From Cupriavidus pinatubonensis (GTDB lineage: Bacteria > Pseudomonadota > Gammaproteobacteria > Burkholderiales > Burkholderiaceae): a stretch of DNA of 64,000 nucleotides. Each line of letters opens with the position of its first letter. The first letter of the stretch is position 1. The DNA is taken from assembly GCF_019602855.1 (NCBI RefSeq), contig NZ_CP080767.1:2170001-2234000 (forward strand). Direction: 5' to 3'. The translations under genes and the position numbers were made by a program. Of the stretch, positions 1 through 64,000 are shown piece by piece. A model generated the notes under the pieces. The model did not search any database. It worked only from the letters and a program-made list of their open reading frames with translations, and was not told the DNA's origin.

Positions 1-1
1 C

Positions 2-115
2 ACGCAGGACAAGGACAAGCCGTGGGTGAAGAAGCTGGTGGCGGCTTATCAGTCGGAAGACGTCAAGCAGTTCATGAAGACCCAGTTCAAGGGCGCGATG
101 GTCCCTTCGTTCTGA
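2..115 (+). CDS. metQ: MetQ/NlpA-family methionine-binding lipoprotein, C-terminal end only
   Basis: Only the last 37 codons are inside the window; the gene enters from the left in the frame beginning at base 2 and stops with TGA at 113-115. The tail reads KPWVKKLVAAYQSEDVKQF and ends in KGAMVPSF, which resembles the C-terminus of NlpA-family D-methionine/methionine ABC transporter binding lipoproteins (in E. coli MetQ the equivalent is EWVKKLVEAYQSDEV). In that family the protein delivers methionine to the MetNI permease at the inner membrane. The transporter genes, if linked, would lie to the left. The family call rests on this short tail only. Confidence 0.6.
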   Translation, partial: TQDKDKPWVKKLVAAYQSEDVKQFMKTQFKGAMVPSF

Positions 116-153
116 TGGAACGACGGAGTGATGTCCTGATGGACTGATAGCCA

Positions 154-197
154 TACGGGACCGGATCAAGCATCGAACATCATGATCCGGTCCCGTA
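154..197. repeat. Perfect 15-bp inverted repeat (hairpin) after metQ
   Basis: TACGGGACCGGATCA at 154-168 is repeated as an exact reverse complement at 183-197 around a 14-base spacer. It lies 38 bases after the metQ stop and about 175 bases before the acyltransferase start. A stem this long and GC-rich could end the metQ transcript, but no T-run follows on either side, so an mRNA-stabilising hairpin or an operator is equally possible. Confidence 0.6.
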
Positions 198-372
198 CGC
201 CACGGCAAATCCCCCACGATTGCGACCATGTACGTGCCGTGCAAGCGCACCGTGTCTCCTGCCAAAACCCGGGCCCGCAAACCGATGCGTGGTACAGTGA
301 GCGCCCTTCAACGCGAGAGGCCCGCATGTTCCGCCGCGCCAATGATTTCACGCTGAAAAGGGAGACGCTCGC

Positions 373-1275
373 GTGACCGACTCCCCGCGCCAGCCTTCCT
401 CACGCAGCCCTCTTTCCATGGTGGTACGGCTCGTTGCCGCGCTGCCGCTGCCGGTCGCCCATGCAGTCGGACGCATGTTGGGACGGCTCGTCTATGCCCT
501 GCCGGGCCGGTACCGCCAGCATGTGCAACAGAATGCGGCCCAAGCCGGATATCCGGGGCCTGCTTTCGCACGCCGCGCGGCGGCCGAAACCGGTGCGATG
601 ATGACCGAACTGGCCCATGTCTGGTTTCGCAGCGCGGACTGTATGGAGAAGGTCATCTGCGAAGACTGGGACGTGATCGAGCAAACGCTCGCCGAAGGCC
701 GTGGTCTCGTCATGCTTACGCCTCACCTGGGATGCTTCGAACTGGCGGCCCGCTATGCCGCGGAACGCATCTCGTTGACGATCATGTTCCGGCCGCACCG
801 CAAGGCAGTGTTTCGGGAATTGCTCGACTCCGTGCGCGAAACGTCGAACCTGAAGGCGTTTCCGGCGACCGCACAGGGGGTACGTGCGTTCGTACGCGCA
901 TTGCGGCAGGGCGAGGCGGTCGGTCTGTTGCCCGACCAGGCCCCCAAGGGCGATGGCGTGTGGGTGCCCTTCTTCGGCCGCAAGGCCTATACGATCACCT
1001 TGCCGTGCAAGCTGGCATCCCAAACTGGTGCGCCATTGATCATCGCCGCCGGCGAGCGGCTGCCGCATGGGCGCGGCTGGCGCATGCATGTGAAGCGACT
1101 GACGGCGCCGATGCCGCCGACCGCGGAAGAACAGGCAGCGTGGATCAATGCCGAGGTCGAGGAAATGATTCGCCGATTCCCCGAGCAGTATCTGTGGGGT
1201 TACAACCGCTACAAGGTACCGTCCGGCACGCAAGCGCCGAGCGCGAACAGCACCGAGACCGCAAACGCCGCGTGA
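373..1275 (+). CDS. Lysophospholipid acyltransferase family protein (LpxL/HtrB-like lipid A acyltransferase)
   Basis: The 300-residue product belongs to the LpxL/LpxM (HtrB/MsbB) acyltransferase family, which adds a secondary acyl chain to lipid A on the cytoplasmic face of the inner membrane. Seen: the HX4E catalytic motif HLGCFE (H118, E123) preceded by GLVMLTP, a phosphate/acyl-binding stretch LLPDQAP, and a C-terminal EQYLWGYNRYK resembling the family's QWLW-HRRFK region. An N-terminal hydrophobic helix lies at about residues 16-44. The start is GTG at 373, with AAGGGAG upstream. The gene stands alone, convergent with the thioesterase gene. Which acyl position or chain it uses cannot be read from sequence. 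Confidence 0.85.
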   Translation: MTDSPRQPSSRSPLSMVVRLVAALPLPVAHAVGRMLGRLVYALPGRYRQHVQQNAAQAGYPGPAFARRAAAETGAMMTELAHVWFRSADCMEKVICEDWDVIEQTLAEGRGLVMLTPHLGCFELAARYAAERISLTIMFRPHRKAVFRELLDSVRETSNLKAFPATAQGVRAFVRALRQGEAVGLLPDQAPKGDGVWVPFFGRKAYTITLPCKLASQTGAPLIIAAGERLPHGRGWRMHVKRLTAPMPPTAEEQAAWINAEVEEMIRRFPEQYLWGYNRYKVPSGTQAPSANSTETANAA

Positions 1276-1302
1276 CGACTGCGCTCGCGGCGCATTCCTC
1301 GC

Positions 1303-1749
1303 TCACTTGAGGTATTTCATCGTCGCCACGCCCGTGGCGACGAGCGTTTCTTCGTCCAGCCAGACCTCCGCGCGCGAGAAGAAGATCGAACGGCCACGCC
1401 GCTCGACCATGCCTTTCGCGGTCAGCAGCTTGCCTGTCCCGTTGCTCAGGAAGTTTGACGTCAGCGACAACGTGACGGCGTGCAACGGCGCTTCGCCGGG
1501 CGGCGAGTACAGGCCCGAATAACCGGTCGCAGCATCCAGCAACGTGCAGATGGTGCCGCCGTGAATGACACGGCTGCGGTTTAGCATATGGGGCGCGACG
1601 TCGAGCTCCAGCTCCACGTAATCGCGGCGCCATTGGGTAATGCGGACACCGACACTTTCCAGCGCAGGATTATCGAGGCTGAATCGGCCGCGCTCGTCGC
1701 ACGAAACAACATCCGCAGCAGTGGCGGTTTCGGAGAATGGATCTTTCAT
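1303..1749 (-). CDS. PaaI-family hotdog thioesterase
   Basis: A 148-residue single-domain hotdog protein of the PaaI/YbgC-like type, expected to hydrolyse acyl-CoA thioesters in the cytoplasm. The central helix motif RVIHGGTICTLLDAATGYSG matches the HGG-x-ALAD-like active-site helix of PaaI enzymes, and the strand ending in GKGMVERRGRSIFFSRAEVW fits the last hotdog strands. The length is typical of the family. No phenylacetate genes are nearby, so the substrate is unknown. It is convergent with the acyltransferase gene and separated from the next gene by 187 bases. Confidence 0.85.
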   Translation of the reverse strand: MKDPFSETATAADVVSCDERGRFSLDNPALESVGVRITQWRRDYVELELDVAPHMLNRSRVIHGGTICTLLDAATGYSGLYSPPGEAPLHAVTLSLTSNFLSNGTGKLLTAKGMVERRGRSIFFSRAEVWLDEETLVATGVATMKYLK

Positions 1750-1936
1750 TTCATGAATCGGCGCTGCTTCTTGGGGAAGCGCACGCCTTGCAAGCTACAG
1801 GGGCACGCCGGGCCGCCCCTTCAGGAAGCGCAGGCCCGTTTGCTATCGCGCGACAGCAAGAGCGTAACTTCCGGCGATTTGCCCCTGCGCGTAAAGCCGG
1901 ATTTCGCGAACGGTCCCTTTTGTCCGCGTGAATCCC

Positions 1937-2587
1937 TTATTCCTTTGCGGTTTCCGCCAGGATGCTTTGGATCGCCTGCTCGAAGGCTTCCACCGGCTGT
2001 CCGCCCGTCACCAGGTAACGGCGGTTGAAGATGATGGCAGGCACAGAACTGATGCCCATCGACTGGTTTTCGCGTTCCGCCTCGCGCACCTCATCGGCAT
2101 AGTCGCCGCCCTGCAGCACCTCGCGCGCCCGCGCGCCATCGAGCCCTACCGACTCCGCAACATCGACCAGCACATCATGGTCACTGGGATCCCGGCCGTC
2201 GCCATGGTAGGCCTTCAGCAGTGCCAGCTTGAGCGGAAGCTGGCGACCTTCGAGCCCTGCCCAATGCAGCAGCCGATGCGCATCGAACGTGTTGTAGACA
2301 CGCGTGCGCGGCCCGAACGCAAAGCCCACCGCAGCCCCACGATCGCGAATCATCGCCTGCGTCTCGGCAACTTGCTCAGGAGTGCGCCCGTACTTCTTGC
2401 CGAGGTACTCGACGATCGTCTCACCGCCGGGACCCATGTCGGGATTCAGTTCGAACGGATGGACGGCGATCTCGGCGTCGACCGCATCGCCAAGGCGCGA
2501 CAGCGCAAGCTGCAACGAAGACAGCCCAATGGCACACCACGGGCAGGAGATATCGGAAACGAAGTCGATGCGGAGCGGTTGGGTCAT
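1937..2587 (-). CDS. DsbA-family (FrnE-like) thiol oxidoreductase
   Basis: A 216-residue thioredoxin-fold protein of the DsbA/FrnE branch (cytosolic 2-hydroxychromene-2-carboxylate isomerase-like proteins). The start ATG at 2587 gives MTQPLRIDFVSDISCPWC, with the CPWC redox motif at C15/C18. No signal peptide precedes it, so a cytosolic location is expected, unlike periplasmic DsbA. The helical insert (FELNPDMGPGGETI) and the GISSVPAIIFN cis-proline loop are typical of the FrnE family. The frame stays open upstream to 2689, but that extension has no family character. Partners are unknown; the gene sits alone beside a pseudogene. Confidence 0.85.
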   Translation of the reverse strand: MTQPLRIDFVSDISCPWCAIGLSSLQLALSRLGDAVDAEIAVHPFELNPDMGPGGETIVEYLGKKYGRTPEQVAETQAMIRDRGAAVGFAFGPRTRVYNTFDAHRLLHWAGLEGRQLPLKLALLKAYHGDGRDPSDHDVLVDVAESVGLDGARAREVLQGGDYADEVREAERENQSMGISSVPAIIFNRRYLVTGGQPVEAFEQAIQSILAETAKE

Positions 2588-2759
2588 GGTGTTTGTGACG
2601 GGAACGCGATTCGTGGAGTAACAGTGGCGGACAGGGTATCGCGAATCGCTAGACCTTGCTGACGCAGGGAATTGACGGTCCTCGAACACGAAACGGTGTT
2701 GCGTGTTGCCAGCCCCTACCTGGGCGAGGTCGTCGGCGTGTATGGGGACTGGACCGCAA

Positions 2760-3278
2760 CGAATCGGGTGGGGTGCCTCGGGGCGTAACGGCGGCCAGGC
2801 AATCGTCGGGTTCGGGGCCGAGGGCGAACGGGCGATCGACCGGCCATGGCTGCCGCCTCGAACAACAACCTCATCGTCGATGACTTCCGCCTCAGCGCAG
2901 ATCGCCGGCTGCTGTTCGGCGCCGGCGAGACGTTCAGCGCGCGCCCGCCGCGCAACCTTGTGGAGCGCATCCGTTCACGCATGGTCAGGGTATTTCCGCA
3001 GACGGCCGATCTGCAGATCGAATATGCCTGGGGCGGCTTTATCGACATCCCCATGAACCGCGCACCCGACCTCGGCCGTATCGGCAAATGCCTTTACTAC
3101 GCGCAAGGCTTCTCCGGGCATGGCGGGAAAGCTGATGGCCGAAGCCGTCAGCGGGGATGCCACGCGGTTCGATGTGTTCGCGCGCATCCGGCATCGCCGC
3201 TTTCCGGGCGGCGATGCCTTGCGAACGCCGGCACTGGTGCTCGGCATGTGGTACTACAAGCTGCGCGACCCGCTTTGA
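2760..3278 (+). pseudogene. Decayed FAD-dependent amine/amino-acid oxidase (PuuB-like) remnant
   Basis: Three blocks of one family in shifted frames. Block A (about 2760-2830) reads IGWGASGRNGGQAIVGFGA, the conserved Ser-Gly-Arg-Asn-Gly-Gly segment of DAO-fold gamma-glutamylputrescine oxidases. Block B (2846-3118, another frame) reads NNNLIVDDFRLSADRRLLFG through WGGFIDIPMNRAPDLGRIG to YYAQGFSGHG. Block C (3117-3278, first frame again) reads GMAGKLMAEAVSGDATRFDV and ends LVLGMWYYKLRDPL before a stop. The N-terminal Rossmann FAD-binding part and much of the middle are missing, and a few residues are lost between B and C. The gene cannot make a working enzyme. The functional parent would oxidise gamma-glutamylputrescine or a related amine. 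Confidence 0.85.
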
Positions 3279-3357
3279 TGCCGTCAGCCCCGGTAACGTT
3301 GCGCATTGCAGAACACGTAGCGCAGTTTTTCAGGGCCGTGCAAAACGGTTAGTCCGG

Positions 3358-3849
3358 TCAGTCGGTCAGGTCCTTCGGCAGCTTGCCGCCGTTTGCAGCG
3401 AGTTCCTGCATCACGCGCTTGTGGAGCCAGGTGTTCATCGCTGCCGAGTCGTTGGTGTCGCCCGAGTAGTTCAGCTCTTTCGCAAGTGCCTTGCGATGTT
3501 CGAGGCTGCTGTCGACGCCCAGTGCCTTGAGCGTGTCGACAATGGATGTCCGCCAGCTGAGCGCCTGGCCCGAATCATTGGCAGCCTTGTCCATGACGGC
3601 CTCCACGTCGACTTGCGAGAGCGGCTGCTGCTGGCTTGCCGTCGTTCCAGATGGCGCCGTGCTGCCTGCCGGTGGCACTGCGCCAGCGGACGGTGCCTGC
3701 GGGCTCGCTGAGGGCGACGTCGTCCCGGTGGTAGCACTGGGTGTCGTGCCAGGCGTGGCGGTCGCAGTGCCGGTCTGCGCTTGTGTCTGCGTTTGCGCGG
3801 ACTGGCCCCGGTGCAACAGCTTGTTCAGGATGTCCTTGAAGATGCTCAT
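3358..3849 (-). CDS. DUF3597 domain protein
   Basis: The product is 163 residues from the ATG at 3849 (MSIFKDILNKLLHRG). It has a short amphipathic N-terminus, a low-complexity linker rich in Thr, Ala, Pro, Gln and Ser (about residues 16-80), and a conserved C-terminal domain beginning VDVEAVMDKAA with WRTSIVDTLKALGVDSS and ending GGKLPKDLTD. This layout matches DUF3597 proteins, whose function is unknown. The frame remains open to 3927, but the family begins at MSIF. It lies downstream of the aceB terminator, so it probably has its own promoter in 3850-3935. Confidence 0.8.
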   Translation of the reverse strand: MSIFKDILNKLLHRGQSAQTQTQAQTGTATATPGTTPSATTGTTSPSASPQAPSAGAVPPAGSTAPSGTTASQQQPLSQVDVEAVMDKAANDSGQALSWRTSIVDTLKALGVDSSLEHRKALAKELNYSGDTNDSAAMNTWLHKRVMQELAANGGKLPKDLTD

Positions 3850-3940
3850 GTCAGCTCCCTGTTCAGATTGACGAGAGCGTTCCGTGCAACTTTCATTCCC
3901 TGTCGTCAGCCGGCCCGGCAATACCACTACTCAAACAAAA

Positions 3941-3962
3941 ACCCGCGGCTCTCACCGCGGGT
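3941..3962 (-). terminator. Rho-independent terminator after aceB
   Basis: ACCCGCGG (3941-3948) pairs with CCGCGGGT (3955-3962) around a six-base loop. It has an A-run on the left and a T-run on the right, so it can work in either direction. It lies 41 bases beyond the aceB stop on the minus strand and upstream of the DUF3597 gene, and separates the two. Confidence 0.85.
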
Positions 3963-4002
3963 TTTTTCACTGCCTTAAGCCCTGCCTTAAGCCGCTACAG
4001 GC

Positions 4003-5589
4003 TCAGACTTCTTCGTACAGCGGCAGCGTCAGGAATTCGGCAAAGTCTTCCGACGTCGACATCTGCTCGAAGATTTCCGCAGCGCGGTCGTACGTCCTCG
4101 TCTCGCCGCCGACTTCAGCCTTCACCTTGGCCAGTTCTTCCGGAATCAGCTTGCGCACGAGTTCGGCCGTGACCTTGGTGCCGTCTTCCAGCTTGCCCTT
4201 CGGCGAGCGGATCCATTGCCACACCTGCGAGCGCGAGATTTCGGCGGTGGCCGCATCTTCCATCAGGTTGTGGATCGGCACGCAGCCGTTGCCGGCCAGC
4301 CAGGCGCCCAGGTAGTGGATGCCCACGTTGATGTTCATGCGCAGGCCGCCTTCGGTGATCGGCGTTTCCGGCTGGAAGTCCAGCAGGTCCGAACCCTTCA
4401 CGTTCACGTCCGGACGCTGCTTCTCGAACTGGTTCGGCTTGTCGCCGAGCACAGCCACGAATTCCTTCATGGCGGGCTCGACCAGCCCCGGGTGAGCCAC
4501 CCAGCCGCCGTCGTAGCCGTCGGTCGCGTCGCGCTTCTTGTCGTTGATGATGCCCTGCATGGCGATGGCGTTCTTCTCCGGATCGTTCTTGATCGGGATC
4601 AGTGCGCTCATGCCGCCCATGGCGGGCGCGCCGCGATAGTGGCAGGTCTTCAGCAGCAGCAGTGCGTACGCGCGCATGAACGGCGCGGTCATGGTGACCT
4701 TGGCGCGGTCGGCCAGGCAGAAGTTCTTGTCGTTCTTGAACTTCTTGATGCACGAGAAGATGTAGTCCCAGCGGCCGGCGTTCAGCCCAGCGCTGTGCTC
4801 GCGCAGTTCGTACAGGATTTCATCCATTTCGAACGCGGCGAGGATGGTTTCGATCAGCACCGTGGCCTTGATCGTGCCTTGCGGCAGGCCGATCTCGTTC
4901 TGGGCCATCACGAAGATATCGTTCCACAGGCGTGCTTCCAGATGGCTTTCCATCTTCGGCAGGTAGAAGAACGGGCCGTCGCCGCGGGCGATTTGCTCCT
5001 TGGCGTTGTGGACCAGGAACAGCGCGAAGTCGAAGATGCCGCCCGAGACGCGCTTGCCGTCGATCGTGACGTGCTTTTCGTCGAGGTGCCAGCCACGGGG
5101 ACGCACCTGCAGCGTAGCGATCTTGTCGTTGAGCTTGTATTGCTTGCCCTTCGATTCCAGCGTCAGCGTGCGGCGCACGGCAGCCTTCAGGTTCACCTGA
5201 CCCTGCATCTGGTTGTGCCAGTTCGGGGTGTTGGAGTCCTCGAAGTCGGTCATGTAGCTGTCAGCGCCCGAGTTGAAGGCGTTGATGACCATCTTGGCCT
5301 CGACCGGACCGGTGATTTCCACGCGGCGGCATTCCAGGGCCTTGGGGATCGGGGCAACCTTCCAGTCGCCTTCGCGGATGTGCTTGGTTTCCGGCAGGAA
5401 ATCGGGCACTTCGCCAGCGTCCAGGCGCTTGGCGCGTTCCACGCGCGCGGCCAGCAGTTCCTGACGGCGCGGCTCGAAGGCGCGGTGCAGTTTGTCTACC
5501 AGGGCCAGGGCTTCCGGCGTGAGGATATCTTCGTAGGCCGGCAGGATCTCGCCGGTAATCTTCATGCCCGCGGGCAGCGTGATAGCCAT
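4003..5589 (-). CDS. aceB: Malate synthase A
   Basis: 528 residues, the normal length of malate synthase A, which condenses glyoxylate with acetyl-CoA to malate in the glyoxylate bypass (cytoplasm). Visible family signatures: the TDFEDSNTPNW active-site stretch, RPRGWHLDEKHV, GPFFYLPKMESHLEARLWND, and the C-terminal NVGIHYLGAWLAGNGCVPIHNL with MEDAATAEISRSQVWQW, which carries the catalytic Asp. The gene follows the haloacid dehalogenase gene by 54 bases on the same strand and ends at a clear terminator. The partner enzyme gene aceA is about 8 kb away at 13994-15295. The start is preceded by AGGAGA. Confidence 0.97.
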   Translation of the reverse strand: MAITLPAGMKITGEILPAYEDILTPEALALVDKLHRAFEPRRQELLAARVERAKRLDAGEVPDFLPETKHIREGDWKVAPIPKALECRRVEITGPVEAKMVINAFNSGADSYMTDFEDSNTPNWHNQMQGQVNLKAAVRRTLTLESKGKQYKLNDKIATLQVRPRGWHLDEKHVTIDGKRVSGGIFDFALFLVHNAKEQIARGDGPFFYLPKMESHLEARLWNDIFVMAQNEIGLPQGTIKATVLIETILAAFEMDEILYELREHSAGLNAGRWDYIFSCIKKFKNDKNFCLADRAKVTMTAPFMRAYALLLLKTCHYRGAPAMGGMSALIPIKNDPEKNAIAMQGIINDKKRDATDGYDGGWVAHPGLVEPAMKEFVAVLGDKPNQFEKQRPDVNVKGSDLLDFQPETPITEGGLRMNINVGIHYLGAWLAGNGCVPIHNLMEDAATAEISRSQVWQWIRSPKGKLEDGTKVTAELVRKLIPEELAKVKAEVGGETRTYDRAAEIFEQMSTSEDFAEFLTLPLYEEV

Positions 5590-5643
5590 CAGTCTTCTCC
5601 TGTTAGTCGATAGCTTGTTAGAGGGTTGACCGCTCGTTGCCGT

Positions 5644-6345
5644 TCAGATTTCCACGCCTTTGGCGCGGACGAAATCGAGCAGGTCGTTCATATCGTGCCC
5701 GGTGCCGGAGGGCGCTACGTCAAGGCGCTCCGCCGGGTGGCCGGCACGGTTGATCCAGAACGTGGTGTAGCCAAACCAGGTCGCGCCGCAAGCATCCCAC
5801 CCATTCGACGAGACAAAGAGGATGTCTTCTGCCGGCAGGTCGAATGCCTTCGGCCCGAGCGCATAGGCCGCCGGTGCCGTCTTGTACTGGCGCACGGCAT
5901 CCACGGACAGCACGTGGTCAAACAGCCCGTGCATGCCGGCACTCTTGACCGAAATGTCCAGCATCTCGGCATTGCCGTTGGACAGGATGCCGAGCGGCAG
6001 GCCCGCGCGTCGCAGTCGCTTGAGCGCACCCAGGTTCTCCGGGAACGCGGACAGGCAGGCGTATTCCTTAAGCAATTGCGCCTCGGTCGCCTCGTCCAGC
6101 GTCACGCGCAGCCGCTCTGCGGCGTAGCGCAGCGAATCCACCGTCAGGGCCCAGAACGGCTTGTAGTACTTGCCGTCGGGCGAGGCCATGCTGCGAACGC
6201 GGGTGTAGTCGATCTGGCGCTCGCGCCACAGCAATGCCAGTGCCTCACCCTTGCCCGGGAACAACTGTTCCGCGCGCGCCGTGACGGAATACACGTCGAA
6301 CAGCGTGCCGTAGGCGTCGAAGACGACTGCGCGGATCTTGGTCAT
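5644..6345 (-). CDS. Haloacid dehalogenase, type II (L-2-haloacid dehalogenase family)
   Basis: A 233-residue HAD-superfamily protein. The start ATG at 6345 gives MTKIRAVVFDAYGTLFD, with the nucleophile at D10. Motif II is LPLGILSNGN, the lysine of motif III lies in RQYKTAPAAYALG, and the late motif is FVSSNGWDACGA, characteristic of type II haloacid dehalogenases (S-N-x-W-D). Such enzymes hydrolyse L-2-haloacids to D-2-hydroxyacids, but many members have other or unknown substrates. It lies between a divergent LysR gene and aceB, with 54 bases to aceB, so HAD and aceB may be co-transcribed. That gives it a possible link to two-carbon metabolism, which is inference. Confidence 0.85.
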   Translation of the reverse strand: MTKIRAVVFDAYGTLFDVYSVTARAEQLFPGKGEALALLWRERQIDYTRVRSMASPDGKYYKPFWALTVDSLRYAAERLRVTLDEATEAQLLKEYACLSAFPENLGALKRLRRAGLPLGILSNGNAEMLDISVKSAGMHGLFDHVLSVDAVRQYKTAPAAYALGPKAFDLPAEDILFVSSNGWDACGATWFGYTTFWINRAGHPAERLDVAPSGTGHDMNDLLDFVRAKGVEI

Positions 6346-6595
6346 GGGCGCTCTGGTTTCTGGAGATGTGCTGTGCCGTAGGCGTTTGCGTGGGGCTGTA
6401 CACCATTGAATGCATCGCATTGTAGGCAGTCGCTGCAGTGCGGCAAAGCGGGCCCGGGTCACTTGATCTTTTACTTTTCGGCATCTAATCTTGGCTGACT
6501 CATCGAACAATAAACACCAATCCTCTCCCATTTGCGTGAAATCCCCGTCCACCAGCCCGTGCCGGTGATCGCGCAGGCATCGCAGGCAAACATTT

Positions 6596-7546
6596 GTGGA
6601 CCATTTCAAACAACTGGAGACTTTTGTATCCGTGGCCTCGCGCGGCAGCTTGTCCGCCGCGGCGGGAGCCGAAGGGGTGGCACCCGCCATCATCGGACGG
6701 CGCATCGATGCCCTGGAGGAGCGGCTGGGCGTCAAGCTGTTGATCCGCACCACGCGCAAGATCAGCCTGACCTTCGAGGGTTCAGCCTTCCTGGAAGACT
6801 GCCAGCGCATCCTGAATGACCTGCACAACGCGGAAGCCAGCGTGTCGGCCGGTGGCGTAAAGGCCAGCGGCCACCTGCGTGTCACGGCCCCGGCCGGTTA
6901 CGGACGCAAGCATGTGGCGCCGCTCGTGCCGCTGTTTATCGAATCGCACCCTGATGTGACGATTACGCTGGATCTATCCGATCGCGTCGTCGATCTCGTC
7001 AATGAAGGCTTTGACTGCGCCATTCGGCTGGGCGATCTGCCGGATTCCAGCCTGGTTTCCATCCGGCTCGCCGAAACACGTCGTGTGGTGGTGGCATCAC
7101 CCGACTATCTGGCAAGGGCAGGCACTCCGGTTCTGCCGGAAGAACTGCAGGGCCATAACTGCCTGGCGTTCGGCGCGAGCGCCAATGTCCAGCGCGGCTG
7201 GGTATTCCAGCAGGAAGGCCGTACGGTCACGGTCAAAGTGGGCGGCGATATGGAATGCACGGACGGCGCCGTGCTCCACGAGTGGTGCCTGCAGGGGCAT
7301 GGATTGGCCTGGCGTTCGTGGTGGGAGGTGGGCAGCGAAATCGCCAGCGGCCGGCTGGTGACAGTGCTCGATGAGTTCCAGGCGCCGCCGATCGGCATCC
7401 ACGCCGTATTTCCGCAGCGCAAGCACCTGCCGCTGCGCGTGCGCTTGTTTATCGACCATCTGAAGAACACTTACGGCAATCCGGCCTACTGGCGCCGGAC
7501 TGAGCAGACTCCGGCTCGGACAGCCATGACGGCAGTGGCGGGATAA
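6596..7546 (+). CDS. LysR-family transcriptional regulator
   Basis: 316 residues. The N-terminal winged helix-turn-helix (DHFKQLETFVSVASRGSLSA through IGRRIDALEERLGVKLLIR) is a standard LysR DNA-binding domain, followed by a substrate-binding domain (HLRVTAPAGYGRKHVAPLV onward). The start is GTG at 6596, since the LysR domain begins immediately after it. The gene is divergent from the haloacid dehalogenase-aceB pair across a 250-base gap, the usual arrangement of a LysR regulator and its target. Regulation of the HAD/aceB genes is inferred. The inducer is unknown. Confidence 0.9.
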   Translation: MDHFKQLETFVSVASRGSLSAAAGAEGVAPAIIGRRIDALEERLGVKLLIRTTRKISLTFEGSAFLEDCQRILNDLHNAEASVSAGGVKASGHLRVTAPAGYGRKHVAPLVPLFIESHPDVTITLDLSDRVVDLVNEGFDCAIRLGDLPDSSLVSIRLAETRRVVVASPDYLARAGTPVLPEELQGHNCLAFGASANVQRGWVFQQEGRTVTVKVGGDMECTDGAVLHEWCLQGHGLAWRSWWEVGSEIASGRLVTVLDEFQAPPIGIHAVFPQRKHLPLRVRLFIDHLKNTYGNPAYWRRTEQTPARTAMTAVAG

Positions 7547-7592
7547 GGCAGCTACGCGGGAGCAGGATGTGCGCTATCGCACTCTGTTGCAA

Positions 7593-7633
7593 TTGATTTA
7601 GCGCAATGCCCTACTCGGCACACTGTCTACAAT
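7593..7633 (+). promoter_or_regulatory. FNR/ANR-like site and promoter of the universal stress gene
   Basis: TTGAT-TTAG-CGCAA at 7593-7606 matches the FNR/ANR pattern TTGAT-N4-ATCAA perfectly in the first half and at three of five bases in the second. A -10-like TACAAT lies at 7628-7633. With a start near 7640, the centre of the site (7599.5) falls at about -41, the class II activator position, and no good -35 box is present, as expected for an activator-dependent promoter. The leader to the gene is about 90 bases. Confidence 0.5.
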
Positions 7634-7731
7634 GGTTTTCAGACAGGCGCTTTCCGGTCGCAAGCAAAAGTCTTGTGAAGGTCGCAACCGGGCCTGCCCT
7701 CCCCTCATCCCCCGCATGAAAGGAGTCCCGC

Positions 7732-8166
7732 ATGTTCCAACACATCCTTCTCCCCACCGACGGTTCCGACCTCTCCAAGAAGGCAATCAACGGCGGACTG
7801 GAGCTAGCCAAGGCCATCGGCGCACGCGTCACTGCCTATGTCTGCCTGGAAGAGTATCCATACACACCGTTCAGCGAGATCGTGGTCGAGGCACCGCAGG
7901 CCTTCAAGGACCGCATCGAGAACCAGGCCAAGCTATACCTGAAGGAAGTGGAAAACCTCGCCATGGCGGCGGGCGTGACGTTTGACACCGACATGTCGAC
8001 GTTTGCAGTGCCTTATCTCGGCATCATCGACGCGGCCGAGCGGCATGGCTGCGATGTGATCTTCATGGCGTCGCACGGCCGGCGCGGCTTGTCCGGGCTG
8101 TTGCTGGGCTCGGAAACCCAGAAGGTGCTCACGCACACCGACATTCCGGTGATCGTTTATCGCTAA
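7732..8166 (+). CDS. Universal stress protein (UspA family)
   Basis: A 144-residue single Usp domain. It starts MFQHILLPTDGSDLSKKAI and ends with the ATP-binding signature HGRRGLSGLLLGSETQKVL followed by HTDIPVIVYR, so it belongs to the ATP-binding class of Usp proteins. These cytoplasmic proteins support survival under starvation, redox or anaerobic stress. RBS AAAGGAG lies at a good distance. The gene is alone, between a LysR gene and the convergent chemosensory operon. An FNR-like site upstream suggests oxygen control (inference). Confidence 0.93.
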   Translation: MFQHILLPTDGSDLSKKAINGGLELAKAIGARVTAYVCLEEYPYTPFSEIVVEAPQAFKDRIENQAKLYLKEVENLAMAAGVTFDTDMSTFAVPYLGIIDAAERHGCDVIFMASHGRRGLSGLLLGSETQKVLTHTDIPVIVYR

Positions 8167-8223
8167 TTTCGATCGCTGGCAGGACCGAGGCCAACGGCCC
8201 GGTCCTGCCCCTGCCGTTCTGGC

Positions 8224-8589
8224 TCAGGCCGCGAGCTTGCGGAACGTCTCAAGCACGGCGTCGCCCTTGAACGGCTTGACGATCCAGCCGCGCACGCCGG
8301 CTGCCTTGCCGCGTTCCTTCATGGCCGGGCTGCTTTCCGTGGTCAGCATGATGATGTTGACACCGGCGTTCTTCAGTTCGCCGCGGATCTTTTCCACCAT
8401 GGTCAGGCCATCCATCTCGGGCATATTGATATCACTGACCACCAGGCGAATGTCCTGACGGCCACGCAGCTTCGCGAGGCCGTCCTTGCCGTCCACCGCA
8501 GTCTCGACATCCAGGCCATTGCGCCGCAGGAATCCGGCGACCTCGTCCCGCACGGTGCTCGAGTCGTCTACTACGAGAATCTTCCCCAT
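8224..8589 (-). CDS. CheY-like single-domain response regulator
   Basis: 121 residues, a bare receiver domain. The acid pair D8/D9, the phospho-acceptor D53 (VVSDINMPEMDG), T83/T84 (MLTTES) and K105 (GWIVKPF) are all present, so phosphorylation should be possible. No DNA-binding or enzymatic output domain is attached, so it must act by protein contact, as CheY does. It is the last gene of a four-gene minus-strand operon with a CheA-like kinase, an MCP-like protein and a CheX-like protein. The spacing to the CheX-like gene is 47 bases. Its target (flagellar motor or another machine) cannot be told from the window. Confidence 0.9.
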   Translation of the reverse strand: MGKILVVDDSSTVRDEVAGFLRRNGLDVETAVDGKDGLAKLRGRQDIRLVVSDINMPEMDGLTMVEKIRGELKNAGVNIIMLTTESSPAMKERGKAAGVRGWIVKPFKGDAVLETFRKLAA

Positions 8590-8636
8590 TTATTGCCTCG
8601 CTTTCCTTTGCATCAACTTTCGTATCAATTTTCGTG

Positions 8637-9170
8637 TCAAAACAATTCCAGCTCGCCGCCACTCTCGGTCTCCGCCGCGACTTCGGCCTGGAAGTCGAGC
8701 GGACCATTGGCACACACCGCCAGCGTCACACCCACCTGCACCCCATCGTTGATGACCACCGCATAGGTGGCCAGCATTTGGGGGCCGAGCGCATCGACGT
8801 ACGACAGGCAATGCGCGCCAAGCACGTAGGGCGTGGACATACCCAGATCCGGGAAATACGCGGACAGCACCTGGCTGATGGCGCCGCAGCAAAGATTGCC
8901 GATTTCCAGGAAGCCTTCCAGCGGCGTCACGCTGGCCGTATCACGCACGAAGTACTGGCGCGTCTGTGCACGCGCCGGCAGGTGCAGCAGGAGCAGCAAC
9001 CGAAACGCGAGGCCCGAAATCGTGAACGTGACGATATCCGCGTCGGTCTCCATGGTTTCCGTGCTGACGCGCGCCACGTTGCAGTGGTCGGCGGCATCCA
9101 TCACCAGCCGGCTGCGCACGGCGTGCTGGAGGATCCGGTCGAAGCTGTCGCTTGCGTTCGCGCTGATCAC
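8637..9170 (-). CDS. CheX-like chemotaxis phosphatase domain protein
   Basis: 177 residues from the GTG at 9170, which overlaps the TGA of the upstream MCP-like gene by four bases (GTGA), so translation is coupled. The C-terminal half contains the CheC/CheX/FliY phosphatase signature ExxNxxxG as EIGNLCCG (E89, N92, G96) at the start of a helix, followed by a beta-rich region (YAVVINDGVQVGVTLAVC) typical of CheX. CheX proteins dephosphorylate CheY-P. Only one ExxN motif is visible, as in CheX rather than CheC. The likely partner is the adjacent CheY-like protein. The N-terminal 60 residues are poorly recognisable. Confidence 0.75.
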   Translation of the reverse strand: MISANASDSFDRILQHAVRSRLVMDAADHCNVARVSTETMETDADIVTFTISGLAFRLLLLLHLPARAQTRQYFVRDTASVTPLEGFLEIGNLCCGAISQVLSAYFPDLGMSTPYVLGAHCLSYVDALGPQMLATYAVVINDGVQVGVTLAVCANGPLDFQAEVAAETESGGELELF

Positions 9171-9892
9171 GACCCGGCCCTGCCAGACAGGGAAACGAGT
9201 TGGCCGGCCAGCGACTCGACCTGGCTCAGCGATGCGGTAATCATCTTGCCGCCGGCCTGGATATCCTGGAACGTCGCTGCGGTGGACAGGTCGTTCTTGT
9301 GCAGGCATTCGCCGAAGCCGCGCGCCAGCGCTTCCGACCGGGCCGCGAGCGTCCTGACTTCGCCAGCGACGATCGCAAAGCCGCGGCCGAACTGCCCGGC
9401 ATGCGCGGCTTCGATCGAAGCGTTCAGCGAGACAATGACCACGTGTCGCACGATAGAAGCGAGCTCCGCATTCTTGGTGTGCATCTCGCGGTTCTGCGCC
9501 ATCAGCGCGATCATCTGCTCGTGCCAGCGCTCGAAGGTCGTGGCCAGGCCGCGCAGGCGGTTCGTTTCGGCAGCGATACGGGCGGCATGCGCAGCCCCGT
9601 TGCGCGCGGCCTCTTGCGCGCCGCGCAGCGCCTCGGCTGCCTGGCGTGCCTGCCGGGACTGCTCCGTCAAAGCCTCCCGGCTCTGCGCAAGTTCCTGCTC
9701 GAGCTGCGCCACGCGCTGTTCGGCAGCCTCGCGCCGCTCGCGCTCGCCATCGTCGTGCCACACCGGCGGCTCAACCACCGGCTGCGCTGCCGTGGCGCGC
9801 ACGGTGCGCCTTTCACCGAACCATGTCTTGCATCGCGCGGCCCACGTGCCGGCACGGCCGGCGGATCCCTCTGTCAAAGTCTGTCTGCTCAT
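9167..9892 (-). CDS. Small soluble methyl-accepting-chemotaxis-like signalling protein
   Basis: 241 residues with no membrane segment. After a basic N-terminus comes a long coiled coil rich in Ala, Glu, Gln and Arg (about 50-130), then a segment close to the MCP hairpin tip: IVSLNASIEAAHAGQFGRGF followed by AIVAGEVRTLAARSEALA. That stretch in true receptors binds CheA and CheW. The rest of the signalling domain is short: only one helix-turn-helix remains, with no HAMP and no ligand domain. It lies 26 bases after the receptor-kinase gene and overlaps the CheX-like gene. I infer a scaffold or input role for the kinase, which has no other obvious CheW-type partner here. Confidence 0.75.
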   Translation of the reverse strand: MSRQTLTEGSAGRAGTWAARCKTWFGERRTVRATAAQPVVEPPVWHDDGERERREAAEQRVAQLEQELAQSREALTEQSRQARQAAEALRGAQEAARNGAAHAARIAAETNRLRGLATTFERWHEQMIALMAQNREMHTKNAELASIVRHVVIVSLNASIEAAHAGQFGRGFAIVAGEVRTLAARSEALARGFGECLHKNDLSTAATFQDIQAGGKMITASLSQVESLAGQLVSLSGRAGS

Positions 9893-9918
9893 TGCACTGA
9901 TACTGATACGTAGATCGA

Positions 9919-12303
9919 TTACGCTTCCATCGGCTGCGGTACGGCTGCGCGGTCCGCTTGCGGGTGCCGGCCCTCAAGTCCGGCGGCGTCCACGATGTAG
10001 CGTTGCGGCAGCCGCACGATGGTTTCGAAGAGCCTGAACGTCGCGCCTTCGCTGTCGTCGGTAAAGTGCAGGCTCACGTTGCCGCCCTCGCGCTGCAGGA
10101 AGGCCAGCACCGCCTCCATGCCGACACCGCGACCCGAAACAGCCGTCACGTTCTGCGCCGTGGAAAACCCGGCGCGGAAGATGAACTGCGCAAGCTCCGC
10201 ATCGCTGCACGCCTGATTGGCTTGCAACCAACCGCGCGCGATGGCAATGCTGCGGATGCGCCCAAGGCTGAGCCCGCGACCGTCATCGGCTAGCGTTACC
10301 CGCAGGCCCTGTTCGTCCGTGATCACATCGACCGTGATCCGGCCTGCAGCCGGCTTGCCCTCCAGCCGGCGCACGTCGGGCTGCTCGATGCCGTGGTCGA
10401 GCGCATTGCGAAACAGGTGGGTAAAGACATCCGTGAGCACGGCGCCGGCCTTCGCCACTACGCGTTGGCCGCCACCATTGACCTGTACAGCCGGCGCGGC
10501 CTTGCCGAGTTCCGTGGCCAGCGACGGCAGGGAGTCGATCACGCCCGACAGCGCATGATCGACGCTGACTGTCCCAAGGCAGCTCAGGTTGCGGTGCACG
10601 GCATCACGCATGGCAGCCAGTTCGCGCAGGCTGGTCGGATCAGATTGCTCCACGAGCGCCAGCGTCGCGCGGATGGCTTCTTCATCGGCAGACGGCATGC
10701 CCACCGCCGAACCACCGCCCTGCATGCTGCGCCCGAGCCGCGATTCGCTGATCATTGCATAACGGCCCAGCGCGTCATGCACGCGCTCAAGTTCGTCGAG
10801 CAGGCGGTCCTTGTCCCAGTTGCCCTGGGCGGCGGCGCTGCGCAGCGAGTCGTAAGACTGTTCGATCTCGTGCGCGACTTCGGCAATATGGCGGAACTGG
10901 TGCGTGCGCGCATTGCCCTTCACGGTATGCATATTGCGGAACAACGCGTTGACCGCGTCGATGTCCGCCTGCACGTTCTGGCGCAGGATGCGCTCGTTCT
11001 CGCGCGCAAACCCGACCGCGCTTTCCATGAAGCGGCTGAACGATGCCTCGTTCACCGCGAGGATTTCGCCGATGATCTCGAGATCCTGCTTCTGTTCGCT
11101 CGCTTCGGCGGCAAGCTTGCGCAGTTGCGTGACATCGCGCAGGCACAGCATCAGCCGCACGATGTTGTCGTGCTCGTCGGTGATCGGCGACCAGCTCAGG
11201 TCCAGCACTTTCACGCTCCCGTCCGGCATGCGGCGCGTGACTTCCTTCACGAGCAGATGCTCGTTGAAGTCGAAGTTCATCAGGTCCTGCCCTAGACAGG
11301 CGTCAATCGCAGCATCCACCTGCGACGCCAGCTCGGCGCTGATATCGCTGTGCGCAACGATCAGCTCCATGACATGGCGGCCCTCGATCTCGTGCGTTTC
11401 CAGAATCTGTTCGAGAAACTTCGAGTACTCGGGATGAACAACGGCGCCCGGCACCACGGTCAGGATGCCCTGCTGCATGTTCTGCAGGATAGCCTGCATG
11501 TCGGTAGTCTTCTGGCGCAGCAGGCCCGCGTTCTCCTGGATCCTCTCGATCATGCTGTTGAACGCGATGATCGAACGGCCGATTTCGTCCGCGCTGCCGA
11601 CCGGTACGCGCCGCGAAAAATCCTGGCTGTCCGCAATCTCGCTCATCATTGCCTGCATGCGCGTCAGCGGGCGAGCGATCTGGCGATACAGCACCATGCC
11701 GACACCAACCAGTAGCAGCACTGCGATGCCGCTCACCACGCCGATCGCCGTGGTAGTCGTACTCATCAGCCCGTTCAGTGCGGTGATGGCCTCGTCTTTC
11801 TCGCGGTTTTTTTCCACGCGAAGCGTCTGGACGATCTTTTCCATTTCGTCGCGATAGCGCGCCACGTTGGCAAACAGAAAGGCCTGCGCGAGTTCATCGC
11901 GGCCAGCGGCTTTCATTTCCGCGGTCTCGCGGATGGCCTCGGCGTAATTGCCGAAGCTTTCCCTGGCCTGCTCCACCAGTCCGCGCTGAGCCTGCGTATG
12001 GGCGTGCTCCGCCTGGGATGCGAGCGCCATGCTTAACGCCGCCTGATGGTCCTTCAGTTCGGCCTGGCTTTGCGCCACCAGCGCGGCGTCGGGCGCATAC
12101 ACGAGCGCCATCGTCGCAAGCTGCACATCCTTGACGAGTGCGACGACATCGGCAGACGCCAGCGCGCTCGGCACGACGCCTTCCGTCACTTCCTTGACCT
12201 GTGCGGCGCTGCCCCGCGTCTGATAGACGGCGTAGCCGCCAATACCGGCCAGCGACAGGAACGCCAGCATGATCAACAGCGTAATGCGATGACGAATACT
12301 CAT
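9919..12303 (-). CDS. Transmembrane receptor fused to a CheA-like histidine kinase (HAMP-PAS-Hpt-HATPase)
   Basis: 794 residues from ATG 12303 (MSIRHRITLLIM). Order: membrane helix 6-28; a periplasmic four-helix-bundle-type sensor to about 183; membrane helix 184-207; HAMP about 207-260; a PAS-like region about 265-395; an Hpt domain with HTVKGNAR (phospho-His about 459); and a CheA-type HATPase with HLFRNALDHGIE (Asn about 636), DDGRGL (676) and FSTAQNVTAVSGRGVGM (about 732). The GFSTA-x2-VT-x-VSGRGVGM stretch is diagnostic of CheA rather than ordinary sensor kinases. No CheW-like P5 domain follows the ATPase, and no receiver is attached. It heads the operon and should phosphorylate the CheY-like protein. 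The frame stays open to 12360, but the membrane anchor begins at 12303. Confidence 0.85.
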   Translation of the reverse strand: MSIRHRITLLIMLAFLSLAGIGGYAVYQTRGSAAQVKEVTEGVVPSALASADVVALVKDVQLATMALVYAPDAALVAQSQAELKDHQAALSMALASQAEHAHTQAQRGLVEQARESFGNYAEAIRETAEMKAAGRDELAQAFLFANVARYRDEMEKIVQTLRVEKNREKDEAITALNGLMSTTTTAIGVVSGIAVLLLVGVGMVLYRQIARPLTRMQAMMSEIADSQDFSRRVPVGSADEIGRSIIAFNSMIERIQENAGLLRQKTTDMQAILQNMQQGILTVVPGAVVHPEYSKFLEQILETHEIEGRHVMELIVAHSDISAELASQVDAAIDACLGQDLMNFDFNEHLLVKEVTRRMPDGSVKVLDLSWSPITDEHDNIVRLMLCLRDVTQLRKLAAEASEQKQDLEIIGEILAVNEASFSRFMESAVGFARENERILRQNVQADIDAVNALFRNMHTVKGNARTHQFRHIAEVAHEIEQSYDSLRSAAAQGNWDKDRLLDELERVHDALGRYAMISESRLGRSMQGGGSAVGMPSADEEAIRATLALVEQSDPTSLRELAAMRDAVHRNLSCLGTVSVDHALSGVIDSLPSLATELGKAAPAVQVNGGGQRVVAKAGAVLTDVFTHLFRNALDHGIEQPDVRRLEGKPAAGRITVDVITDEQGLRVTLADDGRGLSLGRIRSIAIARGWLQANQACSDAELAQFIFRAGFSTAQNVTAVSGRGVGMEAVLAFLQREGGNVSLHFTDDSEGATFRLFETIVRLPQRYIVDAAGLEGRHPQADRAAVPQPMEA

Positions 12304-12398
12304 AGCTACCTGCAATGCCCCAATGCTGTGTTTGCGAACTGATCCTGCGCCATTGCGCAAGTCAGAAGAGAGGTGGAAAACAGGGCCAAATTATTGTG

Positions 12399-12436
12399 AC
12401 AAAGTGTTACCGCGACATGACTACGCGTCACTTTGT
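12399..12436. promoter_or_regulatory. Operator-like inverted repeat between the kinase operon and the DUF3562 gene
   Basis: ACAAAGTG (12399-12406) and CACTTTGT (12429-12436) are exact reverse complements whose centres are 30 bases apart, about three helical turns. They lie in the divergent gap between the chemosensory operon (start 12303) and the DUF3562 gene (start 12577). The sequence around them is AT-richer than its surroundings. A dimeric or looping regulator acting on both directions is the inference. The alternative is a weak hairpin with a 22-base loop. Confidence 0.4.
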
Positions 12437-12576
12437 TTAACGAATGCAAGGCGGGAGCGGAAACTTGCGCGTCAGGCGGGGGACGTTCGGGAAGAAGCAC
12501 CCGCAGCAAAGTCAAAAAGGAACTTGCCCGGCGGAGTCAGATTGCTAATCTGGATGGCAGTCGCGGAGGAATGGCC

Positions 12577-12777
12577 ATGATAAGGACAGACAGCAAGCAG
12601 CAACTGATCCGCAAGATCGCCGAGGAATGCCACGCCCCGGAAGCGCTGGTCGCGGACATGTACGAACACACGATGGAGGATCTGAGCGCACAGGCTCGCA
12701 TCCGCGACTATCTGCCGTTGATGGTGGCGCGGCGTGTCCGGCAGGAAATCAAGGACAGCCAGCACATCTTGCATTGA
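12577..12777 (+). CDS. DUF3562 family small protein
   Basis: 66 residues from ATG 12577 (MIRTDSKQQLIRKIAEECHA), with GGAGGA six bases upstream. A second in-frame ATG at 12571 is too close to that ribosome site. The sequence through VADMYEHTMEDLSAQARIRD to LPLMVARRVRQEI matches DUF3562, a small helical family of Burkholderiales with unknown function. It is divergent from the chemosensory operon and convergent with the M48 protease gene. A tandem GAGGCGCT overlaps the stop codon region. Confidence 0.8.
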   Translation: MIRTDSKQQLIRKIAEECHAPEALVADMYEHTMEDLSAQARIRDYLPLMVARRVRQEIKDSQHILH

Positions 12778-12913
12778 GGCGCTGAGGCGCTGTGCCGCCA
12801 GGCCAAGCACACCACGCGGTTGCGGCCCAGGCGTCTTGCCTCGTAGAGCTCGAAGCGGGCGAGCGGACGGGCGTGGCGTTGTTGCCGTACCCGCCGTTGC
12901 AGGGCCGCCGTAC

Positions 12914-13666
12914 TTACGCACCCTTGTTGATGCGCTCCTGAATATGCTGGGCGCGCGCATCCGATCCCGGATGCGACGAGAACATGCTGGACTTGCCGCC
13001 ATCGAGCTTGGCCAGCTTCTGGAACGCCGTTACCAGCCCACTTGTGCTGGCCTTGTTCTTCGTCAGCAGGTCGAACGAGTAGTCGTCCGCCGCCGATTCC
13101 TGGGACTGAGAGAACTGCGCGTTGATCAGCTTCTCGCCGAGTTCGCCGAGTTGCGACGACGACAATGCGGCCACCGCACTGCTGCTGGCCGACGCTGCCA
13201 CGCCACGCGCCGCGGTTGCCGTGTAGGCGACCTGCATCGCCTTCTTCGTGTGGCCCAGCGCCACGTGGCCCATCTCGTGGCCGAGCACGCCGCGCACCTC
13301 ATCGTCGGTCATCATGTCCATCAAGCCGCTGTACACGCGCACGCAACCGTTGGCCATCGCCCACGCGTTGACGTCCTTGGTCATGTAGACCCTGGCGTTC
13401 ACGTTGGGCATATCCGAATTCTTCAGACCCGTCATGACTTTGGCCAGGCGTCTGGAATACGTGCTGCCGGAGGCGGCGATCTTGTTGGTCTTGTCGGATT
13501 CAGCGCAGGCCTGGTCGGACAGGCTCTTGACGTCGGCGTCGCTGAGCGTAGCCGCCTTGGCCAGGCTGCTGCCGGCGGCCATCATGCCGTCGAGGTTGGT
13601 GCCGGCGCAGCCGGCCAGGGTCGCGGCGGCTGCTGCTGCGAGGGCAATGAGAAGAGTTGCTTTCAT
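12914..13666 (-). CDS. M48-family zinc metalloprotease, lipoprotein
   Basis: 250 residues. The N-terminus is a lipoprotein signal peptide with lipobox LAGC (Cys20). The zinc motif is H130-E-M-G-H134 within RGVLGHEMGHVALGHTKKAM, with the downstream glutamate ligand in SQESAADDYSF. The C-terminus has the FSSHPGSDARAQHI motif of M48/LoiP-type periplasmic proteases. It should act in outer-membrane protein quality control as an outer-membrane-anchored enzyme. It is a single gene with a strong inverted repeat 52 bases upstream of its start. Confidence 0.92.
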   Translation of the reverse strand: MKATLLIALAAAAAATLAGCAGTNLDGMMAAGSSLAKAATLSDADVKSLSDQACAESDKTNKIAASGSTYSRRLAKVMTGLKNSDMPNVNARVYMTKDVNAWAMANGCVRVYSGLMDMMTDDEVRGVLGHEMGHVALGHTKKAMQVAYTATAARGVAASASSSAVAALSSSQLGELGEKLINAQFSQSQESAADDYSFDLLTKNKASTSGLVTAFQKLAKLDGGKSSMFSSHPGSDARAQHIQERINKGA

Positions 13667-13717
13667 GGTGTCGCGGGATCAACGCACGGCAAGCGTGCAA
13701 GAGGATGTGTGTCGGAT

Positions 13718-13744
13718 GTGCCTTGAATGTGTCATTCAGGGCAC
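13718..13744. repeat. 12-bp inverted repeat upstream of the M48 protease gene
   Basis: GTGCCTTGAATG (13718-13729) and CATTCAGGGCAC (13733-13744) are reverse complements with one mismatch (a G-U pair in RNA) around a three-base centre. It is 52 bases before the protease start on the minus strand, so it is either an operator overlapping the promoter or a hairpin in the leader RNA. Confidence 0.5.
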
Positions 13745-13852
13745 CCGGACTTTATTCCACTTTTATGCCACGGCGGGACGGTTGATGCGCGATAGCCACC
13801 AATTATGACAATTAATTACATTTGAGTTGCCCTGCCGAGCAGACAAAAAAAA

Positions 13853-13921
13853 ACCGCGCCGCCTCCTGAGAGAGAAACGGCGCGGTGCCTGAAAAAGAGG
13901 AGCGTGATGGTCGCACGCTCC
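13853..13921 (-). terminator. Terminator region after aceA, two hairpins
   Basis: Read on the minus strand, a first hairpin GGAGCGTG/CACGCTCC (13899-13906 with 13914-13921) is followed by ACCGCGCCG/CGGCGCGGT (13853-13861 with 13878-13886). A run of nine T (A at 13844-13852) comes directly after the second. The second is a textbook rho-independent terminator for aceA; the first may protect the transcript end. The rest of the 327-base gap 13667-13993 holds the upstream region of the M48 gene. Confidence 0.85.
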
Positions 13922-13993
13922 CCCTGGTCTGCTGAACCTAGAGACTGCTCGGTTCCCCCCGATCTATGTTTCAGCAAACGGTGGCCAGGAGAG

Positions 13994-15295
<1,302 letters not shown>

Positions 15296-15725
15296 TCTCC
15301 TGTCGACAAACGGGGGATGGCAAGGAAACCTGTGATGCCTGACCTGTCCGCTCTTGTCGGCGGTGACGCGTCTTTTACGTCTCAGGTCATTTGTCTTATA
15401 TAAGAGTGTAGGGAAACGTCCCGCGTCGCAACAAGCCTTGAATGCAGCTACTACTTAGTTTTTTTATCTATGCATATCAAAGGCTTACCAAGCTTATTTC
15501 ACGATACGGGACACAATATTCCATCATGAGAAATCTCGTTGTGCTCCGCAACCCTATAATTTTGCGGCTCAAAATATCTTTCCACATTGTGAAATATGAG
15601 CAGAAAAAGGCCGATTGGATTGTCAATACTGTCGGGCACATGTGGTGGTCCTTCCTGTCGGACGCACAATGAAAAACGGCGCCGTGAATGGGCGCCGTTT
15701 TGGACGGATAGAAGCAGAAGGGATA
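15296..15725. other. AT-rich intergenic region upstream of aceA
   Basis: No gene is supported in these 430 bases. From about 15433 to 15610 the sequence is clearly AT-richer than the surrounding DNA, with TTTTTTTATCTATG, TATAAT at 15555-15560 and a CACA-T-TGTG palindrome near 15583. Closer to aceA there is the exact palindrome CTTATATAAG (15395-15404), about 100 bases before the aceA start, a plausible -10 area. I could not fix one promoter with confidence. The right end carries the terminator of the next gene. Confidence 0.6.
15673..15701 (-). terminator. Terminator after the GGCT-like gene
   Basis: AAAACGGCGCC (15673-15683) pairs exactly with GGCGCCGTTTT (15691-15701) around a seven-base loop, 25 bases beyond the stop of the gamma-glutamylcyclotransferase-like gene. 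A T-run follows in both orientations, so it can act bidirectionally. Confidence 0.85.
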
Positions 15726-16142
15726 TCACGCTGCAGCGGTATCTCGCGCCTTGCGGTAAGCCACCCAGTCGCCACTGTTGATGCACGGTAGTCCCGTGAC
15801 GGCTGCATCGGCCACGGGATACAACAGGCAATCCACCGGCTGGCCCTGATGAAGGACGGCCTGTTCTTCCCGGACAAACAGCGAGGCCTGGCCCGGATAG
15901 ACTTCCTCGATCTCGTCGAGGACCGGCAACAGCGCCTCAGGCACGTCGTAGATATCGCCCACCGCCGGACTGGCCGTCGAATCGAGCACCAGCCCCGGAT
16001 AGGTGCCGAAGTCATAGAGCCGCCCGGCAATGGTCCCCGTGCCGAGCAGCGTAGGGGCGGCGATGCCGTGCCGGTGTGCAGCAGTGTTCAGATCGTTGAC
16101 CTCGCCGGCGCGCAACGTGCCGTAGACAAAAACCTTTGGCAT
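15726..16142 (-). CDS. Gamma-glutamylcyclotransferase (AIG2/GGCT-like) family protein
   Basis: 138 residues from ATG 16142 (MPKVFVYGTLRAGEVN). The YGTLR loop is the substrate-binding signature of the GGCT/AIG2 fold, and the acidic stretch LPVLDEIEEVYPGQ supplies the likely catalytic glutamate. FGTYPGLVLD and VGDIYDVPEALL are further family landmarks. Members cyclise gamma-glutamyl amines or amino acids to 5-oxoproline, but the actual substrate is uncertain. It starts one base after the stop of the RraA-like gene, so the two are translationally linked. Confidence 0.85.
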   Translation of the reverse strand: MPKVFVYGTLRAGEVNDLNTAAHRHGIAAPTLLGTGTIAGRLYDFGTYPGLVLDSTASPAVGDIYDVPEALLPVLDEIEEVYPGQASLFVREEQAVLHQGQPVDCLLYPVADAAVTGLPCINSGDWVAYRKARDTAAA

Positions 16143-16143
16143 A

Positions 16144-16641
16144 TCAGGCACCAAGCTTTTCTTCGGACACCAGTACGCCATCGGCATCCACGTAGATCCA
16201 GTTGCCGGGGCGTACCACGGCACCGGGCATCTGCACTGCCACGTCGCGCTCGCCAGCACCGCGCTTCTGGCTCTTCTGCGGATGCGCGGCGAGCGCGCGG
16301 ATGCCGATGTCGCAGACATCCAGCTCGCCCGTGTCGCGCACGCAGCCATTGACGATGATGCCGACCCAGCCGTTCTTCTCGGCCAGCAGACCGAGGTTGC
16401 CCCCGACCAGCGCGCAGCGCAGCGAGCCGCCGCCATCGACTACGAGCACACGGCCCCGCCCCGGCGATTCCAGCGCCTCGCGCACGAGCGAGTTGTCTTC
16501 AAAGATCTTCAGCGTCGCAGCCGGGCCGGCAAAGGCCTGCTGCTTGCCGAACGCGCGGAACACCGGAGCCATGACGCGCAGCGTGCCGTCAGCCAGACGC
16601 GGCTCGTTGGCATCGCAAAGATCGGTGGTGACATGCTTCAT
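16144..16641 (-). CDS. RraA-like protein / 4-hydroxy-4-methyl-2-oxoglutarate aldolase family
   Basis: 165 residues. The RraA/HMG-aldolase fold is shown by [38 protein letters not shown] and [11 protein letters not shown]. The R-D-x2-E metal/substrate motif retained here (RDTGE) favours the aldolase activity of the class II HMG/CHA aldolase group over pure RNase E inhibition. Length matches E. coli RraA (161). It is followed by the GGCT-like gene with one base between. Annotation by sequence cannot decide between RNase E regulation and aldolase activity. Confidence 0.85.
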
Positions 16642-16685
16642 CTAACACTCCTGCAAGGAAGAATTTCGGTACCGCCTGGTCAGCG

Positions 16686-17948
16686 CTAGGCCGCCGTTGC
16701 CTGCGAACCAGCATCGCGGCGCGAACGGTTGCCGTTGCCGACCGTCACGGCGGTCAGGATCGACACCAGCTGGAAGCCGCCGATCATGAAGAACACCCAG
16801 TTGGGCAGGTGCGCGTCCATCAGCGCACCGAAGAACAGCGGGCCGCTCGCCAGGCCGATATCCAGGCCCGAATACACCACCCCGTACACGCGCCCGGTAG
16901 CCCCGGCCGGGGCCGCAGCACGCACGAGCAGGTCGCGCGACGGACCCGCCGTGCCCGCGCCAAAGCCGACCACGCCCAGCAGCACCGGCACCAACAGGCC
17001 CGGTGCAACATTCAGGCCCACCAGCACGGCCATCAGGCCCGATACCGTGAAGCTCAGCGCGATCAGCCTGTCATGGTTGCTCGTGCGTGTCGCGGCAAAC
17101 CCGCCGACCACCATGCCGCCCGCGCTGCAGAGCATGTAGATGGTGTAGGACGCCGTCGCGAGCGTAAACGGAATGCCGTAGAGCTGCGTCAGCGCCGTCG
17201 GTGCGAAGCTCTGGATGCCGGCGGCCGAGAACGTGGTCAGCAGGAAGAAGGCCCAGCATACCCAGACCTGCGGCAGTTTCAGGAAACCCAGCAGGCTGCC
17301 GCCGGCGCCGGACTGCGCGGCCTTGGGACGGCCGACCGCACTGCCCAGTTCGCGCGGGTCGAGCACATGGCGCAGCACCAGCAACACCGCCAGCACGCTG
17401 AAGGCCACCACCGAAGCAGCGGCCAGCGCCACGCGCCATGTCGCCAGGTTGGCAATGGTTACCAGGAATACCGGTGCGGCCGCCCAGCCCAGGTTGCCCG
17501 AGATGCCGTGCACCGAGAACGCATGGCCTAGCCGGGGCTGCGACACATGCTTGTTCAGCAGCGTGAAATCGGCCGGATGGAACACGCCGTTGCCTAGTCC
17601 CGCCACGCCGGCGCCGAACAGCAGCATCGCATAGCCGGTGCTCGTCGACAGCAGCAAGGCCGCCGCACCCAGGAAGGCCAGACCGCCAAACAGCACCGGC
17701 CGGGCGCCTATGCGATCCACCACGAAGCCTGACGCCGTCTGCACCACTGCCGACACAGCAAAGAAGACCGTCATCAGCAGCCCGAGCTCGGCATAGCTCA
17801 GCCCGAACTCCGCCTTGATCCATGGGAACAGCGGCGCGAGCAACAGGTGATAGAAGTGGGAAACCCCGTGCGCCAGCCCTACCAGCCCGATCACCTGGGC
17901 ATCATGGCGGAGCGTATTGCGGCTGGGATCGAAAGCGGCGGTAGTCAT
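16686..17948 (-). CDS. MFS transporter
   Basis: 420 residues from ATG 17948 (MTTAAFDPSRNTLRHDAQVI). About twelve hydrophobic helices in two halves are visible, with the major-facilitator loop motif between helices 2 and 3 (ASGFVVDRIGARPVLFGG). Helix 1 contains GLAHGVSHFYHLLLAPLFPW, like uncharacterised FsmR/YfcJ-type permeases. The substrate is unknown. It lies 148 bases after a LytTR response regulator gene on the same strand, which may hint at control by that system. The frame is open to 18008, but that extension has no family character. Confidence 0.88.
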   Translation of the reverse strand: MTTAAFDPSRNTLRHDAQVIGLVGLAHGVSHFYHLLLAPLFPWIKAEFGLSYAELGLLMTVFFAVSAVVQTASGFVVDRIGARPVLFGGLAFLGAAALLLSTSTGYAMLLFGAGVAGLGNGVFHPADFTLLNKHVSQPRLGHAFSVHGISGNLGWAAAPVFLVTIANLATWRVALAAASVVAFSVLAVLLVLRHVLDPRELGSAVGRPKAAQSGAGGSLLGFLKLPQVWVCWAFFLLTTFSAAGIQSFAPTALTQLYGIPFTLATASYTIYMLCSAGGMVVGGFAATRTSNHDRLIALSFTVSGLMAVLVGLNVAPGLLVPVLLGVVGFGAGTAGPSRDLLVRAAAPAGATGRVYGVVYSGLDIGLASGPLFFGALMDAHLPNWVFFMIGGFQLVSILTAVTVGNGNRSRRDAGSQATAA

Positions 17949-18096
17949 GGCGGCGGATTCGCGGGATGGAGCCAGGCACGCGCGCCGCAGCCCTGCAAGC
18001 GAGGGCATGCAAAAACGCGCACCGAAGCTCGCATCATAGTGGAAAACCGCAAGCGACTGCGTCCCGGTGCAGCCGCCGCCGCAACGCCGGAGCCAA

Positions 18097-18918
18097 CTAC
18101 ATCTGCTTGAACAGGTAGGCGTACTGCCGGGCCACGGGCAGCGATTCCGGCCGATCTCGCAGGCGCAGCGACACGCGGCCGAGCGACTGCGGGACAGCGC
18201 TGGCGACGCATGTGATATTGACCACGGTACCGCGGTGGATCTGCCAGAAGCGCTCGGGATCCAACTGCTGCGCCAGTTCGCGCAGGCTGGTGCGGATCAA
18301 CGCCTCGCCACCGGTAGACACGACGTTGACGTACTTGTCGGTCGCTTCCAGGTAAATCACCTCATCGACCGGGATGATGCGGACCTCCTGTCCGACCAGC
18401 GCCTTGATGAAGCGCAGGTAACTGCCCTGCTGCCCTGTCGCGGCACGGGCGGCTGTTGGATTCTCCAGCGCATCCAGCCGGTTAAGCAGTTGAGCCAGCC
18501 GGTCGTTGTCGATTTGGGCGGTGCTCGGCTCCGCATCGGCCTGTGCCGCCGCCAGCCGCGCCTTCAGCCGCGAAACCGTTGCCTCCAGCCGCTCGTGCTG
18601 CACGGGCTTGAGCACGTAGTCCACGGCGGCGCGTTCGAACGCCTCCAGCGCGAACTGGTCGTAGGCCGTCACGAATACCACAAGCGGCGGGTCATCGAAC
18701 TCGACCAGTTCGCGGGCCACGTCCATGCCGCTCATACCGGGCATGCGGATGTCGAGGAACACCACGGTCGGCTGTTGTTGCCGTGCGGCTTCCAGCGCAG
18801 CGACGCCATCGTGCACCACGCTGACCACGCTGGCTTCCGGCCACAGCGCGCTCAGCTCGGATTCCAGCACGCGGGCCAGCAGGGGTTCATCATCGGCAAT
18901 CAGCAGGGTCGGAGTCAT
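18097..18918 (-). CDS. LytTR-family response regulator (AlgR/LytR type)
   Basis: 273 residues. The receiver domain has D9/D10 and the phospho-acceptor D56 (VVFLDIRMPGMSG), with KPVQHERLEA near position 105. A Gln/Ala-rich linker leads to a C-terminal LytTR DNA-binding domain (IIPVDEVIYLEATDKYVNVV, RTSLRELAQQLDPERFWQIH, RGTVVN). It is 48 bases downstream of its partner histidine kinase gene. LytTR regulators bind paired direct repeats; the targets here are not known. Confidence 0.93.
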   Translation of the reverse strand: MTPTLLIADDEPLLARVLESELSALWPEASVVSVVHDGVAALEAARQQQPTVVFLDIRMPGMSGMDVARELVEFDDPPLVVFVTAYDQFALEAFERAAVDYVLKPVQHERLEATVSRLKARLAAAQADAEPSTAQIDNDRLAQLLNRLDALENPTAARAATGQQGSYLRFIKALVGQEVRIIPVDEVIYLEATDKYVNVVSTGGEALIRTSLRELAQQLDPERFWQIHRGTVVNITCVASAVPQSLGRVSLRLRDRPESLPVARQYAYLFKQM

Positions 18919-18966
18919 GGCAGGGATCAGGGGCGTGATCGATGTCAGCAGGCAGGGCGTTTCAGA

Positions 18967-20136
18967 TCATCCGAGGCGAGGCATGGCCGGTGTAGCACCG
19001 GCAGGCGTGGCGGGCACCGGAGGAGCAGCCGGCGCCGGCATTGGCACTTCGGTATGGCGAGTCATCGGCAGCGTCAGACGCACGACCACGCCGCGCGGCG
19101 TGTTTTCTTCCATCTGCATGCTGGCCGCCGCGCCAAAGATGCGCGCGAGCCGTTCGCGCACGTGGGTCAGGCCGAGGCCAGAGCCCTTGCCCGATCCATG
19201 GCCGAAGCCGACGCCGGTATCGGCGATGATGACCTGTACCGCGTCTTCGCCAGCCGCGCGCGCCGACAGCGTAATGTGGCCACCTCGCATGCACGGCTCG
19301 ATGCCATGCGTGACCGCATTCTCCACCAGCGGCTGGATCAGCATCGGCGGAATCTCCACACCGGCCAGCTCGGCAGGCAGGTCGAAGTCGTAGCCAAGGC
19401 GCGTGCCGAAGCGCATGCCCTGGATATCGAGATAGCTGCGCAGCAACTCGAACTCCTGGCGCAGCGTGCATTGCTCGGCCCGCGTATGCGACAGCGAGGT
19501 GCGCAGGAAGCCGATCAGCCGTTGCAGCAGCTTGCGTGCCGCGCGCGGGTCCGTGGCAATGAGCCCGTCGAGATTGGCCAGCGAGTTGAACAGGAAATGC
19601 GGTTCGATCTGTGCCTGGAGTGCCATCAGCTGAGCGCGCACGAGTTGCTTCTCGGCTTCTTCGCGCTGGAGGGCGTCCAGCGCGGCCTGGCGTTCGAGAT
19701 AAGCCAGCTTTTCGCGTGACCAGTAGAAATAGATCATGCTGGCGGACGCCAGCATGCCCACCACCAGGCACATGCGCAGCATATCGCCGGTTTCAGCGGA
19801 CAGCTTTGGCGGCAGGTTCAGTACCTCGCGCGTGGCCCAGCTGCCCAGAACCACGCCCATAGGCACGGCTGCCGCGGCCAGGAACAGGAACGGCCAGCGG
19901 CGCGGGCGATCGTTCCACCAAATCATCACGCGCGGAATATCGATCAGCATCCAGATCGATATGCCGATCAGGTGGCTGTAGACAAAGTTGTGCCACAGCG
20001 TGCCTCCGGTCTGGAAGCCGTAGTTCAGGCTGACCGCGATCACCGTGTTCATGCAAAGCACAAAGAGCAGGTCACGCCCAAGGATTGTCAGCCGGGACGG
20101 GATGGCAGCAGAGATACAGCGTTCCATGGCGTTCAT
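18967..20136 (-). CDS. Sensor histidine kinase, LytS/YehU (HisKA_5) type
   Basis: 389 residues. Four hydrophobic segments lie in the first 140 residues, then a coiled coil and the HisKA_5 phospho-acceptor region AQIEPHFLFNSLANLD (His180). The HATPase has PPMLIQPLVENAVTHGIEP and VIIADTGVGFGHGSGKGSGL. A Pro/Ala-rich tail ends the protein. It pairs with the LytTR regulator immediately downstream. The input domain matches no named sensor by eye. A second in-frame ATG three codons later (20127) is an alternative start. Confidence 0.92.
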   Translation of the reverse strand: MNAMERCISAAIPSRLTILGRDLLFVLCMNTVIAVSLNYGFQTGGTLWHNFVYSHLIGISIWMLIDIPRVMIWWNDRPRRWPFLFLAAAAVPMGVVLGSWATREVLNLPPKLSAETGDMLRMCLVVGMLASASMIYFYWSREKLAYLERQAALDALQREEAEKQLVRAQLMALQAQIEPHFLFNSLANLDGLIATDPRAARKLLQRLIGFLRTSLSHTRAEQCTLRQEFELLRSYLDIQGMRFGTRLGYDFDLPAELAGVEIPPMLIQPLVENAVTHGIEPCMRGGHITLSARAAGEDAVQVIIADTGVGFGHGSGKGSGLGLTHVRERLARIFGAAASMQMEENTPRGVVVRLTLPMTRHTEVPMPAPAAPPVPATPAGATPAMPRLG

Positions 20137-20485
20137 GTTAGCGTGCCCTATGCCTTACGCAATGTGCGGTGATCCGCAAGCATACGGTTCCTGCCCCGCC
20201 TGAGCCACCCGTTCTCATGTCTCTCTCACTTGTCAATGGCATCGCGCGCAGTCTCTGTTGCGCTGCAGCATGGAACGGAGAGTCGCTTCTCAGTCGACGT
20301 CTCCCGCACGTGCAGGCACTTTACGATGCCTTGGGCCGGAAAGAAAAGTATCGTGCGACGAACGGCGGGCGCGCGGCGCGAACCGCGCCGGGACGGGATG
20401 GACAGCGGCATGCGCCGCTGCCTGCACAGATGGGGCTGCCCGGATGGGGCAGCGAGGCAAGGCCGGCCGGGTAGCCGGCGCGCAA
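20137..20485. other. Intergenic region between cysB and the sensor kinase gene
   Basis: 349 bases without a supportable gene. GC-rich, with short hairpins only: CGGCGCG/CGCGCCG near 20382, and GCCGGC repeated around 20460-20479 just after the cysB stop, which may serve as a weak terminator for the sulfur block. The kinase gene promoter should lie at the left end. Nothing else stands out. Confidence 0.5.
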
Positions 20486-21433
20486 TCACGCGGCCAGGGC
20501 CTGCCGCGTGTCGCTTTCGCCCAGCGCGCTGGAGACCGTATCGCGTGACAGGTGCGGCGCGAACATGTTGATGAAGGCGTGCGCATAGCCGCGCAGGTAT
20601 GAGCCACGGCGCACTGCGACGCTCGTGGTGTTGGAGTCGAAAAGATGGTCGGCGGAAATCCGCACCAGGCCCGAATCCTTGCGGTCGTCGTAGGCCATCG
20701 AGGCAATGATGCCGACGCCAAGTTCGAGCTCGGCATAGGTCTTGATGACGTCCGCATCCAGCGCCGTCAGCACGATTTCGGGCTGCAGGCCGGCCTCGGC
20801 AAAGGCACCATCGATCTTGCGGCGGCCGGTGAAGCCGGCGTCATACGTGATCAGGGGGAAACCGGCCAGGTCTTCCAGCGTCGGCTCCGGCACGAGCGTC
20901 AGCGGATGATCGGGCGAGACCACCAGCACGTGCTGCCATGTGTAGGCGTCAAACGAGGTCAGCCCGGCCTCGGTGGCAAGCGCCTCGGTCGCGATGCCGA
21001 TGTCGGCCTGCCCCGTCAGCAGCAGTTCGACGATGTGCGTGGGCGACGCCTCCTGCAGCGCGAGCGTGACGTGCGGATACTCGCGACGGAACGACTGCAC
21101 CACCTTCGGCAACGCATAGCGTGCCTGCGTGTGCGTCGTGGCCACCGTCAGGCGGCCAGTGTGGCGGCCCGCAAATTCGTCGCCGGCCTGGCGCAGGTTC
21201 TCGGCCTCGAGCAACAGGCGCTCGACGATGCGCACGATCTCGCGGCCCGGTTCGGTCAGCCCGGTCAGGCGCTTGCCGTAACGCTCGAAGATCTCCACGC
21301 CGAGCTCTTCTTCGAGTTCGCGGATCTGGCGCGACACGCCCGGCTGCGAGGTGTACAGCGCGTTGGCGACTTCGGTCAGGTTGAACTGGCGGCGTACCGC
21401 CTCGCGGATCGATCGGAGTTGCTGAAAATTCAT
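20486..21433 (-). CDS. cysB: LysR-type regulator CysB
   Basis: 315 residues, very close to CysB in layout. The start [20 protein letters not shown] with [20 protein letters not shown] is the CysB-type helix-turn-helix, and the effector domain has [18 protein letters not shown] with the conserved TTHTQARY inducer pocket. CysB activates sulfate and sulfonate uptake genes under sulfur limitation with acetylserine as inducer. The ATG overlaps the cysA stop by four bases (ATGA), so the regulator is the last gene of the operon it probably controls. Confidence 0.95.
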
Positions 21434-22566
21434 CGCACTGCCCCTTGCCGGCTTGACGTCGCGCCGTTGGCGCGCGCGTTCGATTGTTGTTGTGTGTGCT
21501 GGGTGAAGACACGCAGCTGGCGCGGACGCACCGCCAGCAGTTCGCCTTCGCGGAAGCCCGCGTGGCGGAAGCGCTCGAGCGGCAGCGCCACTTCGATCAC
21601 GTCCTGGTTGTCCTCGCGCTCGAGTTCGAGCTGGGCCACCGGGCCCAGCGTCAATGCGCGGCGCAACGTGACGGCGATGCCGTCGGTGCCTGGCGCATAG
21701 CGTTCGAGATCAAGGTCGTGCGGCCGCACATAGGCCACCGCATCGCCGGCGGTCTCATGGCCGCTGCCCACGACCGGCAGCACCGCTTCGCCGGTATGCA
21801 ACAGGCCGCCGCTCTCGCCCACTTCCAGGCGGCCATGGAACAGGTTGACGTTGCCGAGGAAGCCGAACACGAACGGCGTAGCCGGATGGTTGTAGACCGC
21901 TTCCGGCGAGCCGAACTGCTCGACATGCCCGCGATTCATCAGCACCACCTGGTCAGCCACTTCGAGCGCCTCTTCCTGGTCGTGCGTCACGAACACGCTG
22001 GTCACGTGCAGTTCGTCGTGCAGGCGGCGCAGCCAGCGGCGCAGTTCCTTGCGCACCTTGGCGTCGAGCGCGCCGAACGGCTCGTCGAGCAGCAGCACGC
22101 GCGGCTCCACGGCAAGCGCACGGGCCAGCGCAATACGCTGGCGCTGGCCACCCGAAAGCTGCGCGGGATAGCGGTCGGCCAGCCAGTCGAGCTGGACGAG
22201 TTCCAGTAGCGACTTCACCTTCTCGCGGATCTTCGCTTCGCTCGGGCGCTCGTTGCGCGGCTTCACGCGCAGGCCGAACGCCACGTTCTCGAACACGCTC
22301 ATGTGCTTGAACAGCGCATAGTGCTGGAACACGAAGCCGACCTGGCGCTGCCGCACATGCTGCTCGGAGGCATCGCGCCCGGCCAGCACGATCTGGCCCG
22401 CATCGGCGCGCTCCAGGCCCGCGATAATGCGCAGCAGCGTGGTCTTGCCGCAGCCCGATGGCCCGAGCAGCGCGGTCAGCTCGCCCTCTTCGAAGTCCAG
22501 CGAGACGTTGTCCAGCGCGACAAAATCGCCAAAGCGCTTCTCTACGTTCTTGACCTGAATGCTCAT
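21430..22566 (-). CDS. cysA: Sulfate/thiosulfate ABC transporter ATPase CysA
   Basis: 378 residues. Walker A GPSGCGKT, signature [15 protein letters not shown] and Walker [13 protein letters not shown] are intact. A C-terminal regulatory domain follows ([18 protein letters not shown] onward), as in CysA. It powers sulfate and thiosulfate import with CysT and CysW at the inner membrane. It overlaps cysW and cysB by four bases each, so the order cysT-cysW-cysA-cysB is tightly coupled. Confidence 0.97.
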
Positions 22567-23486
22567 GATGCCTGTCCTTGCAATGCAGCCAGCGGAAGTT
22601 CCGTGGCAGCGTCTTCGTTTTCCTTGCGGGCGCGCAGTTCGACCAGCGTCTTGATGCCCAGCGTGACCAGGGCCAGCAGCGTCAGCAGCGATGCGACCGC
22701 GAATGCCGCAGCGAAGTTGTACTCGTTGTAGAGGATCTCCACGTGCAGCGGCATGGTGTTGGTCAGGCCACGAATATGGCCCGATACGACCGATACCGCG
22801 CCGAACTCGCCCATCGCACGGGCGTTACACAGAATCACGCCGTACAGCAGGCCCCAGCGGATATTCGGCAGCGTGATGTGCCAGAAGGTCTGCCAGCCCG
22901 ACGCACCCAGCACGATGGCGGCTTCTTCCTCCTCACTGCCCTGCGCCTGCATCAACGGAATCAGCTCGCGCGCCACGAACGGGAAGGTGACGAAGATCGT
23001 GGCCAGCACGATGCCGGGCACCGCAAACATGATCTTGATGTCATGCGCCTCCAGCCACGGACCAAACCAGCCCTGCGCGCCGAACATCAGCACATAGACC
23101 AGGCCCGAGATCACCGGCGACACCGAGAACGGCAGGTCGATCAGCGTGGTCAGCAGGCTCTTGCCCGGGAACTCGAACTTGGCGATGGCCCATGCTGCAG
23201 CCACGCCGAACACCAAGTTCAGCGGCACGGCAATCGCGGCCACCGTCAGCGTGAGCTCGATTGCAGACAGCGCGTCCGGCTCGATCAGCGCTTCCCAGTA
23301 AGTCTCTACGCCCTTGCGCAGCGCCTCGTAGAAGACCGATGCGAGCGGCACGAACAGGAACAGCGTAAGGAACAACACCGCCACGGTGATCAGCGTGAAG
23401 CGCACCCATACGGCTTCGCCGGTGGCGTCGAACTTGTGGTGGGCCCCACCCTGCCGCCCAAGGCGGCCCGAAACTGCGCCGGCCAT
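22563..23486 (-). CDS. cysW: Sulfate ABC transporter permease CysW
   Basis: 307 residues, six predicted membrane helices and the permease EAA loop ([20 protein letters not shown]). CDS order and sequence ([20 protein letters not shown]) identify it as CysW rather than CysT. It forms the membrane channel with CysT. Its start is one base past the cysT stop and its end overlaps the cysA start by four bases. Confidence 0.96.
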
Positions 23487-23487
23487 G

Positions 23488-24444
23488 TCAGTGCTCCTTG
23501 TCCGTGGCGGGCGCTTCGAGTGCCAGGCCGCTATGCGCGCCCGACTGGTGGCGGCGCGTCCAGGCCTGCAGCAGGTTGATCACGAGCAGCAGCCCGAAGG
23601 AAATCACCAGCATCACCACGGCCACGGCGGTGGCGCCGGCGTAGTCGTATTGCTCGAGCTTCGAATAGATCATCAGCGGCGCAATTTCCGAGACCATTGG
23701 CATGTTGCCGGAGATGAACACCACTGAGCCGTACTCGCCGGTGGCCCGTGCAAACGACAGCGCAAAGCCAGTCAGCAGCGCGGGCAGGATGGCGGGCAGG
23801 ATCACGCGGATAAAGGTCTGCAGACGCGTGGCACCGAGGCTGGCCGCGGCTTCTTCGAGCTCCTGCTCGACGTCTTCGAGCACCGGCTGCACCGTGCGTA
23901 CGACGAACGGCAGGCCAATGAAAGTCAGCGCCACCACCACGCCCAGCGGGGTGAAGGCCACCTTGATGCCTAGCGGCTCCAGATAGCGGCCAATCCAGCC
24001 ATTGCCCGCGAACAATGCCGTCAGCGCAATACCAGCCACGGCCGTGGGCAGCGCGAACGGCAGGTCCACCAGCGCATCGATCAGGCGCTTGCCCGGAAAG
24101 CGGTAGCGCACCAGCACCCACGCGACCACCAGCCCGAAGACCGTATTGATGATGGCGGCGATCAGCGAAGCACCAAAGCTCAGTTGATACGAGGCGACCA
24201 CGCGTGGCGCCATCACCGTCGTCCAAAAGGCCTCCCACGTCATCGTGAACGTCTTCAGGAACGTGGCCGACAGCGGGACCAGCACGATCAGCGTGAGATA
24301 GAAAATCGTGAAACCGAGGGACAGGCCAAAGCCTGGCAATACCGTAAAGCGCTGGCGGCTGTTACGGCCCGGCGCGCTGCGGCTGGCACGCGAATCGGGG
24401 GCGGCCGGTGGGGGCGTGTCCGCCAGGGAAATGGTCGGTGGCAT
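23488..24444 (-). CDS. cysT: Sulfate ABC transporter permease CysT (CysU)
   Basis: 318 residues with a hydrophilic N-terminus of about 35 residues, then six membrane helices. The EAA loop is [19 protein letters not shown] and the late motif [20 protein letters not shown] is typical of CysT. First gene of cysTWA-cysB. Its promoter region (24445-24583) carries a motif almost identical to one upstream of sbp, the binding-protein gene 6.4 kb away. Confidence 0.96.
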
Positions 24445-24540
24445 GTCGTCTCGTTGGTGATCGGCCCCGCGACGTGGCGCGGGTCCTTATGAAACCGGCG
24501 CATAAAGCACCGGCCCTACGAGACAAATTCTGCAGATGCC

Positions 24541-24560
24541 GCCTTATAAACAGAACGAAT
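24541..24560 (-). promoter_or_regulatory. Sulfur-starvation promoter motif upstream of cysT
   Basis: On the minus strand the sequence reads ATTCGTTCTGTTTATAAGGC, about 97 bases before the cysT start, in a short AT-rich stretch. The same core (ATTCGTTCyGTT, then a -10-like A-rich hexamer and AGGC) occurs at nearly the same distance upstream of sbp. I take it as a CysB-dependent promoter; the assignment to CysB is inference from the gene context. Confidence 0.6.
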
Positions 24561-24583
24561 CTTTGCGAATTTTCTTAGACGAT

Positions 24584-25243
24584 TTAGATATATGGGACCG
24601 TAGAAGCGACTTCCACGCCAGCTTCCCAAGGAGCTGCCTGGTCACCTGTGGCTTCGGCGCTACCTGCAAAGTTGATCCGCTGCACCAGCGTGCCAAGCAA
24701 ACCCAGACCTTCGCCCCACTCCCCCAGGCCGGAATCTGCATTGATGTGACCGAGGCTGCCCGCATCGATCAGCTCGCTGCCCCAAAGCGTCCCCCAGCTG
24801 AAGGCCGTGCGTTGCGGCATCCACGGATCGTTGCGGCTCGCAATCAGAATGGTTGGGAATGGCAGCCTGTAAGCGGGCAACAGATGCGCGACAGCGAATT
24901 TGTCTGGATCCGCGGGCGCCACCAGCAGCGCGCCGGCGATGCCCGCCGGATCGAGCGCTGCCTGCCGCAGCGTGGCCAGACACCCGAAGCTGTGCGCGAC
25001 CAGCACCGCGCCGCGCGATGCCACGCGTTGCGCGCGCATGACGCCTTCTGACACGCGTTCCGCCCACAACGGCAGGCTCGGACGCGACCAGTCATGCTGC
25101 TCGATGCGCTGCCAGCCGGGGAAGCGCTGCTCCCAGCGGCTTTGCCAGTGCCCCGGACCGCTGCCGTGCAGGCCCGGCACCGTGAGCACTTGCAGGTGCC
25201 TGGGGATTTCCAGGCGCGGAACCGGCTTGCTAATCTCCGTCAT
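24584..25243 (-). CDS. RBBP9/YdeN-type alpha/beta hydrolase
   Basis: 219 residues from ATG 25243 (MTEISKPVPRLEIPRHLQVL). The small alpha/beta hydrolase fold is shown by VPGLHGSGPGHWQSRWE, the nucleophile elbow VAHSFGC (GxSxG-like, with A in place of the first G), the acid in ASRNDPWMP and the histidine in SLGHIN. This is the RBBP9/YdeN group of serine hydrolases with largely unknown substrates. It overlaps the EAL-like gene upstream by four bases (ATGA) and lies between ssuF and cysT, inside the sulfur block. Confidence 0.85.
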   Translation of the reverse strand: MTEISKPVPRLEIPRHLQVLTVPGLHGSGPGHWQSRWEQRFPGWQRIEQHDWSRPSLPLWAERVSEGVMRAQRVASRGAVLVAHSFGCLATLRQAALDPAGIAGALLVAPADPDKFAVAHLLPAYRLPFPTILIASRNDPWMPQRTAFSWGTLWGSELIDAGSLGHINADSGLGEWGEGLGLLGTLVQRINFAGSAEATGDQAAPWEAGVEVASTVPYI

Positions 25244-26082
25244 GCCACCTCCTCGCTCAATGTCCGTGCAGGCCGCAGCGACGCAGGCGTCATCAGCCCG
25301 CCCGCAAACGCGCCCTGCCCCAGCCCGATACCTGCCGCCTGCAGGCGCTCCACGCTCGATGCGTCCTGCAGCCGCCGGCCAATCAGCGTGACGCCGGCGT
25401 TGGCCGCGCTCGCGCCCAGCCCGGCAAGCTGGCGGTCGGTCCATGTACGGCGCATATCCAGTTTGAGCCAGTCGGGCAAGGCGTGCGCCATCAACGCGCC
25501 GGCCTCGGCCGGATCGGACGCCTGCAGGCTCACGGCAAAGCCATTGCGGCGATAGTTGCCCACTACATGCAGCAGCAGCGGCAAGTCGTCATTGGCGCTG
25601 GCGGGCACCTGGATCACGAAGCGATCGACGGGCAGGCCCAGCGACTGCAGCGCGCGCCGGAATGCGGAGCCATGGTCATCGGCCACTGCCGCCAGCAGGC
25701 GGTTGTGCACATTGAGCACCAGCTTGTGGGCGCCGTCCGCGGCAAAGTAATTGATGGCATGCACGAGGCGCGACAGACGGTCCAGCGACACCAGCGTAGC
25801 GTCATCGGCGGCCATTGCAAACAGCTTCCAGGCGGCAAGGCCGACACCGTCCTCTGCATACGTGTGGATCGCCCCTTCGTGTGCAACGACCTCGCGGTCG
25901 GCCAGCGTCACCAGCGGCTCGAATGCGCTCGTGAGCGAACAGTTGAAGAACTGGCCCTGCACCTGGCCACGCGCGTCGCGCCAAAGCTGGCGGTCGGCCA
26001 GCGGCTGCCGCGGCAGCGTTTCAAGATAGCGCTCCAGGGCGCCCCACGTGGCTTCGGGTGCGTTCGCGCCTGCGATGGCCAT
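25240..26082 (-). CDS. Degenerate EAL-domain protein
   Basis: 280 residues with an EAL-fold pattern: FEPLVTLADREVVAHEGAIH in place of the EAL strand (the motif is EGA, not EAL), LVLNVHNRLLAA at the Asn strand, and WLKLDMRRTW at the KxD position. The LxxEITE glutamate is replaced (RFVIQVPAS), and the late EGVE site is absent (TLIGRRLQD). Key metal ligands are lost, so it is unlikely to hydrolyse c-di-GMP; a binding or protein-contact role is possible. It lies 86 bases after ssuF and overlaps the hydrolase gene. Confidence 0.75.
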   Translation of the reverse strand: MAIAGANAPEATWGALERYLETLPRQPLADRQLWRDARGQVQGQFFNCSLTSAFEPLVTLADREVVAHEGAIHTYAEDGVGLAAWKLFAMAADDATLVSLDRLSRLVHAINYFAADGAHKLVLNVHNRLLAAVADDHGSAFRRALQSLGLPVDRFVIQVPASANDDLPLLLHVVGNYRRNGFAVSLQASDPAEAGALMAHALPDWLKLDMRRTWTDRQLAGLGASAANAGVTLIGRRLQDASSVERLQAAGIGLGQGAFAGGLMTPASLRPARTLSEEVA

Positions 26083-26168
26083 GCCTGTGTTTCCTTTCGC
26101 GCCTCCCGGCGCCTTTGTTCCTGTTGGACAGTCAAGCTGCAGGCCGTGCGTACACAGCCCGCGGCACT

Positions 26169-26384
26169 TTACAGCTTGGCAATGGACACTTCGGTGGCCT
26201 TGACCAGCGCAACGACTTCGCTGCCCAGCGTGAGGTCGAGGTCGCGGATCGAGCGCGTGGTGATGACCGAGGTGACGATGCCGGCTGGCGTTTCCACGTC
26301 CACTTCGGAAACCACCGGGCCTTCGATGATGGCGGCAACCTTGCCGCGGAACTGGTTGCGTACGTTGATCGCCTGAATGCTCAT
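26169..26384 (-). CDS. ssuF: Molybdopterin-binding TOBE-domain protein SsuF
   Basis: 71 residues, a single TOBE/Mop domain (MSIQAINVRNQFRGKVAAII, then ITTRSIRDLDLTLGSEVVAL and KATEVSIAKL). In Pseudomonas putida the last gene of the ssuEADCBF sulfonate operon encodes just such a small molybdopterin-type binding protein, and here it follows ssuB on the same strand. Its biochemical role in sulfonate use is not settled. RBS AAAGGAG precedes the start, and the gap to ssuB is 66 bases. Confidence 0.85.
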   Translation of the reverse strand: MSIQAINVRNQFRGKVAAIIEGPVVSEVDVETPAGIVTSVITTRSIRDLDLTLGSEVVALVKATEVSIAKL

Positions 26385-26450
26385 GATAGAAGCTCCTTTG
26401 GTGAAGGCGTATGAAGATTGTGTAATGACGATGCGCGGGTTCCGAATGCG

Positions 26451-27350
26451 TTACACCGCGAAGCGCACCGACTCCACCGTGCGCACGAGCGACCAGTCCG
26501 CGGTGGCTTCCGGCTCTGATTGCGAAACGCCCTCCGCATCCGGCGTGTGCTGCATGACCCGCCGCAGCACCCGTTCCTCAATCTGCGCGAACGCGGCCGA
26601 GCCATGTTGCCGGGGCCGTGGAAGCGCCACGCGCTCATCCATCGCAATGTGGCCGTCTTCGATCAGCACGATGCGGTCGGCCAGTGCCACGGCCTCGGAC
26701 ACGTCGTGCGTCACGAGCAGCGCGGTAAAGCCTAAGCGTCGCCACAGCGATTCGATCAGCCCTTGCATCTCGATGCGCGTGAGCGCATCCAGCGCACCGA
26801 GCGGTTCGTCGAGCAGCAGCAGGCGCGGGTGGTGCACCAGCGCGCGCGCCAGTGCCACGCGCTGGCGCTGCCCGCCGGAGAGCCGCGCCGGCCACGCATC
26901 CGCGCGATCCCTGAGGCCAACCTGCGCGAGCACCGCCGCGGCCTCTTCGCGGCGTTCGCGCGGCAGGCCCAGCGCTACGTTCTCCAGCACGCGTTTCCAC
27001 GGCAGCAGGCGCGAGTCCTGGAACATCACGCGGATGTCCTGCTGCAGCGTACGTGCCGGTTGTGCGTCGAGCGTGATGGCGCCTTCGTCCGCGCATTCGA
27101 GCCCTGCCACCAGCCGTAGCAAGGTGCTCTTGCCGCAGCCGCTGCGGCCCACGATGGCGACGAATTCGCCCGGTGCCGTTGTGAGTTCGATACGGTGCAG
27201 CACCTCACGCCCGTCATAGCGCTTGATGACCTGCTGCACGTGCAGCGCGACACCACCAGGCTGCGTTTCGGCACTGAGCGGCGCATCCGTCTGCTTCAGC
27301 CGCGTACCGGCATAAGCGAGCGCGGCCTGTTCCACGGGATTGCTTTGCAT
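26451..27350 (-). CDS. ssuB: Aliphatic sulfonate ABC transporter ATPase SsuB
   Basis: 299 residues. Walker A GRSGCGKS, signature [16 protein letters not shown] and Walker [15 protein letters not shown] are intact. A roughly 30-residue N-terminal extension precedes the ATPase domain, which begins near [18 protein letters not shown]. It drives uptake of alkanesulfonates with SsuC and SsuA. RBS AAGGAG precedes the ATG. It starts 12 bases after the ssuC stop. Confidence 0.95.
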
Positions 27351-27362
27351 GTCGCGTTCTCC

Positions 27363-28163
27363 TTATGCAGCCTGATAGCCGGGATGCCAGCGCAGCCAGA
27401 TTCGTTCGAGCCCGCGAGACAGCACATCGGCCAGCTTGCCGAGCAGCGCATAGAGCAGGATGCCCACGAGCACCACATCGGTCTGCAGGAACTCGCGTGC
27501 GTTCATGGTCATGTAGCCGATGCCCGATTGCGCGGAGATAGTTTCGGCCACGATCAGGATCACCCACATCAGGCCCAGGGAGAAACGCACGCCTACGAGA
27601 ATGTTCGGCAGCGCGCCGGGCAGGATCACCTCGCGGTACAGGGGCCAGCCCGACAGCCCGTAGCTGCGCGCCATCTCGATCAGACCCGGATCGACGGCAC
27701 GGATGCCGTGGAACGTGTTCAGGTACACCGGGAAAAACACGCCCAGCGCGACCAGGAACAGCTTGGCGGTCTCGTCGATGCCGAACCAGAGGATCACGAG
27801 CGGGATCAGCGCGAGCGGCGGGATATTGCGCACCATCTGCAGCGTGCTGTCTAGCAGCGTGGCCGCGCTGCGGAACGTGCCAGTGAGCAGCCCCAGCAGC
27901 AGCCCGAGGCCGCCACCGATGGCGAACCCAACCAGCGCGCGCCACGTGCTGACCCAAACGTGCTCCCACAACTCGCCGGAACGCGCGAGGCCCCACGCCG
28001 CCTCCACCACGGCGAGCGGCGCGGGCAGGACACGCGTCGACAGCCAACCGCCTTGCGAGGCAGCCTGCCAGACGATGATCAGCAACGCTGGCACCACCCA
28101 CGGCGCCAGCGCGCGCGCGACGGAGCGCCACTCGCGCCGTGGCACTGTCAAGGAAGCGGACAT
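27363..28163 (-). CDS. ssuC: Aliphatic sulfonate ABC transporter permease SsuC
   Basis: 266 residues from ATG 28163 (MSASLTVPRREWRSVARALA), with GAGGAGG as ribosome site. Six membrane helices and the EAA loop (IEMARSYGLSGWPLYREVIL) with the SsuC-type NIPPLALIPLVILWFGIDE are visible. It is the inner-membrane channel for sulfonates. It follows ssuD by ten bases. Confidence 0.95.
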   Translation of the reverse strand: MSASLTVPRREWRSVARALAPWVVPALLIIVWQAASQGGWLSTRVLPAPLAVVEAAWGLARSGELWEHVWVSTWRALVGFAIGGGLGLLLGLLTGTFRSAATLLDSTLQMVRNIPPLALIPLVILWFGIDETAKLFLVALGVFFPVYLNTFHGIRAVDPGLIEMARSYGLSGWPLYREVILPGALPNILVGVRFSLGLMWVILIVAETISAQSGIGYMTMNAREFLQTDVVLVGILLYALLGKLADVLSRGLERIWLRWHPGYQAA

Positions 28164-28173
28164 GGCAGCCTCC

Positions 28174-29337
28174 TCAGCTCTGCGAGGCGCGCGGCACGAT
28201 GCCGGTCGCCATGACTTCCCCGAATGGACCCGACAGGACCTGCCCGGGCAGCTTGTTGCGCACGGCCAGCGGCAGCAGCGGGAACACCAGTTCCGCGAAG
28301 CGATACGCCTCTTCGAGATGCGGATAGCCGGACAGCACGAACGTGTCGATACCCAGCTCCGAGTATTCGCGGATGCGCGCAGCCACCTGATGCGGATCGC
28401 CGACCAGCGCCGTGCCCGCGCCGCCACGCACCAGGCCCACGCCGGCCCACAGGTTGGGGCTGATTTCCAGCGCTTCGCGCGTGCGCTTGCTGCCGCCCGC
28501 ATGCAGGGCAGCCATGCGGCGCTGGCCTTCGGAATCCATCTTGGCAAACACGGCCTGCGCGCGCGCCACGGTCTCGTCGTCGAGGCGGCTGATGAGATCG
28601 TCCGCCGCGGCCCAGGCAGCGGCCTCGGTCTCGCGCACGATCACGTGCAGGCGGATGCCGAACTTCACCGTGCGGCCGTGGCGCTCGGCATGCTTGCGCA
28701 CGTCGGCCAGCTTCAGCGCGACATCGGCCGGCGGCTCGCCCCAGGTCAGGTAGGTATCGACCTGCTCGCCCGCCAGCTCGTGTGCAGCGGCAGAAGAACC
28801 GCCGAAGTACACCGGCGGATGGGGGCGTTGCAACGGCGGGTACAGCACGCGCGCGCCCTTCACCCTCAGGTGGCGCCCTTTGAAGCTGATCTCGCCGCTG
28901 TCATGGCTGGCCGCGAGCACGTCGCGCCAGATGCGGATGAACTCGGACGACGCTTCGTAGCGTGCGGCGTGGTCGAGAAACAGGCCATCGCCCTCGAGTT
29001 CGGCCACATCGCCACCCGTCACCAGGTTGACCAGCAGCCGTCCGCCTGAAATGCGGTCGAACGTCGCGGCCATGCGCGCGGCCAGCGTCGGCGTCATCAG
29101 CCCCGGGCGTACGGCCACGAGGAAGCGCAGCTTCTGCGTCACGGCAGCGAGCGCCGATGCCACCACCCACGGGTCTTCGCACGAACGTCCCGTCGGAATC
29201 AGCACGCCCTCGTAGCCCAGCGTGTCGGCGGCAACGGCTACCTGTTTCAGGTAGTCGATGCCAACCTCGCGCGCGCCTTCGGACGTACCCAGGTAGCGGC
29301 TGTCGCCGTGGGTCGGGATAAACCAGAATACTTGCAT
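28174..29337 (-). CDS. ssuD: FMNH2-dependent alkanesulfonate monooxygenase SsuD
   Basis: 387 residues, the length of SsuD. The start [20 protein letters not shown] and the segments [32 protein letters not shown] and [16 protein letters not shown] are hallmarks of the bacterial luciferase-like monooxygenase that splits alkanesulfonates to aldehyde and sulfite. It needs reduced FMN, normally from SsuE; no ssuE gene is present in this cluster, so the reductase must be encoded elsewhere. It lies between ssuA and ssuC with short gaps. Confidence 0.96.
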
Positions 29338-29379
29338 GCGGTACCTCGTTATCGTTGTGGTCGTCCAGCAGGATTTGCG

Positions 29380-30435
29380 TCAGCGCCGCGCCTGCTGCCA
29401 GCTTGCGTCCGAGACCTTGATCGGCTTCGGGATCAGCTTGAGCGAGTGAAAGACGTCGGCAATGCGTTGCTGCTCAGCCAGCACGTCAGCACTCACCGGC
29501 CGCGCGCCATACGAAAAGCGCGAGACGGCCAGGTCGAGCACGGCGGGGTCGAGTCCGAGTTCGCCGGTCAGCACGGCCGACGCGTCCTTCGGGTTCTTCT
29601 CTGCCCACGCGCCGAGCGACGCGAGTTCATCGAGCAGCAGCTTGACGATCTCGGGCCTGGCTTGCGCATAGGGACGCGACGCGAGATAAAACTGGTGATT
29701 GCTGACCACGTTCTTGCCGTCGGCGCCGCGTCCATCGGCCACCACGCGCGCGCCGAGCTGCTTTTCCGCGGCGGCCAGGAACGGGTCCCAGATCACCCAC
29801 GCATCGACCGCGCCGCGTTCGAATGCGGCACGCGCGTCTGCTGGTGGCAGGTAGACCGGCTGGATGTCGCTGAAGGGAATGCCGGCCTTCTCGAGCTGGC
29901 GCACAAGCAGGTAATGCACGTTCGAGCCCTTGTTCAGCGCCACGCGCTTGCCGCGCAGGTCGGCGACGCTCTTGATGGCCGAGTCCTTCGGCACGACGAT
30001 GGCCTCGGCAGTGGGCGCCGGCGGCTCGTTGCCGATATACGCGAGTTGCGCGCCGGCGGCCTGCGCGAAGATCGGCGGCGCTTCGCCGACCGTGCCGAAG
30101 TCGATCGCGCCCACGTTGAGGCCTTCCAGCAGTTGCGGCCCGGCCGGGAATTCCGTCCACTTGACCGTGATGCCCTGCGGCGCCAGGCGCTTCTCCAAGG
30201 TGCCGCGCGCTTTCAGCAGCGTCAGCGTGCCGTACTTCTGGTAGCCGATGCGCAGCACCTTCGGATCGACGTTCTTCGATTGCGCCTCGGCGCGGCCGGG
30301 CAACACGCCGTAGGCCAGGCCGGTCGCCAGCACTAGCGCGGCGGCCAGAATGCGGCGGCGGCGCTGGCTGCCGATTTGCGGATGGCGGGAATGGATCGAT
30401 TCGCCGGCAACCGGCGACAAGCTGGACGATATCAT
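29380..30435 (-). CDS. ssuA: Aliphatic sulfonate-binding periplasmic protein SsuA
   Basis: 351 residues from ATG 30435 (MISSSLSPVAGESIHSR). The N-terminus is long, with a basic RRRR segment and a hydrophobic core (ILAAALVLATGLAYG) ending near GRAEAQ, a Sec-type signal peptide. The mature protein has LRIGYQKYGTLTLLKARGTL and YLPPADARAAFERGAVDAWV, typical of SsuA/TauA-type binding proteins. The frame is open further upstream to 30540, but the signal peptide and gene context favour this ATG. First gene of ssuADCBF. Confidence 0.92.
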   Translation of the reverse strand: MISSSLSPVAGESIHSRHPQIGSQRRRRILAAALVLATGLAYGVLPGRAEAQSKNVDPKVLRIGYQKYGTLTLLKARGTLEKRLAPQGITVKWTEFPAGPQLLEGLNVGAIDFGTVGEAPPIFAQAAGAQLAYIGNEPPAPTAEAIVVPKDSAIKSVADLRGKRVALNKGSNVHYLLVRQLEKAGIPFSDIQPVYLPPADARAAFERGAVDAWVIWDPFLAAAEKQLGARVVADGRGADGKNVVSNHQFYLASRPYAQARPEIVKLLLDELASLGAWAEKNPKDASAVLTGELGLDPAVLDLAVSRFSYGARPVSADVLAEQQRIADVFHSLKLIPKPIKVSDASWQQARR

Positions 30436-30801
30436 GGATGGCTTCCTCAGCCGGCGCTGGTCCGGCAATCTGTCTGCATGGATGGTTGTGGCCGAATGCG
30501 GTCCGCAATCCGCCCTGCCGGCCTGCTCTGCAGGCGGCATGACAACGTGATTGCGGTGGAGGCGCCGGCCCGGTGTCGGTACGTCAGTACGGGTGGCCGG
30601 CGGGACTACGAATCAGCTCAGGCGGGACATCGCTGTGTCGCCGCGGCCTGCGTGGAGCGCCGGGGCAGCGAAGCAGAGGGCGATAGCCCCGAGGGACTGC
30701 AGGACAGCGTAAGGATCGACATCGGGGCTTCCTTCTTCTGGTTGGCGGGACGGTGCCGGTCGCCCGAAACCTTGGGGCCGGCCCGTCCGTCTTCTGGATG
30801 A
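30436..30801 (-). other. Region between sbp and ssuA
   Basis: 366 bases. On the minus strand it holds the small leader-like ORF described separately (30618-30722), a TGATTCGTAGT stretch just after it that partly resembles the ATTCGTT core of the sbp and cysT promoters, and the ssuA leader. No terminator hairpin with a T-run is seen after sbp, so read-through from sbp into ssuA is possible. Confidence 0.5.
30618..30722 (-). CDS. Candidate 34-residue leader peptide between sbp and ssuA
   Basis: An ATG at 30722 preceded by GAAGGAAG at about eight bases opens a 34-codon frame ending in TGA at 30618-30620. It starts MSILTLSCSPSGLSPSASL and ends QRCPA, with two cysteines and many serines. It sits 79 bases after sbp and 182 bases before the ssuA start, on the same strand. 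A cysteine/serine-containing leader in front of a sulfur operon would suit attenuation or sensing, but this is inference; it may simply be a chance frame. Confidence 0.4.
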   Translation of the reverse strand: MSILTLSCSPSGLSPSASLPRRSTQAAATQRCPA

Positions 30802-31809
30802 CTATTGCTTCTTGCCGGGCTGGTAGATCTGGTCGAACGAACCGCCATCGGCAAAGTGGGTCTTCTGCGCCTTCTGCCAGCCGCCGAAAGCTTCATCGAT
30901 GGTGAACAGCTTCACCTTCGGGAAGTTTGCCGCGTACTTGGCGGCCACCTTCGCTGAAATCGGACGGTAGTAGTTCTTGGCAGCGATTTCCTGGCCTTCA
31001 TCGGTGTACAGGAACTGCAGGTAGGCTTCGGCCACCTTGCGCGTGCCCTTCTTGTCGACCACCTTGTCGACCACCGCGACGGGCGGCTCGGCCAGGATCG
31101 AGACCGACGGCGCGACGATGTCAAACTTGTCCGGACCGAGTTCCTTGATCGCCAGGATCGCTTCGTTTTCCCATGCGATCAGCACGTCGCCAAGGCCGCG
31201 CTCGACAAAGGTCGTGGTCGCGCCGCGCGCGCCGGAATCGAGCACGGGCACGTGCTTGAGCAGTTCGCCAACAAATTCGCGCGCCTTGGCGTCATTGCCG
31301 CCCGGCTGTCGCTGCGCATAGCCCCATGCGGCCAGGTAGTTCCAGCGCGCGCCGCCCGAAGTCTTGGGATTGGGCGTGATGACCTGCACGCCTGGCTTCA
31401 CCAGGTCGTTCCAGTCCTTGATGCCTTTCGGGTTACCTTTGCGCACCAGGAACACGATGGTCGAGGTGTACGGCGAGGCGTTGTGCGGCAAGCGCTTCTG
31501 CCAGTCGGGCTTGATCAGGCCTTTCTCGGCAATCGCGTCGATGTCGTAGCCGAGCGCCAGCGTAACCACATCGGCATCAAGGCCGTCAATCACGGAGCGG
31601 GCCTGCTTGCCCGAGCCGCCGTGCGACTGGCGTACTGTCACGGTATCGCCGCCCTGCGCCTTCCAGGCCTTGGCAAACGCGGCGTTCACGTCCACGTACA
31701 GTTCGCGCGTCGGATCATACGAAACGTTCAGCAGATTGGTTGCCGTCGCCGTCTGCGCGGCGCCGATAGCGGCAAATGCGGCCAGGCCAATGGCCAGCTT
31801 GCGGATCAT
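30802..31809 (-). CDS. sbp: Sulfate-binding periplasmic protein Sbp
   Basis: 335 residues from ATG 31809 ([18 protein letters not shown]), a clean Sec signal peptide cleaved near ATA-TNLLN. The mature sequence [40 protein letters not shown] and [15 protein letters not shown] identify a sulfate-binding protein of the Sbp/CysP family, which feeds CysTWA. GGGAGC precedes the start. Here it is separated from cysT by the whole ssu cluster, about 6.4 kb, on the same strand. It shares its promoter motif with cysT. Confidence 0.96.
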
Positions 31810-31910
31810 CTTGTTGCTCCCGTCAGGTCTCGTGACTGGCGCCGGAGGCGCCTCATTGGCTTGCCCGCCATGTGTGGTCGGGCTTATGTCAGGAGCAAGA
31901 CTACCGAGGG

Positions 31911-31931
31911 GCCTATCTGAACGGAACGAAT
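31911..31931 (-). promoter_or_regulatory. Sulfur-starvation promoter motif upstream of sbp
   Basis: Minus strand ATTCGTTCCGTTCAGATAGGC, 102 bases before the sbp start. It matches the cysT motif at ATTCGTTC, GTT and AGGC, with a one-base difference in length before AGGC. The AGATAG part is a possible -10. Confidence 0.6.
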
Positions 31932-32391
31932 GGTTTCGCCGATCCTTGCGTGTTTTCCGCATAAGATCGCGCGGAAATATGCACATGCCGGTGGAGGGTG
32001 ACGCAGGGTGGCTCCCCTGGTCAATCGGACACCAAAAGCGCACGCCCAAAAGAAAACGCCCGCACCGTATGACCGGTGCGGGCCAAGTTTCCATTCGGAA
32101 ACGGGTAGACAAGTCATGAAGAGCGCCCCCGCATCTCCATGACAGAACCAATGGTATCGGGACAGCCTCGATTCCGGATTGATCAAGGTCAAGCCGGGCT
32201 CATTGCGTCGGGTCGCATGGATTTTTCGGTTCGCCGCGCCGGGTTGCGCCGCCCGCATCACAAACCGTTCAGTACTTTGCTGCATCGCAAAACACTTTAT
32301 CGGGCGCTCAAAAAACTGCAATTGCGTACGCCGTTTGCTGCCGTTAGTGTCCCTTTCGGTTTTCATAACGTGCCGCCCGGCGCGCCCGCTT
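31932..32391. other. Intergenic region between sbp promoter and autotransporter gene
   Basis: About 460 bases without a supportable gene. It contains an exact hairpin GCCCGCACC/GGTGCGGGC (32058-32066 with 32075-32083) without a strong T-run, and upstream sequence of the autotransporter gene. No clear ribosome site precedes the autotransporter ATG. The frame of that gene remains open back to about 32179 but shows no secretory character there. Confidence 0.5.
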
Positions 32392-35235
32392 ATGCTCGCG
32401 AGATCTTCCCTGGCGTTGCTTATCTTCGGTGCCATGCCCGGAGTCCCCGAGGCCGAAGCGGCCGAATGTTCGCCATGGCAAGGCGGCAAGGCCGTTGCCA
32501 ATGCGTGCGAGCTGACGCTTGCCGGTGGCACCATCGATACCGGCCGGGGCGATTACCAGGCTGCGGTGACTGCGCAAGACGGCGGCATCGTGACGGCCAC
32601 CGGCCCGCTCAAGCTGTTCACCGCCGGCAACGACGCAACGGGCATCTTCGCGCAAAGCCAAGGCAAGATCACGCTCACCGTGCCCGGCAATTCCGTGATG
32701 ACAAGCGGCAAGAATTCCTACGGCGTGCAGAGCTTCGGCTCGCAATACATCACCGCGCAAGCCACGATCGTGACCTCGGGCGAGCAATCGCACGCGGCGT
32801 TCGAAGACTTCGGCGGCGCCATCCGGCTGACGGACTCTGACCTCACGACCAGCGGCGCGCGCGCGGCAGGCGCGGCGATTCAGGGCGGCGGCGTCATCGA
32901 CCTGGAAGGCACCACCACCATCACCACGCACGGCGATTCGGCGCCGGGCCTGTTTGCGACCGATGCGGGTTCACGCGGAATTCTCGGCGTGAACGGCGCT
33001 GGCAACTTCACGATCCGCACCAACGGCGCCGACGCCCCGGCAGCCATCGCTCGCAACGGCGGCGTGCTGAACCTGCGTGGCAACAGTGCCATTACGACAG
33101 CGGGCCGCGGCAGCCATGGCCTGTATGTGTACGCCGATGGCTCCAGCCTGACGGCGCAGAACGCGCAGGTCCGCACCGAAGGCCCATCCGCCCTTGGCGC
33201 GCTCGCGACGCAGCACGGCGCCATCACGCTGGCCGATAGCACCATCACCACGACTGGCCCAGGCAGCCATGGGTTGTCTGTCCATGAGGGCGCCAGCATG
33301 GTCGCGCGCAATGTGACGGTCAACACGTCGGGTCAGCAGGCCCATGGGGCCGAGCTCGCCAACGGCGCACGGCTCGACCTGTACAACGTGACCCTACGCA
33401 GCACCGGCAGCGGCGCTGGCCTCTACAGCTATGCTGCCGACGCCAATGCGCCTGTTACCGTGCTGATCGACGGCGGCCTTGTCGATACGGCGCAATCAAC
33501 CGCCCAGGTAGCGGGCAGCAATATGGATCTGACCGTGCGGAACGGGGCCATCCTGCGCGCCGGCACAGGACGCGTGGCCGAAGTCATGTCGATGAACGGC
33601 CAGGCGGCACGGCTCACCCTGGCAGCCGACCGCGCCACGCTGAACGGTGACATCGTTGCCGATGCCGCCGGCGGCAACATTGCAGATATCACGTTGACCA
33701 ACAGAACAGTGCTGACAGGGGCCGTCACCGGCGCACGCACGCTTGGCGTACAGCAAAGCCAGTGGACCGTCACTGCCGACAGCACCGTCGGCACGCTGAC
33801 CAACAGCGGGGCCATCGTCTTCGGTGATGGCTTTCACCTGCTCGCCACGCGTAGCTACACCGGCCAGTCCGGCAATCTGACGCTCAATACCCGACTGGGC
33901 ATCGACGAATCACCGTCCGATCGCCTGCAGGTCGCAGACATGGCATCCGGCACCACGGCGCTGCGCATACGCAATGCCGGTGGCCCCGGCGCCACCACGA
34001 CCGGCAACGGCATACTCGTCATCGACGCCCACGCCAGTGAACCGCATGCCTTTGCGCTGGCCGGCCCCGTGGTCGCAGGCCCGTACGAGTACACGCTGCA
34101 GCGCGGCAGCACCGACGCGAGCGCGCCGCAGAGCTGGTACCTGCGCTCGACACTCGACTGTTCGGGCGCGGGAGCGCCGTCCCCGCCCTGCCCTGCGCCG
34201 AAGCCATCGCCCGCACCTCCTGGTCCTGTACGGCCGATTCCCAACTACCGGCCTGAAGTCTCGCTCTATACCGCCATCGCACCGCTGGCGCTTCAGTACG
34301 GCCGCTCGCTGATGGACACGCTGCATGAACGCATGGGCGAGCAGGCCGTGCTGCGCAACCGCAGCGACCTTTCAGGCGAGCCGGTGCCCAGCGCTGGCTG
34401 GAGCCGCGTCATCGGCATGCAGGGCAATCGCGATGGCGGCCAGCGTGGCATCTACGGCAAGACACCGAGCTACGACTATCGCTTCGCCGGCATGCAAATC
34501 GGCGCAGACCTGCTGCGCCACACGCATGACGACGGACGCCGCGACCACGCCGGCGTCTATGGCGCCATTGGCTACGCGGGCATGGATGTCGATCACTTCA
34601 CCGGCGTGCGTGCCGGCACCAACCGCTTCGACGGCTACACGGTCGGCAGCTACTGGACCCACTACGGCCTGCAGGACTGGTACTTGGACGGCGTGATTCA
34701 GGGCACCTGGTACAACGTGCGCGCAAGCTCGAACCGCGGCCTGCCCGAACTGACCACCCATGGCGTCGGGCTTGCCTCATCCATCGAAGCAGGCTATCCG
34801 TTTGCCTTGGGCCAGGGCTGGGTGCTGGAACCGCAATCGCAACTGCTGTACCAGTGGGTGAAGCTCGACGACTCGTCGGATGCGGGCGCCACCGTGCACT
34901 TCGACAACGTCCGCTCGCTGGCGGGCCGTGTCGGCGCACGAATCGCCAGAACATGGCAAGACGACGAAGCTGTCCAGCCGCGCCAGTTCACCGTGTGGGC
35001 ACGTGTATCGGCGTGGTATGAATTTCTTGGCGATCCGCTCACGGCGTTTTCCACTGCATCGGGGTTCATCCCGTTCCAGGCAGATCTGTCGGGCGGCTGG
35101 AGCGAACTCAAGGCCGGTTTCAGCGCAGAGTTCCGGCGCAACCTGTTCGCCTACGCCAGTGCCGGATACCAGCGCGGATTCGATGGCACGCGGCAGGCCT
35201 GGGACGGCAAGCTTGGCGTGCGGTTCAACTGGTAA
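32392..35235 (+). CDS. Type V autotransporter (pertactin-like passenger, beta-barrel)
   Basis: 947 residues from ATG 32392. The signal peptide is MLARSSLALLIFGAMPGV, cleaved near AEA-AEC. The passenger (to about residue 590) is a beta-helix built of about ten loose repeats with a G-x2-[SA]-[HAP]-G-L/A core (SHGLYVYAD, SALGALATQ, SHGLSVHEG, AHGAELANG), joined by a Pro-rich linker (KPSPAPPGPVRPIPNYRP) to an autotransporter barrel beginning SLYTAIAPLALQYGRSLMD and ending GKLGVRFNW with the terminal aromatic residue required for BamA insertion. It would present the passenger at the cell surface. The function of the passenger is unknown. An alternative longer start is not supported by a secretion signal. 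Confidence 0.9.
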   Translation: MLARSSLALLIFGAMPGVPEAEAAECSPWQGGKAVANACELTLAGGTIDTGRGDYQAAVTAQDGGIVTATGPLKLFTAGNDATGIFAQSQGKITLTVPGNSVMTSGKNSYGVQSFGSQYITAQATIVTSGEQSHAAFEDFGGAIRLTDSDLTTSGARAAGAAIQGGGVIDLEGTTTITTHGDSAPGLFATDAGSRGILGVNGAGNFTIRTNGADAPAAIARNGGVLNLRGNSAITTAGRGSHGLYVYADGSSLTAQNAQVRTEGPSALGALATQHGAITLADSTITTTGPGSHGLSVHEGASMVARNVTVNTSGQQAHGAELANGARLDLYNVTLRSTGSGAGLYSYAADANAPVTVLIDGGLVDTAQSTAQVAGSNMDLTVRNGAILRAGTGRVAEVMSMNGQAARLTLAADRATLNGDIVADAAGGNIADITLTNRTVLTGAVTGARTLGVQQSQWTVTADSTVGTLTNSGAIVFGDGFHLLATRSYTGQSGNLTLNTRLGIDESPSDRLQVADMASGTTALRIRNAGGPGATTTGNGILVIDAHASEPHAFALAGPVVAGPYEYTLQRGSTDASAPQSWYLRSTLDCSGAGAPSPPCPAPKPSPAPPGPVRPIPNYRPEVSLYTAIAPLALQYGRSLMDTLHERMGEQAVLRNRSDLSGEPVPSAGWSRVIGMQGNRDGGQRGIYGKTPSYDYRFAGMQIGADLLRHTHDDGRRDHAGVYGAIGYAGMDVDHFTGVRAGTNRFDGYTVGSYWTHYGLQDWYLDGVIQGTWYNVRASSNRGLPELTTHGVGLASSIEAGYPFALGQGWVLEPQSQLLYQWVKLDDSSDAGATVHFDNVRSLAGRVGARIARTWQDDEAVQPRQFTVWARVSAWYEFLGDPLTAFSTASGFIPFQADLSGGWSELKAGFSAEFRRNLFAYASAGYQRGFDGTRQAWDGKLGVRFNW

Positions 35236-35248
35236 GCCCGGGACAACA

Positions 35249-35280
35249 AAAAACCCGCCGCATCACTGCGGCGGGTTTTT
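35249..35280. terminator. Bidirectional terminator between the autotransporter and clpB
   Basis: AAAAACCCGCCGC (35249-35261) pairs with GCGGCGGGTTTTT (35268-35280), a six-base loop between. It lies 13 bases after the autotransporter stop and 41 bases after the clpB stop on the other strand, and can serve both convergent genes. Confidence 0.9.
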
Positions 35281-35320
35281 GGCAAGCACATGAAGGCGAC
35301 ATTGCTGTCAGGCTTCGCGC

Positions 35321-37909
<2,589 letters not shown>

Positions 37910-38233
37910 AGGATTCCCTCTCTCAGTGAGTGTCCTGATGCTAGGAAGCTCGCCCCGCCGGACACTGGATGTCTTTCCGAAAGATAAGGCTTTGACTTGA
38001 CATTTCAAGGCCACGCCGGAGCAATCTTGAAATGTCTGCGAGTGCGGGATGCGATACGCCAAACGAGCGGCACGGGACGTCGCTGTCTAGCGTAAGTCTT
38101 CCCTTGTTTCCAGAGAGGATTCCGCCCCGGAATGAGCCTTTCCCTCCACTACACCGGGAACGTCGCCAGATGACGTGCAAGTCACCGGCCGCACCGACCT
38201 CGCAGTCGCATTCGGTACGGACCCCGGCACGCA
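37910..38233. other. Intergenic region upstream of clpB
   Basis: 324 bases. The left part holds the clpB heat-shock promoter (37982-38009). To its right, up to the stop of the 3HB-oligomer hydrolase gene, nothing further is recognisable; no clear terminator hairpin follows the hydrolase gene. Confidence 0.5.
37982..38009 (-). promoter_or_regulatory. Sigma-32 heat-shock promoter of clpB
   Basis: On the minus strand CTTGAAA (38003-38009) is followed 13 bases later by CCTTATCT (37982-37989). This matches the RpoH consensus CTTGAAA-N11-16-CCCCATNT perfectly at -35 and at six of the seven defined -10 bases or close to it. Distance to the clpB start is about 70 bases. Confidence 0.8.
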
Positions 38234-40357
38234 TCAATCAGGCACATCGACAGAGCCAGTGCTGGCCGCGATCTGATTGGCAGCATCCGGACTTGCCGAG
38301 ATCGGTGGCACGTTGACCGGCAGCAGCGTCGGCGCGGTCGTCGTATTGGTGGCGCCGCCACGCGGAATGGTGCGCACTACCTGCGACGGCGGCAGCGCCT
38401 TGCCGGTCGTGAGGTTGTCATAGACGGCATCGAGCGCACGGATCAGGTACAGGTGCAGCGGCACGTAACGGTTGCTGTACCCCGACACGGCCCCAATGAA
38501 AGCATCGAAATGCTGGGCGTTCTCGACTTCGATATACGACAGCTTGCTGGCCGCACCTTCCTGCTGCCGGTTGAATCCGAGATACGGCCGCGAGGTGTGA
38601 TTCACGGGCAGCAGGCCGTCGCTGCGGCCGTGCACGATCAGCGCTGGCTTGCCGTGCAGGTTGCCCGAGCGCTGAATCTGCGACACGCCCGACTGCAGCG
38701 CCTGCGCCTGCGAATCGGTGCCAGTCAGCAGGTCGCGCAGGCACTTGGCCCCGTCGAAGTTGGCATCGGCCCGGTTATTGGAAGCCGACACCGACTGGCC
38801 GTTCATGAACGGCCCATGCTGCAGATCCCGGTCATTGATCAGTTGTACGGTACTGGTCGGCGGTACGCCGTTACCGGTAGCGAACATCGATGCCAGCACG
38901 GACGGCGCGATCGCCGCCGGCTTGAAGTCAGCCAGCGTGGCGGCGAAACTGTAGCCGCACAGCCGGTCGGTCACGCTGGCCCTGGCGTACGAATTGGCGT
39001 AGGTCACGGCAATCGAGGCCGCCGTATCGAATAGCGACAACGACGGATGGAGTGCATCCGATTCCGGCTCCCAGCCAGCCAGATGTAGCTGGTCGAGTGC
39101 ACTCGCCGCCTGGTCACTCACCGTCGTGCCGGAAATCAACTTGTTGTCCACAAGTGTCTGGCAGCGGGAGATATAGAACTGGTTGGTGGCAAACGCCGGG
39201 GCATTGACCAGCGCGGTCGCCTGGGATGCGCATAGCTGCAGCAAGTTGGCCGTGGTGATGTAGTCGTACAGCAAACGACCCGACGCATTGACCGGCTTGC
39301 TGCCACGCTTGACGAGGATGCTGGCATTCGGCGGCAGGTTCAGGTTGGGCTCGGCCACGGCCACACCATCAATCAGCCCATCGGTATCCTGCTCGGCCGC
39401 GGCAACCGCCGCGCCGCCGCCATTGGATACGCTCGACGCAATCACGACGATCTTGCTCTTGGCCAGCGTGCGCTGGCGCACGCCGTTGGAGGCGACTGTG
39501 CCGAAGCGGTCATTGATGGCCCAGATGCCGAACTCGATCGCCTGCAGCGTGAACTTGCCCCAGTCCTTTTCGGGGTTTCGCTGGGAATGCGCGTGCTTGA
39601 AAGCCAGGCGATGCGGCACCTGCGCCGTGAAATCAGCGAGCGACAGGATGCCGGGTCTCGCGGCGAACTGGGCGTTGGTACCGGCTGCGCTACGCGTCGT
39701 GCGCGTGCCGTCGATCAGCGGCACGGTGTCGGTGTCGAGATCGTGCGGCGCGGCGCCGGTGCCCTTGTCGGTATAGGCCACCGCGCAGCCGCGCTTGAGT
39801 CCCCACTCGCCCACGGCAATGGCGCCATACACGCCACGCGAGCCGGAAGACGTCGCGGTAATCATGCACGGCTTGCTCTGGTTGAACGTGTTCGGGATCT
39901 GGACCAGCATGGTCACGTTTTCCTGCCCGCTGCCATCGTCGGAGAAGGCCAGATACTCCACACCAGCGATCTTGCCCTGCCCGGTGGTGACATTGCCCTG
40001 CGCATCCACATTGGGCCCGTAGAGCGAGCCAAAGCCGCCGCCGGCCGTGGTGTCCACGATAGCGCGGTAGTTGGTGTAGATCGCATAGCGGCGCAACTCG
40101 GCCGCGGTCGGGCTGTTCGGGCTCGCGGGGACAGGCGCCGTGGCGCTCGCCAACCCGTCCTTGCCGAGCCCGGCCGTCAGCAGGTCATCGGTCGCGCCAT
40201 CGTAGGCCTGGATCGTCACCGTGCCGATGTTGGCCGGCTTGATGTTCGGGTTGGTGTTGCCGTCGCTGCTGTCGCCGCCCCCGCAGGCAACGGCCAGCAG
40301 TGCCGCCGCTGCCGCGAATGCTGCGTTGCCAAGGCGACGAAAGTTGTCATGGTGCAT
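38234..40357 (-). CDS. D-(-)-3-hydroxybutyrate oligomer hydrolase
   Basis: 707 residues. It begins with a signal peptide ending in the lipobox-like LLAVACGGG (Cys near 25), so it is exported and possibly lipid-anchored. The body is that of the 3HB-oligomer hydrolase family of Ralstonia/Cupriavidus (EC 3.1.1.22): YTNYRAIVDTTAGGGFGSLY, ATSSGSRGVYGAIAVGEWGL, the active serine region KIVVIASSVSNGGGAAVAAA and the C-terminal HGRSDGLLPVNHTSRPYLGF. It splits short 3-hydroxybutyrate oligomers from polyhydroxybutyrate breakdown into monomers. It has no linked pha genes here. Confidence 0.9.
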   Translation of the reverse strand: MHHDNFRRLGNAAFAAAAALLAVACGGGDSSDGNTNPNIKPANIGTVTIQAYDGATDDLLTAGLGKDGLASATAPVPASPNSPTAAELRRYAIYTNYRAIVDTTAGGGFGSLYGPNVDAQGNVTTGQGKIAGVEYLAFSDDGSGQENVTMLVQIPNTFNQSKPCMITATSSGSRGVYGAIAVGEWGLKRGCAVAYTDKGTGAAPHDLDTDTVPLIDGTRTTRSAAGTNAQFAARPGILSLADFTAQVPHRLAFKHAHSQRNPEKDWGKFTLQAIEFGIWAINDRFGTVASNGVRQRTLAKSKIVVIASSVSNGGGAAVAAAEQDTDGLIDGVAVAEPNLNLPPNASILVKRGSKPVNASGRLLYDYITTANLLQLCASQATALVNAPAFATNQFYISRCQTLVDNKLISGTTVSDQAASALDQLHLAGWEPESDALHPSLSLFDTAASIAVTYANSYARASVTDRLCGYSFAATLADFKPAAIAPSVLASMFATGNGVPPTSTVQLINDRDLQHGPFMNGQSVSASNNRADANFDGAKCLRDLLTGTDSQAQALQSGVSQIQRSGNLHGKPALIVHGRSDGLLPVNHTSRPYLGFNRQQEGAASKLSYIEVENAQHFDAFIGAVSGYSNRYVPLHLYLIRALDAVYDNLTTGKALPPSQVVRTIPRGGATNTTTAPTLLPVNVPPISASPDAANQIAASTGSVDVPD

Positions 40358-40545
40358 GGGACGCCTCCTGTTTTGCCGAGGTTTGCTGACGTTCCGCTCC
40401 TGCCGGTAAGACTATCGAACTGCAAACTGCCTGGTCTCACACCGCTTGTCCGTGACCCGAAAACCGCGTGCGCAGCTTGTGCTTTAGTGCCGGGCGTTCT
40501 GGTGCAGCCAATCACATACTTGGCATACCATCTCCGTGCGCCGGT

Positions 40546-41622
40546 TCAGGATGAGGCATCGCGCGACGAAGCGGCGCCGCGCAGCCGTCCCACCACGCCC
40601 TGCGGAAAATAATAGACGCTGAGGATGAACAGCAGCCCCAGCCACAGCAGCCAGCGGTCCGGGTGCAACAGTCCGGCAAGTAAGGGCACGGACACCGTAG
40701 CATCGCTCGCGAGCTTCATCACATCCTGCAGGTAGGTCTGCGCCAGGAGGAACAGCGTCGTGCCGATGACCGCGCCATAGAGCGTGCCCATGCCGCCGAT
40801 CACGACAATCAGCAGGATATCGACCATGATCTCGAACGACAGCGAGGTGTCCGGCCCGTTGTACCGCAGCCAGATCGCCATCAATACACCAGCCATGGTC
40901 GCGAATATGGCAGACAGTACCGTGGAGACTGTGCGGTAGACCACGGTCCGGTAGCCGATCGCCTCGGCGCGGAAATCGTTCTCGCGGATGGCCTGCAATA
41001 CCCGGCCGAACGGCGAGTTGACGATGCGCAGCAACAGCAGGAACAGCAGCACGGCGCCGGCAAAGACCAGGTAGTAGCTCAGCAGCTTGCCATTGAGCGG
41101 CGCGCCGAACCATTCGGCGTCCCCAAGCGAAAAGCCGGGGCGCAAGGCCTCCGGCACCTTGAAGGTCAGGCCGTCCTCGCCGCCGGTCCATTCTGACAGC
41201 TGCGAGATCAGCGTGGCAAAGGCCGTGGCCACGGCCAGCGTGATCATGGCAAAGAAGATGGCCCGCACGCGCAGCGAGAACAGGCCGATCAGGAACGCCA
41301 GCACGGCCGACACCGCCAGCGCCGCCACGGTTCCCGCCAGCAGCGCGCCCCACCCCGGCTCCATGCGCGACATGGCAATCGCCACGCCGTAGCCGCCGAT
41401 GCCGAAGAACATGGTGTGGGCAAACGACACGATGCCGGTATAGCCAAGCAGCAGGTCATAGCTGCCCACCAGCACCACGAAGATGCAGATCTTGGCCGCC
41501 ATGTTGAGCGCGCGGGCGCCCGGAAACACGAACGGCGCACAGGCCAGGGCCAGCACGATCAGCACCAGCATCGCGCCCAGCAAGCGGCTGCGCGGCAGGT
41601 CGCCCGAAAGCAGTCGGATCAT
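40546..41622 (-). CDS. livM: Branched-chain amino acid-type ABC transporter permease LivM
   Basis: 358 residues from ATG 41622 (MIRLLSGDLPRSRLLGAMLV). About ten membrane helices; LivM features are GYTGIVSFAHTMFFGIGGYG and NDFRAEAIGYRTVVYRTVST. Last gene of a five-gene transporter operon. No terminator is visible in the 188 bases before the hydrolase gene, so the true end is uncertain. Confidence 0.93.
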   Translation of the reverse strand: MIRLLSGDLPRSRLLGAMLVLIVLALACAPFVFPGARALNMAAKICIFVVLVGSYDLLLGYTGIVSFAHTMFFGIGGYGVAIAMSRMEPGWGALLAGTVAALAVSAVLAFLIGLFSLRVRAIFFAMITLAVATAFATLISQLSEWTGGEDGLTFKVPEALRPGFSLGDAEWFGAPLNGKLLSYYLVFAGAVLLFLLLLRIVNSPFGRVLQAIRENDFRAEAIGYRTVVYRTVSTVLSAIFATMAGVLMAIWLRYNGPDTSLSFEIMVDILLIVVIGGMGTLYGAVIGTTLFLLAQTYLQDVMKLASDATVSVPLLAGLLHPDRWLLWLGLLFILSVYYFPQGVVGRLRGAASSRDASS

Positions 41623-41635
41623 GTCGCGTCTCCTC

Positions 41636-42661
41636 TCAGCGCCTGGCCGCCGCAAACAGCCCTTGCGGCCGCCACAGCAGGATCAGCATCATCAGCAGGA
41701 TGTTCGAGAACAGAGCCACCTTGGGGAACAGGAAGCCTGTGTAGTTAGCCATCAGCCCCACCAGCACAGCGCCGACAAAGCAACCGGTGGTGGAGCCCAG
41801 TCCGCCGATGATAATGACGATGAAGATCAGCACATTGACCTGCGCGCCGATCGCCGCCGTGATGTTCTGCTGGTACAGGCCCCACAGCACGCCGCCCATG
41901 CCCGCCAGCGCGGCCCCGGCCACGAACACGCCGATGAACAGGCGCCGCACGCGATAGCCCAGCGCTTCCACCATCTCGCGGTTTTCCACACCGGCCCGGA
42001 TCAGCAGGCCGATACGCGTGCGGTTGAGCAGCAGCAGCATGGCGATGAAGACCACCAGCCCGAGTACCATGGCGACTAGCCGGTACTTCTCGATCGCGGC
42101 ATCGCCGAGCAGCACCGCGCCGCGGAACGCCGCTGGCACCTCGAGTGCGATGGTTTCCGGCCCCCAGATGGCCCTGATCAACTGCTCGGCCACGATCATG
42201 CCGCCCATGGTGATCAGGATCTGCTTCAGGTGCTGGCCGTAGACCGGGCGCACCACCACGCGCTCGAAGAACAGCCCCACCGCCCCGGCCGCCGCCATGG
42301 CGGCGAACACCGCCAGCGCGAACACCGCGAGGTTCAGCGCGAGGCTGTCGGCCTGGACCCAGCCCGACAGCGGCAACAGCACCGATGCCGCCACATAGGC
42401 GCCCAGCGCAATGAAGGCGCCATGGCCGAAATTGAGCACGTCCATCAGGCCGAACACGAGCGTCAGGCCCGACGAGACCACGAAGATGATCATGCCCATG
42501 GCCAGTCCGGCAATGGTCAGCGTCAGCCAGGTCGAACCGCTGCCCACGAGCGGGAATGCCAGCAGCATCAGCAGCGGCACCAGGGCCAGCGGCGTCCAGT
42601 CACGCCGGACTTTCGGCAGCGATGCCGCGCCTGCCGAGGGCAACGTGGTTGAAGTTGTCAT
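41636..42661 (-). CDS. livH: Branched-chain amino acid-type ABC transporter permease LivH
   Basis: 341 residues from ATG 42661 (MTTSTTLPSAGAASLPKVRR). LivH signatures are SSGLTLVFGLMDVLNFGHGA and NRTRIGLLIRAGVENREMVE. It starts 78 bases after the livF stop and is followed by livM after 13 bases. It forms the permease dimer with LivM. Confidence 0.93.
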   Translation of the reverse strand: MTTSTTLPSAGAASLPKVRRDWTPLALVPLLMLLAFPLVGSGSTWLTLTIAGLAMGMIIFVVSSGLTLVFGLMDVLNFGHGAFIALGAYVAASVLLPLSGWVQADSLALNLAVFALAVFAAMAAAGAVGLFFERVVVRPVYGQHLKQILITMGGMIVAEQLIRAIWGPETIALEVPAAFRGAVLLGDAAIEKYRLVAMVLGLVVFIAMLLLLNRTRIGLLIRAGVENREMVEALGYRVRRLFIGVFVAGAALAGMGGVLWGLYQQNITAAIGAQVNVLIFIVIIIGGLGSTTGCFVGAVLVGLMANYTGFLFPKVALFSNILLMMLILLWRPQGLFAAARR

Positions 42662-42739
42662 GTGTCTCGTCCTGCTGATCGTGTACTCGCTTCCCGCGCG
42701 TGCGGGAAAGGCCAGCAAATCCTCGAACTGCGTGCGTCC

Positions 42740-43489
42740 TTACTGGTGCGCTGCCAGCGACAACCCAAGCAGGCGCTGCTGCAGCGTTTCATCCTGCGCC
42801 AGCGCCGCCATCGTGCCGGTGTGCACGATACGCCCGTCATCCATCACGGCCACCGTATCGCCCACCGACTTTGCCATATGGAAATTCTGCTCGACCAGCA
42901 GGATCGACACCTCGGTCTGCTTCAGTTCGCGGAACACGGCGATCATGTTCTGGATGATGGCCGGCGCCAGTCCCTTGGTCGGTTCATCAACAATCAGCAG
43001 CTTGCGCGGTTCGATGATGGCGCGTGCCACCGACAGCATCTGCTTCTGGCCGCCCGACAGGACCCCGGCGCGCTGGTGCCAGAACGTCTTTAGCGCTGGG
43101 AACATGCGGAAGACCCAGTCCAGCCGCCGCTCGTCGATGGCGCCGCTACGCGCGGCCAGCCTCATGTTCTCGGCCACTGTCAGATCGGAAAACACGCCCA
43201 TGTTCTCGGGCACGTAAGCAATGCCAGCCTGCGCGATGGCCGGCGTGCCGTGTCCGGTGATGTCGCCACCATCAAACGCCACCGTGCCCGCACTGGCGCG
43301 CCACAGGCCCATGATCGTGCGCAGCGTCGTGGTCTTGCCCGCGCCGTTGCGCCCCAGCAGCATGGTCACACCGCCGCGCGGCACGTCGAAGCTCACGCCA
43401 TGCAGGATGTGATACGGGCCGATATGGGTCTGCACATCGCGCAGACGCAGGATCGGGCTTGCGCTGGCGTGGTCATGTTGTTCACGCAT
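42740..43489 (-). CDS. livF: Branched-chain amino acid-type ABC transporter ATPase LivF
   Basis: 249 residues from ATG 43489. Walker A GRNGAGKTTTLR, signature LSGGQKQMLSVARAI and Walker B LLIVDEPTKGLAP are present. It overlaps the end of livG by eight bases. Confidence 0.94.
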   Translation of the reverse strand: MREQHDHASASPILRLRDVQTHIGPYHILHGVSFDVPRGGVTMLLGRNGAGKTTTLRTIMGLWRASAGTVAFDGGDITGHGTPAIAQAGIAYVPENMGVFSDLTVAENMRLAARSGAIDERRLDWVFRMFPALKTFWHQRAGVLSGGQKQMLSVARAIIEPRKLLIVDEPTKGLAPAIIQNMIAVFRELKQTEVSILLVEQNFHMAKSVGDTVAVMDDGRIVHTGTMAALAQDETLQQRLLGLSLAAHQ

Positions 43490-44276
43490 GGCTTGCCTCC
43501 ATGCCGGTTTCGGCCACGCCCAGATACGCCTGCTGCACGATCGGCGACGCAATCACCTCCGCCGGGTCGCCGTCCGCCATCAGCGTGCCGTTGTGCAGCA
43601 CGATGATGCGGTCGGCCAGCGAGCGCACCACGTCCATCTTATGTTCGACGAGCAGCACGGTCTTGCTGCGGTCCTGCCGGATTTCGCGGATCAGATCCAG
43701 GATCACCGGCACCTCGTCCACGCTCATGCCGGCCGTCGGCTCGTCGAACATGAAGATACGCGGCTGCAGCGCCAGCAAGATGCCAACCTCGAGCTTGCGC
43801 TGGTCGCCATGCGGCAGCGCGGCCACCGGCAGGTGCCGCTTGTCGGCCAGCGCCACGCGTTCCAGGCAAGCCTCCGCCTGCGCGCGCACGCCGCGGTGGC
43901 TGGTCCACATCGACAGCAGGTCGATGCCGCGCTGCTGGCGCGCCTGCACGGCCAGGCGCACGTTTTCCAGCACCGGCAGGTTCGGGAACAGGCTGGTCAG
44001 CTGGAACGCGCGCCCGATGCCGCGGCGCGCCTTGAGCGAGACCGGCAGGCGAGTCACGTCCTCCCCGTCCAGCAGGATCTGCCCTGCCATGGCAGGCAGC
44101 TGTCCCGAGATCAGGTTGAAGTAGGTCGTCTTGCCCGCGCCGTTGGGACCCACGATACACGTCAGCTCGCCGGGCCGGAACGCGCACGACACCGCATTGA
44201 CGGCCACATGGCCGCCGAAGCGGATGGTCAGATCGCGCGTTTCCAGCATCGGCGGCGTTGCCGCAGTGGCCGCCAC
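43482..44276 (-). CDS. livG: Branched-chain amino acid-type ABC transporter ATPase LivG
   Basis: 264 residues if GTG 44276 is the start (an ATG nine codons later at 44249 is the alternative). Walker A GPNGAGKTTYFN and the Walker B IFMFDEPTAGMS are clear. The signature reads ALPHGDQRKLEVGILLALQ, in which the usual YGxQR form is PHGDQR. It lies five bases after the binding-protein stop. Confidence 0.92.
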   Translation of the reverse strand: MAATAATPPMLETRDLTIRFGGHVAVNAVSCAFRPGELTCIVGPNGAGKTTYFNLISGQLPAMAGQILLDGEDVTRLPVSLKARRGIGRAFQLTSLFPNLPVLENVRLAVQARQQRGIDLLSMWTSHRGVRAQAEACLERVALADKRHLPVAALPHGDQRKLEVGILLALQPRIFMFDEPTAGMSVDEVPVILDLIREIRQDRSKTVLLVEHKMDVVRSLADRIIVLHNGTLMADGDPAEVIASPIVQQAYLGVAETGMEASHA

Positions 44277-44281
44277 GTCCG

Positions 44282-45469
44282 TCAGCGCCGGTTGCGGATC
44301 GGTACGTTCATTTCTTCGGGCTTGATCTCGCGGACCAACTCGGGCACGCCCCAGGCGAACGCCGGGTCTACCTTGATCTTGAAGTGGTACATGGACTGCA
44401 TCGCCTGGTGGTCTTCCTTGCGGAAGACCATCCGGCCCTTGGGCGTTTCGAACGCCATGCCTTCCATTGTCGAGATCAGCTTTTCGGTGTTGGTGTCGCC
44501 GCCCGTCTTCTTCAGCGCTTCCACCAGCGCGATGCCGGCCGACATGCCGCCAGCCGTAAAGAAATCAGGCGGCGACTTGAACTTGCTGTAGTGGTTCGAC
44601 ACCAGCCATTCGTTGGCCTTGTTCTTCGGAATGCCGAAGTAGTAGTACGTCGCGCCTTCCATGCCCGGGAAATTCTTGTAGCTGGTCATGGCCGGCAGGA
44701 TGTTGCCGCCCGAGGCAATCTCGATGCCGTAGCGTTTCGGGTCGAGGTCCGCGATCTTGAACGGGTTGCCCGCACCGGCCCAGATGATGAAGATCACCTT
44801 GCGGCCGGGCTTGTCCTTGAGCGAATCGAACAGCCGCTGCGCACCGGCGGTGAAGTCGGTGGTGTTGGTCGGCAGGTATTCCTCATGGACAATCTTCGCG
44901 TTCTTCAGCGCGCCCTTGAACGCCTTCACGCCATCACGGCCGAAGGCGTAGTCCTGCGCCAGCGTGGCGATCTGCACGCCGGGCTTGTCCAGTGCCACCG
45001 CGTTGGAGATGGCATCCTGCGACGAGTTGCGACCGGTGCGGAAGATGTAGCGGTTCCACTTATCCCCAGTAATGGAATCGGCGACGGCGGGCTCGACCAG
45101 CAGGATCTTCTTGTATTCCTCCGCCACGGGCAGCATGGCCAGCGCGGTGCCGGACGACGTCGGCCCCAGCGCGATATCGGCGCGGTCATCGCTGTAGGCA
45201 GCCGCGAGCTGGGCCTTCGCCACATCGGGCTTGCCCTGGGTGTCCTTCTCGATCACCACGAGCTTGTTGCCGTTGACGGTCATGGTGCCGTTCGTGGCGT
45301 ACTCCAGGCCCATCATGAGTCCAGTCTGGGTCTGCTTGGCATAGGCTTCCAGCGCGCCGGTCTTGTCGTAGACGTGGGCAATGCGGATGTCCTTGGCAAG
45401 CACGCCCGCACTGGCGAGCAAGCCGGCGGCCAGCGCCAGGGCATGTATGGCGATCGTTCTGCGTTGCAT
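44282..45469 (-). CDS. livK: Liv-type periplasmic substrate-binding protein
   Basis: 395 residues with a signal peptide (HALALAAGLLASAGVLA, cleaved before KDIRIAHV). The type I periplasmic fold of Leu/Ile/Val or amide-binding proteins is seen in VYDKTGALEAYAKQTQTGLM, ALGPTSSGTALAMLP and GAQRLFDSLKDKPGRKVIFI. The ligand may be an amino acid, amide or urea-like or aromatic compound; binding residues cannot be read by eye. It is the first transporter gene, 51 bases after tetR. RBS AGAGGAG is strong. Confidence 0.88.
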   Translation of the reverse strand: MQRRTIAIHALALAAGLLASAGVLAKDIRIAHVYDKTGALEAYAKQTQTGLMMGLEYATNGTMTVNGNKLVVIEKDTQGKPDVAKAQLAAAYSDDRADIALGPTSSGTALAMLPVAEEYKKILLVEPAVADSITGDKWNRYIFRTGRNSSQDAISNAVALDKPGVQIATLAQDYAFGRDGVKAFKGALKNAKIVHEEYLPTNTTDFTAGAQRLFDSLKDKPGRKVIFIIWAGAGNPFKIADLDPKRYGIEIASGGNILPAMTSYKNFPGMEGATYYYFGIPKNKANEWLVSNHYSKFKSPPDFFTAGGMSAGIALVEALKKTGGDTNTEKLISTMEGMAFETPKGRMVFRKEDHQAMQSMYHFKIKVDPAFAWGVPELVREIKPEEMNVPIRNRR

Positions 45470-45520
45470 GGTTGTCTCCTCTTTTTCTTGTCGCTTCGGT
45501 ATCTCGGCCGCCGCCAGCCA

Positions 45521-46156
45521 TCACCGCGCTTGCAGCCCGTGCGTGATCATGTCGAACGCGGCATCGACCACCTTCTCCATCGATGCCGGCCGTTTCCACA
45601 GCGCATAGCGCATACCCAGGAAATTGCTGATGCCGATCAGGCACCAGGCGCGCACCTCGGCGTCGCCGGGTCGGAACTCGCCCTGCTCTGCCGCACGGCT
45701 CAGGCGCCGGCTGTAGAGATCGGCAAAGACCTGGAAGTAGCCGCTGTAGATGGTCTCGTCCACCGAATACGAATCGAGCACGATCCGGTAGAGGTTCTTG
45801 TGTCGGGAAACGAAGGACAGGAACGCCTTCAGGCCCAGCCGTTCGGCCTCGATCTGGCTGGTGGCCGGCGCCACGTGCTTGCGCAGGTGGGTGCGCAGCA
45901 GCTCGAGCATGTGCTGGACCAGCGCGCGGAAGACATCTTCCTTGTCCTTGAAGTACAGGTAGAAGGTGCCCATGGCCACCTTGGCTTCCTGCGTGATCTC
46001 GGAAATCGATGCGACGTAGTAGCCTTTCTCGCCGAACACCTTCTCGGCGGCACGCAGCAGGGACTCGCGGGTTTTCTGCCCGCGCGGGGTCTTGGGCGGG
46101 CAGATGCCGGATTCAGTCCTGGCGGATTCAGTCCTGCCGGAGTCGGTCTGGGACAT
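45521..46156 (-). CDS. TetR-family repressor of the liv-type operon
   Basis: 211 residues from ATG 46156 (MSQTDSGRTESARTESGICP). The helix-turn-helix is in VASISEITQEAKVAMGTFYLYF. The N-terminal tail carries a 15-base in-frame tandem repeat in DNA. The C-terminal ligand domain is not assignable. The gene is the first of the tetR-livKGFHM unit. A palindromic operator overlaps its promoter, so it is most likely autorepressed and controls transporter expression with its ligand. The frame extends to 46198, but the family begins here. Confidence 0.92.
   Translation of the reverse strand: MSQTDSGRTESARTESGICPPKTPRGQKTRESLLRAAEKVFGEKGYYVASISEITQEAKVAMGTFYLYFKDKEDVFRALVQHMLELLRTHLRKHVAPATSQIEAERLGLKAFLSFVSRHKNLYRIVLDSYSVDETIYSGYFQVFADLYSRRLSRAAEQGEFRPGDAEVRAWCLIGISNFLGMRYALWKRPASMEKVVDAAFDMITHGLQAR
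46109..46153 (-). repeat. 15-bp tandem repeat in the 5' end of tetR
   Basis: Three units of 15 bases at 46109-46123, 46124-46138 and 46139-46153; the first two differ in two or fewer bases and the third is more diverged. In frame they encode the R-T-E-S-x pattern of the N-terminal tail. This type of repeat can vary in number between strains. Confidence 0.7.
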
Positions 46157-46253
46157 CGTGTCTCCACTGTGGCGCTCGGGCGCCCTCTGTGTGTGCAAGC
46201 TGTGTCCCGCGCCCTGCCCGCCGTCCGGCCTCCTCTGCCCGGAGCGGCCCTGC

Positions 46254-46309
46254 GAAACATGATGACTGATTCATGTTTCATCGTATGAGGCCTCGGCGGC
46301 CGATGTCAA
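46254..46309 (-). promoter_or_regulatory. tetR promoter with palindromic operator
   Basis: On the minus strand TTGACA (46304-46309) and TACGAT (46280-46285) are spaced by 18 bases, a good sigma-70 promoter. Immediately downstream lies GAAACATGA-N8-TCATGTTTC (46254-46262 and 46271-46279), a perfect 9-bp inverted repeat covering the start site. This is a typical repressor position for TetR autoregulation. Confidence 0.8.
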
Positions 46310-46372
46310 TTCATGGCTTTCCCGTATCACGCCGCGCGAGCGAGCCGACGGGCGCGGCTGCCGATACGGCCT

Positions 46373-46753
46373 TCAGGCCAGCAGGCGGTACGTCCAGAGG
46401 CCCAGCGCGGCGAACAGCAACGAGCCGCCAAGGTGGCTGAGCAGATGCAGCAAGGCCCAGCCGTAGTCACCTGATATCAGGTTGGCCAGCGCTTCGCTGG
46501 AAAAGGTGGAGAACGTCGTCAGGCCGCCGAGGAAGCCCGTGATGGCCAGCAGCCGCCATTCCGGCGGTAACCCGGGATGAGTATCGAAAAAGCCCACGGC
46601 TAGCCCGATCAGGTATCCGCCGAGCAGGTTGGCGGCCAGCGTGCCGTACGGCAAGGCCGGGTTCAGGGCGTTCCACATGACCGATAACCCCCAGCGCAGC
46701 CACGCGCCGACCGCAGCGCCGATGCCGACCGCAACGAATCCGAGCGGCCCCAT
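46373..46753 (-). CDS. crcB: Fluoride channel CrcB (Fluc)
   Basis: 126 residues, four membrane helices, with the Fluc signature GFLGGLTTFSTFSSEAL in helix 3 and the N-terminal GAAVGAWLRWGLS. It exports fluoride as a dual-topology dimer. Its ATG overlaps the moaE stop (TGATG), so it is translated with the molybdopterin genes. No fluoride riboswitch can be placed in front of it. Confidence 0.93.
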   Translation of the reverse strand: MGPLGFVAVGIGAAVGAWLRWGLSVMWNALNPALPYGTLAANLLGGYLIGLAVGFFDTHPGLPPEWRLLAITGFLGGLTTFSTFSSEALANLISGDYGWALLHLLSHLGGSLLFAALGLWTYRLLA

Positions 46754-47253
46754 CAGGCCTCGCCGTCGCTGTCGGCTTCAGTGCCGCTCGCGTTGAAGGA
46801 CGGAATCCCCCAACGCTTCAGGGCCGCCTCGTCGGTCACGCGGGCGTCGACCCAGCGCGCACCTTCCGGCGTCTCTTCCTTCTTCCAGAACGGCGCTTCG
46901 GACTTGAGGTAGTCCATGATGAATTCGCACGCCGCAAACGCATTGCCGCGATGCGCGGAGGCGACCGCCACCAGTACGATCTGGTCCAGCGGCAGCAGCG
47001 GCCCGACGCGGTGGATAATCGTCACGCCCAGTAGCTCCCAGCGCGCGCAGGCAGCGGCTTCGATGCGGGCGAGCGCCTTCTCGGTCATGCCGGGATAGTG
47101 CTCGAGCTCCATCGCGCTGACGGCGCTACCCTCGCTGATATCGCGTACCGTGCCGATGAAGCTTGCCACCGCGCCCACGGCCGGACGGCCGCTCCGTAGC
47201 GCCGCGACTTCGGCGCCGAGGTCGAAATCCTCCCTCTGTACCCTGACGCTCAT
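46753..47253 (-). CDS. moaE: Molybdopterin synthase catalytic subunit MoaE
   Basis: 166 residues from ATG 47253 (MSVRVQREDFDLGAEVAALR). MoaE landmarks are VASFIGTVRDISEGSAVSAM, IIHRVGPLLPLDQIVLVAVA and the catalytic lysine region FWKKEETPEGARWVDA. It joins MoaD-thiocarboxylate to cPMP. One base separates it from moaD. Confidence 0.95.
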   Translation of the reverse strand: MSVRVQREDFDLGAEVAALRSGRPAVGAVASFIGTVRDISEGSAVSAMELEHYPGMTEKALARIEAAACARWELLGVTIIHRVGPLLPLDQIVLVAVASAHRGNAFAACEFIMDYLKSEAPFWKKEETPEGARWVDARVTDEAALKRWGIPSFNASGTEADSDGEA

Positions 47254-47254
47254 G

Positions 47255-47512
47255 TCAGCCTCCGGTGACCGGTGGGAAGAAGGCCACCTCGCAGCCTTCG
47301 GTGATCGCCGTATCAGCGCGTGCCACGGCGTGGTCAACGGCCATGCGCAGCGCACGGCCTTCCGCCAGCGCTTCCGCCCACGCGCCACCGCGCGCACGCA
47401 GCCATTGGCGAAGCTCGCCTACCGTGCGCACGTCGCCCGGGACTTCGGCGCGCTCCCCGGCAACGCCCAGTTGTTCGCGCACGCTGGCAAAGAAACGTAG
47501 TTCGATGTTCAT
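47255..47512 (-). CDS. moaD: Molybdopterin synthase sulfur carrier MoaD
   Basis: 85 residues from ATG 47512 (MNIELRFFASVREQLGVAGE), ending in VAFFPPVTGG. The C-terminal Gly-Gly is the adenylation and thiocarboxylation site. A ubiquitin-like beta-grasp protein, partner of MoaE. Confidence 0.95.
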   Translation of the reverse strand: MNIELRFFASVREQLGVAGERAEVPGDVRTVGELRQWLRARGGAWAEALAEGRALRMAVDHAVARADTAITEGCEVAFFPPVTGG

Positions 47513-47538
47513 CGCGACTTCTTGCACCTTATGGCCCA

Positions 47539-48780
47539 CTATGCGAGCAGGCCGTCGAACGGAATGAACTGCACGGTATCGCCGTGCGCGATCGCCCGGT
47601 CGGGCGGGTTGTCGATCAAGCCGTCGCCCCACACCGTGGAGGTCAGCACGCCCGAACTCTGGTTCGGGAACAGGTCCAGGCCGCCATTGGCGTTGATGCG
47701 CGCGCGCAGGAACTCGTTGCGGCGGTCGCCCTTCTTCAGTTCGAAGTCCGCTCGCAGCGGCAGGCGCCGCGGCGCCACGTCGGCCACGCCTTGCAGGCGC
47801 AGGATGAATGGCCGCACGAACAGCAGGAACGTGACGAAGCTCGACACCGGGTTGCCCGGCAGCCCAAGGAAGAACGCCGCATCGCTGCTGCCATGGTTCA
47901 CGTGCCCGAACGCCAGTGGCTTGCCTGGCTTGATAGCGATCTGCCACATGTCGAGACGCCCTTCGGCTTCGACCGCGGGCTTGATGTGGTCCTCTTCGCC
48001 GACCGAGACACCGCCCGACGTGATGATCAGGTCGTGGCCCTGCGCAGCCTTGCGCAGGGTCTCTCGCGTGGCAGCCAGCGTATCGGGGACGATGCCAAGG
48101 TCGCTGACTTCGCAACCGAGGTTCTCGAGCAGTCCACGCAGCGTGAAGCGATTCGAGTTGTAGATGGCACCCGGCTTCAGCGGCTCGCCAGGCATGGCCA
48201 GCTCGTCGCCCGTGAAGAACACTGCGACGCGTACACGCCGCACCACCTCCAGCCGTGCCTGGCCCACGGAAGCAGCCAGACCCAACGCCTGCGGTGTCAG
48301 CCGCGTACCGGCGGGCAGGATCACACTACCGGCTTCGATGTCCTCGCCGGCGCGGCGGATCCACTCGCCGGACTGCGGCACGTGGTTGACGATCACGTCA
48401 TTGCCATCGGCCACGCACTGTTCCTGCATCACCACCGCGTCGGCGCCCGGCGGGATCAGCCCGCCGGTGAAAATGCGTGCGGCGGTGCCCGGCGCCAGTT
48501 CCGTACCGACATGGCCGGCCGGAATACGCTGCGACACCGGCAAGCGTGTACCGGCTGCGGGTACGTCCGCGGCACGCATCACGTAGCCATCCATCGACGT
48601 ATTGTCGGCGGGCGGCACCTGCAGGGAACTGGTGACCGGCGTGGCCAGCACGCGGCCGTTGGCGGCCAGGGTATCGACCTGCTCGAACTGCGCCAGCGGG
48701 CGGGCGGCGGCCAGCAAGGCGTCGAGCGCCTGGGCCATGGTCAGCATCGGGGGGCGGGAAGACGCTGCAGCTTGGGTCAT
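47539..48780 (-). CDS. moeA: Molybdopterin molybdenumtransferase MoeA
   Basis: 413 residues from ATG 48780 (MTQAAASSRPPMLTMAQALD). MoeA motifs are NTSMDGYVMRAADVPAAG, ADAVVMQEQCVADGND, FFTGDELAMPGEPLKPGAIY and DLIITSGGVSVGEEDHIK. It inserts molybdate into adenylated molybdopterin. First gene of moeA-moaD-moaE-crcB, 179 bases after thrC. The frame is open upstream to 48942, without family homology. Confidence 0.95.
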   Translation of the reverse strand: MTQAAASSRPPMLTMAQALDALLAAARPLAQFEQVDTLAANGRVLATPVTSSLQVPPADNTSMDGYVMRAADVPAAGTRLPVSQRIPAGHVGTELAPGTAARIFTGGLIPPGADAVVMQEQCVADGNDVIVNHVPQSGEWIRRAGEDIEAGSVILPAGTRLTPQALGLAASVGQARLEVVRRVRVAVFFTGDELAMPGEPLKPGAIYNSNRFTLRGLLENLGCEVSDLGIVPDTLAATRETLRKAAQGHDLIITSGGVSVGEEDHIKPAVEAEGRLDMWQIAIKPGKPLAFGHVNHGSSDAAFFLGLPGNPVSSFVTFLLFVRPFILRLQGVADVAPRRLPLRADFELKKGDRRNEFLRARINANGGLDLFPNQSSGVLTSTVWGDGLIDNPPDRAIAHGDTVQFIPFDGLLA

Positions 48781-48959
48781 GGTGGGATGTGTGATTTCTG
48801 GGCGCCCATGAAAAACGGCCCGCGCATTGCGTCGCACTGGGTCATTCGACCTGGCGGGCAATCCGGGGGCCGCGACTGGGCCACGGCTAGCCTGATTGTA
48901 GCGAGTTGGCGCCGCCAAGGCATGCGGCGGCGCCGCAGCCACATTGGCGCCCGCTCCGC

Positions 48960-50408
48960 TTACAGGCCGGTGTGACCAGCGATAAAGGCCTTGACCTGGC
49001 TGGCGTCGTTGGCCATCACCTCGAAGCGCTGCGGCAGCTTCTCGATGCCTTCGAACGCCGCCGGGCGCTCGGGCTCGTGGCCCAGCGCTTCACGGATGGT
49101 GTCGGCAAACTTGGCCGGCAGCGCGGTTTCCAGCACTACCATCGGCACGTCGGCGCTGAGATGCTCACGCGCCACCTTGATGCCATCCGCGGTATGGGTA
49201 TCGATCGTGATGCCATAGCGCGCCGACATGTCGCGGATCGTCGCCACGCGGTCCCCGTGCGTGCTGCGGCCCGAGACAAAGCCAAACTCGCCGCGGATGC
49301 GCTCGTACTCGGGCGTCCCCGACAGGTCGAAGCCGCCCTTCTCGTCCACATCGCGGAACAGCGCGGCCAGCTTGCCGGCGTCCTGGCCGAGCAGGTCGAA
49401 GATGAAGCGTTCGAAGTTCGACGCCTTCGAGATATCCATGCTCGGGCTCGACGTATGGTAAGTCTCGGCCGACTTGCGCACACGGTAGGCGCCTGTGCGG
49501 AAGAACTCGTCGAGTACGTCGTTCTCGTTGGTGGCAACCACGAGCTTGTCGATCGGCAAACCCATCATGCGCGCGATATGGCCGGCGCAGACGTTGCCGA
49601 AGTTGCCCGACGGCACGCAGAACGACACCTTCTGGCCTGGGCCCGTGGTCGCGAGCAGCCAGCCCTTGAAGTAGTACACGACCTGGGCCACCACACGCGC
49701 CCAGTTGATCGAATTGACCGTACCGATACGCTGGCGGGCCTTGTATTCGAGGTCGTTCGAGACCGCCTTGACGATGTCCTGGCAATCATCGAACACACCT
49801 TCCACCGCCAGGTTGAAGATGTTCGGATCTTGCAGGCTGAACATCTGCGCGGTCTGGAACGCGCTCATCTTGCGGTGCGGGCTCAGCATGAACACGCGGA
49901 TGCCGCGCTTGCCGCGCATCGCGTATTCGGCAGCGCTGCCGGTATCGCCGGACGTGGCGCCCAGGATGTTGAGCTCCAGCCCGGCACGGCCCAGCGCGTA
50001 CTCGAACATATTGCCGAGCAGTTGCATGGCCATGTCCTTGAAGGCCAGCGTCGGGCCGTTGGACAGGCCCAGCAGTTGCAGCTTCGTGCCGCCTTCCTCG
50101 CCCAGCGTGCGCAGCGGCGTGATGTCGGCGGTGTTATCGCCGGCGCGCGCGTTGCAGTACACCTCGGCGGTATAGGTCTTGCGCGTCAGCGCGCGCAGGT
50201 CCTCGGCCGGGATATCGTCGCAGAACTTGCTCAGGATCTCGAACGCCAGGTCGGCGTACGACAGCTTGCGCCAGGCCTCCAGCTCGTCGGCGGTGACCTG
50301 TGGGTACTGCACGGGCAGGTACAGGCCGCCGTCCGGCGCCAGGCCGCCCAGCAGGATTTCAGAGAACGATTGCGGCACTTCGTGGCCGCGGGTCGACTGG
50401 TATTTCAT
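48960..50408 (-). CDS. thrC: Threonine synthase
   Basis: 482 residues, the long-form ThrC. The PLP lysine is in NGPTLAFKDMAMQLLG and the phosphate loop ATSGDTGSAAEYAMRG. It converts phosphohomoserine to threonine. It lies 21 bases after hom, with which it is surely co-transcribed. Confidence 0.96.
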   Translation of the reverse strand: MKYQSTRGHEVPQSFSEILLGGLAPDGGLYLPVQYPQVTADELEAWRKLSYADLAFEILSKFCDDIPAEDLRALTRKTYTAEVYCNARAGDNTADITPLRTLGEEGGTKLQLLGLSNGPTLAFKDMAMQLLGNMFEYALGRAGLELNILGATSGDTGSAAEYAMRGKRGIRVFMLSPHRKMSAFQTAQMFSLQDPNIFNLAVEGVFDDCQDIVKAVSNDLEYKARQRIGTVNSINWARVVAQVVYYFKGWLLATTGPGQKVSFCVPSGNFGNVCAGHIARMMGLPIDKLVVATNENDVLDEFFRTGAYRVRKSAETYHTSSPSMDISKASNFERFIFDLLGQDAGKLAALFRDVDEKGGFDLSGTPEYERIRGEFGFVSGRSTHGDRVATIRDMSARYGITIDTHTADGIKVAREHLSADVPMVVLETALPAKFADTIREALGHEPERPAAFEGIEKLPQRFEVMANDASQVKAFIAGHTGL

Positions 50409-50429
50409 GGGTCCGGAATATCCTGCCGA

Positions 50430-51740
50430 TCAGTTCAGTTCTTCCATGCGCAGGCGCGTGACCGGCGACAGCACAGTCGGCAGCGACTCGATCTTCGCAA
50501 TGGCGGCATTGACATGCTTCTCGCGCGTCACGTGGGTCAGGATGATGATGTCGGTCTGCGGCTCGCCCTCGCGCGATTCCTTCTGCAGCATCGCGTCGAT
50601 GGAGATGCCCCCCTCGGCCAGGATGCGCGTGATCTCGGCCAGCACGCCGGTCTCGTCGGACACGCGCATGCGCAGGTAGTAGGCGCTGTTGATTTCCTCG
50701 ATCGGCAGCACCGGCACGTTCGACAGCTCGTCCGGCTGGAACGCCAGGTGCGGGACGCGGTGATTCGGGTCGGCGGTGTGCAGGCGGGTCACGTCCACCA
50801 GATCCGCAATCACGGCCGAGGCGGTCGGCTCGGCGCCGGCGCCCTTGCCGTAGTACAGCGTGGCGCCCACGGCGTCGCCCTGCACCAGCACCGCGTTCAT
50901 CGCGCCTTCCACGTTGGCGATCAGGCGCGAGGCTGGCACCAGCGTCGGATGCACGCGCAGTTCCACGCCATCGTCACGGCGGCGCGTGATGCCCAGCAGC
51001 TTGATGCGGTAGCCCAGTTCCTCGGCGTACTTGATGTCGGTCGCGGCCAGCTTGGTGATGCCTTCCACATGGGCCTTTTCGAACTGCACCGGCATGCCGA
51101 ACGCGATGGCGCTCATCAGCGTGACCTTGTGCGCGGCGTCGACACCTTCGATGTCGAAGGTCGGATCGGCCTCGGCATAGCCGAGTTGCTGAGCTTCCTT
51201 CAGGACCGTGTTGAAATCCAGGCCCTTGTCGCGCATCTCGGACAGGATGAAGTTCGTGGTGCCGTTGATGATGCCGGCGATCCACTGGATGCGGTTCGCG
51301 GTCAGGCCTTCGCGGAGTGCCTTGATGATGGGGATGCCACCGGCCACTGCGGCCTCGAACGCGACGATCACGCCCTTCCTGCGTGCGGCTTCAAAGATCT
51401 CGTTGCCGTGCACGGCCAGCAGCGCCTTGTTGGCGGTGACCACGTGCTTGCCGTTCTCGATGGCCTTCAGCACCAGCTCACGCGCGATGCCGTAGCCGCC
51501 GATCAGCTCGACCACGATGTCGATGTCCGGGCGCGCCACCACCAGGTTGGCGTCGTTGACAATTTCGACTTCGCCGTTGGTCAGCTCGCGTGCGCGCTCG
51601 GTGTTGAGATCCGCCACCACAGCGATCTCGATGCCGCGGCCAGCGCGGCGGCGAATTTCTTCCTGGTTGCGCTTGAGCACGTTAAACGTGCCGCTACCGA
51701 CGGTACCGATGCCGAGCAGGCCAACTTTGATGGGGTTCAT
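50430..51740 (-). CDS. hom: Homoserine dehydrogenase
   Basis: 436 residues with an N-terminal NAD(P)-binding motif GLLGIGTVGSG, the catalytic lysine region YAEADPTFDIEGVDAAHKVT and a C-terminal ACT domain (YYLRMRVSDETGVLAEITRI) for feedback control. It reduces aspartate semialdehyde to homoserine in threonine and methionine synthesis. It is followed by thrC and preceded by alaA after 49 bases. Confidence 0.97.
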   Translation of the reverse strand: MNPIKVGLLGIGTVGSGTFNVLKRNQEEIRRRAGRGIEIAVVADLNTERARELTNGEVEIVNDANLVVARPDIDIVVELIGGYGIARELVLKAIENGKHVVTANKALLAVHGNEIFEAARRKGVIVAFEAAVAGGIPIIKALREGLTANRIQWIAGIINGTTNFILSEMRDKGLDFNTVLKEAQQLGYAEADPTFDIEGVDAAHKVTLMSAIAFGMPVQFEKAHVEGITKLAATDIKYAEELGYRIKLLGITRRRDDGVELRVHPTLVPASRLIANVEGAMNAVLVQGDAVGATLYYGKGAGAEPTASAVIADLVDVTRLHTADPNHRVPHLAFQPDELSNVPVLPIEEINSAYYLRMRVSDETGVLAEITRILAEGGISIDAMLQKESREGEPQTDIIILTHVTREKHVNAAIAKIESLPTVLSPVTRLRMEELN

Positions 51741-51789
51741 GGACGATCTGACTCTAGGTTGCTAAGGATAAGTTGCAGCGGCCACCTGA

Positions 51790-53025
51790 TCAGGCAGCCA
51801 CCTTGCCGTGGCGTTTTCGATACGCCTCCAGGAAGCGCGCAATGCGATTGATCGCCTCGCGCAGATCCTCCTCATGCGGCAGGAATACGATTCGGAAGTG
51901 GTCCGGCTTGTCCCAGTTGAAGCCGGAGCCCTGTACCAGCAGCACCTTGGACTCCTGCAGCAGTTCGTAAATGAACTCCTGGTCGTCCTGCACCGGGTAC
52001 ATCGACAGGTCCAGCTTCGGGAACAGGTACAGCGCGGCCTTGGGCTTGACGCAGCTCACGCCCGGAATCGCGGTGATCAGCTCATAGGCCAGGTCGCGTT
52101 GGCGACGCAGGCGGCCGCCTTCGGCAACCAGGTCGTTGATGCTCTGGTAGCCGCCCAGCGCGGTCTGGATGGCCCACTGCCCCGGCACGTTCGCGCACAG
52201 ACGCATCGAGGACAGCATGTTCAGGCCCTCGATATAGTCGAGCGCCGGACGCTTGTCGCCCGACACCACCATCCATCCGGCACGGTAGCCGCACGAGCGG
52301 TAGTTCTTGGACAGGCCGTTGAAGGTCACCGTCAGCACGTCGGTCGACAGCGAGGCGATCGAGGTGTGGACATTGCCGTCGTACAGGACCTTGTCGTAGA
52401 TCTCGTCGGCGAAGATGATCAGCCCGTGCTCGCGCGCGATCGCGACGATCTCGAGCAGCAGTTCGTCCGAATACAGCGCGCCGGTCGGGTTGTTCGGGTT
52501 GATGATGACGATGGCCTTGGTGTGCGGCGTGATGCGGGCACGGATATCGGCCGGATCAGGCATCCACTCGTTGGACTCGTCGCAGATATAGTGCACCGGC
52601 GTGCCACCCGACAGGCTCACTGCCGCAGTCCACAGCGGATAGTCCGGCGCCGGCACCAGAACCTCGTCGCCGCTGTTGAGCAGCGCGTTGACCGCCATCA
52701 CGATCAGTTCCGAGGCGCCATTGCCCACGTAGATGTCTTCCAGGCCGACGCCCTGGATATTTTTCTGCTGCGTGTAATGCATGATCGCCTTGCGCGCGGC
52801 GAAAATGCCCTTGGAATCCGAATAGCCCGCCGAATTCGGCAGGTTGCGCATCATGTCCTGCTGGATTTCCTCCGGGGCATCGAAACCGAATACGGCCAGG
52901 TTGCCGATATTCAGCTTGATGATCTTGTGCCCCTCTTCCTCCATCTGCTTGGCCTTTTCCAGCACCGGGCCGCGGATGTCGTAGCAAACGTTATTGAGTT
53001 TGTTGGATTTCTGGATGGGTTTCAC
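51790..53025 (-). CDS. alaA: Glutamate-pyruvate aminotransferase (AlaA family)
   Basis: 411 residues from GTG 53025 (KPIQKSNKLNNVCYDIRGPV), which aligns with the N-terminus of E. coli AlaA (SPIEKSSKLENVCYDIRGPV). A fold-type I aminotransferase with NPNNPTGALYS, ADEIYDKVLYDG and the PLP lysine in TFNGLSKNYRSCGYRAGW. It makes alanine from pyruvate with glutamate as amino donor. An upstream ATG at 53073 would add 16 residues that lack homology. It heads the alaA-hom-thrC group. Confidence 0.93.
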   Translation of the reverse strand: MKPIQKSNKLNNVCYDIRGPVLEKAKQMEEEGHKIIKLNIGNLAVFGFDAPEEIQQDMMRNLPNSAGYSDSKGIFAARKAIMHYTQQKNIQGVGLEDIYVGNGASELIVMAVNALLNSGDEVLVPAPDYPLWTAAVSLSGGTPVHYICDESNEWMPDPADIRARITPHTKAIVIINPNNPTGALYSDELLLEIVAIAREHGLIIFADEIYDKVLYDGNVHTSIASLSTDVLTVTFNGLSKNYRSCGYRAGWMVVSGDKRPALDYIEGLNMLSSMRLCANVPGQWAIQTALGGYQSINDLVAEGGRLRRQRDLAYELITAIPGVSCVKPKAALYLFPKLDLSMYPVQDDQEFIYELLQESKVLLVQGSGFNWDKPDHFRIVFLPHEEDLREAINRIARFLEAYRKRHGKVAA

Positions 53026-53337
53026 GGCGATATCGGCGGAGGCGAAAACTGCCGCGTCGGCGGCAGCGAACATGGGAATCCGGATGGAGTGTCTCGGGGG
53101 CGCCGTCCGCTGCGATGCAACGCAGTCACGCCGCGAAAGTGGCAGACACGGAGGCAAAAGCTATAATTTATCGGATTATGACAGACTTCGGCAGCAATTC
53201 TTGCATTGCAGCGTGCCTCGGGGATACCCGCCGCCCGCGCCTGCAGCCTGCCGCCAACCCGCTGCCTGCCCGCGCTGCCGGCCATCCGCCCCGCGGAAGG
53301 CACCGCTGCGCCAGCCAGGCCGCCTCCGGGGCCCAAA
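53026..53337. other. Divergent intergenic region between alaA and the Mth938-like gene
   Basis: 312 bases. TATAAT at 53162-53167 on the plus strand is the clearest -10, but no convincing -35 precedes it at 17 bases. If used, the Mth938-like gene would have a leader of about 165 bases. No hairpin terminator or operator is visible. The frame of the Mth938-like gene is open through part of this stretch but shows no family sequence there. Confidence 0.5.
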
Positions 53338-53727
53338 TTGAAACTCCACGCTGACCAGCCACAGTCGCTCAATACCGTCACGGCCTACGGGCCAGACTAC
53401 ATTGAAATCAACCTGATACGTCACACGCACTCAGTCCTGGTACTGCCGGAGGGTGAAGTCCGTCCCTGGCCGGTACAACGCTTCGAAGACCTCGAGCCCG
53501 CCCACTTTGAGACGCTGGCCGAACTCGGGCCCGAAGTCGTGCTGCTGGGCACGGGTTCGAAGCTGCGCTTTCCACACCCGCGCCTGACCGCGTCGCTCGC
53601 GCGCAAGCATGTCGGAGTCGACGCCATGGACATGCAGGCCGCATGCCGCACTTACAATATCCTGATGGCGGAAGGGCGCAAGGTGGCGGCCGTGCTGCTG
53701 CTGGAGCCGGAAGCCACGGACAACTGA
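53338..53727 (+). CDS. Mth938-like domain protein
   Basis: 129 residues from a TTG start at 53338 (KLHADQPQSLNTVTAYGPDY), which is where the conserved family sequence begins; upstream codons in the same frame (from 53206) are Pro/Ala/Arg-rich without homology. VEXDAMDMQAACRTYNILMA-type ends (here GVDAMDMQAACRTYNILMA) are typical of the Mth938 family. The human homologue is a mitochondrial assembly factor; the bacterial role is unknown. Confidence 0.82.
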   Translation: MKLHADQPQSLNTVTAYGPDYIEINLIRHTHSVLVLPEGEVRPWPVQRFEDLEPAHFETLAELGPEVVLLGTGSKLRFPHPRLTASLARKHVGVDAMDMQAACRTYNILMAEGRKVAAVLLLEPEATDN

Positions 53728-53887
53728 GCCGTCATTGGCCGCCAGGGAAAGTTAAGGCGACGCCACGCTTGAAGTTCGGCTGCACGCCCCAATCTGCCCC
53801 TTCCGTGACGCAGGCGCGCTACCCGTGCCCCCTGTGCCCACACTCTCGCAGCGTCTCCGACACCGCCCCTCCCCTGGAGCCATAATA

Positions 53888-54355
53888 ATGACAGTCAGTC
53901 TCAACAAGGCAGTGCCCGACTTCAGCGCACCGGTCACTGGTGACGGCGGTACCTTCCGCCTGTCCGAGCACCGCGGCAAGACCGTGGTGCTGTACTTCTA
54001 CCCGAAGGACAACACCCCCGGCTGCACGACCGAGGCCATGAACTTCCGCGACCAGTACGACGACTTCATCAAGGCCGGCGTGACCGTGTTCGGCATCTCG
54101 CGTGACAGCCTGCGCTCGCACGAGAACTTCAAGGCGAAACTCGAACTGCCGTTCGAACTGATCTCGGATCCCGACGAGGCCGTGTGCAATCTCTTCGATG
54201 TCATGAAGATGAAAAAGCTATATGGCAAGGAACACCGCGGCGTCGAACGCAGTACTTTCATCGTCGACGGCAAGGGCATCCTGCGCCACGAGCTGCGCGG
54301 CATCAAGGTACCCAACCACGTGGACGAGGTGCTGGAGATCGTGCGCGGTCTCTGA
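53888..54355 (+). CDS. bcp: Thioredoxin-dependent peroxiredoxin Bcp (PrxQ type)
   Basis: 155 residues from ATG 53888. The peroxidatic Cys46 is in DNTPGCTTEAMNFRDQ, with Arg in EHRGVERSTFIVD. Bcp/PrxQ enzymes reduce hydroperoxides. The usual resolving cysteine five residues on (GCTxxxC) is Met51 here, and the only other cysteine is C100 in DPDEAVCNLFD, so it may work as a 1-Cys enzyme or with a different resolving partner. It lies 160 bases after the Mth938-like gene on the same strand. Confidence 0.93.
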   Translation: MTVSLNKAVPDFSAPVTGDGGTFRLSEHRGKTVVLYFYPKDNTPGCTTEAMNFRDQYDDFIKAGVTVFGISRDSLRSHENFKAKLELPFELISDPDEAVCNLFDVMKMKKLYGKEHRGVERSTFIVDGKGILRHELRGIKVPNHVDEVLEIVRGL

Positions 54356-54731
54356 AACACCATCCGCGTGGCCTCCGGCAACGCGAGCCGATTGGCATTG
54401 CTGCGACACCACGCATACCCCGCGTGACTGGCAATTGCCAAACCGAAAACCTTCGGATACATTGGGTCGTAATGAGTTCAGATTCCGGATGCCACGCTGA
54501 TTCGACTTCCTGGCCCAGGCGGTTCGCGCCGCAGGCCGGTAGCGGATCTGCCGTGTCGCAGGTCCGCAAGCAAGCCGCCAAACCTGTACCGCAGGGCTGG
54601 CGGCTTTTTTGTTTATCCGATGCCCCGGGTGCCTCGCGCGTGCATGCCCCGGTGGCCGCTGGCATTCTCCTTGCGAGTTGCCACACGGATAGTTCCGCCC
54701 CCATCTTGTCCCCCTGAAAGGAAAGCCAAGC
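54356..54731. other. Intergenic region between bcp and the phoH-like gene
   Basis: 376 bases. It contains the bcp terminator (54572-54610) and, to its right, upstream sequence of the PIN-PhoH gene. No promoter hexamers could be fixed. No gene is supportable on either strand. Confidence 0.5.
54572..54610 (+). terminator. Terminator after bcp
   Basis: AAGCCGCCA (54572-54580) pairs with TGGCGGCTT (54598-54606) around a 17-base loop and is followed by a T-run. It is 217 bases beyond the bcp stop, so it ends a long trailer or a separate transcript. Confidence 0.7.
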
Positions 54732-56435
54732 ATGCCGCTGCCTACCATGCCCGCCAAGCCTGCCCAATTGCTGGATCCGAGCGAGTTCGCTCCGGTCACT
54801 GCGGTGCCCAAGGCCAAAGCCGTCGCACAGGGGAAAAAACCTGTGCCGGCGCTCGAACGCGTGGCATTGCTGGAAACCGGCGAAACACAGGCGCCTGCCG
54901 TCAAGGCGCGCGCTGCCGGTGGCACCCGCGCCCGTTCGACACCCACGCAAGACATTCCCGCAACGCCCGCCGCCACACCTCCGGTCAGCCTGGTCAAACC
55001 GGCCGCCGGCCCGACGCGCCGCGCACGCAAGACCGAAGGTCCGAGCAAGCTGTTCGTGCTCGACACCAACGTGCTGATGCACGACCCGAGCTCGCTGTTC
55101 CGCTTTGAAGAGCACGACGTCTATCTGCCGATGATGACGCTCGAAGAGCTCGACAACCACAAGAAGGGCATGAGCGAAGTTGCGCGCAATGCGCGCACGG
55201 TCAGCCGCACGCTCGATTCGCTCGTGAGCGGCACCGGCGGCGGGCTCGATGACGGCCTGCCGCTGGCCAAGCTCGGCAACCGCGACGCGCAGGGCAAGCT
55301 GTTTTTCCAGACCAAGCTCAACGACATCAAGCTGCCCGAAGGCCTGCCGCAAGGCAAGGCCGACAACCAGATCCTGGGCGTGGTCAGCGCGCTGCAGCAG
55401 CAGTACCCCGAGCGCGAGGTCGTGCTGGTGTCGAAAGACATCAACATGCGCATCAAGGCGCGTGCCTTGGGGCTGCCGGCCGAGGACTACTACAACGACC
55501 AGGTTCTCGAAGACAAGGACCTGCTCTACGCAGGCGTGATGCAGCTGCCCAGCGACTTCTGGGCCAAGCACGGCAAGGGCGTGGAAAGCTGGCAGGACCC
55601 GAAGACTGGCGCGATGTTCTATCGCCTGACCGGCCCGCTCGTGCCCTCCTTCCTGGTCAACCAGTTCGTCTACCTGGAGCCGGTTGACGGCAGCCTGCCG
55701 CTCTACGCGCAGGTCAAGGAAATCAACGGCAAGACCGCGCTGCTGCAAACGCTCAAGGACTACACGCACCACAAGAACAATGTGTGGAGCGTGACGGCCC
55801 GGAACCGGGAGCAGAACTTCGCGCTGAACCTGCTGATGAACCCGGACATCGACTTCGTCACGCTGCTTGGCCAGGCCGGCACCGGCAAGACGCTGTTGGC
55901 CCTGGCCGCGGGCCTGGAGCAGGTGTTGGACCAGAAGCTGTACAACGAGATCATCGTCACCCGCGCCACCGTGCCGGTCGGCGAGGACATCGGCTTCCTG
56001 CCCGGCACCGAGGAAGAGAAGATGCAGCCGTGGATGGGCGCCTTTGACGACAACCTCGAAGTCCTGCAGAAGAGCGACGACAGCGCGGGCGAATGGGGCC
56101 GCGCTGCCACGCAGGAGCTGATCCGCTCGCGTATCAAGGTCAAGAGCATGAACTTCATGCGCGGCCGCACCTTCGTCAACAAGTTCGTCATCATCGATGA
56201 AGCGCAGAACCTGACGCCGAAGCAGATGAAGACGCTGGTCACGCGCGCGGGCCCGGGCACCAAGATCATCTGCCTGGGCAATATCGCGCAGATCGATACG
56301 CCGTACCTGACCGAAGGTTCGTCGGGCCTGACCTACGTGGTGGACCGCTTCAAGGGCTGGAGCCACAGCGGCCATATCACGCTGGCGCGCGGCGAGCGCT
56401 CGCGCCTGGCCGATCACGCTGGCGACGTACTGTAA
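54732..56435 (+). CDS. PIN-domain PhoH-family ATPase
   Basis: 567 residues. A variable, Ala/Pro-rich tail of about 100 residues precedes a PIN RNase domain (KLFVLDTNVLMHDPSSLFRF, with LEELDNHKKG) and then a PhoH ATPase with Walker A GQAGTGKTLLALAAG (about 378) and FVIIDEAQNLTPKQMKTL. PIN-PhoH proteins are RNA helicases with sequence-linked RNase activity. RBS GAAAGGAA precedes the ATG. The gene is a single unit. Confidence 0.93.
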   Translation: MPLPTMPAKPAQLLDPSEFAPVTAVPKAKAVAQGKKPVPALERVALLETGETQAPAVKARAAGGTRARSTPTQDIPATPAATPPVSLVKPAAGPTRRARKTEGPSKLFVLDTNVLMHDPSSLFRFEEHDVYLPMMTLEELDNHKKGMSEVARNARTVSRTLDSLVSGTGGGLDDGLPLAKLGNRDAQGKLFFQTKLNDIKLPEGLPQGKADNQILGVVSALQQQYPEREVVLVSKDINMRIKARALGLPAEDYYNDQVLEDKDLLYAGVMQLPSDFWAKHGKGVESWQDPKTGAMFYRLTGPLVPSFLVNQFVYLEPVDGSLPLYAQVKEINGKTALLQTLKDYTHHKNNVWSVTARNREQNFALNLLMNPDIDFVTLLGQAGTGKTLLALAAGLEQVLDQKLYNEIIVTRATVPVGEDIGFLPGTEEEKMQPWMGAFDDNLEVLQKSDDSAGEWGRAATQELIRSRIKVKSMNFMRGRTFVNKFVIIDEAQNLTPKQMKTLVTRAGPGTKIICLGNIAQIDTPYLTEGSSGLTYVVDRFKGWSHSGHITLARGERSRLADHAGDVL

Positions 56436-56549
56436 GGCTTGCCGCCGGCCGGCCCTCGTGGCCCGGCCGGCGGACATGGTTCGCTCCCCGGCCCACGGGC
56501 CGCGGGCGCTTGTCCCGTTCGCTGTGAGATTGCCCGACAGGAGGCGTCG

Positions 56550-57002
56550 ATGACCCCTCAGCAACCGCGCGTCCCGGCTACGCTGCGCCTGCAGGACCGC
56601 AAGCGCATGCTGGCATTGGCTGCACTGGCCTCCGCGGGGATGGCGCTGAGCACCGCATGGCGGCCCGCACACGCCGCCGACGAAATGGTGATCCGCACCA
56701 TGGGCCCGGTAAGCTATGTCTGCGGCGGCATCGCCGAAGACGAACGCAAGGCACTGGCCGACCTGGAAAAGAATTTCAATATGGGCATTCTGTTCACGCA
56801 GGGCAGCAACGGCGAATTCCTGTCTGACGTCGCCGTGCGCCTGTTGCGCGACGAGCAGGAAATTGCCACGTTCCGCGCCGCCGGCCCACGCTGCCTCATA
56901 CGTGCGCCAGAAGGCAGCTACAATATCGAGGCCAGTTACAAGGGCCAGACCAAGACCATCAAGATCGGCACCGGCAGCCGCGACGCACAGTTGCGCTGGT
57001 AG
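56550..57002 (+). CDS. Secreted conserved hypothetical protein
   Basis: 150 residues from ATG 56550, with a strong ribosome site ACAGGAGG. The first 43 residues form a signal peptide (KRMLALAALASAGMALSTAW ending near HAADE), so the protein is periplasmic. The mature 107 residues include YVCGGIAEDERKALADLEKN, a stretch with alternating charge, and end TIKIGTGSRDAQLRW; two cysteines are present (SYVC and GPRC). I do not recognise the family. It stands between phoH-like and the NlpC/P60 gene, 41 bases before the latter, and may share its transcript. Confidence 0.7.
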   Translation: MTPQQPRVPATLRLQDRKRMLALAALASAGMALSTAWRPAHAADEMVIRTMGPVSYVCGGIAEDERKALADLEKNFNMGILFTQGSNGEFLSDVAVRLLRDEQEIATFRAAGPRCLIRAPEGSYNIEASYKGQTKTIKIGTGSRDAQLRW

Positions 57003-57043
57003 CGAAAGGATCCGGGTCAAGGCTGGCGACCGACCCAGCAAGG

Positions 57044-57724
57044 ATGCCTTCGCGCCGTTCCCCTGTTCTTCGCGCCATCCGGCTGCGCCTGCCCGCGGTT
57101 CCTGCCGGGGCACGGCTGCCGCTGGTATGTGCCGCCGCGCTGCTGCTCGTGGCGTGCGCCGGCGCGCCGACCCGCCACGCCAGTCTGCCCCGCACCCCGG
57201 GCAAGCCGATGATCGATCCGAGTGCGGGACTGGAAGAAATTTCGATCCAGGCCATGTCGCTGGTCGGCACGCCATACCGCTACGGTGGCAATACGCCGGA
57301 CAGCGGCTTCGACTGCAGTGGCCTGGTGCGATACGTGGTTGCGCGCGCCGCCGACGTCAACCTGCCGCGCACCACCGAAGCCATGGGCACGCGCGGCTCG
57401 GCGCTGGACCGAAGCGAGGTAGCTTCAGGCGACCTCGTCTTCTTCAATACAACAGGGCGTGCCAATTCCCATGTCGGCATCTACGTCGGCCAGAACCGAT
57501 TCGTGCACGCGCCGTCCACTGGCGGCACGGTGCGGCTCGAGGACATGGGCAAGCCATACTGGGCATCGCGATACAACGGCGCGCGCCGCGTGGTGGCGGC
57601 CGTCAACCAGCCGCTGCCGGTTCAGCCCGCCAGTCCTGTCCCGACACCAGTGCCCCCCGCTGCGCCACCTGACCCCGTCCCGGCTGTCGACGACGATCCG
57701 ATCGCGGCTTTCGCCAATAAATAG
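57044..57724 (+). CDS. NlpC/P60 (C40) peptidase, lipoprotein
   Basis: 226 residues. A lipoprotein signal with LLLVAC (Cys38) is followed by the NlpC/P60 fold: the nucleophile in GGNTPDSGFDCSGLV (Cys91), ASGDLVFFNTTGRANSHVGI (His143) and FVHAPSTGGTVRLED (His155). Such enzymes cut the D-Glu-meso-Dap link of cell-wall peptides. A Pro/Val/Ala-rich C-terminal tail follows. It ends at a bidirectional terminator shared with the pit gene. Confidence 0.93.
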   Translation: MPSRRSPVLRAIRLRLPAVPAGARLPLVCAAALLLVACAGAPTRHASLPRTPGKPMIDPSAGLEEISIQAMSLVGTPYRYGGNTPDSGFDCSGLVRYVVARAADVNLPRTTEAMGTRGSALDRSEVASGDLVFFNTTGRANSHVGIYVGQNRFVHAPSTGGTVRLEDMGKPYWASRYNGARRVVAAVNQPLPVQPASPVPTPVPPAAPPDPVPAVDDDPIAAFANK

Positions 57725-57742
57725 CGACTTCCAGAACGACAA

Positions 57743-57768
57743 AAAAGCCAGGCGAGTGCCTGGCTTTT
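57743..57768. terminator. Bidirectional terminator between the NlpC/P60 and Pit genes
   Basis: AAAAGCCAGGC (57743-57753) pairs with GCCTGGCTTTT (57758-57768) around a four-base loop. It lies 18 bases after the NlpC/P60 stop and 26 bases after the Pit stop on the opposite strand. Confidence 0.9.
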
Positions 57769-57794
57769 CTTCATACGCGGATATCCACCCAGCC

Positions 57795-58802
57795 TTACAG
57801 GATGTGGCGGCCAACCCACCACGCTATCGCGGACATGAACGCGGAGGCCGGAATGGTCAGCACCCAGGCCCATACGATGTTGCCAGCGACGCCCCAGCGG
57901 ACCGCCGACATCTTCTGCGCGGAGCCCACACCGACGATCGCGCCGGTAATCGTGTGGGTGGTCGACACAGGCACACCCAGCGCCGATGCCAGGAACAGCG
58001 TCATCGCGCCACCGGTTTCGGCACAGAAGCCGCCGACGGGCTTCAGCTTGGTGATCTTCTGCCCCATCGTCCGCACGATGCGCCAGCCGCCGAACAGCGT
58101 GCCCATGCCAATCGCCACGTAGCAGCTCACGATCACCCACACCGGCGGTTCGCCGCCCGCCGCGACATGGCCGCTGGCGATCAGCAGCATCCAGATGATA
58201 CCGATGGTCTTCTGCGCGTCATTGCCGCCGTGGCCCAGGCTGTACAGCGACGCCGACGCAAGCTGCAGCCGGCGGAACCAGCGGTCCACGCGCGACGGCG
58301 GCGTACGGAAGAAGGTCCAGCCCACGATCACCATCATCAGCGAGCCGAGGATGAGACCCAGCAGCGGCGAGATCACGATAAAGGCAACGGTCTTCAGCAG
58401 GCCGTTGCCCACCAGTGCACCGGTGCCAGCCTTGGCCACCGCAGCCCCGACCAAACCGCCGATCAGCGCATGCGACGACGACGAAGGAATACCGTAGTAC
58501 CACGTGATCGCGTTCCACGCGATGGCCCCGACCAGCGCACCGAAAATCACGTAGTGGTCAACGATATTGACGTCTACGGTGCCGGTACCGACGGTGGCTG
58601 CCACCTTCAGGTGGAAGATGAAGATCGCGACGACGTTGCACATTGCCGCCATGGCCACCGCATGGTGCGGCTTGAGCACGCCCGTAGACACCACCGTGGC
58701 GATCGAGTTGGCTGCATCGTGAAAGCCGTTCATAAAATCGAACAGCAGTGCGAGCGCCACCAGCAGGCCGATCACCCACAGGCTCATTTGAATGGTATGC
58801 AT
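57795..58802 (-). CDS. Low-affinity inorganic phosphate transporter, Pit family
   Basis: 335 residues from ATG 58802 (MHTIQMSLWVIGLLVALALL). Pit family features: the two inverted repeats GFHDAANSIATVVSTGVL in the first half and GAQKMSAVRWGVAGNIVW-like features in the second, with about nine or ten membrane helices and a cytoplasmic loop with RVDRWFRRLQLASASLYSLG. It imports metal phosphate with protons. Immediately upstream, 13 bases apart, is its DUF47 partner. Confidence 0.93.
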   Translation of the reverse strand: MHTIQMSLWVIGLLVALALLFDFMNGFHDAANSIATVVSTGVLKPHHAVAMAAMCNVVAIFIFHLKVAATVGTGTVDVNIVDHYVIFGALVGAIAWNAITWYYGIPSSSSHALIGGLVGAAVAKAGTGALVGNGLLKTVAFIVISPLLGLILGSLMMVIVGWTFFRTPPSRVDRWFRRLQLASASLYSLGHGGNDAQKTIGIIWMLLIASGHVAAGGEPPVWVIVSCYVAIGMGTLFGGWRIVRTMGQKITKLKPVGGFCAETGGAMTLFLASALGVPVSTTHTITGAIVGVGSAQKMSAVRWGVAGNIVWAWVLTIPASAFMSAIAWWVGRHIL

Positions 58803-58815
58803 TGCCGATTCCGCT

Positions 58816-59442
58816 TCAGGCGTTTTCCAGGACGATGCCTTCAATGATGTTGGCCACGTCCTCGCACTTGTCGGTAATCGTTTCGAGCTGTTCGTAGATG
58901 GCCTTCAGCTTGATCAGGCGCTTGACATCGGTCTCGTCGCGGAACAGCTTTGACATGGCCGAGCGCATCACGCGGTCGGCTTCCGATTCAAGCTGGTCGA
59001 TCTGCTGGGCAGTCTTCAGGATGGTGCTCGCATTGCCCATGTCCTCGAGCAGGCCCACGGCGATCTTGACCTGGTCGCAGCACTGCACGCAGATGGCGGC
59101 CAGGCGCAGCGCCTCATCGGTCAGGCTGGTCACGTCGTACAGCGAAATCGTTTCCGCCACGTCTTCCATCAGGTCCAGGATGTCGTCCATGGTCGTGATG
59201 AGCTTGTGGATCTCGTCGCGGTCCAGTGGCGTGATGAAGGTCTTGTGCAGCAGGTCGATGGTGTCGTGCGTGATCCGGTCGGCCTTCTTTTCTGTGGCCT
59301 GGACCCGGCGGGCATGCGCCTCGGCATTGGGCAAGTCATTGACCAGTGTCTGCAGTTCATGGGCGGCAGTCACCGCGCAGTCGGCATGCTGGTTAAAGTA
59401 TTCGAAGAACTTGCCCTCAGTGGGCATGAATCGGCCGAACAT
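58816..59442 (-). CDS. DUF47 (PhoU-like) Pit accessory protein
   Basis: 208 residues from ATG 59442 (MFGRFMPTEGKFFEYFNQHA). The all-helical DUF47 fold with repeated metal-binding E/D pattern: RVQATEKKADRITHDTIDLL and QLESEADRVMRSAMSKLFRD. It regulates the Pit permease beside it. RBS CAAGGAA. It is the first gene of the pair; its promoter would lie in 59443-59623, where no gene is present. Confidence 0.93.
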   Translation of the reverse strand: MFGRFMPTEGKFFEYFNQHADCAVTAAHELQTLVNDLPNAEAHARRVQATEKKADRITHDTIDLLHKTFITPLDRDEIHKLITTMDDILDLMEDVAETISLYDVTSLTDEALRLAAICVQCCDQVKIAVGLLEDMGNASTILKTAQQIDQLESEADRVMRSAMSKLFRDETDVKRLIKLKAIYEQLETITDKCEDVANIIEGIVLENA

Positions 59443-59623
59443 GGAATGTTCCTTGTCGCAGCGCCATGGCGCCGCTTGGTTTGTTGCTGGAGGATGCGCA
59501 ATGCGTCGCGCGACGGCAGCTTTTTGAGCCCCCGTCATCAAAGCGCAATATTTTACAGGGTTGTTGCTGCAATGCCCGCCCATATGTCGCAAACGAGACG
59601 CTTGCTCGCAGGCAGGCTTGACT

Positions 59624-61015
59624 TCAGTTGTCGTTGTCGAAGAAGGCAGGACCGCCACTGAAGTTATCGAACTTGGTGAACTGGCCCAGGAAGGTCAGGC
59701 GCACCGTGCCGATCGGACCGTTACGCTGCTTGCCGATAATGATTTCGGCCGTGCCCTTGTCCTGCGAATCCTGGTTGTAGACTTCGTCGCGGTAAATGAA
59801 CAGGATCACGTCGGCATCCTGTTCGATAGCGCCGGATTCACGCAGGTCGGACATCACCGGGCGCTTGTTCGGGCGCTGCTCCAGGCTTCGGTTCAGCTGC
59901 GACAGCGCGATCACCGGGCAGTTCAGTTCCTTGGCCAGGCCCTTCAGCGAACGGGAAATCTCCGAGATTTCGGTCGCCCGGTTCTCACCGCCACCGGAGC
60001 CCGACATCAGCTGCAGGTAATCGATGATGATCAGGCCGAGCTGCCCGCACTGGCGTGCCAGCCGGCGCGAGCGCGCACGCAGTTCCATCGGATTCAGCGC
60101 GGGCGTCTCGTCGATGAAGAGCTGGGCGTCGTTCATGCGCTGGATCGCATGCGTCAGGCGCGGCCAGTCTTCGTCGAGCAGCCGGCCGGTACGCAGGCGG
60201 TGCTGGTCCAGGCGACCGACCGAACCCAGCATACGCATGGCCAGCTGGGTGCCCGCCATTTCCATCGAGAACACCGCGACCGGAAGGCCCTGTTCCACGG
60301 CCACGTGTTCGCCGATATTCAGCGAGAAGGCCGTCTTGCCCATCGACGGGCGGCCTGCCACGATGACCAGATCACCGGGCTGCATGCCGCTGGTCATCTT
60401 ATCGAGGTCGATGAAGCCGGTCGGCACGCCGGTCACGTCGGTAGTCGAATCGCGGTGGTACAGCTCGTCGATACGCTCGACCACCTGCGTCAGCAGCGGC
60501 TGGATTTCCTGGAAACCCTTCTGGCCGCGCGAGCCCTCTTCGGCAATCGCGAAGACCTTGGATTCTGCTGCGTCCAGCAGTTCGCGGACTTCACGGCCCT
60601 GTGGCGCAAATGCCGACGAAGCGATGTCATCCGCCACCGTCACCAGCTTGCGCAGCACCGCCCGCTCGCGCACGATTTCCGCGTAGCGCCGGATATTGGC
60701 GGCGCTAGGCGTGTTCTGCGCGAGCGAGTTCAGGTACGCAAGGCCACCGACTTCCTCGGCCTTGCCGGCCACCTGCAGCATCTCGAAGACCGTGATCACG
60801 TCCGCCGGCTTGGTGGCGGAGATCAGCTTCGCAATGCTCTGGAAGATCATCCGGTGGTCAAAGCGGTAGAAGTCCGCTTCGGAGATGAAATCGGCAATAC
60901 GGTCCCAGGCGGCATTGTCCAGCAACAGACCACCGAGTACCGATTGCTCGGCCTCGATCGAATGCGGGGGTACTTTGAGACTGTCGAGTTGGGGGTCGGC
61001 GACGGGCGCGTTCAT
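59624..61015 (-). CDS. dnaB: Replicative DNA helicase DnaB
   Basis: 463 residues. The N-terminal domain (PHSIEAEQSVLGGLLLDNAA) and the RecA-type helicase core with Walker A GRPSMGKTAFSLN and Walker B LIIIDYLQLMSG are intact. It unwinds DNA at the fork as a hexamer. It follows the rpsF-priB-rpsR-rplI operon but a terminator intervenes at 61151-61177. Confidence 0.97.
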   Translation of the reverse strand: MNAPVADPQLDSLKVPPHSIEAEQSVLGGLLLDNAAWDRIADFISEADFYRFDHRMIFQSIAKLISATKPADVITVFEMLQVAGKAEEVGGLAYLNSLAQNTPSAANIRRYAEIVRERAVLRKLVTVADDIASSAFAPQGREVRELLDAAESKVFAIAEEGSRGQKGFQEIQPLLTQVVERIDELYHRDSTTDVTGVPTGFIDLDKMTSGMQPGDLVIVAGRPSMGKTAFSLNIGEHVAVEQGLPVAVFSMEMAGTQLAMRMLGSVGRLDQHRLRTGRLLDEDWPRLTHAIQRMNDAQLFIDETPALNPMELRARSRRLARQCGQLGLIIIDYLQLMSGSGGGENRATEISEISRSLKGLAKELNCPVIALSQLNRSLEQRPNKRPVMSDLRESGAIEQDADVILFIYRDEVYNQDSQDKGTAEIIIGKQRNGPIGTVRLTFLGQFTKFDNFSGGPAFFDNDN

Positions 61016-61150
61016 GGGGTGGGATTATACCGGCGGGCGGACGCTACCCGCCTGACAAATGAGCGGCAACAATTCGGCATCAGGCCTTGACACCAGAACG
61101 TGTGCAGCGAAAACGGAGGTGACGCGGCGCGGATGCCGCAGACAAAGAAA

Positions 61151-61177
61151 AAAGGCAGGAGCCATGCTCCTGCCTTT
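61151..61177 (-). terminator. Terminator after rplI
   Basis: AAAGGCAGGAGC (61151-61162) pairs with GCTCCTGCCTTT (61166-61177), a three-base loop. The T-run is on the minus-strand side (A-run at 61146-61153). It ends the ribosomal protein operon before dnaB. Confidence 0.88.
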
Positions 61178-61219
61178 CTTGTTGCGCTTGCCGGACAGGC
61201 CGGCCACGCAAGGTCTTGC

Positions 61220-61672
61220 TTAGACTTGCTCGCCCACGACGGCGACGGTCACGTCGACCACCACGTCGGTGTGCAGGGCAACAGCGACCGGGTGCTCGCC
61301 AACGGTCTTCAGCGGGCCGTTCGGCAGGCGAACCTGAGCCTTCTCGACCTTGAAGCCTTGGGTGCCCAGGGCAATGGCGATGTCGGCATTGGTCACGGAA
61401 CCGAACAGGCGGCCGTCCACACCCGACTTCTGGCTGATCTGGACGGTCTGGCCGTTCAGCTTCTCGCCTTCAGCTTGCGCAGCGGCCAGCTTCTCGGCAG
61501 CAGCCTTTTCCAGTTCGGCGCGCTTCACCTCGAACTCTTGGATCGCGGTTTGCGTGGCGCGGCGGGCCTTCTTGCTCGGGATCAGGAAGTTACGGGCGTA
61601 ACCATCCTTCACCTTGACGATGTCACCCAGGTTGCCCAGGTTGATCACTTTTTCCAGCAGAATAATTTGCAT
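61220..61672 (-). CDS. rplI: 50S ribosomal protein L9
   Basis: 150 residues. [36 protein letters not shown] and a central helix rich in Ala/Glu/Lys are classic L9. It binds 23S rRNA. Last gene of the rpsF-priB-rpsR-rplI operon. RBS AAGGAGAG. Confidence 0.98.
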
Positions 61673-61708
61673 CGTGTTCTCTCCTTTACGGACCTATGGC
61701 CTGGACTA

Positions 61709-61987
61709 TCAGTTCTTGTGCAGGTCGGTGTACGGCATCAGCGCCAGGAAGCGGGCGCGCTTGATGGCCGTATCCAGCTGACGCTGATAGTGAGCCTTGG
61801 TACCGGTCAGGCGAGCCGGCGTGATCTTGCCGTTGTCGCCGATGAAGTCCTTCAGGGTGTCCAGATCCTTGTAGTCGATCTGTTCCACGCCAGCCACGGT
61901 GAAGCGGCAGAAGCGCTTGCGCTTGAACAGCGGGTTCTGTTGCTGGAAGCGCTTCTTGTTCTTGTTGTCACGTTTGATGAATGCCAT
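61709..61987 (-). CDS. rpsR: 30S ribosomal protein S18
   Basis: 92 residues with [40 protein letters not shown] and [20 protein letters not shown], standard S18. It follows priB by three bases and pairs with S6 in the small subunit. Confidence 0.98.
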
Positions 61988-61990
61988 GAT

Positions 61991-62290
61991 TCAATCCTTT
62001 ACGAATGCTTTACATCCGGTGATGTGAAAGACGAGGGCCTTGCTGTTGCGGTGCTTGCGGGTCAGGAATCCTTCGCAGTCGAGCAGCGTGCCGAGCGGCA
62101 ACCGCTCCAGGCGCTGGCCGACCGGCCCGATCCCCATCGCTGCAATGGCAAACTCGACCTGCCTCGGCGTATCCGCCTCGACCGCCTCGCCGCTGTACTG
62201 CAAGATGCAGTTCACGACGGGCACGCCGGCCGGGGTATACCTGAGAGCATCGCGTTCCGCCAAGGTGGCGGCTAGCCGAAGCTGGTTCAA
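61991..62290 (-). CDS. priB: Primosomal replication protein PriB
   Basis: 99 residues, a single OB-fold (MNQLRLAATLAERDALRYTP, VNCILQYSGEAVEAD, DCEGFLTRKHRNSKALVFHI). It binds single-stranded DNA for replication restart at PriA-dependent forks. Its place between rpsF and rpsR is the classic one. Confidence 0.96.
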   Translation of the reverse strand: MNQLRLAATLAERDALRYTPAGVPVVNCILQYSGEAVEADTPRQVEFAIAAMGIGPVGQRLERLPLGTLLDCEGFLTRKHRNSKALVFHITGCKAFVKD

Positions 62291-62367
62291 CGCGCGGCCC
62301 CTTGCAGTGTGTTGCCCATGCCGCCGTGGTCAGCTTTGCCAGCCACGACAGGCACCGCAGTCCGCAT

Positions 62368-62742
62368 TCAGGCGGCCTGACCTTCGGTGGTCGTTTGCGC
62401 GGCCTTGCGGGCTTCTTCGCGCTGCACTTCCTTCATCATCGGCGAAGGAGCGGTTTCAGCCTTCTTGGTCTGCACGATCAGATGACGCAGCACGGCGTCA
62501 TTGAACTTGAAGGCGTGCTCCAGTTCAGCCAGGGTTTCCTTGCCGCACTCGATGTTGACGCAAACGTAGTGAGCCTTGGCCAGCTTCTGGATCATGTAAG
62601 CCATCTGGCGACGGCCCCAGTCTTCCACGCGGTGAACCTGACCGCCTTGCGACGTCACGAGCGACTTGTAGCGCTCGATCATGGCCGGGACTTGTTCGCT
62701 CTGGTCCGGATGGACGATGAAGACGATTTCGTAATGACGCAT
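62368..62742 (-). CDS. rpsF: 30S ribosomal protein S6
   Basis: 124 residues from ATG 62742 ([20 protein letters not shown]). S6 features: [40 protein letters not shown] and a C-terminal basic/acidic tail. First gene of the operon; the gap to priB is 77 bases. RBS AAAGGAGC. Confidence 0.98.
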
Positions 62743-62843
62743 TGACGCTCCTTTTGGATGAGCCACCCGGGCGTCACGTCCGGTGCGGCAAGGTTGAATA
62801 GCCTTAAATTATAGCCCGGCTATTGACAAACGCGCAACCGCTG

Positions 62844-63842
62844 TCACGAAGAGGCAAACTGCCCTTGCAGGCGTTCCGGGTCGGAAGCGAGCCCCGGATC
62901 CTGCGCCAGGGCCAGCAACAGCAGGACCCTGGCCTTATAGGGATTGAGATCGGCGGCGGAAAGGAATGCCCCGCCGAGAGGATCAACAACTGGCGGAATC
63001 GCCACATGACCCGCCGTGGTACGCGAACTGCGGACCACCGCGACGCCAGCCGCCACGGCATCCCTGAGCGCGGCCACGAGCGTCTCGTGTACCGAGCCGT
63101 TGCCCGCCGCCGCTACGACGATCCCCCGCACACCAGCGCCGACGAGGGCATCCACCACCATGCGGCCAGGTTGCGCATAGCTGGCGATGATCTCCACATC
63201 GGGCCAATGCTGCGGCACTGGCAACACCCCCACGCCAGACCGCACCGGCGCGCGGGCAATGCGCACCAGCTCGTCCTGCACGAAGCCAAGCGGCCCGCAT
63301 GGTACCGATACGAAAGCATCTACCGCGGACGTATGCGCCTTGACCACGTCGCGCGCCGCGTGGATCTGCTGGTTCAGCACGACCAGCACGCCCTTGCCGC
63401 AGGCATCGGGATGGGCCGCAACCCGAACCGCATCGAGCAGGTTTAGCGGACCATCGGCGGACAGCGAGGTCGACGGCCGCATCGCCGCAGTCAGCACCAC
63501 CGGCACCGGGCAAGCCTGCGTCAGGTGCAGGAACATGGCGGTTTCTTCCAGCGTGTCGGTGCCGTGCGTAATGACAATGCCCGCGACGTCCGGCTGGCCC
63601 GACCAGTGCTGCACGCGCGCCGCCAGCGTCGACCATAGAGAGAACACCATGTCCTTGCTGTCGACCTGCGCCACCTGCTCGGCCTCGACCCTGGCCACGG
63701 ATTGCAGCGCCGGCACGGCAGCCAGCAGCGTCGTCACCGGCACCGTTGCAGCCTGATAGCGCGCACTGCTGGCCGGATTGGCGGAAGCGCCGGCAATGGT
63801 GCCGCCGGTAGCCAGAATGACGACGCGGGGAAGCTGGGACAT
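62844..63842 (-). CDS. L-asparaginase
   Basis: 332 residues from ATG 63842 (MSQLPRVVILATGGTIAGAS); an ATG four codons upstream (63854) is an alternative. The nucleophile is in the first motif TGGTIAG (T12/T15), with the second active-site motif GIVITHGTDTLEETAMF and the lysine region VVLTAAMRPSTSLSAD. No signal peptide is seen, so a cytosolic asparaginase is expected. No clear ribosome site helps to choose between the two starts. It is a single gene, divergent from the SOS gene beyond the right edge. Confidence 0.92.
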   Translation of the reverse strand: MSQLPRVVILATGGTIAGASANPASSARYQAATVPVTTLLAAVPALQSVARVEAEQVAQVDSKDMVFSLWSTLAARVQHWSGQPDVAGIVITHGTDTLEETAMFLHLTQACPVPVVLTAAMRPSTSLSADGPLNLLDAVRVAAHPDACGKGVLVVLNQQIHAARDVVKAHTSAVDAFVSVPCGPLGFVQDELVRIARAPVRSGVGVLPVPQHWPDVEIIASYAQPGRMVVDALVGAGVRGIVVAAAGNGSVHETLVAALRDAVAAGVAVVRSSRTTAGHVAIPPVVDPLGGAFLSAADLNPYKARVLLLLALAQDPGLASDPERLQGQFASS

Positions 63843-63960
63843 GGATCGTGACATGGGCAGGGCACGAGGAAGTAAAGGTTCGCCGATTCTACCTGCGGCA
63901 TGCCGGCAAACCCGAAGTCGAGCAGACGGCTCTGAAATTCTGCTTGCGCTTGTGCCGATA

Positions 63961-63976
63961 CTGTATAAAATCACAG
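63961..63976 (+). promoter_or_regulatory. LexA (SOS) box 1
   Basis: CTGTATAAAATCACAG, a perfect CTGT-N8-ACAG core within TACTGTATAAAATCACAGG, close to the beta/gammaproteobacterial LexA consensus. It overlaps a TATAAA hexamer that could be a -10. The gene it controls should start just beyond the right edge. Confidence 0.85.
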
Positions 63977-63981
63977 GCATA

Positions 63982-63997
63982 CTGTTTAAACATACAG
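63982..63997 (+). promoter_or_regulatory. LexA (SOS) box 2
   Basis: CTGTTTAAACATACAG, a second perfect CTGT-N8-ACAG core, 21 bases after the first start to start, two helical turns. Two spaced boxes are typical of lexA itself and of a few tightly controlled SOS genes. Confidence 0.85.
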
Positions 63998-64000
63998 TGC

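Follow-up and report, generated by a model that had tools for sequence, protein, structure and literature searches.

A conserved operon of Cupriavidus pinatubonensis and its relatives combining a CheA-type receptor-kinase, an MCP hairpin tip, CheX-like proteins and a CheY-like receiver

The catalytic core of CheA and the signalling tip of MCPs are usually thought to act only via CheW, in large arrays. In Cupriavidus pinatubonensis (NZ_CP080767.1), four minus-strand open reading frames at positions 8224–12303 of the window (the whole stretch of 64,000 nucleotides that was analysed) encode both elements, together with a CheX-like and a CheY-like protein. Can such a set form a chemosensory pathway of its own, as was proposed when the locus was initially annotated? 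Our analysis confirms what was observed in that annotation and in part upholds its interpretation. The reading we favour, with a probability of about 0.55, is that of a stand-alone chemosensory-derived phosphorelay, running from the Hpt domain of the kinase to CheY and ended by CheX proteins addressed through their tail; phosphotransfer, dephosphorylation, docking, the role of the MCP tip, PhoB control and the output are steps that we infer.

Gene set, order and conservation

The coordinates of the four frames and their spacing (intergenic gaps of 26, −4 and 47 bases, the second being a GTGA overlap) agree exactly with the initial annotation. The six flanking genes encode malate synthase, a LysR protein, a Usp protein, a DUF3562 protein, an M48 peptidase and isocitrate lyase. 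None of these six is a cheW or flagellar gene, so that the assertion that no che or flagellar gene lies nearby holds for these neighbours, the extent checked. Nine CheW matches are located elsewhere in the genome (G000). No RNA family reaches its gathering score between positions 7000 and 14000.

A CheX relative is present in 93 of 200 sampled genomes of the family. At each of the 100 complete loci read, the four genes share one strand and follow each other in an unchanged order, and at the 11 distant loci the set always co-occurs, with the order changed at six; at two of these (L149 and L150) the kinase gene lies about 1.8 kb away from the remaining genes. This rules out an order confined to the strain or to Cupriavidus. 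The four-gene make-up describes the window operon, but not the majority of relatives, as at 61 of the 100 loci a further CheX domain (CheX-B) is encoded by a fifth gene; a search of weak power found no CheX-B elsewhere in the own genome. Catalytic residues are invariant in the alignments of the kinase, the receiver, CheX-A and CheX-B. Between the window and C. numazuensis, dN/dS is well below 1 for all four genes, at 0.03–0.11 for CheY and the kinase and 0.16–0.38 for CheX and the tip protein. Together with the conserved alignment, these ratios rule out that the MCP fragment is a decayed pseudogene. What the data establish is the set of genes and their order, the domains and catalytic residues, and, as described below, the promoter repeat and the tail with its restriction to the CheX proteins for the pattern searched. 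Each of the three outcomes named beforehand as refuting (a CheW domain in the kinase tail, a pseudogene MCP fragment and a strain-unique order) was checked for, and none occurred.

In the tree, the five Cupriavidus copies form one group (support 100/97) beside genus g24, while the module is present in only four of 22 sampled Cupriavidus genomes. Loss is therefore likelier than recent gain, and a recent horizontal acquisition in Cupriavidus is not favoured. A literature search of titles and abstract openings, with subscription journals largely outside its coverage, returned no description of the gene set and no experiment on it. New with respect to the initial annotation are the fifth gene with CheX-B, the private tail shared by the CheX proteins, the likely anchor of the tip protein in relatives and the Pho-box-like promoter.

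The receptor-kinase and the MCP-tip protein

The kinase (9919–12303, minus strand, 794 amino acids) consists of a two-helix 4HB sensor, a HAMP domain, a PAS-like region, an Hpt domain and a CheA-type HATPase, as assigned from Pfam, phmmer, alignment and a low-confidence model. Pfam matches were obtained to 4HB_MCP_1 (3.9e-9), HAMP (9e-11), Hpt (PF01627, 5.3e-10) and HATPase_c (PF02518, 3.9e-9), in agreement with the domains claimed earlier, except that PAS stays below the Pfam cut-off (0.02). The presumed phospho-accepting residue, His459 of the Hpt motif HTVKGNAR (codon at 10927–10929, minus strand), and the catalytic residues are invariant in all 40 aligned kinases. The pattern HT[IV]KG is present at 100 of 100 loci and the string SGRGVGM in 99 of 100 kinases, the exception being a broken copy at L039. 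In the protein databank, residues 581–759 match CheA structures best, with an E-value of 3.5e-30 (phmmer). No P3 dimerisation domain (H-kinase_dim) is matched by Pfam; the low-confidence model contains two short helices at residues 539–573. Matches to the kinase core at E ≤ 1e-20 are common across the phylum (167 of 200 genomes); among the matches listed, the own genome aside, only that of G493 aligns over the PAS-like part, and the remaining ones are confined to the ATPase with, at most, a portion of the Hpt domain.

A CheW-like domain hidden in the kinase tail, the check that had been called for, can be excluded: Pfam gives no CheW match in the kinase at E ≤ 10, the window copy ends just 65 residues after SGRGVGM (57–106 across the 99 loci holding the string), and the low-confidence model has a disordered tail after the ATPase. 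As judged from the sequence, it is thus supported that receptor and kinase are one chain without a CheW-like domain. The Hpt domain and the CheA-type HATPase are held in common with CheA, from which the window kinase differs by having its own membrane sensor, HAMP domain and PAS-like region and by lacking P5. In a CheA survey (PMC10542144), a CheW domain is given for 100% of its CheA proteins and HATPase plus CheW is used for recognition; on that basis the window kinase falls outside the survey, and CheA-like kinases of this kind would be missed by surveys keyed on the CheW domain.

One-chain sensor kinases that feed a receiver are also familiar from ordinary two-component systems, where membrane kinases are combined with Hpt relays. 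The present system differs from these by its CheA-type ATPase, with the Hpt domain as the presumed autophosphorylated domain, and by its MCP tip and CheX proteins. The 4HB domain of the membrane kinase would sense a periplasmic cue, and its PAS-like domain may respond to a cytoplasmic cue.

The MCP-tip protein (9167–9892, minus strand, 241 amino acids) combines a coiled coil with a signalling-hairpin tip, as assigned from MCPsignal, matches to MCP structures and hydropathy. MCPsignal is matched with an E-value of 1.8e-14 over profile positions 45–125 of 172 only, so that the full-length signalling domain is absent; the tip profile matches MCP chains in the PDB with an E-value of 8e-13. The hairpin core is invariant (E161, A162, A163, G169–F172 and others). 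The tip is what this protein shares with MCPs, from which it differs by its partial signalling domain, by the lack of any sensor domain found, by having at most one hydrophobic N-terminal helix and by the absence of adaptation enzymes from its operon. It had been described as soluble, which fits the window copy and that of C. numazuensis, both without the hydrophobic N-terminal helix, but not most others: at 90 of 100 loci the hydropathy over 19 residues at the N-terminus is at least 1.6, compared to −0.33 for the window copy. The tip is therefore likely to be membrane-anchored in most relatives.

In the phosphorelay that we prefer, the tip would stand in for CheW/P5 coupling, as an allosteric element or scaffold private to the system. 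Alternatively, it may couple the kinase to the ordinary CheW/CheA array, the operon being an accessory input to canonical chemotaxis. The retained hairpin core speaks for this, as do its matches to MCP chains in PDB structures containing CheA as well (3ur1, 4jpb, 3ja6 and 8c5v), and CheW is encoded, like FliM, in every one of the 93 positive genomes in the family sample and in all 11 distant ones. However, the kinase has no P5 domain with which to join an array, no cheW is found among the six flanking genes checked, and a family-invariant stretch of the stem after the hairpin, FQDIQAGGKM, lies beyond the MCP alignments shown, although a further match, 31cj, runs through it. We regard the accessory input as rather unlikely. 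As to the claim of a self-contained pathway, its one-chain receptor-kinase without a CheW-like domain stands; its independence is weakened by the universal presence of CheW and FliM in positive genomes, which means that it may receive input from an ordinary chemotaxis array or feed into one. Compared to the receptor–CheW–CheA signalling complex, the difference is that CheW is here encoded away from the operon. If the stand-alone phosphorelay is correct, a CheA catalytic core and an MCP tip can be rebuilt as a compact membrane kinase system without CheW, and the effect of an MCP tip on a kinase becomes testable with very few parts.

The CheX proteins, their shared tail and the receiver

CheX-A (8637–9170, minus strand, 177 amino acids, GTG start) is a putative CheY-P phosphatase with the active-site motif EIGNLCCG, assigned by alignment, weak CheX matches in the family and fold matches. 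The window protein itself has no Pfam match at E ≤ 10; CheX (PF13690) is matched at E ≤ 1 in 25 of 41 aligned family members (the window protein included in the 41), the best E-value being 0.0016. The model of CheX-A is of modest confidence (pLDDT 62, and below 50 for residues 157–177). It matches PDB entry 1xko with a Foldseek E-value of 1.2e-5 and can be aligned to chain B of 3hzh with a VIA-align Z-score of 13.4 over 142 residues at 3.3 Å. The modelled fold and the ExxNxxxG motif are thus in common with CheX, of which structures are known from T. maritima, B. burgdorferi, Shewanella and Vibrio. The motif, already noted in the third protein by the initial annotation, is present in 100 of 101 CheX-A proteins (at L130 the contig end cuts the gene) and in 61 of 61 CheX-B proteins, and the catalytic Glu and Asn are invariant in all 41 aligned CheX-A sequences. 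These residues and the modelled fold fit CheX-A as a putative signal terminator. CheX-B is either a CheX domain alone or, in its longer forms, a receiver-like stretch combined with CheX, an addition that sets these forms apart from known CheX proteins.

Another difference from known CheX proteins is a GxLExF tail at the carboxy-terminus. In the window copy it reads GELELF (8640–8657, minus strand), identified by tail conservation and a genome pattern search. The pattern G[EA]LE[LM]F ends all 101 CheX-A proteins, and G[EA]L[ED][LMI]F all 61 CheX-B proteins; outside the tail the two are scarcely alike (hhalign probability 15). Across 16 whole genomes, all 23 matches to the tail pattern belong to CheX-A or CheX-B and to no other protein. 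A tail common to two such different proteins, conserved and without other matches in these genomes, favours a specific partner, and it would dock both putative phosphatases on a common one within the system, most likely CheY or the MCP-tip protein. A private peptide tag may in this way recruit CheX-type phosphatases. The tail could instead target the proteins for degradation or serve as a strand that closes a dimer, in line with its location at the extreme C-terminus and the low pLDDT of residues 157–177. Its retention in CheX-A proteins with identities as low as about 28% and in the dissimilar CheX-B, with no further bearer in 16 genomes, argues against this, and we judge it distinctly unlikely.

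The fourth protein (8224–8589, minus strand, 121 amino acids) is a CheY-like single-domain receiver, in line with its earlier description as a bare receiver with D53: Response_reg is matched with an E-value of 7.3e-24, and Asp53 is invariant in 16 of 16 aligned sequences, which have a mean column identity of 88%. In the favoured phosphorelay, the CheA-type ATPase would phosphorylate its own Hpt domain at His459, the phosphate would pass to Asp53, and CheX-A, at 61 of 100 loci together with CheX-B, would dephosphorylate CheY. A single-domain receiver next to up to two putative phosphatases also fits rapid turnover, as expected if the CheY-like protein took up phosphate from other kinases as a sink or buffer and were kept empty by the CheX proteins. 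We consider such a sink highly improbable, as an Hpt kinase accompanies the receiver at all complete loci and its conservation exceeds the needs of a mere sink.

Output and promoter

The likeliest single output of the phosphorelay would be the flagellar motor. While FliM and CheW are present in every positive genome of the family sample, among its 107 negatives FliM is found in 59 and CheW in 57. In the order sample, each of the 13 positive genomes has FliM, compared to 199 of all 300 genomes (p = 0.004, shared ancestry ignored); ten of the 11 distant positives belong to these 13. Outside the family, the association has a p-value of 0.016. None of the 20 FliM-negative genomes listed exceeds 2.8 Mb, so that genome size confounds the link. 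A flagellar output is possible. Of the 17 positive genomes tested for PilT, just 13 have a match at its cut-off; twitching is therefore not required, and type IV pili as a required output are unsupported.

Chemosensory pathways with alternative cellular functions exist, and the same phosphorelay may have a non-motility output, with CheY-P binding another target. The receiver scores 71 bits against the NCBIfam model of flagellar CheY, below the cut-off of 189, and the promoter described below points to nutrient stress. The six flanking genes checked include no flagellar gene, and sigma-28 sites upstream are not clearly enriched (three of 100 loci, 0.8 expected). On the other hand, FliM accompanies the module in every positive genome tested, and no output gene generally accompanies the operon, as even the most common family of neighbours is present at just 42 of 100 loci. 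This alternative is tentative, but it is the one to be taken most seriously.

Upstream of the kinase gene, at 12390–12421 on the minus strand, a GTCA/GTAA direct repeat with a period of 11 is followed by a −10-like AATAAT, forming a Pho-box-like promoter identified by pattern search and shuffles. When a pattern was tailored to this site, it matched nowhere else in the window, 0.09 matches being expected. A period-11 GTCA pair is present upstream of the kinase at 97 of 99 loci, compared to 6.0 in letter shuffles. Sigma-28 and sigma-54 promoters show no convincing enrichment upstream. The Pho box is made up of two CTGTCAT-like direct repeats, also with a period of 11. Against CTGTCAT the pairs score 7–12 of 14, and conservation does not extend to the T of TGTCA, the half-site; on the same scale E. 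coli pstS scores 14 of 14, while of eight Burkholderiaceae pstS upstream regions six have a comparable pair (score 9–12) and two have none. At ten distant loci the upstream regions score poorly against a matrix of the site; at L144 a similar repeat can be seen by eye. The operon is likely to be induced by a regulator of the OmpR/PhoB family, and the similarity of the repeat to the Pho box suggests that this is perhaps PhoB, under phosphate starvation.

Taken furthest, the operon would represent a new chemosensory branch without CheW, receptor methylation or a receptor lattice, in which a one-chain receptor-CheA is directly controlled by a separate membrane-anchored MCP tip, two very different CheX proteins share a private tag for the same partner, and phosphate starvation switches the circuit on to retune swimming; as a whole, this is doubtful.

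Composition and conservation of the module

The four-gene operon spans positions 8224-12303 of the window on the minus strand, with gaps of 26, -4 and 47 bases between its genes. It is a real, widespread and coherent signalling unit, in which a one-chain receptor-CheA that lacks P5 is joined by an MCP tip made separately, by CheX proteins that carry a private tail and by a CheY; searches of an open-access library turned up no description of this module. A relative of the third gene product (CheX-A) occurs in 93 of the 200 genomes of the family sample, spread over 10 of 25 genera, and stretches were taken for the 92 positives besides the window's own. Adding the window and eight loci that are named or plasmid-borne gives 101 loci, among which one named locus duplicates an unnamed one (L032 and L086, with identical kinases); L130, which is cut by a contig end, was left out, leaving 100 complete loci. 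All 100 carry the four genes in the same order on a single strand, so that the arrangement described in the initial annotation is kept outside Cupriavidus.

The order sample has matches in 13 of 300 genomes, of which 10 lie outside the family, and the phylum sample in 5 of 398, contributing one more from another order. At all 11 loci outside the family, here called distant, the four genes lie on one strand. The gene order is changed at six of these (L146-L150 and L152), and about 1.8 kb separates the kinase from the remaining genes at L149 and L150.

The kinase and the MCP tip

Gene 1 (9919-12303) encodes a membrane kinase of 794 residues, with 4HB_MCP_1 and HAMP domains, a weak PAS match, an Hpt domain and a CheA-type HATPase; the best PDB matches to residues 581-759 are CheA structures. 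The Hpt histidine, His459, is invariant in all 40 aligned kinases, as are the residues of the N, G1 and G2 boxes. The motif SGRGVGM is present at 99 of 100 loci and is followed by 57-106 residues, and in the structure model (mean pLDDT 60.6, below 50 in the PAS region) the tail beyond the ATPase is disordered. P5 is missing from the kinase, and by this defining P5/CheW part the window kinase differs from CheA, as the module does from the receptor-CheW-CheA complex. In a CheA survey (PMC10542144), every CheA of the set has a CheW domain; recognition there was by HATPase plus CheW, so kinases of the present type would go uncounted.

At the distant loci L143, L149, L150 and L153 the kinase match begins only around residue 250, so the sensor half differs, with the PAS-Hpt-ATPase part kept. 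The match at L146 starts at residue 279 because the contig begins there. At L039 a frame change splits the kinase gene into pieces 1-604 and 596-779, possibly through a true lesion, possibly as an artefact of assembly.

Gene 2 (9167-9892) contains only a partial MCP signalling domain, the hairpin corresponding to profile positions 45-125 of 172. The possibility that this protein is a truncated pseudogene, raised in the initial annotation, is discarded: invariant columns are plentiful in the part of the alignment that starts near residue 120, covers the hairpin and takes in the stem stretch FQDIQAGGKM, and the tip is therefore not a decaying fragment. Within its first 60 residues, a 19-residue stretch with a mean hydropathy of at least 1.6 is found at 90 of 100 loci; none is found in the copies of the window (-0.33) and C. 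numazuensis (-0.16). In the window, the 26 bases between kinase and tip genes leave little space for an upstream start. The low hydropathy at L102 and L106 may be due to a misplaced start. Between the window and C. numazuensis the tip has a dN/dS of 0.27-0.38, CheX of 0.16-0.22 and the kinase of 0.09-0.11. CheY, the product of gene 4 (8224-8589), consists of one receiver domain and nothing else; its dN/dS is 0.03-0.04.

Two CheX proteins with a common tail

No Pfam family matches CheX-A of the window (gene 3, 8637-9170). Among the 41 family members aligned, 25 have a CheX hit at E<=1, the best with 0.0016. The structure model of the window's CheX-A (pLDDT 62, pTM 0.60) finds CheX structures first, 1xko with Foldseek (1.2e-5) and 3hzh_B with VIA-align (Z 13.4, 142 residues, 3.3 A). 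At 61 of 100 loci, seven of which are named, a fifth gene stands between CheX-A and CheY; its product, CheX-B, has 213-353 residues. Each of the 21 CheX-B proteins aligned has a Pfam CheX hit at E<=1, the best at 1.9e-13, and, judged from the alignment, the N-terminal stretch of the longer ones looks like a receiver without phospho-acceptor. The operon of the window lacks CheX-B, and none was found by searching the window's own genome with a profile, an empty answer of little weight there. With CheX-B present at 9 of 11 distant loci, it is simpler to suppose that the lineage of the window lost it. L196 has an additional, stand-alone CheX-B outside the operon (G258:C14), ending in GELEFF.

Apart from their tails CheX-A and CheX-B are hardly alike (hhalign probability 15). 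CheX-A ends in GELELF (96), GELEMF (3) or GALELF (2) at all 101 loci, and CheX-B in GELELF (32), GALELF (14), GELDLF (8), GALEMF (6) or GALEIF (1) at all 61. The distant CheX-A proteins all fit G-x-[LM]-E-[LMF]-F (11/11), and G[ED]LE[LF]F closes eight of nine distant CheX-B, the frame of the remaining one (L146) being broken. In 16 whole genomes, a DNA pattern that codes for G[EDA]L[DE]LF-stop, with F but not M also allowed at the leucine places, occurs at 23 places; its reversed control occurs at 3. Profiles assign every one of the 23 to CheX-A (13) or CheX-B (10), including the extra-operon CheX-B of genome G258, so the tail is a private mark of the module as far as the pattern searched tells. 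It would dock both proteins to a common partner.

In a tree of 40 kinases, the five Cupriavidus copies group together (100/97) and adjoin genus g24 (100/99), and a long branch (0.71) leads to the kinases of the window and C. numazuensis. The presence of the module in only 4 of 22 Cupriavidus genomes sampled suggests repeated loss. The window and C. numazuensis (L031) share the long kinase branch, an operon without CheX-B and a tip without hydrophobic helix; in this lineage the function may have changed or the constraint been relaxed. Both operons are flanked by malate synthase and isocitrate lyase genes (4003-5589 and 13994-15295 in the window). At the three other Cupriavidus loci (L102, L106, L128), the stretches of roughly 13 kb showed neither gene.

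Promoter and output

In the 200 bases upstream of the kinase start, 97 of 99 loci have a GTCA pair of period 11 (at least 7 of 8 letters), where letter shuffles give 6.0; at 57 loci the pair is exact, where the shuffles give 0.4, and other spacings are rare. ATAAT is found between -200 and -30 of the kinase at 90 of 99 loci (10.9 expected). The consensus of 35 representative sites is gTCATcg..tcGTCAcA..C..CCcCgATAAT. In the window the site lies at 12390-12421, and a pattern modelled on it matches nowhere else in the 64 kb (0.09 matches expected). With a matrix built on 32 loci, the promoter site scores highest in its whole stretch at 89 of 99 loci, and at 58 of the 67 untrained loci, which include close kin of the training loci. 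A divergent DUF3562 reading frame (12433-12777) starts 12 bases past the repeat.

The repeat has the same layout as the boxes of the OmpR/PhoB family, and control of the kinase operon by PhoB is moderately probable. The E. coli Pho box is given in PMC11828411 as CTGTCATNNNNCTGTCAT, and E. coli pstS scores 14/14. Among eight Burkholderiaceae pstS regions, for four of which the start was estimated, six show a similar pair and the other two lack one. Contrary to PhoB, the consensus letter preceding GTCA is not T. In ten distant loci scanned with the matrix, four with estimated gene starts, the top site is upstream in none; at the distant locus L144, a GTCAC pair of period 11 is visible by eye.

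The module plausibly works as a chemosensory relay. All 13 positive genomes from the order sample have FliM, compared with 199 of 300 overall (p = 0.004, ancestry ignored), as do 10 of 10 positives outside the family (p = 0.016); it is present in all 11 distant positives, ten of which belong also to the order-sample set. In the family sample it occurs in 93 of 93 positives, yet in 59 of 107 negatives too, and each of the 20 listed genomes without FliM is small (at most 2.8 Mb). Twitching was rejected as a required output, since PilT reaches its cut-off in only 13 of 17 positive genomes tested. CheW is present in every positive genome (93/93 in the family, 11/11 distant; 57/107 of the family negatives), which makes coupling of the module to ordinary arrays possible.
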